43,915 nucleotides of DNA, from contig LPNY01000139.1 of assembly GCA_001655195.1 (NCBI GenBank), forward strand, positions 368,796 through 412,710, written 5' to 3'. The translations under genes were made by a program, and so were the position numbers. The notes below the pieces were generated by a model. It had not been told where the DNA came from and searched no databases. It saw only the letters and a list, made by a program, of their open reading frames with translations. This document shows positions 1 through 43,915 of this stretch, piece by piece. This DNA is from Arcobacter sp. EP1 (lineage in GTDB: Bacteria; Campylobacterota; Campylobacteria; Campylobacterales; Arcobacteraceae). Position 1 is the first letter of the stretch. Each line of letters starts with the position of its first letter.

Positions 1-923
1 ATAAGGATAAAATTGTCATTTTAAGCTTTGTTGGAGCTTTTCATGGTAAAACTACAGGTTCTCAGCAGTTAGGAGGTAAAGAAGGAGGTAAAGAGTGGAT
101 AGTAAATTATGATAAAGATATTTATCATCTTCCTTTTCCAACTGAGTGGTATGTTGAACAAAGCGGTTTAGATGCAGGTGAACTTTTTTTAAGAGATTTG
201 AATGAATTGAAAAAAATAGGACTAGAGTTAGAAAATGTTGCAGGTATTATAATGGAACCTTATCAAGGATGGGGTGCGTTATTCTATCCTCAAGAATATA
301 TTGATGCAATGGTTAAATGGGCAAAAGAAAATAATGTTCTTTTAACGGTTGATGAAGTCCAAGCAGGTTTTGGAAGAACAGGAACGCTTTTTGGATTTGA
401 ACATTATAATATTGAACCGGATATTGTTTGTATGGGTAAAGCTATATCATCCAGTTTACCTTTATCAGCAGTTATCGGGAGAGCTAAAGTATTAAATGTT
501 GACCCATCAATGAATAGTACCCATGGAGGTAATCCTATGGCCTGTTCAGCATCACTAGCATCATTAAATGTTTTGATCGATGAGAAATTAGTAGAGCAAT
601 CAAAAGAAAAAGGTAAAATATTAGAACAAGAATTGTTAAAATGGCAAAAAGAATTTCCAGAAATCATATCCTATATAAGTACTAAAGGTTTAGTTGCTGC
701 TGTATTTTTTGTTAAACCTGGAACAAATGAACTTGATATTGATTTAGTAGATGAATTGATTTATAAAGCTATGTTAAAAGGTATTAATTCAGTAAGAACT
801 CTTTCGGGAACAATAAAATTTGGACCGCCTTTATGTATTCCTGAAGATGCCTTAATTGAAGCTATAGATGTCTATAAAGAATGTTTAAAAGAGTGCCTTA
901 TTGAGAATGGGTATATAAAATGA
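1..923 (+). CDS. class III aminotransferase, 5'-truncated by window edge
   Basis: The reading frame is open from the first bases of the window (codons from position 3) to the TGA at 921-923, so the N-terminus lies outside. An internal ATG at 198 is not the real start, because upstream codons read as typical family sequence (SFVGAFHGKTTGSQQLGG). It is a PLP-dependent fold-type I enzyme of class III. The motif DEVQAGFGRTG carries the cofactor Asp, and MGKAISSSLPLSAVIG holds the PLP lysine, codon 438-440. It presumably transfers an amino group to a keto-sugar or related aldehyde in the cytoplasm. The stop overlaps the next start by 4 bp, suggesting co-translation with the sugar isomerase that follows. 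The exact substrate cannot be read from the sequence. Confidence 0.9.
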   Translation, partial: KDKIVILSFVGAFHGKTTGSQQLGGKEGGKEWIVNYDKDIYHLPFPTEWYVEQSGLDAGELFLRDLNELKKIGLELENVAGIIMEPYQGWGALFYPQEYIDAMVKWAKENNVLLTVDEVQAGFGRTGTLFGFEHYNIEPDIVCMGKAISSSLPLSAVIGRAKVLNVDPSMNSTHGGNPMACSASLASLNVLIDEKLVEQSKEKGKILEQELLKWQKEFPEIISYISTKGLVAAVFFVKPGTNELDIDLVDELIYKAMLKGINSVRTLSGTIKFGPPLCIPEDALIEAIDVYKECLKECLIENGYIK

Positions 924-1735
924 ATGAAATTGGAGTAATGCAAGGAAGATTACTTCCTAAGTATAAGGGAAGATATCAAGCTTTTCCAGTTGGAATATGG
1001 CAAGAAGAATTTAGAATTGCTCGAGAAAACAGTTTGGATTTAATTGAATTCATATTAGATTTTAATGATGCTGAAGAAAATCCATTATTAAAACCAGGTG
1101 GTGTTAATGAAATACTTGAAATAACTAAAGAAACAGGAGTATCCGTAAAAACAATTTGTGCAGATTATTTTATGGAGGAGCCTCTACATTCCAATGATTT
1201 TAAAATTGCAGAAAAAAGTTTTATAATATTGGAAAGACTTTTAAATACTGCTAAACAACTTGGAGTGACAGATATTGTAATACCCTGTGTTGATCAGTCA
1301 AGTATAAAAGAAGAACAATTGATGAATAGATTTATTAAACAAGTAATAAAAATTATTCCCATACTTGAAAAGAATAATATAAATTTATCTTTAGAAACAG
1401 ATTTGGCACCAAAGCCATTTTTAAAATTATTGACTAAATTAAATTCTAAAAATATGACTGTCAATTATGATATTGGTAATAGTGCTGCATTAGGGTATGA
1501 TTCTGATGAAGAATTGGAAACTTATGGTGATAGAATTACAGATATTCATATTAAAGATAGAATATTACATGGAGGGCCTGTAGAATTAGGCAAGGGTAAT
1601 GCTAATTTCACTAAATTTTTTGAAAAGTTAAAAAAGTTAAATTATCAAGGTCCTTTTATTATGCAAGCTTACCGAGATGATGAAGGTGTTGAGATTTTTA
1701 AAAGTCAACTAACATGGTTTAAAAAGTATTTATGA
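920..1735 (+). CDS. TIM-barrel sugar phosphate isomerase/epimerase
   Basis: This 271-residue protein has the hallmarks of the xylose isomerase-like TIM barrel (AP endonuclease 2) superfamily. It starts with a GVMQGRL strand, and has a mid-protein strand LSLETD and a NYDIGNSA strand, then DIHIKDR near residue 215, where metal-binding Glu, Asp and His normally sit at strand ends. Members isomerise or epimerise sugars and inositol derivatives; the substrate here is unknown. The ATG overlaps the stop of the preceding aminotransferase (ATGA), so the two are probably coupled and act on one pathway. A 64-bp gap follows, with no obvious terminator. Family assignment is fairly firm; the reaction is not. 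Confidence 0.8.
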   Translation: MNEIGVMQGRLLPKYKGRYQAFPVGIWQEEFRIARENSLDLIEFILDFNDAEENPLLKPGGVNEILEITKETGVSVKTICADYFMEEPLHSNDFKIAEKSFIILERLLNTAKQLGVTDIVIPCVDQSSIKEEQLMNRFIKQVIKIIPILEKNNINLSLETDLAPKPFLKLLTKLNSKNMTVNYDIGNSAALGYDSDEELETYGDRITDIHIKDRILHGGPVELGKGNANFTKFFEKLKKLNYQGPFIMQAYRDDEGVEIFKSQLTWFKKYL

Positions 1736-1799
1736 TAGTATAGGTATTTAAATTATAAAGAATATAGAAAAAGATTAGTTATTTTAGGAGTATTAAATT

Positions 1800-3140
1800 A
1801 TGGAATGTAAAAATATTGGTTTAAAACATGGAATTGAAGAGAGTAACAAACTATATGAGCGTGCAAAAAAAGTAATTGCGTCGGGTACTAATACCTTTAG
1901 TAGAGCTCCTGGAGTGTTTCCTGAAGGAGTCGCACCAAAGTTTCTTGAAAAACAATTTGGATCACATACTTGGGATGTAGATGGTAATGAATATATTGAT
2001 ATGGTAATGGGGTGTGGTCCTGTAACTATTGGACATAATCACCCATATATTAATGATGCTATTAAAAAACAACTGGATAAGGGTACATTATTTAGTATGC
2101 TAAATCCACTTGAAGTTGAAACTGCAGAAAAATTAGTAGATTGTATACCATGTGCTGATATGGTTAAGTTTTCTAAAAATGGAAGTGATGTATGTGCAGC
2201 TTCTATTAAAATTGCAAGACATGTTACTAAAAGAGATATTATTTTCTGTTGGGGTTATCATGGTTTTGCAGATTGGTATATTTCAACAACAGATAGAAAT
2301 GCAGGTATTCCTCAAGCAGTAAAAGATTTATCTAAAACATTTGAGTATAACGATATTGATGGTTTAAAGAAAATGTTTGAGCAGTATAAAGATCAGGTCG
2401 CTGCTGTTATTATGGAACCAGTTATTGCTGAGAAACCAAAAGATAATTTTTTACAAAAAGTTAAAGAGTTGGTTCATGAAAATGGTGCACTACTTATTTT
2501 TGATGAGATGATTTCAGGCTTTAGATTTGCTATGGGTGGAGTACAAGAATATTTAAATGTCGTTCCAGATCTTGCAACTTATGGAAAAGGTATTACTAAT
2601 GGAATGCCATTAGGTGTTTTAGCAGGAAAAGAAGAATATATGAAAGAGTTTGATAAAGTATTTCTTTCATCAACTTATGCTCCTGAAGCATTAACTTTAG
2701 CAGCAGCATCAGCTAATATTGATTTTTATAAAGAATATAATGTTATTGATGAATTGTGGAGTAAAGGGGAGTATATTGAAAAGGAATTTAACGCAGTAAT
2801 TGACAAACATTTGATAAGGAAAAATATTTCGTTAGCTGGTTATCCTGTTAGATTAATGGTTAATTCTCATGATAATGATGGTGTTCAAGACTCAAAGCTG
2901 GCTACATTATACCAGCAAGAGATGTTTAGACATGGTATATTATGTTTTTCAGGTGTTCTTATGTTGTCATATTCTCATTCTAAAGAAGATTTGGATTTAT
3001 TGATTGATGCTTTTGATAAGACATGTTTAGTAATAAAAGAGTATTTTGATAGTGGAAAGCCTATAGAAGACTTTTTAGAAGGTGAACCAGGCGCACCAGT
3101 ATTTAAAGGATTGCGAGAAAGAAATGCAGTTTCAAACTAA
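1800..3140 (+). CDS. glutamate-1-semialdehyde aminomutase-like class III aminotransferase
   Basis: This is a 446-residue PLP enzyme of the HemL-like branch. The N-terminus has the SGTNTFSRAPG segment. GHNHP lies at 78-82, the cofactor Asp at D235 in LLIFDEMISGFRF, and the PLP lysine at K263 in YGKGITNGMPLG. A good Shine-Dalgarno (TTTTAGGAG, ending about 7 bases before the ATG) supports the start. True HemL proteins act in haem synthesis, but the setting (sugar isomerase before it, formyltransferase after it) points to a paralogue that aminates or transposes an amino group on a sugar precursor. Length is slightly above the usual 425-430. The sugar role is inference from context. Confidence 0.82.
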   Translation: MECKNIGLKHGIEESNKLYERAKKVIASGTNTFSRAPGVFPEGVAPKFLEKQFGSHTWDVDGNEYIDMVMGCGPVTIGHNHPYINDAIKKQLDKGTLFSMLNPLEVETAEKLVDCIPCADMVKFSKNGSDVCAASIKIARHVTKRDIIFCWGYHGFADWYISTTDRNAGIPQAVKDLSKTFEYNDIDGLKKMFEQYKDQVAAVIMEPVIAEKPKDNFLQKVKELVHENGALLIFDEMISGFRFAMGGVQEYLNVVPDLATYGKGITNGMPLGVLAGKEEYMKEFDKVFLSSTYAPEALTLAAASANIDFYKEYNVIDELWSKGEYIEKEFNAVIDKHLIRKNISLAGYPVRLMVNSHDNDGVQDSKLATLYQQEMFRHGILCFSGVLMLSYSHSKEDLDLLIDAFDKTCLVIKEYFDSGKPIEDFLEGEPGAPVFKGLRERNAVSN

Positions 3141-3152
3141 AATTATGGATTT

Positions 3153-4211
3153 ATGATGATGAAAAAGAATAAATATAAGTTTGTTATTTTTGGAAAGATT
3201 ATCCATACTGATTTTTTTATTAAACTATTAGATAAATGGGGTTTTGAAAAACCTTTAGTTATTATATCTTTAGACAATGAATATCACAGAGATGAAAGAT
3301 TATTAACTCCTTATAATCTTTATAGTAAAATAGAAGACTTGGCAAAAGATGGGCTTTGTGACTTGTATAAGTTAGAAAGTGTTAATAATAATGAAACTAT
3401 AAAATTACTCGACCAGTATAATGTAAATATTGCAATATCAATTAATTGTAGAAATATTATTAAGAAAAATATCATAGATTATTTTGATGGCTTGATATTT
3501 AATTTACATGACTCTTACCTTCCAAATGAACGTGGGGGTGCTTTAAACACATGGAGAATTTTAAACGGTATTAATGAAGTTGGGAATACAATACACTATT
3601 TAGAAGAAGGAATAGATACTGGCCCTGTTGTTGTACAATCAAAGGTAAAGATTGAAAAACAACAACCAGTAACAATTGATTATTTAATTGCAGAAAAGAC
3701 TAATTGCGAAAAAATATTAGAAGAGTTTATTAATATTATTAAATCTGAAAGTGATATACCATCTAAAGAGCAAGACAATGACAGTAGTTACTATTATCCG
3801 AGACTTTATACTGAAATTAATGGAATTATAAACTGGGATTGGGATATTGAATCAATTGAAAAGTTTATTCGAGCATTTTCAACACCATATCCTGGTGCTT
3901 TTACATATTTTCAAAATAAGAAAATTAATATTTTAGAATGTAGAATAGAATCTGAAAATAATAATATTTTCCACCCATTTTCAAATGGAAAAATAGTTAC
4001 AGTAATGGATGATAAAAGTGTACGTGTTATTGTCGGGGGGAAATCGCTTATTATAGAAAAAATTTCAATAGATGGCAAACATATGTTACCAGGAGATATT
4101 TTATCAATAAAGTATAATTTGTATTCACCTTTAGATGAGTTGGTATATGCAAAAAATCATGTTCCATCAACTTTATCAATGAATAAAAATGAAAAAAAAT
4201 ATAGTGAGTGA
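3153..4211 (+). CDS. formyltransferase-family protein, probable sugar N-formyltransferase
   Basis: This 352-residue protein has the methionyl-tRNA formyltransferase catalytic core. Asn117 and His119 lie in FNLHDSYLPNERGG, and Asp155 in EEGIDTGPVVV, matching the known N-H-D triad of the family. A C-terminal beta-rich segment begins near residue 215 (INWDWDIESIEKFIRAFSTP), like the FMT C-domain. These enzymes move a formyl group from 10-formyl-tetrahydrofolate to an amine. In glycan loci they formylate amino sugars such as Qui3N or Qui4N. It lies 12 bp downstream of a PLP enzyme that could supply the amine. Three ATG codons are stacked at the start (3153, 3156 plus an out-of-frame one nearby), so the exact start is uncertain. 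Confidence 0.85.
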   Translation: MMMKKNKYKFVIFGKIIHTDFFIKLLDKWGFEKPLVIISLDNEYHRDERLLTPYNLYSKIEDLAKDGLCDLYKLESVNNNETIKLLDQYNVNIAISINCRNIIKKNIIDYFDGLIFNLHDSYLPNERGGALNTWRILNGINEVGNTIHYLEEGIDTGPVVVQSKVKIEKQQPVTIDYLIAEKTNCEKILEEFINIIKSESDIPSKEQDNDSSYYYPRLYTEINGIINWDWDIESIEKFIRAFSTPYPGAFTYFQNKKINILECRIESENNNIFHPFSNGKIVTVMDDKSVRVIVGGKSLIIEKISIDGKHMLPGDILSIKYNLYSPLDELVYAKNHVPSTLSMNKNEKKYSE

Positions 4212-4377
4212 TATTATAATTAGTTCAAGAACTTTAAATATCATTTAAAATAAAATTACTCAACTTTCGCACATAAAACCAAGCTATTTTTTGTGCGGAT
4301 GTGTAAAACATTGATAATAAGTTCTTCATCTTTTTTTTTCATGACAATCTCTTGTGATTGGAGGATATTTAAGTATT
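4212..4377. other. non-coding stretch after the formyltransferase gene
   Basis: No coding sequence was recognised. The stretch holds a 12-nt palindrome (AGTTC-AA-GAACT, 4222-4233), the larger hairpin listed separately, and a run of nine T at about 4331-4339. A GGAGG at 4360-4364 sits upstream of the first traces of the IS3 relic and may be that element's old ribosome binding site. Confidence 0.5.
4268..4297 (+). terminator. imperfect hairpin, possible terminator of the upstream gene block
   Basis: The arms CGCACATAAAA (4268-4278) and TTTTTTGTGCG (4287-4297) pair over 11 bp with one mismatch around an 8-base loop. It lies 57 bp after the formyltransferase stop, a sensible place for transcription to end. 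No T-run follows directly, so it is not a classic intrinsic terminator and could instead be the remnant of an element end. Confidence 0.35.
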
Positions 4378-4582
4378 TTGAAAAATAGTTACATTGAAAT
4401 AGCCAAATTATTGGTGTTTTAAATGAAGTAGAAGCAGGTATGAATGCAAGTAATGTTTTTAGAAAGCATTGTTATTAGTAGTCCTGCATATTATGCTTGG
4501 AATAATAAGTATGGTGGAATGGATGCTGCTGATGTTAAAAGATTTAAAGAGCTAAAAGGAAACAAAGAAACGATTTCCTGAA
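4378..4582 (+). pseudogene. IS3-family orfA relic (frameshifted)
   Basis: The reading frame from 4404 gives QIIGVLNEVEAGMNASNVFR, the helix-turn-helix start typical of IS3 OrfA. A stop interrupts it near 4470. From 4474, in another frame, it resumes as ISSPAYYAWNNKYGGMDAAD and VKRFKELKGN, ending at TGA 4580-4582. A further frame change near 4400 separates a possible TTG start (4378) from this core. OrfA is the DNA-binding partner of OrfB; at least two frame disruptions make it non-functional. Confidence 0.78.
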
Positions 4583-4621
4583 TGGGTTAAAATTCTATTG
4601 CAAGAACTGATAGCTATTAAT

Positions 4622-5064
4622 AATGTGTAGTCAATAGATTTTATGAGTGATACAATTTGGCATGGGAAAAGATATAGATTATTAAATATAATAGAGAACT
4701 TTTAGATACAGAAATTGATACTTCACTCCCCTCATAAAGGCTGATACAAACACTAGACAGAGTTGATAATGGTCCAGAGCTTATTTCAACGCACCTTGAA
4801 CTATAGTGTAATAAATATAACATCAAATTAGATTTTATTCGTTCAGGTAAACCAACTGAAAATGTAAGAGTAGAAAGATTTATTGGGAGTTTTAGAAGAG
4901 AACTTTTAAATTGCTATGTCTTTAGACCTCTATCAGAAGTACGAGATAAAGTACCTGAAAGGATAGCGGACTATATTTGTCATAGACCACATAAGGCATT
5001 GGGTAATTTATATCCTATTCAATTTTTAAATAGGCATAATTCTAAGGTAAAATTACTAGTTTAA
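4622..5064 (+). pseudogene. IS3-family orfB (DDE transposase) relic
   Basis: Codons from 4622 read NNV-stop-SIDFMSD, with the first catalytic Asp at 4637-4639 and a Trp codon apparently mutated to TAG (4628). A frame change near 4690 leads to one frame up to TAA 5062-5064. That frame contains DNGPELIS (second Asp, codon 4765), GKPTENVRVERF (catalytic Glu, codon 4873) and HRPHKALGN. The Asp-Glu distance is 36 codons, the D(35)E spacing of IS3 transposases. In-frame stops lie at 4738 and 4804. The first-to-second Asp distance is shorter than usual and the N-terminal part is missing, so an internal deletion is likely. Confidence 0.82.
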
Positions 5065-5096
5065 TACTAGCCCATGTATTGGCGGGGGGAGTTACA

Positions 5097-5323
5097 TTTA
5101 AGTCCAAGCCCCTCTTTAAATTCAAGAAAAGATAAATCTCTTGGTTGATAATTTTATTCCATATTTTATGAAGTATTTTTAAAAGATATATTTGGTATGA
5201 TACTCATATAAAAGCCTTTGTAATTGGCGTTTTAGCAATCTCAAAAGACTTTTTTTAATCTAAATCTAGCTTAAATTGTAAGTTGTTTGGTAATTTGCAA
5301 GTGGCTCTATAATAAGGAATTTT
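5097..5323. other. leader region of the long glycan operon
   Basis: There are 227 bp without a recognisable gene between the IS3 right end and the first gene of the operon. The stretch contains the extended -10-like box listed separately and an AAGG Shine-Dalgarno just before the ATG at 5324. No strong hairpin or riboswitch-like structure was recognised. Confidence 0.45.
5193..5201 (+). promoter_or_regulatory. candidate extended -10 promoter box
   Basis: TGGTATGAT fits an extended -10 (TGN followed by TATGAT, one change from TATAAT). It lies about 120 bp upstream of the ATG at 5324 and is the best promoter candidate for the operon. No clear -35 hexamer is present, which is usual for vegetative promoters in Campylobacterota. 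The assignment rests on the sequence match only. Confidence 0.35.
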
Positions 5324-6154
5324 ATGAATGTAAGTAATTTATTTGATTTAAAAAATAATCTTGTAGTTATTACTGGAGGTGCTGGATTACTCGGTAAACA
5401 ACACACTGAAGCTTTAATAGAAGCAAATGCAGAAGTAGTCATACTTGATATTTGTAAGACTGCCTTGAGTGATCTTAAAGAATATTTTTTTCTAGAATAT
5501 CAAAAAGAAATATTAACATTAGAAGTTGATATAACTAAAGAGGAACAGATACTAAAAGCAAAAGAGCTGATATTTGATAAATATAATAAATATCCAAATA
5601 TTTTAATAAATAATGCAGCAATAGACCCAAAATTTGAAAAAAACAGCAAAGTAAATAAGTCAAGACTTGAAAACTTTGAATTAAACCAATGGAATTTAGA
5701 AATATCAGTAGGACTTAGTGGTGCTATGCTTTGTAGTAAAATATTTGGTATAGAGATGGCAAAGAATAGTAGGGGAGTGATATTAAATATAGCATCAGAT
5801 CTTGGTGTGATAGCACCAGATCAAAGATTATATAAACAGGATGGACTAAGTGATGAGGAACAAAATGTAAAGCCTGTAACATACTCAGTGATAAAACATG
5901 GGATTATAGGGCTCACTAAATACATAGCAACATATTGGGCAGATAAGGGAGTAAGATGCAATGCTTTTGCACCAGGTGGAGTTTTTAATAATCATCCTGA
6001 TGAGTTTTTAGAAAAAGTAACAAACTTAATACCTATGAAACGAATGGCAAATGTTGGTGAGTATAAGTCGTCGATACTTTTTTTGTGTAGTGATGCAAGT
6101 AGCTATATGAATGGTGCAACTTTAAATATGGATGGAGGCAGAAGTGTCTGGTAA
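5324..6154 (+). CDS. SDR-family oxidoreductase, PtmA-like
   Basis: This 276-residue classical short-chain dehydrogenase has an ITGGAGLLG nucleotide-binding loop at 16-24, NNAA at 96-99, Ser158 in NIASDLG and the YSVIK active site (Tyr187, Lys191). It ends with the usual MNGATLNMDGG segment. The opening resembles PtmA proteins of Campylobacter flagellin-glycosylation loci, which act in legionaminic acid precursor synthesis; that link is by resemblance only. It is the first gene of a roughly 26-kb run of same-strand genes. The reaction is presumably NAD(P)-dependent oxidation or reduction of a sugar hydroxyl or ketone. Confidence 0.85.
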   Translation: MNVSNLFDLKNNLVVITGGAGLLGKQHTEALIEANAEVVILDICKTALSDLKEYFFLEYQKEILTLEVDITKEEQILKAKELIFDKYNKYPNILINNAAIDPKFEKNSKVNKSRLENFELNQWNLEISVGLSGAMLCSKIFGIEMAKNSRGVILNIASDLGVIAPDQRLYKQDGLSDEEQNVKPVTYSVIKHGIIGLTKYIATYWADKGVRCNAFAPGGVFNNHPDEFLEKVTNLIPMKRMANVGEYKSSILFLCSDASSYMNGATLNMDGGRSVW

Positions 6155-7910
6155 AGATAGAGTTTTAGTAACTACAGCATTGAAGGAAACTTTTCCAAAG
6201 TCAACTAGCGAAAAAATACTTTTTTTAGGTGAATGGTGTAAGATTTATAGAGAAAGAGACTTTTACAACAGATTTGATCATGAAGTACTACCATATCACT
6301 GGGATGATAGAAAAAAACTTTATCAAGACTTCCAAAATATTGATAAGATTTATGAGAGAGTTTTAGCTACTTTAGCTGCAGAACTAAATAGAATTCACAA
6401 CGAAAGTTACTCTGTAAGATACTGGCGTATTATTATTGGTCCTTGGTTGAGGTATTTTATAGAGATATTTTATGATAGATATTTATCAGTTAAACAAGCT
6501 TTAGATGCAGGTTTTTGTAAAACATATTCACTAGAAATAGAAAACAGTACTCCCTTTGATATGCGTGATTTTACATTTAAATTTTGTTCTGATGAGTGGA
6601 ATCATCATATCTATAATGAAATATTATCTTATTTTGGAGCTCCTATTGAGATAGTAGGGGCTTTAGAACTTAAAAATGAAACTTATAATGATAGTAGTAA
6701 ATCACTTAAACGTATGATAGCTGATAAACTTTTTTTCGTAAATAAATTTAATACTGTACATTTTTTCTCAAGCTATTTAAGAAGAATAGAATTAAATAGT
6801 ATTCAGCTTAAGTTGAAGCAGATCCCTACACTTGGAGTGGGCTTGCAATATGTGAATACTGAATTTAAACAAGCTTATAATAAAGATATGCGAAAATCAT
6901 TGAAACTAAAAGCAGAAACAGAGCTAGAAAAAATCTTGTTTTCTGTTTTATGCAAGCAAGTTCCTATCGTTTATATGGAAGAGTACAAATTAATAAGAAA
7001 GTCTGCATTGCAAGCATATCCATCTCGTTCAAAACTAATATTGACAGCAAATAGCTATGGCTCTGATGATGTTTTTAAAATTTGGGCTGCAGAAATGGTT
7101 GAAAATGGCTCAAAGTATGTGATATCTCAACACGGAGGTCACTATGGGACTGGGTTGTTTGCCTCTCATGAAGATCATCAGTTAAAAAGTACTGATAAGT
7201 TTTTTAGCTGGGGATGGAAGTGGGATGATAGAGTCTTGCCAACTACTGCAGGAAAACTACAAAATAAGATAAACCAAGATAAAAACAAAGAAAATGGACA
7301 TATCTTACTTATCTTATCAATCTCTCCAAGGTTTAGCTATCATTTAATGAGTAGGAATATTGCAAAACAGGAACTGGACTATATTGGTATGCAGATTGAT
7401 TTTTTAAAAGCACTACCTTTTGAAATAAGAGAAAAAGTCAAAATTAGGCTTCATCCAACAGATTTCGGATGGTGTTTTAGAGAAAGGATAGAGGATGCAG
7501 GTTTTTGGGAAAATATTGATTTATCTGGTGATAGTTATGGTGAAGCTATAAGCAAATCTAAACTTGTAATAGTTGCTTGTAATTCTACAACACATTTAGA
7601 AACTTTTACTAGCGATATACCAACATTACTTTATTGGGATCCTAATCATTGGGAATTGCGAAAAGAAGCTTATCCTTACTATAAATCACTTCAACAGTCT
7701 GGTGTTTTACATTATGACCATAAGTCTTTATGTTCAGAATTATCTGAAATTTACCATTCACCTGAGAAATGGTGGAGTTCAGATGATGTTAAGGTTGCGG
7801 TAAGTAAGTTTTGTAAAGTTTTTGCTAATAAAGAAGGTGATGTTGTGGAATCGTACTGTGAAAATATTAAAAAAGTTATTAATGAGGGAACTCCTAATGT
7901 TAAAAAATAA
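6144..7910 (+). CDS. LIC12162-family putative glycosyltransferase
   Basis: The protein is 588 residues long. An ATG at 6132 exists, but GGAGG at 6134-6138 sits five bases before a GTG at 6144, so the GTG is the more convincing start. It overlaps the SDR stop by 11 bp. The opening (RVLVTTALKETFPKS, then ILFLGEWC) and the whole architecture match the LIC12162 family of putative transferases found in surface-glycan loci. A C-terminal GT-B-like half contains KIRLHP (His437-Pro438) and VIVACNSTTHLETFTSDIP, a typical donor-binding loop. The His-Pro pair recalls bacterial transferases that use CMP-sugars. Two genes downstream is a CMP-sugar synthetase. The donor is inferred. Confidence 0.8.
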   Translation: MSGKDRVLVTTALKETFPKSTSEKILFLGEWCKIYRERDFYNRFDHEVLPYHWDDRKKLYQDFQNIDKIYERVLATLAAELNRIHNESYSVRYWRIIIGPWLRYFIEIFYDRYLSVKQALDAGFCKTYSLEIENSTPFDMRDFTFKFCSDEWNHHIYNEILSYFGAPIEIVGALELKNETYNDSSKSLKRMIADKLFFVNKFNTVHFFSSYLRRIELNSIQLKLKQIPTLGVGLQYVNTEFKQAYNKDMRKSLKLKAETELEKILFSVLCKQVPIVYMEEYKLIRKSALQAYPSRSKLILTANSYGSDDVFKIWAAEMVENGSKYVISQHGGHYGTGLFASHEDHQLKSTDKFFSWGWKWDDRVLPTTAGKLQNKINQDKNKENGHILLILSISPRFSYHLMSRNIAKQELDYIGMQIDFLKALPFEIREKVKIRLHPTDFGWCFRERIEDAGFWENIDLSGDSYGEAISKSKLVIVACNSTTHLETFTSDIPTLLYWDPNHWELRKEAYPYYKSLQQSGVLHYDHKSLCSELSEIYHSPEKWWSSDDVKVAVSKFCKVFANKEGDVVESYCENIKKVINEGTPNVKK

Positions 7911-8661
7911 ACTAAAAAAAAATAAACTAACTATTGGTAGCTGGATAATGATGAATGATCCTATGAGTGTAGAGGTTATGGCGCTGGCTGGCTTTGAATG
8001 GTTAGTTGTGGATATAGAACATACCTCTATAGACTTGGCAACAACGGAAAACCTAATAAGAGCTATTCAAGCAAAAGATATGAAAGCCCTAGTACGAGTG
8101 AGTAAAAATGAAGAGGTCATTATAAAAAGAGTACTTGATATGGGTGCTGATGGTATTATAGTGCCTATGGTATGTACAAAAGAAGATGCAATCCAAGCAG
8201 TGGATTATTCTAAATATCCACCGATTGGCAAAAGAGGAGTGGGACTTTATAGAGCATCTGGGTATGGGACAAAGTTTGAAGAATATAAAAAATGGGTCAA
8301 TGAAGAGATTGTCATTATTGCACAAATAGAGCATATTGATGCAGTAAATAATATTGATGAAATATTATCAGTTGAATGTATAGATGGGACTATCATAGGA
8401 CCTTATGATTTATCAGGAAGTATGGGGTACCCCGGAGAGCTTGAAAGAGAAGACGTTAAAGACGCCGTGCAAAAAGTGCTTGATAGGTGTAAAGAGTATA
8501 ATATCCCATCAGGGTTTCATGTAGTAGATACAAACCCTGAAAAATTAAAATCAAAAATAGATCAAGGGTGTACATTTTTAGCATATGGGATAGATTATTT
8601 TTTTATGCGTGATGCAGCTATAAGTGGAATGGATAAAATTAAAGAAGGACTAACAAAATGA
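7897..8661 (+). CDS. HpcH/HpaI-family aldolase
   Basis: The frame is open from 7822, but ATG 7897 with GAGGGAA six bases upstream is the likely start. It gives 254 residues and a 14-bp overlap with the previous gene. This is a class II (metal-dependent) pyruvate aldolase of the HpcH/HpaI type. His42 (VVDIEH), Arg67 (ALVRV), Glu145 (AQIEH) and Asp171 (GPYDLSGSMGYPG) line up with the catalytic and metal-binding His, Arg, Glu and Asp of HpaI. Such enzymes join or split pyruvate and an aldehyde to give 4-hydroxy-2-oxo acids. Directly before a CMP-ulosonate synthetase-like gene, a synthetic role making a 2-keto-3-deoxy sugar acid is attractive but unproven. Confidence 0.88.
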   Translation: MLKNKLKKNKLTIGSWIMMNDPMSVEVMALAGFEWLVVDIEHTSIDLATTENLIRAIQAKDMKALVRVSKNEEVIIKRVLDMGADGIIVPMVCTKEDAIQAVDYSKYPPIGKRGVGLYRASGYGTKFEEYKKWVNEEIVIIAQIEHIDAVNNIDEILSVECIDGTIIGPYDLSGSMGYPGELEREDVKDAVQKVLDRCKEYNIPSGFHVVDTNPEKLKSKIDQGCTFLAYGIDYFFMRDAAISGMDKIKEGLTK

Positions 8662-9431
8662 ACATTATATCGATAATTCCTGCAAGAATGGGTTCCAGTC
8701 GTTTTCCAGGAAAACCTATGAAAGATATTTTAGGTATGCCAATGATAGGGCATGTATACAAAAGAGTAAAAATGAGTAAAACTCTAAGCGAAGTCTATAT
8801 AGCCACTTGTGATAGTGAGATATATGACTATATAGAGAGTATAGGTGGAAAGGCTGTCATGACTAGTGACTGCCATGAGAGATGTAGTGATAGATGTGCT
8901 GAAGCTATGTTGAAAATTGAAGAAGAAACTGGTGAAAAATGTGACATTATGGTGATGGTGCAAGGTGATGAGCCACTAACATTTCCACAAATGATAGATG
9001 AGGCAGTTGCACCTATGATAGAAGACAAATCAGTACTTATTACTAATCTTGTAGCTGATATAGATACTTTAGAGGCATTTGAAAATCCAAATGAAGTAAA
9101 AGTAGTGATGGATAAAAATAATAATGCTTTATATTTTAGTAGAGAACCAATACCAAGTAGAAAAAAAGGGATACTTGAAGTACCTATGAAAAAGCAAGTA
9201 TGTGTGATACCATTTACAAGGGATTTTTTGCTACAATACAATCAAATGGAACCAACACCATTAGAGATAATTGAATCTGTAGATATGATGAGAATACTTG
9301 AAAATGGTGATAAAGTTAAGATGTGTGACACAAACTATATAACAAAAGCAGTTGACACTAAAGAGGATCTAGAACAAGTTCAAGAGATGATGAAAAATGA
9401 TGAATTATATAAGGAGTATAAGTGTCAATAA
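8658..9431 (+). CDS. KdsB-like CMP-ulosonic acid synthetase (cytidylyltransferase)
   Basis: This 257-residue protein has the 3-deoxy-manno-octulosonate cytidylyltransferase fold. The CTP-binding opening is IPARMGSSRFPGKPM (residues 7-21), VQGDEPL lies near residue 101, and FSREPIPS and VDTKEDLEQV are also present. Family members activate a 2-keto sugar acid with CTP to make the CMP-sugar donor. Length agrees with KdsB. Start ATGA overlaps the aldolase stop by 4 bp, indicating strict coupling. Because it follows an HpaI-like aldolase rather than kdsA/kdsC, it may be a dedicated paralogue acting on a non-Kdo ulosonic acid. The housekeeping Kdo enzyme would then lie elsewhere. Confidence 0.85.
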   Translation: MNIISIIPARMGSSRFPGKPMKDILGMPMIGHVYKRVKMSKTLSEVYIATCDSEIYDYIESIGGKAVMTSDCHERCSDRCAEAMLKIEEETGEKCDIMVMVQGDEPLTFPQMIDEAVAPMIEDKSVLITNLVADIDTLEAFENPNEVKVVMDKNNNALYFSREPIPSRKKGILEVPMKKQVCVIPFTRDFLLQYNQMEPTPLEIIESVDMMRILENGDKVKMCDTNYITKAVDTKEDLEQVQEMMKNDELYKEYKCQ

Positions 9432-10276
9432 AGAAAAAAGTGTTTGAATGTTTGCAAAAAGTATATACTTTACTACCAAATGTAATTCCAGGATACTTAG
9501 GGAAAAGATTTCGTGCTGAGTCTGCGGAAAAACTAGTAGTAATAGATGAAGTTAAAACGAACTATGGGATTTTAAAATATTATTGCCTAAGCTGGATACC
9601 TCTATGGCGTTCACAAACACTTTTTACAAAAGAGCCTGAAACTATTGAGTGGATAGATGCAATGGATAAAAATGATACTCTTTGGGATATTGGCTCAAAT
9701 GTTGGTCTGTACTCAGTATATGCAGGACTAAAGGGTATGAAAGTATTCTCATTTGAACCATCTGCTTTAAATACTTTTTTAATATCTAAAAATATTGAAA
9801 TCAATAATTTAAAAGATAATGTTTATCTCTTTCCTGTAGCAGTTTCAGATAAAAATGAGTTTGGCTATTTAAATATGACAAGTACTGACTTAGGAGGTGC
9901 TTTGAACGAATTTAACGAAACTGATGTAAAAACTGTAGGAGAAGGTAGTTATAAAAAAGATGTTGTATTTAAGCAAGGTATGTTTTCATATTCTATGGAT
10001 GAACTTATTGAAAAATACAAATTTGAGGTTCCGGACTATATAAAAATAGATGTAGATAGCATCGAAGATAGAATTGTTTACGGTGGCAGTAAAACACTTG
10101 CAAATGAAAAAGTAAAAGGTGTACTTTTGGAGTTAGATGAAACAGAAGAGAGAACACAAAAAATGATAGACTTTTTAGCTGAACGTGGATTGGTCCTTAA
10201 AGAGAAAAGACACTCGGAGATGTTTAATAATAGTCAATTTAAAACACAGTTCAATTATATATTTGGAAGACAATAA
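9422..10276 (+). CDS. FkbM-family methyltransferase
   Basis: This 284-residue SAM-dependent methyltransferase has its motif I loop in LWDIGSNVGLYSVYAG (about residues 79-94), followed by VFSFEPSALNTF, the acidic post-I segment of FkbM proteins. A later IKIDVDSIEDRIVYGG motif is also typical. These enzymes usually O-methylate sugars or small molecules. Start is GTG with AAGGAG at 9411-9416, overlapping the previous gene by 10 bp. The position next to the CMP-synthetase suggests that it methylates a sugar of the same glycan. The acceptor is unknown. Confidence 0.85.
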   Translation: MSIKKKVFECLQKVYTLLPNVIPGYLGKRFRAESAEKLVVIDEVKTNYGILKYYCLSWIPLWRSQTLFTKEPETIEWIDAMDKNDTLWDIGSNVGLYSVYAGLKGMKVFSFEPSALNTFLISKNIEINNLKDNVYLFPVAVSDKNEFGYLNMTSTDLGGALNEFNETDVKTVGEGSYKKDVVFKQGMFSYSMDELIEKYKFEVPDYIKIDVDSIEDRIVYGGSKTLANEKVKGVLLELDETEERTQKMIDFLAERGLVLKEKRHSEMFNNSQFKTQFNYIFGRQ

Positions 10277-11179
10277 ATGAATAATCGCTTTATAGACCCT
10301 AGCACGAAAAGAAAAGATACAATAGTTAAAGACAAGTTACAATATTTTGAGGGTTTTCCTGTTTTTTCTATTATCGAGTTTAATATTTATGGAAACTGTA
10401 ATCGGGATTGTAGTTTTTGCCCCGTTTCTAATCCTTTAGTTTATGAAAAAAAACATGAAGGTATTTCTACTGAGCTGTTTAACAAAATATTGGATGATTT
10501 AGTTCAAATTGACTATAAGGGTAAAATTTTATTTTCAGCTTTTTCTGAACCTCTTCTTCATAAAAAATTAGAAAACTTACTACTTAGTGCAAAAACAAAA
10601 TTACCACAAAGTAGATTAGAAATTGTTACAAATGGAGATTTATTATCTACCAAAAAATTAAAATCAATTTTTGATGCAGGTTTAGATTCTATTAGTATTA
10701 GTATGTATGATGGGAAACATCAAATAGAGCACTTTAATAACATGATGGAGACTTGTGGATTAGATAATACTCAAGTAATTTTAAGAAGAAGATACTTTGA
10801 AGATGGTAACTATGGAATCACCATATCAAATCGAAGTGGACTTATCAACTCAAATGAATTCAGAGATGAAAATGAAAATGCTATTTCAGAACTTCCTTTA
10901 AAAAATAAATGTTATTATCCTTTTTATATGATTCTAATAGATTATAATGGAGATGTTTTATTATGTCCACATGATTGGAGTAAAAAGTTTAAATTTGCAA
11001 ATTTAGCAACTCAAAACCTTTGGGATACTTGGAAAAATAAAACTATAAATGGAATACGAAAAAAATTAGCAAGTTCTAATCGAAATTTTAATCCATGTAA
11101 TCGTTGTGATGTTCTTGGTACAGTTATAGGTAAAGAAAGTTTTGATGGATGGATGAATATGGAGCTTAATAAACAATGA
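10277..11179 (+). CDS. radical SAM/SPASM-domain protein
   Basis: This is a 300-residue radical SAM enzyme. The [4Fe-4S] cluster motif CNRDCSFC (Cys41, Cys45, Cys48) lies in the N-terminal barrel. A C-terminal SPASM-like set of cysteines is visible in NKCYYPF, DVLLCPHDW and NPCNRC. The family generates a 5'-deoxyadenosyl radical for dehydrogenation, epimerisation or peptide modification; SPASM members carry auxiliary clusters. ATG directly follows the FkbM stop (TAAATG), with GGAAGA upstream. In a sugar operon it may dehydrogenate or epimerise a sugar carbon, but no substrate can be named. Confidence 0.88.
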   Translation: MNNRFIDPSTKRKDTIVKDKLQYFEGFPVFSIIEFNIYGNCNRDCSFCPVSNPLVYEKKHEGISTELFNKILDDLVQIDYKGKILFSAFSEPLLHKKLENLLLSAKTKLPQSRLEIVTNGDLLSTKKLKSIFDAGLDSISISMYDGKHQIEHFNNMMETCGLDNTQVILRRRYFEDGNYGITISNRSGLINSNEFRDENENAISELPLKNKCYYPFYMILIDYNGDVLLCPHDWSKKFKFANLATQNLWDTWKNKTINGIRKKLASSNRNFNPCNRCDVLGTVIGKESFDGWMNMELNKQ

Positions 11180-11889
11180 AAACAGTTTTGATTACTGGTG
11201 CAAATAGTGGAATAGGATTTAGTTGTGTTCGAGCCTTCTTAAATGAGGGATATAAAGTTTATGCTCATTACCATAATCAAAAAGATAACTTAAAAAGTCT
11301 GGAAAATGATAGACTTATATTAATACAAGCTGATTTAAGTCAAGAAATAGAAACCAAAAAGATTATTGCAAATATTTTTGATGATACGAAAACACTAGAT
11401 GTTTTAGTCAATAACGCAGCCTTTTATAAAAGAGTATCAACCTTTGATAAAATATCTGTTAAGGACTTTGATTATACAATGCAGGTTAATTTACACGCAC
11501 CTTTTTTATTATCTAAAGAATATTTGAAATATATGAAGAGTCATAAAAAAGGAAATATAATAAATATTTCAAGTATAGGTGTAAAATATGGTGGATCACC
11601 AAATTCTATCGCATATACAGTCTCAAAATCAGCATTAGAGACAATGACAGTATCATTTGCTAAAGAAGCAGCTAAGTATAATATTTTAGTGAATGCTTTG
11701 AGAGTAGGTGTAACTGATACGGATATTCATCTGAATGCTGATAACAAGAATATGAAAAAAAGAATAGAAATGATTCCCTTAGGGAGAATGGCTTTTCCAG
11801 AAGAAATAGCAGACTATATCTTATTTTTATCATCGGACAAGTGTTGTTTTTCAACAGGAAGTATTTTAACCATAGCTGGAGGTGAATAA
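11176..11889 (+). CDS. SDR-family oxidoreductase, FabG-like
   Basis: This 237-residue classical SDR has the nucleotide-binding loop ITGANSGIGF at 6-15, VNNAAFYKR in the mid-domain, a NISSIGVKYG catalytic Ser region and YTVSK as the active-site Tyr/Lys pair. It ends with the family C-terminal segment (STGSILTIAGG). It reduces or oxidises a carbonyl or hydroxyl with NAD(P)H. It overlaps the radical SAM stop (ATGA) and abuts the next gene (TAATG), so it is firmly within the operon. It could handle a keto intermediate made by the radical SAM protein or the D-2-hydroxyacid dehydrogenase. Confidence 0.88.
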   Translation: MKTVLITGANSGIGFSCVRAFLNEGYKVYAHYHNQKDNLKSLENDRLILIQADLSQEIETKKIIANIFDDTKTLDVLVNNAAFYKRVSTFDKISVKDFDYTMQVNLHAPFLLSKEYLKYMKSHKKGNIINISSIGVKYGGSPNSIAYTVSKSALETMTVSFAKEAAKYNILVNALRVGVTDTDIHLNADNKNMKKRIEMIPLGRMAFPEEIADYILFLSSDKCCFSTGSILTIAGGE

Positions 11890-12809
11890 TGAATATTGTA
11901 GCAACATCGCCATCATTTTCTAAAAATAAAATATTACAAGACGAGATATACAAATATTTCCCAAATGCAAAGCTGAACCTTGAGGGAAAGAGGTTTAATA
12001 AAAATGAGTTAATAGAGTATATAAAAGATGCTGATGCTCTAATAGTAGGACTTGAGAATATAACTAAAGAAGTATTAGATAGTTGTTCAAGTCTAAAGAT
12101 AATCTCTAAATATGGTGTTGGACTAAATAATATTGATCTAGAAGCTTGTAAAAAGAATGATATAGCTATAGGATGGACTGGTGGAGTAAACAAACTCTCT
12201 GTTGCAGAGATGGCATTAGGTTTTATGTTGATGTTCGCAAGAAATTTATATACCACATCAAATGAGCTTAAAAAGGGTAGCTGGAATAAATCAGGTGGTT
12301 TTCAATTAAGTGGTAAAACTATAGGTGTCATAGGTGTTGGACATATAGGTAAAGAGGTTATTAGACTACTTAAACCTTTTGGTTGTAAGATATATGTAAA
12401 TGATATAATAAATCAAGGTGATTATTATAAAGAGAATGATTTAGAAGAAACTTCAAAAAAACAGATATTTCAAATTTGTGATATAGTCACTATTCATACT
12501 CCACATAACGATATTACAGATAATATGGTTGATATAGAAATATTAAAGAATATGAAAAGGAGTGCTTATATACTAAATACTGCTCGTGGTGGTATCATAA
12601 ATGAAATAGATTTAAAATGTGCTTTACAAAATAATATTATAGCAGGAGCTGCAATAGATGCATATACAGAAGAACCTCCAACTGATCAAGAATTTTTAAG
12701 TTTACCAAATCTCATCTGTACTCCACATATAGGTGGAAATGCAAAAGAAGCAGTTGAAGCTATGGGAATGTCTGCAATTGAACATCTGAAAGGGTATTAT
12801 AACTTATGA
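11889..12809 (+). CDS. D-2-hydroxyacid dehydrogenase (SerA-like)
   Basis: This 306-residue NAD-dependent D-isomer-specific 2-hydroxyacid dehydrogenase has a Rossmann loop GVIGVGHIGKEV (about 142-153), the catalytic Arg in NTARGGIINE, the Glu in DAYTEEPP and the catalytic His in CTPHIGG. It lacks the C-terminal ACT regulatory domain of housekeeping SerA and is closer to short phosphoglycerate dehydrogenase-like members. Start overlaps the SDR stop by one base (TAATG). In an operon with a pyruvate aldolase and a CMP-ulosonate synthetase it may interconvert a 2-keto and a 2-hydroxy sugar acid, or supply a hydroxyacid substituent. Both are inferences. Confidence 0.88.
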   Translation: MNIVATSPSFSKNKILQDEIYKYFPNAKLNLEGKRFNKNELIEYIKDADALIVGLENITKEVLDSCSSLKIISKYGVGLNNIDLEACKKNDIAIGWTGGVNKLSVAEMALGFMLMFARNLYTTSNELKKGSWNKSGGFQLSGKTIGVIGVGHIGKEVIRLLKPFGCKIYVNDIINQGDYYKENDLEETSKKQIFQICDIVTIHTPHNDITDNMVDIEILKNMKRSAYILNTARGGIINEIDLKCALQNNIIAGAAIDAYTEEPPTDQEFLSLPNLICTPHIGGNAKEAVEAMGMSAIEHLKGYYNL

Positions 12810-13690
12810 AAAAAGTAGTTGTTTTTGGAGGAAGTGGATTTTTAGGGTCTTATGTCGCTGATGAATTAACTCGAAGAGACTATGATATAACAATAGCAGA
12901 CATACAAAAATCAAAATGTATACAAGGTAATCAACACTTTAAAACTGTAAATGTATTAGATATGGAAAATATAAAATCCATTATAAAAGATGCAGATATA
13001 GTATATAACTTTGTCGCTATAGCAAATTTAGATGATGCTATACATGACCCTATAAATGCCATGAAAATAAATGTTATGGGCAATCTAAATATATTAGAAG
13101 CTTGTAGACAAGTCAAGTGTATAGAAAGATTTGTATATGCTAGTAGTGCGTACGCGCTAAGTACTGAAGGTTCATTTTATGGAATTAGTAAACAAAGTAG
13201 TGAGAAGCTTACTGAAGAGTACTATAAAAGATATGGATTGAAATATACAGTTATACGATATGGTTCCCTATACGGAGAAAGAGCAAGTCATAATAACTAT
13301 ATATACAATCTTTTAAGTGATGCTATAGAAAATGGAAAGTTACACTATAAAGGTGATGGTCAGGATTTAAGAGAGTATATTCATGCAGCTGATGCCGCAA
13401 AACTTTCAGTTGATATACTTGAAGATAGACAGTATGAAAATGAACATATTATATTAACAGGTACTGAAAGACTTAAAAGAATAGAGTTGCTTACTATGAT
13501 AAATGAGATTATGCAAAATAAACTTGATGTAAAACAAATATCAGATAATAATACGGGACACTATAAAATAACACCTTACTCATACCATCCTACAGTTGCT
13601 AAAAAACTTGTTGCAAATCCATTTATAGATTTAGGACAGGGATTATTAGAGTGTATACAAGAAATCCATAAAGAGTTGGACAATGAATAA
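12806..13690 (+). CDS. NAD-dependent epimerase/dehydratase (extended SDR)
   Basis: This 294-residue extended SDR begins with VVVFGGSGFLGSYVADEL (a GxxGxxG loop), has YASSAYALS in the catalytic Ser region, YGISK as Tyr/Lys pair and IRYGSLYG before the substrate-binding half. Such proteins epimerise, dehydrate or reduce nucleotide sugars. ATGA overlaps the preceding stop, and the following start overlaps by 8 bp. No residue defines the sugar. It is one of four extended or atypical SDRs in the locus and keeps all canonical residues, unlike those at 18738 and 21614. Confidence 0.87.
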   Translation: MKKVVVFGGSGFLGSYVADELTRRDYDITIADIQKSKCIQGNQHFKTVNVLDMENIKSIIKDADIVYNFVAIANLDDAIHDPINAMKINVMGNLNILEACRQVKCIERFVYASSAYALSTEGSFYGISKQSSEKLTEEYYKRYGLKYTVIRYGSLYGERASHNNYIYNLLSDAIENGKLHYKGDGQDLREYIHAADAAKLSVDILEDRQYENEHIILTGTERLKRIELLTMINEIMQNKLDVKQISDNNTGHYKITPYSYHPTVAKKLVANPFIDLGQGLLECIQEIHKELDNE

Positions 13691-14354
13691 AACTATATTT
13701 CTATCTTATTTATTGGATGGTAATACTCCTACTTATGGAAATAGAAATAAATTTATAACAGAAAAAAAGAGCGATATCTCAAAAGGTGATGTTGCAAATG
13801 ATACTAGCATATCAACAACGACACATATAGGTACACATATAGATATGCCTTATCATTTTTATGAGGATGGACAGACTATAGAAGATTTTGATGCTGATTT
13901 TTGGGTTTTTAAAAAGCCTTTGATTGTTGAACTAGAACAAGATGATTTAATTATAAACGATAAATTAATAGATAAGTTAAAGTCTATTGAAAATATTGGT
14001 TATGATATTCTCCTAGTAAAAACAGGAATTTGTTATAGAAGAGAGGCAGAAGTGTTTTGGAGGGAAAATTATGGCTTTCATCCTGATATTTATGATTATT
14101 TGATTGAAAACTTTTCAAATATTAGGGTACTTGGATTTGATAGTATTTCTGTTTCTAGTTTTACAAACAGAATCCTTGGCCGAGAAGCTCATAAAAGATT
14201 TTTAAATCCTAATAACCCAATCTTATTGCTTGAGGATCTGGACTTAAAAAATATTTATGAAAATATGGATTTTGAGAAAATAGTTGTTTCACCATTAAGA
14301 ATTGCAAAGTGCGATGGATTACCGTGTACAGTAATAGGAATAAGTAATGGTTAA
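13683..14354 (+). CDS. cyclase-family (kynurenine formamidase-like) metallohydrolase
   Basis: This 223-residue protein carries the family signature HIGTHIDMPYHF, with putative metal ligands His48, His52, Asp54 and His58. The cyclase/KynB family includes arylformamidases and isatin hydrolase, zinc or manganese enzymes that open amides or lactams. Members found in polyketide clusters are annotated as cyclases. In a glycan operon its job is unclear: it could hydrolyse a formamide, an amide or a lactone of a sugar acid. It overlaps both neighbours by 8 bp, so it belongs to the same transcription unit. The function is unassigned beyond family. Confidence 0.85.
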   Translation: MNKTIFLSYLLDGNTPTYGNRNKFITEKKSDISKGDVANDTSISTTTHIGTHIDMPYHFYEDGQTIEDFDADFWVFKKPLIVELEQDDLIINDKLIDKLKSIENIGYDILLVKTGICYRREAEVFWRENYGFHPDIYDYLIENFSNIRVLGFDSISVSSFTNRILGREAHKRFLNPNNPILLLEDLDLKNIYENMDFEKIVVSPLRIAKCDGLPCTVIGISNG

Positions 14355-14964
14355 AGTTATCTTCTGGGATTTTGACGGTGTTATCCTTAATAGTATGAAA
14401 ATAAAAGGTGATGGTTTTGTAGAGTTGTTTCAAGGATATAACATATTAGACGTTCAAAAGCTAGAAAAATATCATTACGCAAATGGTGGAATATCAAGAT
14501 TTGAAAAAATAAAATACTTTTATAGTGAAATATTAAAAAAAGATATTTGTGAAGATGAAATTATGATATTAGCTGAAAAATTTAGAACCATTATTGAAAA
14601 AAAACTTTTTGATAAGTCAAATTTAATATATGAAGTTATTGAATTTATAAAAGAAAATTATAAAAAATATAATTTTCATATAGTTTCAGGTGCTGAACAT
14701 GATGAGTTGAATAGTTTGTGTATATGTTTTGATATAGAACAATATTTTTTATCCATTAATGGAAGCCCAACAAAAAAAGCGGTTTGGGTAAAAAACATTT
14801 TGGAAAAATATAATTATGATAAAGAAGAGACAATCTTGATAGGTGATAGTATCAATGACTACAACGCTGCAAATGAAAATGATGTAATCTTTTATGGATT
14901 TAATAATATTGAATTAAAACAATATGGAAATTATATTGATAACTTTGAAAGATTTAAAGTTTGA
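14347..14964 (+). CDS. HAD-superfamily phosphatase
   Basis: This 205-residue HAD hydrolase has the motif I nucleophile at Asp8 with Asp10 (FWDFDGV), a motif II Ser in HIVSGAEHDEL, and the motif III/IV ILIGDSINDYNAA. The alpha-helical cap between residues about 20 and 90 marks a subclass I, phosphoglycolate-phosphatase-like enzyme. It could remove a phosphate from a sugar acid phosphate, the role KdsC plays in Kdo synthesis. That parallel is suggested by the nearby CMP-synthetase and aldolase but not shown by the sequence. It overlaps the previous gene by 8 bp and the next by 4. Confidence 0.87.
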   Translation: MVKVIFWDFDGVILNSMKIKGDGFVELFQGYNILDVQKLEKYHYANGGISRFEKIKYFYSEILKKDICEDEIMILAEKFRTIIEKKLFDKSNLIYEVIEFIKENYKKYNFHIVSGAEHDELNSLCICFDIEQYFLSINGSPTKKAVWVKNILEKYNYDKEETILIGDSINDYNAANENDVIFYGFNNIELKQYGNYIDNFERFKV

Positions 14965-16475
14965 ATCCTAAAAAACTCTATACTTCATATCAAGAAAAAA
15001 AGAATGATTTTCATTGCTATATTGATAATATCAAAAAAAATGCTCCATGGGATATAAATAGCATCATTAATGCTACTCTTGTCAAAAATCCATATGCAAG
15101 TGATTTTCCTTTGAGGTTTTTTAAAAATGATACTAATACCTCAAATAAAACTTTATTAATTTTAAAGAGTATTTTTAAGTTTTATACAAGAAATATATAT
15201 TTATTCTTTTCGTATATGATAGCGTCATTACTTTATAAACTTTATTATAGAAGAAAGCGGAAAAATAACCTTCAAATAATTATTGATGTCTTTGGACTAA
15301 TCGATAAAACAAACCAAAATGGTAAATATACTGAAAACTATTTAGCTGGTATATATCAAATATTTGAAAAATTCAATACACCATATTCAATACTGATTAG
15401 ACCTTACGGTGTGGGTAAAAATCCATTTAAACTTAAACAGTTTTTTAAAATAATAAATAAAGATAGTAGAGATTTTATTTTTGAGTATGAGTTTCTCAGT
15501 TTGTATAATATTATAGAGCTTTTCTTTTTGATCTTGATATATCCATTTAAGACGCTAAGACTTTTGCAAAAAGAAAAAACTCCAATAGACAAAATGTTTA
15601 ATTATTCTTTGATAGCAGATTTACAAAAGTTTAGTTTTGACAGTCTAACGAGATATATATTAGGTAAAAATTTATCAAAAATCAAAAGTATTGAGAAAAT
15701 TTATTCTTGGAGTGAATTTCAAGTAATAGAACGAAGTTTTAATTATGCTATAAGAAAAAACAGTAATCATATAGAGCTTATTGGGTTACAATTTTCTCTT
15801 AATTATGAAGTTTACTTTAATGCATATACAGATGATATAGACTATGAAATTTTGAGTTCTCCTCACAAGATGTTAGTCAATGGAAGATATTATGTACAAA
15901 ATAGAAAAAAAATTAAATATATTAAAGGGGTATCTTTAAGATATAAAGAGATATTTAATTTCAAAGGGATAAAGGAAGAAAAAAATATTATATTATTAGG
16001 TTCCTATGTAGTACCGGATACAATATATATGCTTCAAAGTAGGATGGTTTCCCAAAATTTAATTTTTAAAAGCCATCCTGCTATAGATATTAATCAATTT
16101 GATATATATCTTAATGATATAATAATATCAACTGAAAATATTTATAGACTTTTTCAAGAGGCAAAGCTCGTCGTTTGTAGCACAATGTCTGGTGCTGCAG
16201 TTGAAGCGGTAGCTTGTGGAGTATCTGTAATTATTATAGCTAGCCAAGATAATCTTACTGCAAACCCACTCGTAGAGTATGGGCAAGGAAAGATTTGGGA
16301 TATAGTTTATGATGTGAGTGAAATGGAAGGTATTTATAAAAAGCTTCTAGATTATAGAGCTAATAGTCGTAAAGAAATAAATGAGATAGCGAATTGGTAT
16401 AAGGATAATTTCTTTGTAAAACCTACAGAAGAGAATATAGTAAAAGTATTTGAACTAGAGAAGGAGAAGAATTAG
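14961..16475 (+). CDS. putative GT-B-like surface-glycan transferase
   Basis: This 504-residue protein is not a member of a common GT family by eye. The start is a TTG overlapping the HAD stop; no strong Shine-Dalgarno is seen, so the N-terminus is uncertain. Two hydrophobic stretches occur at about 63-85 and 185-200. The C-terminal half has ILLGSYVVPD, KSHPA (His372-Pro373) and VVCSTMSGAAVEAVACGV, a layout seen in GT-B enzymes such as capsule Kdo and glycerophosphate transferases. The KxHP motif parallels RLHP in the LIC12162-like protein. A CMP-sugar donor is plausible given the operon. Acceptor and linkage are unknown. Confidence 0.65.
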   Translation: MNPKKLYTSYQEKKNDFHCYIDNIKKNAPWDINSIINATLVKNPYASDFPLRFFKNDTNTSNKTLLILKSIFKFYTRNIYLFFSYMIASLLYKLYYRRKRKNNLQIIIDVFGLIDKTNQNGKYTENYLAGIYQIFEKFNTPYSILIRPYGVGKNPFKLKQFFKIINKDSRDFIFEYEFLSLYNIIELFFLILIYPFKTLRLLQKEKTPIDKMFNYSLIADLQKFSFDSLTRYILGKNLSKIKSIEKIYSWSEFQVIERSFNYAIRKNSNHIELIGLQFSLNYEVYFNAYTDDIDYEILSSPHKMLVNGRYYVQNRKKIKYIKGVSLRYKEIFNFKGIKEEKNIILLGSYVVPDTIYMLQSRMVSQNLIFKSHPAIDINQFDIYLNDIIISTENIYRLFQEAKLVVCSTMSGAAVEAVACGVSVIIIASQDNLTANPLVEYGQGKIWDIVYDVSEMEGIYKKLLDYRANSRKEINEIANWYKDNFFVKPTEENIVKVFELEKEKN

Positions 16476-16476
16476 T

Positions 16477-17253
16477 ATGAAAGTATTATTATTGGCAGGA
16501 GGATTTGGAACTAGACTTAGTGAAGAAACAGATATACGACCAAAACCTATGGTGGAAATAGGTGAAAAACCTATTTTATGGCATATTATGAAATTATACT
16601 CAACTTATGGTTTTAATGATTTTGTAGTTTTACTTGGATATAAAGGTTATTATATAAAGGAGTATTTCGCAAATTATTTTTTACATCAAAGTGATGTAAC
16701 AATAGATATGCAAAATGGGAGAATGGAAGTTTTAAATAACTCTAGTGAACCGTGGAAAGTAACTTTACTAGATACTGGACTTAATAGTATGACGGGTAGT
16801 CGAATTAAAAAAGCTCAAAAATTTGTTGGTAATGAATCCTTTATGCTTACATATGGTGATGGTGTGGCAGATATTAATATACAAGAACTTGTTAAGTTTC
16901 ATAAAGCACATGGTAAAGCAATGACAATGACATCAGCTCAACCAGAAGGGCGATTTGGTGCATTAAATATTGAAGCAAATAATCAGGTGACAGATTTTTT
17001 AGAAAAACCAAAAGGTGATGGTGGTTGGATAAATGCAGGTTATTTTGTGTGTGAGCCAAAAGTATTTGAGTATATTCATGATAATAATGACAGTATTGTT
17101 TTTGAACAAAAGCCATTACAAGATCTAGCACAAAATAGAGAAATAGTTACATTTAAACATAATGGTTTTTGGAAACCAATGGATAGTTTAAAAGATAAAA
17201 ATGACTTAAATAAACTTTGGGATTATAATAAAGCTCCTTGGAAAGTTTGGTAA
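16477..17253 (+). CDS. rfbF: glucose-1-phosphate cytidylyltransferase
   Basis: This 258-residue nucleotidyltransferase has the diagnostic RfbF opening LLAGGFGTRLSEET, then RPKPMVEIGEKPILWHI, and the family-typical FMLTYGDGVADI and FWKPMDSLKD. It makes CDP-glucose from CTP and glucose-1-phosphate. AAGGAG at 16461-16466 gives a strong ribosome binding site, and the ATG follows the previous stop by one base. The next gene encodes the dehydratase that uses its product, the usual pairing. Full length for the family, with no changes in visible motifs. Confidence 0.95.
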   Translation: MKVLLLAGGFGTRLSEETDIRPKPMVEIGEKPILWHIMKLYSTYGFNDFVVLLGYKGYYIKEYFANYFLHQSDVTIDMQNGRMEVLNNSSEPWKVTLLDTGLNSMTGSRIKKAQKFVGNESFMLTYGDGVADINIQELVKFHKAHGKAMTMTSAQPEGRFGALNIEANNQVTDFLEKPKGDGGWINAGYFVCEPKVFEYIHDNNDSIVFEQKPLQDLAQNREIVTFKHNGFWKPMDSLKDKNDLNKLWDYNKAPWKVW

Positions 17254-18353
17254 TGTTTAATAATATTTATCAAAATAAAAAAATTTTAGTAACTGGACAC
17301 ACTGGCTTTAAAGGAACATGGCTTACCACTTGGTTATTACAATTAGGAGCAAATGTCGTAGGAATATCAAAAGACATACCTACACAACCTTCTATGTTTG
17401 AAGAGTTGAAATTAGAAAATAGAATTACGCATTATCAAGAAGATATAAGAGAGTTATCTAAAATGATAGAGATAATATCTTTTGAGAAACCAGAAATATT
17501 ATTTCATTTAGCTGCGCAACCAATTGTTTCAACATCATATAATGAGCCAATTGAAACTATCTCATCGAACGTAATGGGTACTGCAAATATTCTTGAAGCC
17601 TTGAAAATATCAAATCATAAATGTACGGCTATAATCATTACAAGTGATAAAGCTTATGATAATGTTGAACAAGTATGGGGATATAAAGAAGATGACAAAA
17701 TGGGTGGAAAAGATATTTATAGTGGTAGTAAAGGGGCTGCTGAACTTATTATAAAGTCATACTATCACTCTTTTTTTAAAAAAACTAATTCAAATATTAA
17801 GCTTGCAGTTGGGCGAGCAGGAAATGTTATAGGTGGCGGAGATTGGGCAACTGATAGAATAGTAGTAGATTGTATGCAAGCATGGAGTGAAAATAAAATT
17901 GTAGAGATAAGAGCTCCAAAAGCCACACGTCCTTGGCAACATGTGTTGGAGCCATTAAGTGGATATCTAAATCTTGGTCAAGTATTATTTGAAGATTCTT
18001 CTTTAGATGGAAAAGCATTTAATTTTGGGCCGCGAGCAGAACAGAATCATACGGTTGAAGAGCTTTTGACAGATTTAAGTAGATATTGGGATTTCTCAAA
18101 TGTAAATGATGCCTATGAAGTAACTGGTAATATTCCATTTCACGAAGCAGGTCTTCTAAAACTTAATTGTGATAAGGCACTATTTTATTTTAAATGGCAA
18201 GCAAATCTTGCATATAAAGATACTATTAGATTTACAAGTGAGTGGTATTATGATTTCTATAAAACAAATAAGAATATTTATGATATAACAATAAAACAAA
18301 TTCGAGAATATGAAACCCTAGCAAAGCAAAAAGGTTTGATTTGGACAAAGTAA
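17253..18353 (+). CDS. rfbG: CDP-glucose 4,6-dehydratase
   Basis: The open frame reaches back to a TTG at 17238, but the ATG at 17253, sharing a base with the rfbF stop (TAATG), is the natural start and gives 366 residues. This extended SDR has VTGHTGFKGTWLTTWLL as nucleotide-binding loop, the TSDKAYDN catalytic Asp-Lys region, YSGSKGAAE as Tyr/Lys motif and the family-specific RPWQHVLEPLSGY. It converts CDP-glucose to CDP-4-keto-6-deoxyglucose, the branch point for CDP-deoxysugars. Pairing with rfbF is the standard arrangement. Confidence 0.95.
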   Translation: MFNNIYQNKKILVTGHTGFKGTWLTTWLLQLGANVVGISKDIPTQPSMFEELKLENRITHYQEDIRELSKMIEIISFEKPEILFHLAAQPIVSTSYNEPIETISSNVMGTANILEALKISNHKCTAIIITSDKAYDNVEQVWGYKEDDKMGGKDIYSGSKGAAELIIKSYYHSFFKKTNSNIKLAVGRAGNVIGGGDWATDRIVVDCMQAWSENKIVEIRAPKATRPWQHVLEPLSGYLNLGQVLFEDSSLDGKAFNFGPRAEQNHTVEELLTDLSRYWDFSNVNDAYEVTGNIPFHEAGLLKLNCDKALFYFKWQANLAYKDTIRFTSEWYYDFYKTNKNIYDITIKQIREYETLAKQKGLIWTK

Positions 18354-18748
18354 TAGTTACGTCATTAAAACAGATTTTTCACCCAAAAGGTGATATATAT
18401 CATGCTATGAAAAAAAGTGATGATGGATTTAATGGATTTGGGGAAGCTTATTTTTCTACTATAAATGCAAATGAGATAAAAGGCTGGAAAAAGCACACTT
18501 TAATGACTTTAAACTTAGTTGTACCTATTGGAGAGATAGAGTTTGTAATATATGATGAAGAGAAAAAAGAGTTTTTTTCTATAAAGTTGTCGCAAAACAA
18601 TTATAAAAGGTTAACTGTTAAACCAAATCTGTGGGTTGCATTTAGAGGACTTGAGGAGTATAATATAGTTTTAAACTTAGCAAGTATTGAGCATAACCCA
18701 AATGAATCTGTAAGTATAGAATTAGAAGATATAGTATATGCGTGGTAA
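18341..18748 (+). CDS. cupin sugar epimerase/ketoisomerase (RmlC/WxcM-like)
   Basis: This 135-residue protein resembles dTDP-4-dehydrorhamnose 3,5-epimerase-like cupins. It has GFGEAYFSTINANEIKGWKK (residues 32-51), then HTLMTLNLVVPIGEIEFVIY, and a late LWVAFRGLEEYNIVLNLASI. Start is TTG with AAAAGG 7-12 bases upstream, overlapping rfbG by 13 bp. Given the substrate made by RfbG, it probably epimerises C3 and/or C5 of CDP-4-keto-6-deoxyglucose, or shifts the keto group. It is shorter than RmlC (about 180), as usual for this subfamily. The product stereochemistry cannot be deduced. Confidence 0.8.
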   Translation: MDKVIVTSLKQIFHPKGDIYHAMKKSDDGFNGFGEAYFSTINANEIKGWKKHTLMTLNLVVPIGEIEFVIYDEEKKEFFSIKLSQNNYKRLTVKPNLWVAFRGLEEYNIVLNLASIEHNPNESVSIELEDIVYAW

Positions 18749-19673
18749 AGTTTTAATTACTGGAGGTTTTGGAAATTTAGGTAGTTGGATAACTATTTAT
18801 TTAGCTTCTATAGGATACGAGGTTTATATTTTAACGAGGGAAAAGAAGTACGTATTTGAAAATATAAAATATAATGTAATAGAATGTGATATAACAAATT
18901 TAGATGAACTAAGAAAAAACTTAGATTTTGAAATTGACTTTTGTGTACATTGTGCTAGTTATAATGAATTTTTTTTTGAGAATTATTCAAAACAAGCACT
19001 TGAGATAAATACACTTGGAACTAGAAATTTATTAGAGTCATTAAATCTAAAGAAATTAAAAAACTTTATCTATTTTAGTACTTTTCATGTATATGGTGGT
19101 TTAAGTGGTGTTATAAATGAAAGTTCACCTTTAAATCCTAAAAACGATTATGCCTCTACCCATTTGTTTGCAGAGTATTATGTGAAGCAATTTTCTTTTA
19201 CCCACAACTTAAAGTATACAATTTTCAGACTCACCAATAGTTATGGTGCACCCACTTTCGCTGATACAAGTAAGTGGTATCTAGTCTTAAATGACTTGGT
19301 CAAATCAGCGTTTAGGAATAAGGAAATCATAATAAAAAGTAATGGACAAGCAAAAAGAGATTTTATATGGATGGGAGATGTCGTAAAAGTGGTGGAAAAA
19401 GTTTTAGAAAAACCTGCTACAAATGATACATACAATTTATCTTCAAGTAATATATACAGTGTGCTTGAGCTTGCAAAAAAAGTCCAAAGAATATATAAAG
19501 ATAGATATGAACAAAATATAAATATACAAATCAATCCAAATGATATGACTATCTATGATGAATTATTAGTAGAAAATAAAAAATTAAAAAATCTAATAAA
19601 TTTTAAATTAGTAGATAGAACAGATAATGAGATAGATAAAATATTTAGTTTACTAGAAGGAAAAAGTAAATGA
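18738..19673 (+). CDS. NAD-dependent epimerase/reductase with altered active site
   Basis: This 311-residue extended SDR has the loop VLITGGFGNLGSWI at 5-18, catalytic Ser/Thr region IYFSTFHVYGG, and LTNSYGAP and RDFIWMGDVV in the C-terminal half. The Tyr/Lys motif reads YASTH: Tyr138 is kept, but the expected Lys142 is His. It lies directly after the CDP-4-keto-6-deoxyglucose genes and probably reduces the 4-keto group, or epimerises, to finish a CDP-6-deoxyhexose. A nine-T run at 18969-18977 lies within the gene. Start ATG overlaps the cupin stop by 11 bp. Confidence 0.83.
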   Translation: MRGKVLITGGFGNLGSWITIYLASIGYEVYILTREKKYVFENIKYNVIECDITNLDELRKNLDFEIDFCVHCASYNEFFFENYSKQALEINTLGTRNLLESLNLKKLKNFIYFSTFHVYGGLSGVINESSPLNPKNDYASTHLFAEYYVKQFSFTHNLKYTIFRLTNSYGAPTFADTSKWYLVLNDLVKSAFRNKEIIIKSNGQAKRDFIWMGDVVKVVEKVLEKPATNDTYNLSSSNIYSVLELAKKVQRIYKDRYEQNINIQINPNDMTIYDELLVENKKLKNLINFKLVDRTDNEIDKIFSLLEGKSK

Positions 19674-20473
19674 ACCCCTTAGTATCCATAATAATTCCAA
19701 TGTATAATGCAGAAAAATATATTAAAGAAACAATATATAGTGTCCTAAATCAAACTTATTCAAATTGGGAAATAATAATAGTAGATAATTACTCAACTGA
19801 TAACAGTAGACAGATAGTTAAAGAGTTTCTTGATAATAGAATAATGTTGATTACATTAGATTATAATAGTGGAGGGCCTGCAAGACCTAGAAATATAGGT
19901 TTAGAAAATGCAAAAGGTGAGTATATAGCCTTTTTAGATGCTGATGATGTTTGGCATGAAAGAAAATTACAAGTTCAAATTAGTGAAATTATTAATAATA
20001 ACCTAAACTTTACAAGTACTAATTCTATTAATATTGATAAAAATGGAATAGATATAAATAATCAATATAAAGTTTGGAATTTTATTAAAAAGTTCAAAAG
20101 TAAAGCAACGTTATGTGATGTTATAAAAGGAAACTTTATTGCTACATCTTCTGTTGTTGTATTAAAAGATCTTATTTCCAGCTTTGATGAAAGTAAAGAT
20201 TTTATTGCAGTAGAAGATTTATGTTTATGGATGGAGATACTAAATAATAAGAATACTAAATATAAATATATCCCGGAAAAGTTATTAAAATATAGAGTAT
20301 TATTAACAACTATATCTGAAAGAGGAAAGAACCAAAAGCAAGCAACAAGAGCAAAGTTATGCGTATTGACTTTTATATTAAAACATAATAGATTTGATTA
20401 CCTACCTTGTTTTTATTATAATATAGTATTAACTGTTTTTGTAAATATTATAAAAAAATTATTACGAAAGTAG
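19670..20473 (+). CDS. glycosyltransferase family 2
   Basis: This 267-residue GT-A enzyme starts with VSIIIPMYNAEKYIKETI, continues with SVLNQTYSNWEIIIVDNYST and has the metal-binding FLDADDVW (DxD region near residue 85). It ends with a basic, hydrophobic tail (VNIIKKLLRK) that may touch the membrane. These inverting enzymes add one sugar to a lipid-linked glycan at the cytoplasmic face. ATGA overlap with the epimerase shows coupling. Donor and acceptor are unknown. Confidence 0.9.
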   Translation: MNPLVSIIIPMYNAEKYIKETIYSVLNQTYSNWEIIIVDNYSTDNSRQIVKEFLDNRIMLITLDYNSGGPARPRNIGLENAKGEYIAFLDADDVWHERKLQVQISEIINNNLNFTSTNSINIDKNGIDINNQYKVWNFIKKFKSKATLCDVIKGNFIATSSVVVLKDLISSFDESKDFIAVEDLCLWMEILNNKNTKYKYIPEKLLKYRVLLTTISERGKNQKQATRAKLCVLTFILKHNRFDYLPCFYYNIVLTVFVNIIKKLLRK

Positions 20474-20500
20474 TTTATTAATAAAAGGAGTACATGGATA

Positions 20501-21589
20501 GTGAAATATAAATTATTAAATAGTAATAAGAGTCTATTTCTTTTGATAAGTTTTATTTTAGTGGTAAAAATGGTTGTTTTATTTTACATGTTTACATCAG
20601 GAAATATTTTTGGTGGAGGACTAAGTGATGCTAATAGCTATCATATTGCAGCAATAGGAATTCAAGAATTTCCAAATGCATGGACTTCTATTTTAAGTTT
20701 TTTAAATGATTTAGGTTTATACAATAGATTAGGAATGAGTATATGTTTATCTTTATTAGCAGTTTTTGTTATACCTTTTATTGTAGGTAATTTAGCTTTA
20801 GTTAACAATTATTTACAAAAACAAAAAGTGTTATTATATCTATTTTTTATTGTTTCTATCTATCCCAATATATTTTTACTATCTACAGATGTTTTTAAAG
20901 ATGTCTTTATGTTGTTTATGTTTTTACTTGGTTTGTATGTGTTTAAAAGTTTATCAGTCGTTTCAAGTATTTCGCTAAAAATATTTTTATTTATATTAGG
21001 TTTGATTTTTATATATATACTTTATAACTTTAGGCCATATTTAGGCTTTTCTTATGGAGTAGCTCTCATGTTAGGATATTTTTATAGTTTTAAAAAATAT
21101 CCTTTAATATTAAGTATAGTTTTTTTATTGCTTTTTTTACAAGTATTATATATGTTTGGTTTTTTAGATTCACTTGTTAATTATAGAGAGGGATTTCATA
21201 CTGTTTTGCATAGGAATCAAGGAAGTGGAATAGGGATATCTTTTGATAGTTCAGTTTTATTTATTCCAAAATTTATTCAAAGTTTTATATATCAAATGTT
21301 TGGGTTTTATTTCCCCAATTTCTCTAGTACCGTAGTTTTTGTATTTGAATCAGTGCCTTTTATGATTGCTTTGTATTATTTAATTAGAAATAGAGAATAC
21401 TGTAATAAATTTGTATACTTTTTAATAGTGTTTTTTGTAGTTTATGCTACTATATGGGTTATTGCTAATGATAACTTAGGAACAGCCTCTAGAATTAGAA
21501 TATTTAATTATATAGTTATTTATATTGCATGCTTTGTTGTTTATCAACATAAACAGCTTTTTAAAAATTTAGATATAAATAAAGTATAA
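20501..21589 (+). CDS. polytopic membrane protein, candidate glycan polymerase (Wzy-like)
   Basis: This 362-residue protein has about ten predicted membrane spans. It starts at GTG with AAAGGAG at 20484-20490; a nearby ATG (20494) is out of frame and closes quickly. Visible landmarks are LSDANSYH after the first span, STDVFKDVFM in the middle, YNFRPYLGF, GSGIGISF in a loop, and ASRIRIFNY near the end. The same landmarks recur in the protein at 24409, so the two belong to one family. Position among glycosyltransferases and predicted topology suggest polymerisation or membrane-bound glycosyl transfer, as for Wzy proteins, which are too divergent to confirm by eye. Confidence 0.65.
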   Translation: MKYKLLNSNKSLFLLISFILVVKMVVLFYMFTSGNIFGGGLSDANSYHIAAIGIQEFPNAWTSILSFLNDLGLYNRLGMSICLSLLAVFVIPFIVGNLALVNNYLQKQKVLLYLFFIVSIYPNIFLLSTDVFKDVFMLFMFLLGLYVFKSLSVVSSISLKIFLFILGLIFIYILYNFRPYLGFSYGVALMLGYFYSFKKYPLILSIVFLLLFLQVLYMFGFLDSLVNYREGFHTVLHRNQGSGIGISFDSSVLFIPKFIQSFIYQMFGFYFPNFSSTVVFVFESVPFMIALYYLIRNREYCNKFVYFLIVFFVVYATIWVIANDNLGTASRIRIFNYIVIYIACFVVYQHKQLFKNLDINKV

Positions 21590-21613
21590 AGGTTATTATT
21601 GTGGAGAAGTATA

Positions 21614-22438
21614 TTGACTAAAGTAGTAATAATAGGTAAAAATAGTAATCTTTCTAAAAAACTATATAGTAGGATTAAAAACTCTACATTAGTTTCGTCA
21701 AGAGATATTTTATCTTCTGATGACATCTTTGGAAACTATGAAGGTACTGAGATAAGTATTATTTTTAATAATTTTCAGCCTGCAATAAAATTGAATAATA
21801 TAGAGAATACGACAGATTATTTAATGAATTCTATTTTTTCAACTTCTAAAATTTTAGACTTTTGCAAAAAAAAATCAATAAAAATCAATAAACTTATTTA
21901 CACAAGTAGTAGTTCTGTGTATGGAAACAATATATTATGTAGTGAAAGTGATGAATTAAAACCTCTAAATCTTCATGCTTCTCTAAAAGTAGCAAATGAA
22001 AAGCTTATAGAGAAATTTTGTTTAGAAAATAGTATCGATTATACTATTTCAAGAATATTTAATATGTATGGAGGAGAAGATAAGTTTTCAGTGATTAACA
22101 AAATCATTAAAGCTTATAAAAATCAAGAAGAGTTAACTATTGTGAATAATGGTAATGCAATAAGAGATTTTATTCATATTGATGACGTCGTAGAAATATA
22201 TTTAAAGATATTAAATCAAAAGAATCTTAAAGTTTTAAATATTGGTACGGGGAATGGTACTTCTATTAAAAGTATTATTGATTTTTTTGAAAAACACAAT
22301 AAAATAGTAGAAATAAATAATATATTTGCAGATGAACTTAAAACTTCAACTGCAGATATTAGATTACTTTATGAAGTTTTTAATAAAGAAAAGTTTATGA
22401 GAGTAGAAGAGTATTTAAAAAAAGAACTTCATATATGA
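21614..22438 (+). CDS. degenerate NAD-dependent epimerase-like protein
   Basis: The frame opens at a TTG at 21599, but GGAGAAG (21603-21609) is correctly placed for a TTG at 21614, giving 274 residues. It resembles an extended SDR: YTSSSSVYGN, SRIFNMYGG, RDFIHIDDVVEIYLKI and NIGTGNGTSIKSI. However, the N-terminal loop reads VVIIGKNSNLSKKL instead of GxxGxxG, and the Tyr/Lys motif is HASLK, with His121 replacing Tyr (Lys125 kept). It may have altered chemistry or a binding role. Nine A at 21866-21874 lie inside the gene. ATGA overlap with the next gene. Confidence 0.75.
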   Translation: MTKVVIIGKNSNLSKKLYSRIKNSTLVSSRDILSSDDIFGNYEGTEISIIFNNFQPAIKLNNIENTTDYLMNSIFSTSKILDFCKKKSIKINKLIYTSSSSVYGNNILCSESDELKPLNLHASLKVANEKLIEKFCLENSIDYTISRIFNMYGGEDKFSVINKIIKAYKNQEELTIVNNGNAIRDFIHIDDVVEIYLKILNQKNLKVLNIGTGNGTSIKSIIDFFEKHNKIVEINNIFADELKTSTADIRLLYEVFNKEKFMRVEEYLKKELHI

Positions 22439-23583
22439 AAAAAATTATAATGATTACAACTATACCTATGAGTTTTGCTACATTAGTAAAAGGACAAGCA
22501 AAATATTTATCTCAATATTTTGAAATTAAAATGGTTACGTCACCTTCTGAAAAAAATGAAGATATTTCATCGTATGAAGGTGTTAAAATTCACTCAGTCA
22601 ATATGACTCGTCAAATAACACCTATAGAAGATTTAAAATCTTTGATAAAACTTTTTCAATATATTAAAAAAGAAAAACCAGATGCAGTTTATACATTTAC
22701 CCCCAAAGCAGGCCTACTAGGTATGATGGCATCTTTTTTGGCAAGAGTACCAGTACGAATTCATAATATTGTTGGTATGCCACTTATGGAAGTAAAAGGA
22801 ATTAAGAGAAAACTGTTAGAACTTATTGAAAAGTTAACATATTTTTTTGCTACGCATCTTTTTTGTAATAGTTTTGGACTAAAAGACTATTTGTATAAAA
22901 ACCTGACTAAAAAAGAGGTTCGTGTAATTGCTAATGGTTCGATTAATGGGGTTGATACAGATTATTTTAAAAATGACAAAAGTATCTGTGAACAAGATGA
23001 AATAAGACAAGAATATGGAATTAGCCCTAGTGACTTTGTTATAACTTTTGTAGGAAGAATCGTAAAAGACAAAGGGATAAATGAACTCGTCGAAGTGTTT
23101 TTGGAACTATCGAAAAAACATGATAATCTTAAATTATTATTGGTGGGGGATTATGAAGAACATTTGAATTCTATTGATAAAAAAAACAAAGACTTAATTG
23201 ATAGCTCCCCAAGTATAATAGCAGTGGGTTTTAAAAAAGAAATACGAAATTTTTTAGCAATTACAGATTTGTTTGCATTGCCCTCTTATAGAGAGGGATT
23301 ACCTAATTCACTTATAGAAGCAGGTAGTTTTGGTATACCACTTTTAGCTACAAATATTAACGGATGCAATGAGATAATTATTCAAAATGAAACAGGCATA
23401 CTTGTAAATAAAAAAGATAATATTAGTCTTAAGAATGGTTTAGAACGAATGATAGTTGATACAGAACAGTACAATTATATAAAGAAAAATATTCGAACCC
23501 AAATACAAGAAAGATATAGTCAAGATTATTTTTGGCAAGAATTAAGGAATGAATTTGAGTCTATTTTGGAGGAAAAGAGATGA
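22435..23583 (+). CDS. glycosyltransferase family 4
   Basis: This 382-residue GT-B enzyme of the GT4 type has an N-terminal MITTIPMSFATLVKGQAKYL opening, VYTFTPKAGLLGMMAS in the acceptor domain, ITFVGRIVKDKGINELVEVF at the start of the donor domain, and the EX7E motif in REGLPNSLIEAGSFGIPLLA. Enzymes of this kind, close to bacillosamine-type initiating transferases, often add the second sugar. The pglC gene lies further downstream here, so a similar task is possible. It uses an activated hexose or HexNAc at the cytoplasmic membrane face. The precise donor is unknown. Confidence 0.9.
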   Translation: MKKIIMITTIPMSFATLVKGQAKYLSQYFEIKMVTSPSEKNEDISSYEGVKIHSVNMTRQITPIEDLKSLIKLFQYIKKEKPDAVYTFTPKAGLLGMMASFLARVPVRIHNIVGMPLMEVKGIKRKLLELIEKLTYFFATHLFCNSFGLKDYLYKNLTKKEVRVIANGSINGVDTDYFKNDKSICEQDEIRQEYGISPSDFVITFVGRIVKDKGINELVEVFLELSKKHDNLKLLLVGDYEEHLNSIDKKNKDLIDSSPSIIAVGFKKEIRNFLAITDLFALPSYREGLPNSLIEAGSFGIPLLATNINGCNEIIIQNETGILVNKKDNISLKNGLERMIVDTEQYNYIKKNIRTQIQERYSQDYFWQELRNEFESILEEKR

Positions 23584-24419
23584 AAATATTTTTTGTTGTT
23601 CCTACATTAAACAAAAGACCAAATGAACTAAAAAGACTTATCAATAGCATATCTTCTCTAAAAGGTCTTATTGAAAAAAAGATTTTGATTATAAATCAAG
23701 GCGAAGAAATTTTTTTAGATAATAATATTCAAGATTATATAATAGAAATCAAAATAGATAGAAAAGGTACATCAAATGCAAAAAATGTAGGTATTGAATA
23801 TATCTTAGATAAATCAAATGATGATGACCTTATATGTTTTCCAGATGATGATTGTTGGTATCCCGAAGATAGTATAGAGAAGATTATTAGCGCTTTTAAC
23901 AATGAAAATGATGGTATCATAGGGAGAGCATTTGATCCAAATATAGGGAGAGACTTTGGTTTTACACAATTCAAAAACTCTATAATAGTAAATAAAAACA
24001 ATGCTCATAAATTTTTTATGATATCAATGTTTTTTAAAGTAAAAATATTTAAAAATACAACAGTACGATTTGATCCCGAACTAGGAGTAGGTGCAAAATA
24101 TGGCTGTGGAGAAGAGACAGATTTGCTATTTGATATATTAAAAAATCACTATAAAATATTGTATGACAATAATTTTAAAGTATATCATTTGAATTATGAG
24201 ATGCAAACAGAACAATTATTGAGTTACTCATATGGACAAGGGGCATTACTCAAAAAAATAGTATTCAAATACAAATCTATCGGAGTATTTTTTACAATTA
24301 TATTACGTCCATTATTGGGTGGGGTTTATTTTGCATTGTTATTGAAATTTCAAAACAGTAAAAGGTATTTTTTGAGGTTGCATAGATTATATAAAGGTTT
24401 TTTTGATTATGAAATATAA
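23580..24419 (+). CDS. glycosyltransferase family 2-like
   Basis: This 279-residue GT-A protein has IFFVVPTLNKRPNELKRL as opening strand and FPDDDCWYPEDS as the acidic metal-binding motif (near 82-93). GCGEETDLLFDIL occupies the position of the ED catalytic-base motif. The spacing between the first strand and the DxD-type motif fits GT2 enzymes, though the opening is shorter than in the gene at 19670. The C-terminus has a hydrophobic stretch (IGVFFTIILRPLLGGVYFAL), a possible membrane contact. ATGA overlaps the preceding stop. It presumably adds one sugar to the repeat unit. Confidence 0.85.
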   Translation: MKIFFVVPTLNKRPNELKRLINSISSLKGLIEKKILIINQGEEIFLDNNIQDYIIEIKIDRKGTSNAKNVGIEYILDKSNDDDLICFPDDDCWYPEDSIEKIISAFNNENDGIIGRAFDPNIGRDFGFTQFKNSIIVNKNNAHKFFMISMFFKVKIFKNTTVRFDPELGVGAKYGCGEETDLLFDILKNHYKILYDNNFKVYHLNYEMQTEQLLSYSYGQGALLKKIVFKYKSIGVFFTIILRPLLGGVYFALLLKFQNSKRYFLRLHRLYKGFFDYEI

Positions 24420-25479
24420 CACCTACATTCCTGCCTTTTTATTGTTTTTAATTGGAATGACTATTTTATTTATTTTTAATTACTTCCCAAATATAGATCC
24501 TCATTTTGGTAGTGATGGTGTGTATTATTTAAGTGAAGGTAAAAAATTATTAAAAGAAAATGTAAATAGTCATGCAATAGGTTGGATATATATTAATAGT
24601 TTTTTCATATGGTTATTTGGAGATATGGCACTTTATTTCTTAAGGGCTTTTAATTTAATATTATATTTTTTACTCGTTTTATTTGTTATAAAAGTTATTA
24701 TGAATGATACAAGAAAAAATTTAGACTATTATTATGTGTACATAATTAGTTTTATTCCAAGTATATTTTATTTTTCAATTATGAATTTAAAAGAGACTAT
24801 TCTTATTTTTGTTATAGTGCTAACTATTTATATAGCATCTTCAAGTATTAATATCTTTTCTAAAATATTTTTATTAGTGCCATTATTATATGTTGGTACA
24901 TTAATGAGAGTTTATTTAGTTATTTTAATTGCAGTAATGTTTTATATTTATTTTTTATTAAAAAAGTATAATAAATTTAAAGAAAAAGATAATTTTTTTA
25001 TTTTTTTTATCTTGTATCCAATTGCATTATTTTTGTTTAGTAACTCTTATCTTCAGCCAGTATTTGATTATCTTAGAGGATCATTTCTAGAAATCCAGTT
25101 ACACTCTTCCTCTGGTCTAGGAGCATATATTTACGCACCGCATTCAACTATGGATTTATTGATAACAATTCCTTATAGGATTATTTTTTATATTATTACC
25201 CCTATGCCTTGGGAAACAACGAACCTATTATATTTTGTAGGAGTTATAGAGAATTATATTTTATTTATACCTTTATTAATATATTCATTAATTAATTTTA
25301 AAATAGTTAAGAGTAATAATTTTCTACTAATGTTAATGTCATTTGTGTTTACAAATATCCTCTTTTATTCTTCGATTATGAGTAATGCTGGGATAGTTGT
25401 TCGTATGCAAAGCTCTGCATTGTTCTGTTTGGTAATAATATTTATATACATAAGAATGATTAAAAAAGTAGAAAAGTAA
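24409..25479 (+). CDS. polytopic membrane protein, second candidate glycan polymerase
   Basis: The protein is 356 residues from ATG 24409 (a TTG at 24403 in frame is an alternative; AAAGG lies at 24393-24397). It has roughly nine or ten hydrophobic spans. It shares with the protein at 20501 the landmarks GSDGVYYL after span one, SIMNLKETILIF in the middle (Lys-acid pair), LMRVYLVIL, a SSGLGAYIY loop and VVRMQSSALF near the end, in the same order and similar spacing. It starts inside the previous glycosyltransferase gene. A Wzy-like polymerase or lipid-linked glycosyltransferase role is inferred from topology and position. Confidence 0.65.
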   Translation: MKYNTYIPAFLLFLIGMTILFIFNYFPNIDPHFGSDGVYYLSEGKKLLKENVNSHAIGWIYINSFFIWLFGDMALYFLRAFNLILYFLLVLFVIKVIMNDTRKNLDYYYVYIISFIPSIFYFSIMNLKETILIFVIVLTIYIASSSINIFSKIFLLVPLLYVGTLMRVYLVILIAVMFYIYFLLKKYNKFKEKDNFFIFFILYPIALFLFSNSYLQPVFDYLRGSFLEIQLHSSSGLGAYIYAPHSTMDLLITIPYRIIFYIITPMPWETTNLLYFVGVIENYILFIPLLIYSLINFKIVKSNNFLLMLMSFVFTNILFYSSIMSNAGIVVRMQSSALFCLVIIFIYIRMIKKVEK

Positions 25480-25483
25480 GATT

Positions 25484-26644
25484 ATGAAAAAAATATTGAT
25501 AACAAACAGCACATGTTTGCAAGATAATATTGGAGGAGCGAGTAGATCTATTCATGAAATAGCACTTGAACTCTCGCAAGTTTATGACATTACGTTGATA
25601 GTTCCTAATAGAAATAAAAAAGATGAGAGTGAAAATATCAATAAAAATTATAAGATTATCAGGTATCCTTATAATTGTAAAAACAAGGTTACAAAACTAT
25701 TGTCATCGATACAATTTTTTATGCAACATAAAAGCTTGATAGAAGATACTTATGACATAGTATGGGGTCAATCTCCAGAGCCTTTTTTATATCTGATGGT
25801 CCTCACAAAGTTAAAAAAAATTCGAAATATAATTTACACTTTTCATGGCCCTTGGTATGAAGAATACAAGTATGCAAGCGGTAAAGAAAGTATTTTATTG
25901 AAGTATATTATAAAGTTTATAGAAAAGGTAATACTTCATTATGCTAATACTATCCATTTTCAGTCTAATTATATTTTTCAAAAAATCAATAAAGAACATA
26001 AAATAAAAAAAGAGACAAAGATTCTTAATATTTTAATCAATCCAGAACAATATAAAAGCAAAAAATATTTATTAACTAATAATTTAATTAAAATTGATAA
26101 ATTGAATTTATTTTTAATTAGAAGATTGACTCCAAGAACTGGAGTTTTAAATTTTGTGAAAAATATTTATCTTTTAAAGAAAGAGTTAAAAGATGAAATA
26201 AATATTTTAATAGCGGGTCAAGGTGAAGAGTTTAAGTTGATAGAAAAATTTATTAAGCATAACATGATGGATAACTACGTGAGACTATTAGGAGGGGTTG
26301 AGCAAGATATGGCTGATGATTTAATACAAAAAAGTGATTATGTAGTGATGCCATCAATTGGTGCTGAAGGCTTTGGGGTAACAGTTTTGGAGTCACTTTA
26401 TCAACAAACTGAAGTGTTATATGCTAATAATGGCGGGATGAAGGAATTTCTCGAAAAAAATTATTCGGATAATATTTTTAACCCACTAGAACTTAAAAGT
26501 TTAGAAAAACTATTAGAAAATAAAATAAAATTAAATAAAAGGAAGAACTTTCAAAAACAGTTTAGGAAAGTTGATTCAAATTTAGATTTTAAAAGTAATT
26601 TAAAAAATCTTATAGGTGTTGATTATGAAAAAAAAGATTATTAA
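25484..26644 (+). CDS. glycosyltransferase family 4
   Basis: This 386-residue GT-B protein has ITNSTCLQDNIGGASRSIHE at the N-terminus (the GGA loop binds substrate), IYTFHGPWYEEYK in the acceptor domain, and the donor-domain EX7E motif in AEGFGVTVLESLYQQTE followed by NNGGMKEFL. It starts four bases after the membrane protein gene. Retaining GT4 enzymes act in the cytoplasm on lipid-linked oligosaccharides. The sugar transferred cannot be inferred. Confidence 0.9.
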   Translation: MKKILITNSTCLQDNIGGASRSIHEIALELSQVYDITLIVPNRNKKDESENINKNYKIIRYPYNCKNKVTKLLSSIQFFMQHKSLIEDTYDIVWGQSPEPFLYLMVLTKLKKIRNIIYTFHGPWYEEYKYASGKESILLKYIIKFIEKVILHYANTIHFQSNYIFQKINKEHKIKKETKILNILINPEQYKSKKYLLTNNLIKIDKLNLFLIRRLTPRTGVLNFVKNIYLLKKELKDEINILIAGQGEEFKLIEKFIKHNMMDNYVRLLGGVEQDMADDLIQKSDYVVMPSIGAEGFGVTVLESLYQQTEVLYANNGGMKEFLEKNYSDNIFNPLELKSLEKLLENKIKLNKRKNFQKQFRKVDSNLDFKSNLKNLIGVDYEKKDY

Positions 26645-27758
26645 TATAACAATTGCACCTGATACAGTCGATATCTTTTTGACTGATATAATTGACTACT
26701 TAAAATTACATGATTATGAAACTTATAGCATGGCAAATGAAGAGGAAAGTTTGCATGAAAAACATGTTAAGAAAAGAGAAAAAAATTTTTACACGCATGG
26801 TGTTTCAAGAAAATTGGTTTTGATTAGAGAACTAAAAGCACTTTTTAAAGTATATAGGTTTTTTAAAAAAAATAAATTTGATCTTGTGCATTTACATACC
26901 CCAAAGATTTTATTATTATTTTCAATAATTATTAAATTAACCAATAATGGCAAAATAGTTGCCACGTATCATGGTTCACTTGCAAAAGAAAACAAACCTA
27001 TTCGTAATGCTATTTTTTATTTTATCGACTATTTAAACTCTTTTTTTATTGATTATATATTTACTGTTAATCATAATGATTTAAAAAGATTTTGGAAATA
27101 TGGATTGTATAATGAAAACAATTCATCGGTAATAAGTTTATCTGGTATTGGGGTGAAAAGTAGACTTTTTAAAACAATCTCCTTAGAAGAGAAGCAAAAA
27201 ATAAAAGAAGAACTTGGTATTCCATTAAATGTAAAAGTTATCGGAAATGTAAGTCGGTTTACTAAAGATAAAGGTATAGATACAATTGAAAAAATAATAA
27301 AAGAGCTTAAGTTCAAGTATAATTATAACTTCGTTTTCTTGCATATTGGTGCAATTGAAGATAAAAAATATTTTGAAAGTTTAAATATTGATAATATGAT
27401 TTCTTTAGGATATAAAAATCAAAAAGAGTTACATTTGTATTATAATATAATGGATTTATTTCTTTTCCCTTCATTAAGGGAAGGTTTTGGAATTAGTGTT
27501 GCAGAGGCAAATCTATGTGGAGTTCCAGCATTGGTATCTGATATAAAAGGCTTAAATGAAGTAGTAGTAAACAATAAAAATGGTTTTAAAGTAACAAGAA
27601 CTGAAGATTATGTAGAGTATTTGAGTCATTACTTATCTAATGAAAATGAATTGAATTTTTTAAAAAAAAGTACACTAAAGTATGCGATAGAAAGATTTGA
27701 TCAAAATGAGGCATCCGTAAATACTTTTAATGTTTACGAAAACTTAATAAATAATTGA
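26625..27758 (+). CDS. glycosyltransferase family 4
   Basis: The frame is open from a GTG at 26616, but the ATG at 26625 with ATAGGTG upstream gives a typical 377-residue GT4 start (MKKKIINITIAPDTVDIFLT). It has VHLHTPKILLLFSI and ATYHGSL in the N-domain, KVIGNVSRFTKDKGIDTIEK at the donor domain and the EX7E motif in REGFGISVAEANLCGVPALV. It overlaps the previous GT4 gene by 20 bp, the largest overlap among the transferases. It probably adds a further sugar to the lipid-linked repeat. Confidence 0.9.
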   Translation: MKKKIINITIAPDTVDIFLTDIIDYLKLHDYETYSMANEEESLHEKHVKKREKNFYTHGVSRKLVLIRELKALFKVYRFFKKNKFDLVHLHTPKILLLFSIIIKLTNNGKIVATYHGSLAKENKPIRNAIFYFIDYLNSFFIDYIFTVNHNDLKRFWKYGLYNENNSSVISLSGIGVKSRLFKTISLEEKQKIKEELGIPLNVKVIGNVSRFTKDKGIDTIEKIIKELKFKYNYNFVFLHIGAIEDKKYFESLNIDNMISLGYKNQKELHLYYNIMDLFLFPSLREGFGISVAEANLCGVPALVSDIKGLNEVVVNNKNGFKVTRTEDYVEYLSHYLSNENELNFLKKSTLKYAIERFDQNEASVNTFNVYENLINN

Positions 27759-27773
27759 AGAAAGTGAGAACAT

Positions 27774-28366
27774 ATGTTTAAAACATTAATGGACAAAATT
27801 TTAGCGTTTTTTTTAATAATTCTTTTCTCTCCTATTTACATAGTAGTGAGTTTCCTTTTATATTGGAAGATTGGGAGTCCTATAATTTTTAGACAAAAAA
27901 GACCAGGATATAAAGAAAAGATATTTTCTATCTATAAGTTTCGTACTATGAGCAATGAAACTGATGAAAATGGAAATTTACTTCCTGATGAAGAAAGAAT
28001 ATTTGGAGTAGGAAAGTTTGTACGAAGTATTAGTCTAGATGAGCTTCCTCAGCTTTTTAATGTACTTAAAGGAGAGATGAGTTTTGTAGGTCCACGCCCG
28101 CTTCTTATTGAGTATCTTCCATTGTATAATGAAAAACAAAAAAAAAGACATAATGTAAAGCCAGGTATTACTGGATGGGCTCAAGTAAATGGGCGAAACG
28201 CTATCAGCTGGGAAGAAAAATTTGAATTTGATGTTTGGTATGTCGAAAAACAGTCATTTTTACTAGATATGAAGATTTTATGGATGACATTTCTAAAGGT
28301 AGTTCAAAGAAGTGATATTAATTCAAAGACTTCTGTAAGTATGGAAAAGTTTAGAGGTAATCAAGA

Positions 28367-28370
<4 letters not shown>
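27774..28370 (+). CDS. pglC: initiating phosphoglycosyl transferase, PglC-like
   Basis: This 198-residue monotopic phosphoglycosyl transferase has one N-terminal re-entrant hydrophobic helix (about 8-30), [12 protein letters not shown], the catalytic Asp89-Glu90 pair in [28 protein letters not shown], and [19 protein letters not shown]. Length and sequence pattern match Campylobacter PglC, which transfers phospho-di-N-acetylbacillosamine from its UDP donor to undecaprenyl phosphate. The next three genes make that donor. A ribosome site (AAGAAAGTGAG) precedes the ATG. It should therefore define the first sugar of the glycan. Confidence 0.9.
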
Positions 28371-31800
<3,430 letters not shown>

Positions 31801-31809
31801 AAAAATTGA

Positions 31810-31845
31810 TATAATTTTGTAACTTTAACGTAATAATGATATAAT
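31810..31845 (+). promoter_or_regulatory. tandem TATAAT promoter boxes
   Basis: Two perfect TATAAT hexamers lie at 31810-31815 and 31840-31845, each within a repeated GATATAATTTT context 30 bp apart. They are in the 72-bp gap between pglF and the pilin-like gene. Either could serve as a vegetative -10 element for the pilin-like gene and the pgi-heptose genes beyond. No -35 consensus is evident. The repeat may give two start sites. Confidence 0.5.
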
Positions 31846-31872
31846 TTTTTAAATTATTATTTAAGGTTACTT

Positions 31873-32271
31873 ATGAAAAATGCATTCTCGTTACTTGAAT
31901 TGATTTTTGCAATTGTGGTTATTGGGATTTTAGCAAGTATCGGTATCCCAAAACTTATGGATACTCGTAATGATGCTTTGGTTTCTACTGTGAAACAAGA
32001 TCTTGTATCCTTATCAAGTTCAATTCAAACTTACTACATGTTAAATGGCAAAATTGATAATATATCCGATGCAATTATTTTAAACTCAACCCTTTGGGAG
32101 GTAGATGGAATCAAGGCTATATTTAAAGATAATGATAAAGAGTGTATAATTGCTCAAATAATTGGAAGCGATAATAAACAATTAAGTATTGAAATTGAGG
32201 ATGATAGTTCGAGTGTTTGCAAAAAGCTTGTTTTATCAGGAGTCAAAAATATAAATTATGATTTATACTAA
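31873..32271 (+). CDS. type IV pilin-like (pseudopilin) protein
   Basis: This 132-residue protein has a short leader and class III signal. The sequence MKNA is followed by FSLLELIFAIVVIGILAS, so prepilin peptidase would cut between Ala4 and Phe5, leaving Glu at +5 and one hydrophobic helix. The rest is a small globular domain with two cysteines (near 95 and 119) that could form the C-terminal disulphide. Such proteins assemble into type IV pili, type II secretion or uptake pseudopili. It stands alone here without pilus machinery, between glycan genes and pgi, with its own promoter candidates. RBS TAAGG precedes the ATG. Confidence 0.85.
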   Translation: MKNAFSLLELIFAIVVIGILASIGIPKLMDTRNDALVSTVKQDLVSLSSSIQTYYMLNGKIDNISDAIILNSTLWEVDGIKAIFKDNDKECIIAQIIGSDNKQLSIEIEDDSSSVCKKLVLSGVKNINYDLY

Positions 32272-32280
32272 AGGAAATAA

Positions 32281-33483
32281 ATGAATAATAAGCAGTTTTT
32301 TAGTGTTCCGTATATTGAGAATAATATTTTAGAACAACTTTTAGAGGAACAAGGAGAAATTGGTTATTATGATTTACCTTCCGTAAATATTGATAATATA
32401 AAAAACTTTTCAAAAAGTATTAAAAAAAACAATATTGTAATAGTTGGAATTGGTGGAAGTTCTTTAGGAACAAAAGCCGTTTATGATTTTTTACGATACT
32501 CCAATAAACAAGAAAAAAAATTACATTTTTGTGAAAGTACGGACCCCGTTTTATTGAATTCAACTTTTAAAGATTTAGATTTAGAAGATACTCTTTTTTT
32601 AATTATTTCAAAATCAGGTTCAACTATTGAAACAGTATCTATCTTTAAATATATTTTGACTAAAGTTGAATTAACACGTGAAAATTTTGTAATTATTTCA
32701 GATAAGGGCTCACCGTTAGAGAGTTTAGCTATTGATAAAGACTTACCATATTTTGAAATTCCACAAAATGTAGGTGGTAGATTTTCAGTTTTAAGTACAG
32801 TGGGATTAGTTCCTCTTGCAATTATTGGTGTTGATATTCAAAAACTTCTTGATGGAGCACAAAAAATAAAAGATTCATTTTTTAATAAAGGAGAATCATT
32901 TACTGAAATTGTAACAAAGGCCTCTTTTTACGCTAAAAATGTTTCCAAATATAATATAAACTGTCTCTTTTCATACAGTGAAAGTCTGCGAAGTTTTAAT
33001 GACTGGTATATTCAACTTTGGGGAGAAAGTCTTGGTAAACGTCAAAGACATTCGTATTTAAACGTAGGATTAACTCCTATTGGTCTTATTGGTCCAACTG
33101 ACCAGCACTCTTTTCTTCAACTTATTGTTGAAGGGACACGAGATAAATCAGTCACCTTTATTAAAGTAAAAGATTTTGATGTCCATATGCAAATACCTGA
33201 TATTTCAATTCCTCATTTAGAAAAACTTGATTTTATTAATGATACTGATTTTTCATCATTGATAAATAAACAAGCAGACTCTATTATTGAATCATTGGCA
33301 AATAAAGGAGATATTCCCTTAGATATTATTGAAATAGACGCTATCAATGAACAAACCATTGGTGAACTCTTTTTTTATTATGAACTGCTTACTTCAACAG
33401 TTGCAAAGATGCTTGATATTAATGCTTATGATCAACCAGGTGTAGAAGATGGTAAAAAGATTTTAAGAGGATACTTTGATTAA
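32281..33483 (+). CDS. pgi: glucose-6-phosphate isomerase, short form
   Basis: This 400-residue phosphosugar isomerase has VGIGGSSLGTKAVYDF (SIS fold phosphate loop), IISKSGSTIETVS, NVGGRFSVLSTVGLVPLAI (family signature) and DQHSFLQLIVEG with the catalytic His region. It interconverts glucose-6-phosphate and fructose-6-phosphate in the cytoplasm. It is much shorter than the 550-residue enterobacterial form but matches the compact type found in Campylobacterota. AAAGGAA precedes the ATG. Next to glycan genes, it links central carbon flow to sugar-nucleotide and heptose synthesis. Confidence 0.94.
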   Translation: MNNKQFFSVPYIENNILEQLLEEQGEIGYYDLPSVNIDNIKNFSKSIKKNNIVIVGIGGSSLGTKAVYDFLRYSNKQEKKLHFCESTDPVLLNSTFKDLDLEDTLFLIISKSGSTIETVSIFKYILTKVELTRENFVIISDKGSPLESLAIDKDLPYFEIPQNVGGRFSVLSTVGLVPLAIIGVDIQKLLDGAQKIKDSFFNKGESFTEIVTKASFYAKNVSKYNINCLFSYSESLRSFNDWYIQLWGESLGKRQRHSYLNVGLTPIGLIGPTDQHSFLQLIVEGTRDKSVTFIKVKDFDVHMQIPDISIPHLEKLDFINDTDFSSLINKQADSIIESLANKGDIPLDIIEIDAINEQTIGELFFYYELLTSTVAKMLDINAYDQPGVEDGKKILRGYFD

Positions 33484-34000
33484 AGCAATTTTTTTAGACA
33501 GAGATGGTGTTATTAACATAGAGAAGAATTACCTTTATAAAATTGAAGATTTTGAATTTATAGAGGGTGTTTTTTCTTCATTGAAGTATGCCCAAAGTTT
33601 AGGTTACAAACTCTTTGTTATCACTAATCAATCAGGTGTTGGAAGAGGTTATTATACTCTTGAAAATTTTAATACGTTGACCTCTTGGATGATTCAAAGA
33701 TTTAATGATGAAAAGATAGAAATCTTACAAGTTGAACTCTGTCCCCATGCACCAAATGAAAACTGCAGGTGTAGAAAACCAAAAACTGGTATGATTGAAA
33801 ATATTTTGAAAAACTATAAAATTGATTTAAAAAACTCTTGGTTAATTGGCGATAAGTTTTCAGATATTGAGTGCGCTAAGAATGCAAAAATAGAGAATAC
33901 GATTCAAGTGAAATCCGGGCATGACTTTGATGAAACTTTATCACCTGCTACCTATGTAATCAACTCCATAAAAGAACTGCCAACTATTATCAAATCGTAA
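33476..34000 (+). CDS. gmhB: D-glycero-manno-heptose 1,7-bisphosphate 7-phosphatase
   Basis: This 174-residue HAD phosphatase has its nucleophile in FLDRDGVIN (Asp8, Asp10), the structural zinc loop CPHAPNENCRCRKPK typical of GmhB, and LIGDKFSDIECAK as motif IV. It removes the C7 phosphate from heptose bisphosphate in ADP-heptose synthesis. The start is TTG, supported by AAGAGG at 33465-33470, and overlaps pgi by 8 bp. The remaining heptose genes follow directly. Confidence 0.93.
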   Translation: MIKAIFLDRDGVINIEKNYLYKIEDFEFIEGVFSSLKYAQSLGYKLFVITNQSGVGRGYYTLENFNTLTSWMIQRFNDEKIEILQVELCPHAPNENCRCRKPKTGMIENILKNYKIDLKNSWLIGDKFSDIECAKNAKIENTIQVKSGHDFDETLSPATYVINSIKELPTIIKS

Positions 34001-34046
34001 TCGTTTTTTAGCTAAACTATTTACCATTTCTAACAATGGATAAATT

Positions 34047-35054
34047 ATGAAATATACAGATATAAATTTTAATGATAAAACAATACTTATAACAGGGGCT
34101 GCAGGCTTTATTGGTTCAAACCTCTGTTTCTATTTTCAAGAAAACTTTCCTAATGCAACGGTTGTTGCGCTGGATAGTTTCAGAAGTGGTGAAACACTCA
34201 GTAACGGTAACTTAAAATCTTTTGGGCATTATAAAAACCTTTTAGGATTTAAAGGAATTGTTATTAGTGGTGATATTAATGATAAAGTTATCTTAAAACA
34301 GCTTGAGCATGACTATAACTTTGATTATATATTTCATCAAGCAGCTATTTCTGATACAACAGTTAGTGAGCAAGATTTGATGATTAAAACAAATGTTAAT
34401 GCCTATGAAGAGTTATTAAAAATTGCAATTAATCATAGTGCAAACATGATATACGCAAGTTCAGCTGCAACTTATGGGGATAGTGACCGCTTTGAAGTTG
34501 GATTTGAACAACCAAACAATGTTTACGGTTTTTCAAAAGTAATGATGGATAATATCACCTATGAATATCTGAAAAAAGATTTAGATATCTCTATCGTGGG
34601 GTTAAAATACTTTAATGTTTATGGATCAAGAGAATTCTTCAAAAATAAAACAGCTTCCATGGTTGTACAGTTTGGCCATCAGATTTTAAAAGGATTGACT
34701 CCTAAGCTTTTTGAAGGAAGTGATAAAATTTTAAGAGATTTTATCTACATAGAAGATATCATCCAAGCAAATATAAAAGCTACAACTCCTAAAAAATCGG
34801 GAGTTTACAATGTTGGAACTGGAAAAGCTCGAAGTTTTGAGGATATTGTAACAATTTTACAAAAAGAGCTAGAAATTGATAATGGCAAAGAGTATATTCC
34901 AAACCCTTATGTAGGGCAGTATCAATTCTTTACACAAGCAAATATTGATACAACAAAAGAGAACTTAGGTTATGAACCACAATTTAGTATGGAAGAGGGT
35001 ATTAAAGCCTATATTCCAGAAATAAAAAGATTATATAAAACAGAGGTAAAATAA
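34047..35054 (+). CDS. hldD: ADP-L-glycero-D-manno-heptose 6-epimerase
   Basis: This 335-residue extended SDR has ILITGAAGFIGSNLCFYF at the N-terminus, SSAATYGD for the catalytic Ser region and VYGFSK (Tyr/Lys pair). LKYFNVYGSREFFK and the LRDFIYIEDI segment match HldD/RfaD. It inverts C6 of ADP-D-glycero-D-manno-heptose to give the donor for LPS inner-core heptose. It is slightly longer than E. coli HldD (310). A 46-bp gap separates it from gmhB, with no clear promoter; its stop overlaps the hldE start. Confidence 0.94.
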   Translation: MKYTDINFNDKTILITGAAGFIGSNLCFYFQENFPNATVVALDSFRSGETLSNGNLKSFGHYKNLLGFKGIVISGDINDKVILKQLEHDYNFDYIFHQAAISDTTVSEQDLMIKTNVNAYEELLKIAINHSANMIYASSAATYGDSDRFEVGFEQPNNVYGFSKVMMDNITYEYLKKDLDISIVGLKYFNVYGSREFFKNKTASMVVQFGHQILKGLTPKLFEGSDKILRDFIYIEDIIQANIKATTPKKSGVYNVGTGKARSFEDIVTILQKELEIDNGKEYIPNPYVGQYQFFTQANIDTTKENLGYEPQFSMEEGIKAYIPEIKRLYKTEVK

Positions 35055-36487
35055 TGAAAGAAATATTAGATAATAGTACACAACCAAATATTTTAGTTAT
35101 AGGTGACTTGATGGTCGATCATTATTTATGGGGGTCGTGTGACAGAATTTCTCCGGAAGCTCCAGTTCCAATTATTGATATTAAAAGTGAATCATCTGTT
35201 TTAGGTGGTGCAGGTAATGTTATCAATAATCTTTTATCGTTAGGTTCACAAGTGGGTGTATTATCTGTTGTTGGTGATGATGAGGTTGCTGAAGAGGTAC
35301 GTTATTTGATTGATGCAACAGAAGCTAAATCATACTTGATTTTACAAAAAGGAAGAAGTACTTCTAAAAAATCAAGAATCATGGCATCAAAATCTCAAAT
35401 TGTACGATATGACCATGAAAGCAGAAATAATGTCTCTTTTGATAGTGCAGATAAACTCTATGCTAAATTGCAACAAATTATAAATGCTTATGACATTATT
35501 CTTTTATCAGATTATGGTAAAGGTGTTTTAACAAAACATGTTACAAAACAAGTGATTTCATTAGCTAACAAGTTTGGAAAAAAAGTAATTGTGGATCCAA
35601 AAGGAACAGATTACACAAAATATAAAGGTGCTTATTTTTTAACACCAAATAAAAAAGAAGCGGAATTAGCAACGGGGATTAAAATTGAGTCAGATGATAC
35701 CTTACGATCTGCATTAGATACCTTACAAAAAACTGCAAAGTTAGATTTATCATTGATTACATTAAGTGAAGATGGAATTTCCGTCTTAAAAGATAATGAA
35801 GTAACAATCAAACCTACAGTTGCTAGAGAAGTTTATGATGTAACAGGTGCTGGAGATACAGTATTAGCTTCGCTTGGATACGCACTTTCAAAAGATGTGG
35901 ATATTTATACTGCATTAGAGTTTGCAAACCTTGCAGCAGGTGTTGTTGTTGGGAAATTAGGATCTGCAACAGTAACGTTAGACGAAATTGAAGAGTACAA
36001 AGCAAGCCTACATAAAAGTTCAATTGAACTTCATATTAAAACACGTAAAGAGATCAAAAAGATTTCAAAACGTTTAAAAGAACAAAATAAAAAAGTAGTC
36101 TTTACAAATGGCTGTTTTGATATTTTACATAAAGGGCACGTGGCTTATTTAAATACGGCTAAATCTTATGGGGATGTTTTAATTGTTGGATTAAATTCTG
36201 ATGATTCTGTTAAACGACTAAAAGGTGAAGATAGACCCGTAAATGGTGAAGAAGATAGAGCCTATATTTTATCTGCACTAGAGAGTGTTGATTATGTAGT
36301 TGTTTTTGAAGAAGATACGCCTTACGAATTAATTTCAAAAGTTAAACCTGACATTCTAGTTAAAGGCGCAGACTATGAAGGTAAAGAAGTCGTAGGTTCA
36401 GATATTGCAAAAGAGACAAAATTAGTTAAATTTATTGATGGTAAAAGTACGTCACGAACAATTGATAAAATTTTAGGAAACAGTTAA
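35054..36487 (+). CDS. hldE: bifunctional heptose 7-phosphate kinase/heptose 1-phosphate adenylyltransferase
   Basis: The 477 residues form two domains. The N-terminal PfkB-type kinase (about 1-315) has [21 protein letters not shown] and the catalytic DVTGAGDT. The C-terminal nucleotidyltransferase (about 340-477) starts [18 protein letters not shown] with the HxGH motif. It phosphorylates heptose-7-phosphate at C1 and later adenylylates heptose-1-phosphate. The fused arrangement and length equal E. coli HldE. It overlaps hldD and gmhA by one base each, so the heptose genes are tightly coupled. Confidence 0.96.
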
Positions 36488-37056
36488 TGAAAACTACAAT
36501 AGAGAGTGAGTTTGCCTCACATTTACAAACCATTCAAAAAGTGATTGAAACAATGGGAGAACCTTTAGAGGAAGCCTCTTCTATTGTAATTGATGCATTA
36601 AAAGATGGCAAAAAAGTAATTCTTTTTGGAAACGGTGGAAGTGCAGCAGATGCACAACATATTGCGGCTGAATTAACAGGACGATATAAAACGGAAAGAA
36701 GAGGTTTACCAGGTCTTGCCCTAACAACGGATACTTCAGCTTTAACAGCTATTGGAAACGATTATGGTTATGACCGTGTTTTTGATAGACAAGTAGAATC
36801 GTTAGCACAAAGTGGGGATGTTTTAATAGGGATTAGTACTAGCGGAAATTCTAAAAATGTTATTAACGCTTTTCATTTAGGTCAAGAAATAGGGTGTAAA
36901 ATTATTGGTTTTACTGGGCGTGATGGTGGAGCTATGGATGCTTATTGTGATGTTAATCTTATTGTTCCATCGGATAATACACCAAGAATTCAAGAGATGC
37001 ATATCTTATTTGGACATACGATTTGTCAATTAATTGATAATGCATTTGAAGAATAG
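36487..37056 (+). CDS. gmhA: sedoheptulose 7-phosphate isomerase
   Basis: This 189-residue SIS-domain enzyme has [19 protein letters not shown] with the phosphate-binding loop, [31 protein letters not shown], and a late [10 protein letters not shown] containing the conserved His region. It converts sedoheptulose-7-phosphate to D-glycero-D-manno-heptose-7-phosphate, the entry step of ADP-heptose synthesis. With gmhB, hldD and hldE the pathway is complete within 3.6 kb. A 24-bp gap to apt follows. Confidence 0.95.
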
Positions 37057-37080
37057 AAAATAAATTATAAGGAAAAAGAT

Positions 37081-37626
37081 TTGAGTTTAACAGCAGAGAA
37101 TAAAAAATTAATATTTGATTCAATTAGAGATATAAACGATTTCCCAAAAGAAGGAATTGTATTTAAAGATATTACAACACTATTAAACAATAAAGAAGCG
37201 TATCAAGTTTTAATGAACCATTTAGAAGAACGATATAAAACTTATGATTTAGATTATGTTGCAGGTATTGATTCTCGTGGTTTTATTTTTGGAGCAGCGT
37301 TAGCTGACAGACTAGGAATTGGTTTTGTCCCTGTTAGAAAAAAAGGAAAATTACCTGCAACAACTGTTTGTGAAAAATATGAGTTAGAGTATGGTTTCGA
37401 TGAGGTTGAAATTCATCTTGATGCTTTTTGTAATAAAGAAAATGCAAAAGTATTGATGATAGATGACTTAATTGCAACAGGTGGAACAGCAAATGCAGCT
37501 GCAAAATTAATCAAAAATGTAAAAGCTGATTTAGTTGAAGTCTGTTTTTTACTTAACCTTAAATTTTTAGAAGGGGACAAACGTGTTGAAGAACATGCCC
37601 CTGTATACTCAGTATTGGATATTTAA
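37081..37626 (+). CDS. apt: adenine phosphoribosyltransferase
   Basis: This 181-residue type I phosphoribosyltransferase has [18 protein letters not shown] at the N-terminus, [26 protein letters not shown] and the PRPP-binding loop [18 protein letters not shown]. It salvages adenine to AMP in the cytoplasm. Start is TTG with AAGGAAAAAG just upstream. The stop overlaps trpB by one base. It is the first of four housekeeping genes unrelated to glycans. Confidence 0.95.
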
Positions 37627-38837
37627 TGGACAAAATGTATATTCCAAAACCAAGCTCTTTTGACCCTGATAAAAATGGTCATTTTGGAGAGTTTGGTGGT
37701 CGTTATGTTCCTGAAACATTAATGCCAATTCTACTTGAACTTGAACATGAGTATGATAAGTATCGTTTTGACCAAGACTTTTGGAAAGAAGTTAATGATT
37801 TACTTAAAGATTACGTAGGTCGAGAAAATCCTCTCTATTTTGCAAAGAATATCTCTGATGAAATTGGTGCAAAAGTTTATTTAAAACGAGAAGATTTAAA
37901 TCATACCGGTGCTCATAAAGTAAACAATGTAATTGCACAAGGTTTGTTAGCAAAAAAATTGGGTAAAACAAAAGTTATTGCTGAAACAGGAGCTGGACAA
38001 CATGGTGTTGCAACAGCAACTATTGCAGCTTTATTAGGTTTAGAGTGTACCGTTTTTATGGGTGCAAAAGATGTGGCACGTCAAGAACTAAATGTTTTTA
38101 GAATGAAACTTTTAGGTGCTAAAGTTGTTGCTGTTGAAAGTGGCAGTAAAACGTTAAAAGATGCTATGAATGATGCTATAAGGTACTGGGTAACCAATGC
38201 CCGAGATACTTTTTATATCATTGGAACTGTTGCTGGTCCACATCCATATCCGATGATGGTACGAGATTTTCAAGCAATTATTGGTTATGAAGCACGAGCA
38301 CAATTTTTGGAAAAAGAAGAGTGTTTACCTGATTATGTTGTTGCTTGTATTGGCGGAGGTTCAAATGCAATTGGGATTTTTTCGCACTTTTTAGAAGATG
38401 AAGAAGTTACTTGTGTAGGAATTGAAGCTGGTGGATTAGGTCTAGATACAGATAAACATGGATGTTCTTTAGAAAAAGGAAGTCCTGGGGTTTTACATGG
38501 TCAATGTTCATATCTTTTACAAGATGAAGATGGACAGGTTTTAGAAGCGCACTCTATTAGTGCAGGCCTTGATTATCCAGGTATTGGACCAGAACACTCT
38601 TTCCATAAAGATAATAACTCTGTAGAGTATGACTCAATCACTGATAAAGAAGCATTAGATGCTTTTGTATGGTTGAGTAGAGCAGAGGGAATTATTCCTG
38701 CATTTGAAAGTTCACATGCCATTGCTTATTTAAAAAAGGCAAAAGATACACTAAAAGGTAAATCGGTAATTGTAAATCTATCAGGTCGTGGTGATAAAGA
38801 TATGGTTCAAGCCAAAGATTTATTACACTTCGATTAA
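37626..38837 (+). CDS. trpB: tryptophan synthase beta chain
   Basis: This 403-residue PLP enzyme has the opening [32 protein letters not shown] with the PLP lysine at Lys98, [12 protein letters not shown], and the glycine-rich phosphate loop in [12 protein letters not shown]. It joins indole and serine to form tryptophan. Length and motifs match the TrpB1 type that partners with TrpA, but no trpA or other trp gene is present in this window. ATG overlaps the apt stop (TTTAATGG). Confidence 0.96.
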
Positions 38838-38845
38838 GGCGAGCA

Positions 38846-39535
38846 ATGAGAAAAAAACTTGAAGATCATAATGGAAAAATCCTTTTTGTAATTGTTGCAA
38901 CCTTTCTTGGATTTTTAGCGTACAATTTATACTATGCACCTGTTGAAGGATTAGAGAATAAATTTATTTATTTGTTACGAACCTATGGGTATATTATCCT
39001 TTTTGCCTGGAGTATATTAGAAGGCGAATTAGGTCTTATCATGGCAGGACTTATGTCCCATGAAGGTTCTATGAATCTTTACATGGCAATTTTTATTGCA
39101 GGTCTTGGTGGTTTTGCAGGTGATCAAATCTATTTTTATATCGGTCGATTTAATAAATCCTATGTTCATAGAAACTTTAAAGGCCAACGACGAAAATTTG
39201 CATTGGCTCATTTACTGTTGATTAAATATGGTTGGCCAATTATTTTTGTTCAACGATATATGTATGGAATGCGAACAATTATTCCTATTTCTATTGGATT
39301 AACGCGATACAACGCAAAAACATTTGCTTTTATTAACTTAATCTCTGCTTGGTGTTGGGCAGCAATTACAATTGTACCAACATGGTATTTCGGTGAACAA
39401 ATTCTAGATCTATTAAAGTGGGCAAAAGCACACTGGTATTTTGCAGCACCATTTGCACTGATCATTGGTGGAAGTATAATTTACTATTTTAATAAAATGT
39501 CAAAAAAACAGGAGAAACAATCAGATGAAGATTAA
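38846..39535 (+). CDS. DedA-family membrane protein
   Basis: This 229-residue membrane protein has a first helix at about 12-30, another at 47-75 containing WSILEGELGLIMAGLMS, then GGFAGDQIYFYIGRF, FVQRYMYGMRTIIPISIGLTRY (the conserved arginine-rich re-entrant segment), and two C-terminal helices. DedA proteins are thought to flip or move phospholipids or undecaprenyl phosphate and support envelope stability; the specific activity here is not known. It follows trpB by 8 bp and overlaps pepA by 11 bp. Confidence 0.88.
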   Translation: MRKKLEDHNGKILFVIVATFLGFLAYNLYYAPVEGLENKFIYLLRTYGYIILFAWSILEGELGLIMAGLMSHEGSMNLYMAIFIAGLGGFAGDQIYFYIGRFNKSYVHRNFKGQRRKFALAHLLLIKYGWPIIFVQRYMYGMRTIIPISIGLTRYNAKTFAFINLISAWCWAAITIVPTWYFGEQILDLLKWAKAHWYFAAPFALIIGGSIIYYFNKMSKKQEKQSDED

Positions 39536-40958
39536 TTTATGCAGTGATTCTATAAAAAAAATTGAAGCAGACGTAGAAATTATTATCGTTTGTAATAAAG
39601 ATTTAGAACAAAATAATATTAAAGATAAAAAACTATTAGAAGATTTGAATTTTAAAGCAACTGATGAAGAATCAGTATTCTTACCAGAATCAAAACGAAT
39701 ATATGTAGGATGTGAAGAAAATTCCTATGATGCTATTGCTATTGCAGTTGCCACAGCAATGAAAAAATTTAAAGCTACAAAATTTAAAGTTGCAAAAGTT
39801 GAAACATTAAATGATGAAACATTAAGTGTAAAAGCCCTTGTAGAAGGCTCACTTTTAGGAACATATAGTTTTACAAATTATAAAAGTGAAAAGAAAAAAG
39901 AGCAAAACAAAGAGTTAATTATTGCTGTTAACGGTGATTTAAAATCTCTTAAGAAAATAGCAGCTGAATCAACAATTATTGCAAATAGTGTTAATAAAAC
40001 ACGAAATTTTGTGAATACAACCCCAGAAGATTTTTATCCAGATGTTATGGCTAAAGAGGCAAAGAAGATTGCAAAAGAAGTGAAAATTGATTGCAAAATT
40101 TTAGGCGAAGAGTATTTAGAAAAAAATAAAATGGGGGCAATGTTAGCAGTTGCACGTGCAAGTGTGCATGAACCAAAACTAATTCACCTTACATATAAAC
40201 CAAAAAATGCTAAGAAAAAAGTCGTCTTAGTTGGAAAAGGTCTTACGTATGATTCAGGTGGGTTATCTTTAAAGCCAGCAGATTATATGGTAACAATGAA
40301 ATCAGATAAAAGTGGCGGTAGTGCTGTTTTAGGAATGATGAATGCTATCGCACAGTTAAATTTACCAATTGAAGTTCATGGAATTGTTGGTGCTGTTGAA
40401 AATATGATTGGTGGTGATGCTTATAAACCAGATGATGTTTTAGTTGCTAAAAATGGTAAAACAATTGAAGTACGAAATACGGATGCTGAAGGTCGATTAG
40501 TATTAGCAGATTGTTTATGTTATGCCCAAGATAAAATTAAAGATATCGATTATATTTTTGATTATGCAACATTAACTGGTGCTTGCGTTGTAGGTGTTGG
40601 ACAATATACAACTGGTATTATGGGAAATAGTGGTTCTTTAAAATGTAAGGCTGTTAAAAACTCTCTTCAATCTGGTGAATATGCAACATCATTGCCATTT
40701 AATAGATTTTTGAAAAAAACAATTAAATCTGAAATTGCAGATGTTTGTAATATTGCGAGCACTCGATATGGTGGAGCAATAACTGCTGGAATGTTCTTAG
40801 ATAATTTTGTTTACAAAGAAAACAAAGATAAATGGTTACATTTTGATATTGCTGGACCTGCCTTTGTTGAAAGTGCATGGGGATATAACCCACATGGTGC
40901 AAGTGGTGCAGGTGTTCGAATGACTGTACAATTACTACAAAATATAGCTAATGATTAG
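39525..40958 (+). CDS. pepA: leucyl aminopeptidase (M17 family)
   Basis: This 477-residue cytosolic metallopeptidase has an N-terminal regulatory domain (to about 165) and a C-terminal catalytic domain. The latter contains LVGKGLTYDSGGLSLKPADY with metal-binding Lys and Asp, MKSDKSGGSAVLGMM, and the family signature NTDAEGRLVLAD with metal-binding Asp and Glu and the catalytic Arg. It cleaves N-terminal residues using two divalent metals, usually as a hexamer. ATG lies after AGGAGAAA and overlaps dedA. A hairpin terminator directly follows the stop. Confidence 0.95.
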   Translation: MKINLCSDSIKKIEADVEIIIVCNKDLEQNNIKDKKLLEDLNFKATDEESVFLPESKRIYVGCEENSYDAIAIAVATAMKKFKATKFKVAKVETLNDETLSVKALVEGSLLGTYSFTNYKSEKKKEQNKELIIAVNGDLKSLKKIAAESTIIANSVNKTRNFVNTTPEDFYPDVMAKEAKKIAKEVKIDCKILGEEYLEKNKMGAMLAVARASVHEPKLIHLTYKPKNAKKKVVLVGKGLTYDSGGLSLKPADYMVTMKSDKSGGSAVLGMMNAIAQLNLPIEVHGIVGAVENMIGGDAYKPDDVLVAKNGKTIEVRNTDAEGRLVLADCLCYAQDKIKDIDYIFDYATLTGACVVGVGQYTTGIMGNSGSLKCKAVKNSLQSGEYATSLPFNRFLKKTIKSEIADVCNIASTRYGGAITAGMFLDNFVYKENKDKWLHFDIAGPAFVESAWGYNPHGASGAGVRMTVQLLQNIAND

Positions 40959-40960
40959 TT

Positions 40961-40989
40961 AAAGAAGAGTCCTCTTTGGACTCCTCTTT
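40961..40989. terminator. hairpin terminator between convergent genes
   Basis: AAAGAAGAGTCC (40961-40972) pairs with GGACTCCTCTTT (40978-40989) over 12 positions with one mismatch around a 5-base loop. It is followed by TATTTT on the plus strand and flanked by A-rich sequence on the other side, so it can act in both directions. It sits three bases after the pepA stop and ends at the stop codon of the convergent minus-strand gene. Confidence 0.8.
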
Positions 40990-41738
40990 TATTTTAAAAA
41001 ACTACGTGCAAAAAACTTGGATGTTTTTGACAAGTCCCATGACATAATAATACAAGGAACATGGACTTCCCCGTAAGCACTAAGTTCTTTTATTATACTA
41101 GTTCCCCCTAATTTACTGTAAAACTTATAATGCTCTTTTTTCATTCCTGAAAATGTCATATCCAGTTTGTTTTGATTAAATACTAAATATAATCCCTTCA
41201 TAAGATGTTTAAAGGCTAAATTAAGACCTTTTTTTTCGTGCTTTACTACGAGTCTTGATACTTCCGCAATATTTTTATATTTAGTTCGAAGATTATCAAA
41301 TGAGTATTTGTCTTCAGAGGGTAGTTTACTTTGTAAATCAAATATAACACGCGTTGTTCCAATCATTTTAGAATGACTTTCGTAGTAGATTACTGCAGAG
41401 TATTTATCGTAACTATCAAAATTTAATCCTTCTATTGTATCTGGAAATTCATCTTGGTAATTTATTTTTGTATAAATATCACTGCGAAGTTTAAATACTG
41501 AGATTAACTCTTCTGCCGTAGTGGTTATTTTCAATCCTTTATCTCCTTTGTTATCCCAATTGAGGCTTCTATTGAATTTAATTGTCTCTTCAATAATTTC
41601 CTCAAGAAAGACTCTTTTTTGAAAAAGTTCTAATGCTTTTTCTTGCTCCTTCATAAAGCTTTTTGGCATATATTGCATATTTTCATGCACTAAATTCTCT
41701 AACTGTGTTAATGTTTTGTTTTGATTTATGTAAAACAT
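40989..41738 (-). CDS. LuxI/FeeM-like GNAT N-acyltransferase
   Basis: This 249-residue protein resembles acyl-homoserine lactone synthases and N-acyl amino acid synthases. VFKLRSDIYTKINY (about 90) is followed by the acidic LNFDSYDKYSAVIYY, MIGTTRVIFD and the late IAEVSRLVVK, matching the Arg, Asp, Arg and E-x-S-R pattern of LuxI-type enzymes. The first 80 residues are helical and not part of that fold. These enzymes join an acyl group from acyl-ACP to an amine. AGGAG lies six bases before the ATG. Upstream on the same strand is a two-component system. The product (signal or lipid) is unknown. Confidence 0.72.
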   Translation of the reverse strand: MFYINQNKTLTQLENLVHENMQYMPKSFMKEQEKALELFQKRVFLEEIIEETIKFNRSLNWDNKGDKGLKITTTAEELISVFKLRSDIYTKINYQDEFPDTIEGLNFDSYDKYSAVIYYESHSKMIGTTRVIFDLQSKLPSEDKYSFDNLRTKYKNIAEVSRLVVKHEKKGLNLAFKHLMKGLYLVFNQNKLDMTFSGMKKEHYKFYSKLGGTSIIKELSAYGEVHVPCIIMSWDLSKTSKFFARSFLK

Positions 41739-41783
41739 TGTTTTCTCCTATTTTGGTATAGAAGAATAGTTTAATACAATGGT

Positions 41784-41820
41784 GTCACAGTAAGCGTCAC
41801 ACATTTTTCGCGCGACACTT
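41784..41820 (-). promoter_or_regulatory. tandem TGTGAC repeats upstream of the acyltransferase gene
   Basis: On the minus strand TGTGAC occurs at 41801-41796 and again at 41789-41784, exactly 12 bp apart. A related GTGTCGCGCG lies just upstream (41819-41810). The block is about 45-80 bp before the acyltransferase ATG in an otherwise AT-rich gap. Direct repeats at about one helical turn are typical of binding sites for OmpR-type regulators such as the adjacent response regulator. No -10 box could be assigned confidently. Confidence 0.4.
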
Positions 41821-41862
41821 TTTTGTTCTAGTAAGAAAGAGGAGTTTGTCTAAATAGTGTTT

Positions 41863-42555
41863 TTAAGATGAGCAGTTTTGTTTTTGGGGGATTAATTTAC
41901 ATCCAATACTAGGGATAGTTTCGATAAATTGATCTTCAAGTTTACTTCGAAGTCTATAAATGAGTGTTCGAAGAGCACTTTCTGAAACAGGCTTATCTGG
42001 CCAAATATGATGTTCTAAATCATCCAAAGAGACAATGTTACCTCTTGCACCTGCTAAGATGGTTAAAAGTGATTTTTCATTATTACTTAGTTTTAAAGGT
42101 TCTTCCTTATAAAGTAGGCTCTCTTGTTGAATATCATAGGAGTAATTGTTATTTAATCTTATGGGTTCAATATGTTTTGTTAGACTAAGTTTATGCACTT
42201 CTAGTAAAAGAGTCGATCGTAAATGTTCCCTTTTAAATGGTTTTGTAATATAAGTTATTGGATTGGTTTGTGCAGCTTTTTTAATAGTTGTTTCATCTGA
42301 AAAAGAGGTGAGATAAATGATAGGTATATCTTTAATATCTTTTATTGCTTGTGCTGTTTCAATACCATCTTTGCTATTTTCTAATCGTACATCCATCAAG
42401 ATAATATCTGGTTCGTTATCTAGAACACTTTGCAAAGCATCATCATAGTTTCTTACCATATTGGTCACTTGGTATCCAAGTTGTCGTAACATACTGCGTA
42501 TATCTAGGGCTATAATTGTTTCATCTTCTACAATTAGTATTCTAGCTGTTTTCAT
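41863..42555 (-). CDS. response regulator, receiver plus winged-helix domain
   Basis: This 230-residue regulator starts with ARILIVEDETIIALDIRSML. The receiver domain has acidic Glu10-Asp11, phospho-acceptor Asp55 (IILMDVRLE), Thr/Ser83-84 region (YLTSFS) and Lys105 (TKPFKR). After a linker, the C-terminal OmpR-type winged helix (about 140-228) includes LKLSNNEKSLLTILAG and ESALRTLIYRLRSKL. It probably receives phosphate from the kinase encoded immediately upstream, whose gene it overlaps by 14 bp, and regulates transcription. It contains only one receiver. Confidence 0.93.
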   Translation of the reverse strand: MKTARILIVEDETIIALDIRSMLRQLGYQVTNMVRNYDDALQSVLDNEPDIILMDVRLENSKDGIETAQAIKDIKDIPIIYLTSFSDETTIKKAAQTNPITYITKPFKREHLRSTLLLEVHKLSLTKHIEPIRLNNNYSYDIQQESLLYKEEPLKLSNNEKSLLTILAGARGNIVSLDDLEHHIWPDKPVSESALRTLIYRLRSKLEDQFIETIPSIGCKLIPQKQNCSS

Positions 42556-43915
42556 TTTGATTCCATTCTATTTTCACGTGTACTCCAAATTTTGGCTCAA
42601 TTGTAATATTTCCATGAAGTTGTTGGGTTGCTAAGGTATTGACTAAAATAAGTCCCAGTGAGTTACATATACTATTTTTGTCATAACCTATGCCATTATC
42701 ATTAACAATGAGCGTATAAAGTGATCCTTTTTGACTAAGGGTAATATCAATTTCTCCTTCTCCTTTTGGAAAAGCATATTTAAGAGAATTTGTTATAAGC
42801 TCATTGAGTATGAGCCCACAATATACGGCTTGCTCAGTTTTTAATTCACTTTGAATATCAAAATAAATACGAACTTCATTTTTATAACTCTCTTTGAGCT
42901 CTTCAATTAGATTTTTAAAATATTCATAAGCATTTACATATGTGATGTTATCTTTTTTATAAAGAAGTTCATGAAGTTGTATCATGGCATTAATACGATT
43001 TTGAATAGTGGTAAAAATGCCTTGTATCTTTTTATCTTTGACTTCATCACTTTGTAGTCGTATAAGAGAAACAATCGTTTGCATATTGTTTTTAACTCGA
43101 TGATTAAGTTCTTTTAATAAAACACCTTTTTCATCTAGTGCAGTTTTTAGATCAGTAGTTTTTTCTGCAACTTGAACTGCCAAACGTGCTTTTTCATTTT
43201 TTTGTTGAATGATAAGTTTTTTGCTAACTTCATTTTTCTCTTTTTGTAACTGTTTAATTTTATCAGCAAGTGCAATTGAGAAAATGATTGCTTCTAAAAC
43301 TAGTGATAATTCAACAATATAAGGAAAAAATTTATAAATGTTAAATATCCCAATACTTGATAAATACATAGAAGTAAATGCTGAAGCAATAATTATTTCA
43401 CCAAAGAGTACAAAATATGCTTGTCTATTTCGTCTGATAGTTGCATAAATAGCAACAATCATTAAATAGATAATTAGAAGAAAGGAGAGCAGGTTTCTAT
43501 ATGTATTAAATATATCCGTAAAACTAAAAATCACAACAGATAGGGGCATTAAAAATAGAAATAAATTAAGAATATTATTAAAAACTGGGTACTGTTTGGT
43601 TTGTAAGAAATACTTTGTAAAAAGAGCTAATGAAAATATAGGAAATGCTACTAGTGCAGTAGCAAAGTTTATAACATACATAGCTGAGATACTATCAAGA
43701 ATATAGATATTTGCTATTCCTACATACATAGAGTGGTGGGCAATGATTCCAATAATATAAAGAACATAAAATAGATAACTTTTGTCTTTTGTAAAAAAAT
43801 AAATAAACAGATTGTAAAAAGCAAGTATAAACATAGCTCCAAAGAAAAGTGCTAAGATAAGTTGATGTTGAATCTCTTTCGTATAAAAATCGCTACTGTT
43901 CCAAAGGTTGAGTTT
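42542..43915 (-). CDS. 7TMR-DISM sensor histidine kinase, 5'-truncated by window edge
   Basis: The frame stays open past the ATG at 43834 to the window edge (458 codons present). Residues there read TKEIQHQLILALFFGAM, a normal 7TMR-DISM start of the membrane domain, so the start and probably an extracellular sensor domain lie outside. About seven membrane helices are followed by a coiled-coil (KIKQLQKEKNEVSKKL). Next come a HisKA_2-type dimerisation/phosphoacceptor box LKELNHRVKNNMQ and a HATPase domain with NELITNSLKYAF, NDNGIGYD and SLGLILVNTLA. It autophosphorylates on the His of NHRVKN and passes phosphate to the overlapping response regulator. Confidence 0.92.
   Translation of the reverse strand, partial: KLNLWNSSDFYTKEIQHQLILALFFGAMFILAFYNLFIYFFTKDKSYLFYVLYIIGIIAHHSMYVGIANIYILDSISAMYVINFATALVAFPIFSLALFTKYFLQTKQYPVFNNILNLFLFLMPLSVVIFSFTDIFNTYRNLLSFLLIIYLMIVAIYATIRRNRQAYFVLFGEIIIASAFTSMYLSSIGIFNIYKFFPYIVELSLVLEAIIFSIALADKIKQLQKEKNEVSKKLIIQQKNEKARLAVQVAEKTTDLKTALDEKGVLLKELNHRVKNNMQTIVSLIRLQSDEVKDKKIQGIFTTIQNRINAMIQLHELLYKKDNITYVNAYEYFKNLIEELKESYKNEVRIYFDIQSELKTEQAVYCGLILNELITNSLKYAFPKGEGEIDITLSQKGSLYTLIVNDNGIGYDKNSICNSLGLILVNTLATQQLHGNITIEPKFGVHVKIEWNQNENS

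Follow-up and report, generated by a model that had tools for sequence, protein, structure and literature searches.

Proteins A and B, encoded in one gene cluster of Arcobacter sp. EP1, appear to be two anciently diverged members of an uncatalogued family of inner-membrane proteins with about 10 spans, whose conserved residues would face the periplasm. Most likely, and here our confidence is moderate, they are Wzy-type (GT-C-like) transferases acting on undecaprenyl-PP-linked oligosaccharides. The window, the whole stretch of DNA analysed, comprises 43,915 nucleotides, and the features discussed are listed in Table 1. What the data show is the sequence relation of B to its relatives C, a weaker one of A to B and C, the gene setting, and the lack of matches to the tested Wzx, Wzz and PglB models; topology detail, fold, catalysis, polymer identity and the division of labour between A and B are inferred.

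Table 1. Features of the gene cluster around A and B (window coordinates).
Feature	Coordinates	Strand	Remarks
GT2 glycosyltransferase adjoining A	19670..20473	+	PF00535, 133 bits
Protein A	20501..21589	+	362 aa, about 9-10 membrane spans, GTG start; predicted Wzy-like / GT-C-like
A D43-x3-Y47	20627..20641	+	first periplasmic loop; predicted helix begins here (helix 42-53, low-confidence model)
A K133-D134	20897..20902	+	central K-(D/E) landmark
A R178-P-Y180	21032..21040	+	R-(P/V)-Y landmark
A S242-G-I-G245	21224..21235	+	S-G-I-G loop, read from translation
A N325-L-G-T-A-S-R331	21473..21493	+	counterpart in C1 and C2 N-L-G-x-A-V-R; contains S330-R331 landmark
GT4 glycosyltransferase between A and B	22435..23583	+	PF00534, 116 bits
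GT2-like glycosyltransferase immediately 5' of B	23580..24419	+	PF00535, 45 bits
Protein B	24409..25479	+	356 aa, about 10 membrane spans; probably same family as A
B D36-x3-Y40	24514..24528	+	first periplasmic loop; invariant across B and C1-C3
B K128-E129	24790..24795	+	K-D in C1-C3
B R167-V-Y169	24907..24915	+	R-S/T-W in C1-C3
B S235-G-L-G238	25111..25122	+	S-G-L-G, long periplasmic loop
B P-M-P-W	25201..25212	+	identical in C1-C3; A without P-M-P-W
B N326-A-G-I-V-V-R332	25384..25404	+	contains V331-R332 landmark
Two GT4 glycosyltransferases 3' of B	25484..27758	+	25484-26644 and 26616-27758; PF00534
PglC-like initiating sugar-phosphate transferase	27774..28370	+	NCBIfam EPS_sugtrans, 242 bits (cut-off 296)
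PglD-, PglE- and PglF-like genes	28367..31800	+	amino-deoxy sugar synthesis

The ORF list and the translations placed both genes where the initial annotation had them, at 20501 and 24409. For B, the ORF tool also permitted a TTG start at 24403 besides the ATG at 24409, and the 5' end of the gene overlaps the 3' end of the preceding GT2 gene. The five landmarks named in that annotation were found in order and at near-equal spacing in both proteins, the first reading S42-D43-A-N-S-Y47 in A and S35-D36-G-V-Y-Y40 in B. The matching topology that it proposed was likewise recovered, hydropathy giving 9 spans for A and 10 for B in the same order. All landmarks lie on the predicted periplasmic side, and on the same hydropathy argument the loop charges fit an N-in orientation.

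B has firm relatives, here called C, at three loci (C1-C3) in other Campylobacterales (B versus C1 in blastp: E 4.6e-12 over 322 aa). The direct similarity between A and B is weak: BLASTP aligned 212 aa at 24% identity (28.1 bits; E 3e-4 for the pair by itself), and when A was searched against a panel of 122 multi-span proteins its best non-self match was B, although at no more than 27.7 bits and E 0.05. Against a profile of B and C, A scored 32.5 over 208 collinear columns, a value reached by none of 400 hydropathy-class-preserving shuffles of A (maximum 28.2). A spacing rule (D-x3-Y, K-D/E, R-x-Y/W, N-x-G/S-x3-R), the motifs of which were picked with A already in view, matched B and all three C relatives; A matched at a slack of at least 12 and failed at 5 and 11. 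Elsewhere the rule found none of 117 other multi-span proteins, none of 20,000 shuffles and none of 1478 other ORFs, with one match among the latter at a slack of 30-40. At the sequence level, these data support the assignment of A and B to one family with a similarity beyond chance.

A different reading takes A and B for multi-span proteins with no relationship to each other that carry the landmarks by chance, B being Wzy-like and A something else in the same pathway. This would agree with the plain searches, in which A was linked to neither B nor C: A was absent from the best 14 of 122 proteins in hmmsearch with the C or the B+C profile, and neither B nor C was among the best 10 matches of phmmer with A. 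The E value of A and B in the panel and the missing P-M-P-W motif of A point the same way. Nevertheless, we consider it improbable in view of the shuffle test, the spacing rule, which picks A and no other multi-span protein, and the agreement in span order. When hhalign was run with B+C as query, A ranked fourth of 54 other clusters, below PglB and two unrelated-looking proteins. A joins B and C at the edge of detection, by one shuffle test and the motif rule, and this assignment is the weaker one. The earlier description of A and B as divergent copies of a single family is supported, with the membership of A less certain than that of B. A recent duplication is ruled out by the identity of 22-24% and by the closer relationship of B to C than to A.

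C1 had been found by searching 298 genomes of the order with an A+B profile, a match for which B alone could account and which therefore does not count in favour of A. The C1 and C3 clusters hold Wza/Wzc-like genes and glycosyltransferases, C1 and C3 being the sole multi-span transferase candidates within the stretches examined, and no Wzx was seen in the C loci within sequence up to the contig ends. Using tblastn, no relatives of A or B were detected in plasmids, and none of B in phages or genome contigs; pattern searches and tblastn revealed none of either protein in viral contigs. In 100 related genomes and 397 genomes of the phylum, tblastn returned short or chance fragments only. Relatives of C1 were likewise not found in plasmids, phages or viral contigs, nor those of C3 in plasmids. 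The A3 profile yielded no additional full-length member across the 397 genomes, and its weak matches L036, L109 and L050 are not supported as family members.

Pfam and NCBIfam, searched with A and B at E values up to 10, produced a single match (DUF2142 for B, E 1.8), and C1-C3 were likewise not placed by family models. Neither A nor B matched PF04932 (Wzy_C, WaaL ligase), PF14897 or the Wzx models PF01943 and PF13440; the last result, together with 9-10 spans and a length of about 360 aa, rules out that either is a Wzx flippase. PDB sequence searches with A, B and the C proteins gave no match placing the family, and neither did hhalign comparison with E. coli WzyE, WbbH and WcaD. A PglB-like (GT-C) assignment was considered and dropped, as the hhalign alignments of B+C to PglB and two large membrane proteins look generic. 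AlphaFold (AF2) models of A and B were poor (pLDDT 47 and 46, pTM 0.32 and 0.40, respectively), and Foldseek found no match at E<=0.001 for these low-confidence models; matches at E 1.3 and worse were disregarded. The label Wzy-like is favoured by gene context, namely the flanking glycosyltransferases and the Wza/Wzc-like genes beside the relatives of B, but no family model matches.

A and B sit amid five glycosyltransferases and the initiating transferase, and apart from a sensor-kinase-like ORF the only cluster proteins of at least 250 aa with at least 6 spans are A, B and an ABC exporter. The setting is that of a Wzy polymerase, with initiating transferase, glycosyltransferases and flippase, the flippase being of the ABC type. 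This divergent PglK-type exporter, which the initial annotation did not cover, is encoded 29 kb upstream of A in the same cluster. Of the NCBIfam models it matches PglK best (376.6 bits, below the 1000-bit equivalog cut-off), PglK also ranks top among the listed full-length PDB matches of the same size, and its identity to each of four PglK-type proteins of Pgl loci is only 33-37%, against 57-67% among those four. Unusually, no Wzx (PF01943 / PF13440, E<=0.001), no Wzz and no PglB (STT3) was found in the whole genome. One gene, in another cluster (G000:C68), encodes a WaaL candidate (PF04932, 69.1 bits). Wzz is present in most Wzy systems, and the lack of a match in this genome counts against a Wzy-type function of A and B.

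In place of the usual flippase, the cluster seems to rely on one of the ABC type to move its sugar repeats. The unit would be begun by the PglC-like enzyme and lengthened by the five glycosyltransferases among which A and B lie, and the PglK-type exporter would flip the undecaprenyl-linked unit; in the periplasm, A and/or B may then link units, or attach blocks to each other, before WaaL would transfer the product onto lipid A-core. According to PMC2841628, O16 antigen is restored in an E. coli wzx mutant by Wzk of H. pylori, which is homologous to PglK, so that a Wzy pathway can be supplied by a flippase of the ABC type. More speculatively, and with little confidence, we propose a hybrid O-antigen pathway: the PglK/Wzk-type exporter would take the place of Wzx and supply two Wzy-like enzymes from a new GT-C family, with no Wzz involved, and these would build two different linkages between units, or a block polymer, on a single lipid-linked unit before its transfer by WaaL.

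Alternatively, either A or B alone might be the polymerase, the other being a GT-C glycosyltransferase that adds a periplasmic branch or cap sugar from an Und-P-sugar donor. GT-C transferases carry an Asp or Glu in the first loop, and the conserved Asp right after span one, before a low-confidence predicted helix, recalls this residue. Since P-M-P-W is common to B and C and missing from A, A and B may also differ in their job. We regard this division as doubtful: no gene resembling an Und-P-sugar synthase was seen in the locus, neither GT2 protein having one as its best NCBIfam match, and the C relatives of B occupy the expected position of a polymerase. It is still less likely that only one of A and B is active and the other a leftover or an alternative polymerase, comparable to serotype-converting second wzy genes. 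Such genes override or idle, as described in PMC9241936 and PMC13228068; however, those known are phage-borne and outside the locus, whereas A and B are both intact ORFs within the cluster. A. baumannii with a phage-borne second wzy likewise has two Wzy candidates in one genome, the extra wzy lying in a prophage outside the locus, while A and B belong to one gene run.

The preferred reading, two Wzy-type transferases of one family, agrees in several respects with what is known of such polymerases (CAZy GT122-GT135, clans GT-C1/2/3; PMC10920833), which are multi-span inner-membrane proteins of polysaccharide clusters with very low sequence conservation and conserved Arg/Lys, Asp and Tyr on the outer face. 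Unlike these, A and B match neither PF04932 nor PF14897, nor any of the three E. coli polymerases in hhalign, and the A3 alignment contains no invariant His, which clan GT-C3 possesses (PMC10920833). With the Wzk/WaaL O-antigen pathway of H. pylori, as outlined in PMC2841628, EP1 shares a PglK-type ABC flippase, a WaaL candidate and the lack of a detected Wzx (two models) or Wzz; in H. pylori, however, no Wzy has been found and the chain is built in the cytoplasm, whereas the EP1 cluster has two Wzy-like proteins. Campylobacter-type N-glycosylation (Pgl) loci resemble the cluster in their PglC/D/E/F-like genes and PglK-type exporter, but the EP1 genome has no detected PglB (STT3) and its exporter is divergent from the PglK of Pgl loci.

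Polymerases are the least conserved step in surface-glycan synthesis, and Meitil et al. could assign only 150 of 363 seeds to families (PMC10920833). A and B, along with C1-C3, would seed one more family. If true, the occurrence in nature of an ABC-type flippase together with Wzy-like enzymes would show that mixing between the Wzx/Wzy and Wzk pathways of the textbooks is possible.

ORF calling and the translations of A and B confirmed both genes where the initial annotation had placed them, together with the five shared landmarks it had listed: S-D-(A/G)-x-x-Y, a K-(D/E) pair, R-(P/V)-Y, S-G-(I/L)-G and an (S/V)-R segment near the end. By hydropathy, A has nine and B ten membrane spans, in identical order. 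Following the positive-inside rule, we read D-x3-Y, K-D/E, R-x-Y, S-G-x-G and the final N-x-G-x3-R as all periplasmic in the predicted topology. AlphaFold models built from four to five sequences were of low confidence (mean pLDDT 47.1 for A and 46.1 for B); their helices corresponded closely in order and chain position, and in both D-x3-Y opened a short helix after span one. Foldseek searches with these models returned nothing at E ≤ 0.001.

Positions of A, B and other genes of the sugar cluster (L005 and L006, further stretches of the same cluster; G000, genome of the window)
Feature	Position	Strand	Length	Remarks
A	window 20501-21589	+	362 aa	GTG start
B	window 24409-25479	+	356 aa	ATG start, overlapping 3' end of preceding GT2 gene
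ABC exporter	G000:C38:360268-362001 = L005:1473-3206	same as A	577 aa	29 kb upstream of A
Type IV pilin-like ORF	window 31873-32271		132 aa	small; by inspection; flanked by PglF-like and phosphoglucose-isomerase-like genes
VTT/DedA-domain protein	window 38846-39535			PF09335; family linked to undecaprenyl-phosphate recycling
NeuB-like synthase fused with sugar-isomerase-like domain	L005:5487-7397		636 aa	by inspection
GmhA-like sedoheptulose-7-phosphate isomerase, first of two	window 36487-37056			by inspection
GmhA-like sedoheptulose-7-phosphate isomerase, second of two	L005:8251-8829			by inspection
ORF	window 6132-7910		592 aa	no Pfam match
ORF	L005:258-1430		390 aa	no Pfam match
Integrase-like ORF	L006:7539-8624			by inspection; downstream of window

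Compared directly, A and B resemble each other weakly (24% identity over 212 aa, 28.1 bits, E 3e-4 for the one pair). When 298 genomes of the order were searched with an A+B profile, one of the 297 other genomes gave a full-length match; this protein, C1 (435 aa, E 5.5e-12), was the sole full-length relative beyond the own genome. Searching GTDB contigs with C1 yielded three loci, C1 itself and two relatives at 80% and 47% identity. In a blastp panel of 122 distinct multi-span proteins, B matched C1 (E 4.6e-12 over 322 aa), C2 (E 1e-10) and C3 (E 2.7e-6), and by these matches B and the C proteins firmly form one sequence family.

The position of A was less evident. Its top non-self match in the same panel was B (27.7 bits, E 0.05), and C3 and C2 were interspersed among unrelated proteins; A was absent from the best 14 hits of hmmsearch with the C or B+C profile, and phmmer with A placed neither B nor C in its best 10. 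Using hhalign, B+C ranked top among the other clusters from A (score 28.7 over 211 columns; next 21.5), and A came fourth from B+C (24.7), after PglB (31.4) and two other proteins. Direct alignment of A with the B+C profile scored 32.5 over 208 collinear columns, in register at K-D, R, N-L-G-x-A-x-R and the remainder, above all 400 hydropathy-class-preserving shuffles of A (mean 17.0, sd 3.0, maximum 28.2). A motif-and-spacing rule derived from B and C fitted A at a slack of at least 12 (not at 5 and 11) and none of 117 other multi-span proteins, 1478 other ORFs or 20,000 shuffles; at a slack of 30-40 one other ORF also fitted. The motifs were picked with A already seen, and the rule is therefore supportive, not independent. 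Taken as sequences, A very probably belongs to one family with B and C, and the proposal of two divergent members of a single family is supported. A recent duplication was rejected; A and B are separate branches of an unnamed family that is rare among genomes of the order.

Neither A nor B had a match above noise in Pfam, NCBIfam models or PDB sequences, and scans of C1-C3 and PHROGs added nothing to place the family. In hhalign comparisons, no convincing match emerged to single E. coli sequences (WzyE, WbbH, WcaD, WzxE, RfbX, WzxC, YegH, part of ArnT) or to the Wzx, WaaL and PglB clusters from Campylobacterota. Gene context speaks for a putative Wzy-like family. The glycosyltransferases that surround A and B comprise three of GT4 and two of GT2 type, and after these come a PglC-like initiating transferase and genes resembling PglD, PglE and PglF; C1 and C3 are accompanied by glycosyltransferases and, by inspection, Wza/Wzc-like genes. 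Wzx was unseen at C1 because the contig ends inside the gene cluster. The C-type relatives at L025, L024 and L022 belong to gene clusters rich in glycosyltransferases in Campylobacterales MAGs; those at L022 and L025 also contain asparagine-synthase-like, GT4 and Wza/Wzc-like genes (by inspection). The Asp just past span one in A and B is reminiscent of those GT-C enzymes that carry a catalytic acid in the first loop. The predicted outer-face position of the conserved residues in A and B resembles that reported for all polymerase families by Meitil et al. (PMC10920833).

ORFs of at least 250 aa with at least six spans in the cluster (L004, L005, window, L006) were A, B, an ABC exporter and a sensor-kinase-like ORF. 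The top NCBIfam model for the exporter was PglK (376.6 bits, below the cut-off of 1000). Its identity to the remaining four panel members of its cluster is 33-37%, while those four share 57-67% mutual identity and all lie in PglB-containing loci; we therefore judge the exporter a divergent PglK/Wzk-type protein by sequence. At E 0.001, the own genome (estimated as 100% complete) had no match to Wzx (PF01943 or PF13440), Wzz (PF02706) or STT3/PglB (PF02516), for which 13, 14, 8 and 4 of 14 control genomes matched, respectively. Its single PF04932 gene (69.1 bits) lies within a cluster read as LPS-core genes. In same-family genomes, the six loci that surround this PglC-like gene (L033, L034, L038, L041, L043, L049) all have a Wzx-cluster member, confirmed by Pfam in 4/4 tested; the window's genome, without recognisable Wzx, is thus unlike its relatives.

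Flipping by an ABC exporter is plausible because H. pylori Wzk substitutes for Wzx in the O16 pathway of E. coli (PMC2841628). The same paper reports none of Wzy, Wzx and Wzz found in H. pylori, whereas here a PglK/Wzk-type exporter occurs with two putative Wzy-like proteins. A limited literature search revealed no natural ABC-flippase-plus-Wzy system. In reported strains with two Wzy enzymes the second is usually prophage-borne (PMC9241936, PMC13228068); in contrast, inspection of the window ORFs showed no phage genes near A or B. That both are polymerases is somewhat less likely than not. One polymerase with a branch transferase as its partner appears unlikely, and that one of the two is idle more improbable still. 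In the proposed route, repeat units would be assembled on undecaprenyl-PP, the ABC exporter would flip the undecaprenyl-PP-linked units, and A and/or B may join them ahead of transfer by WaaL.
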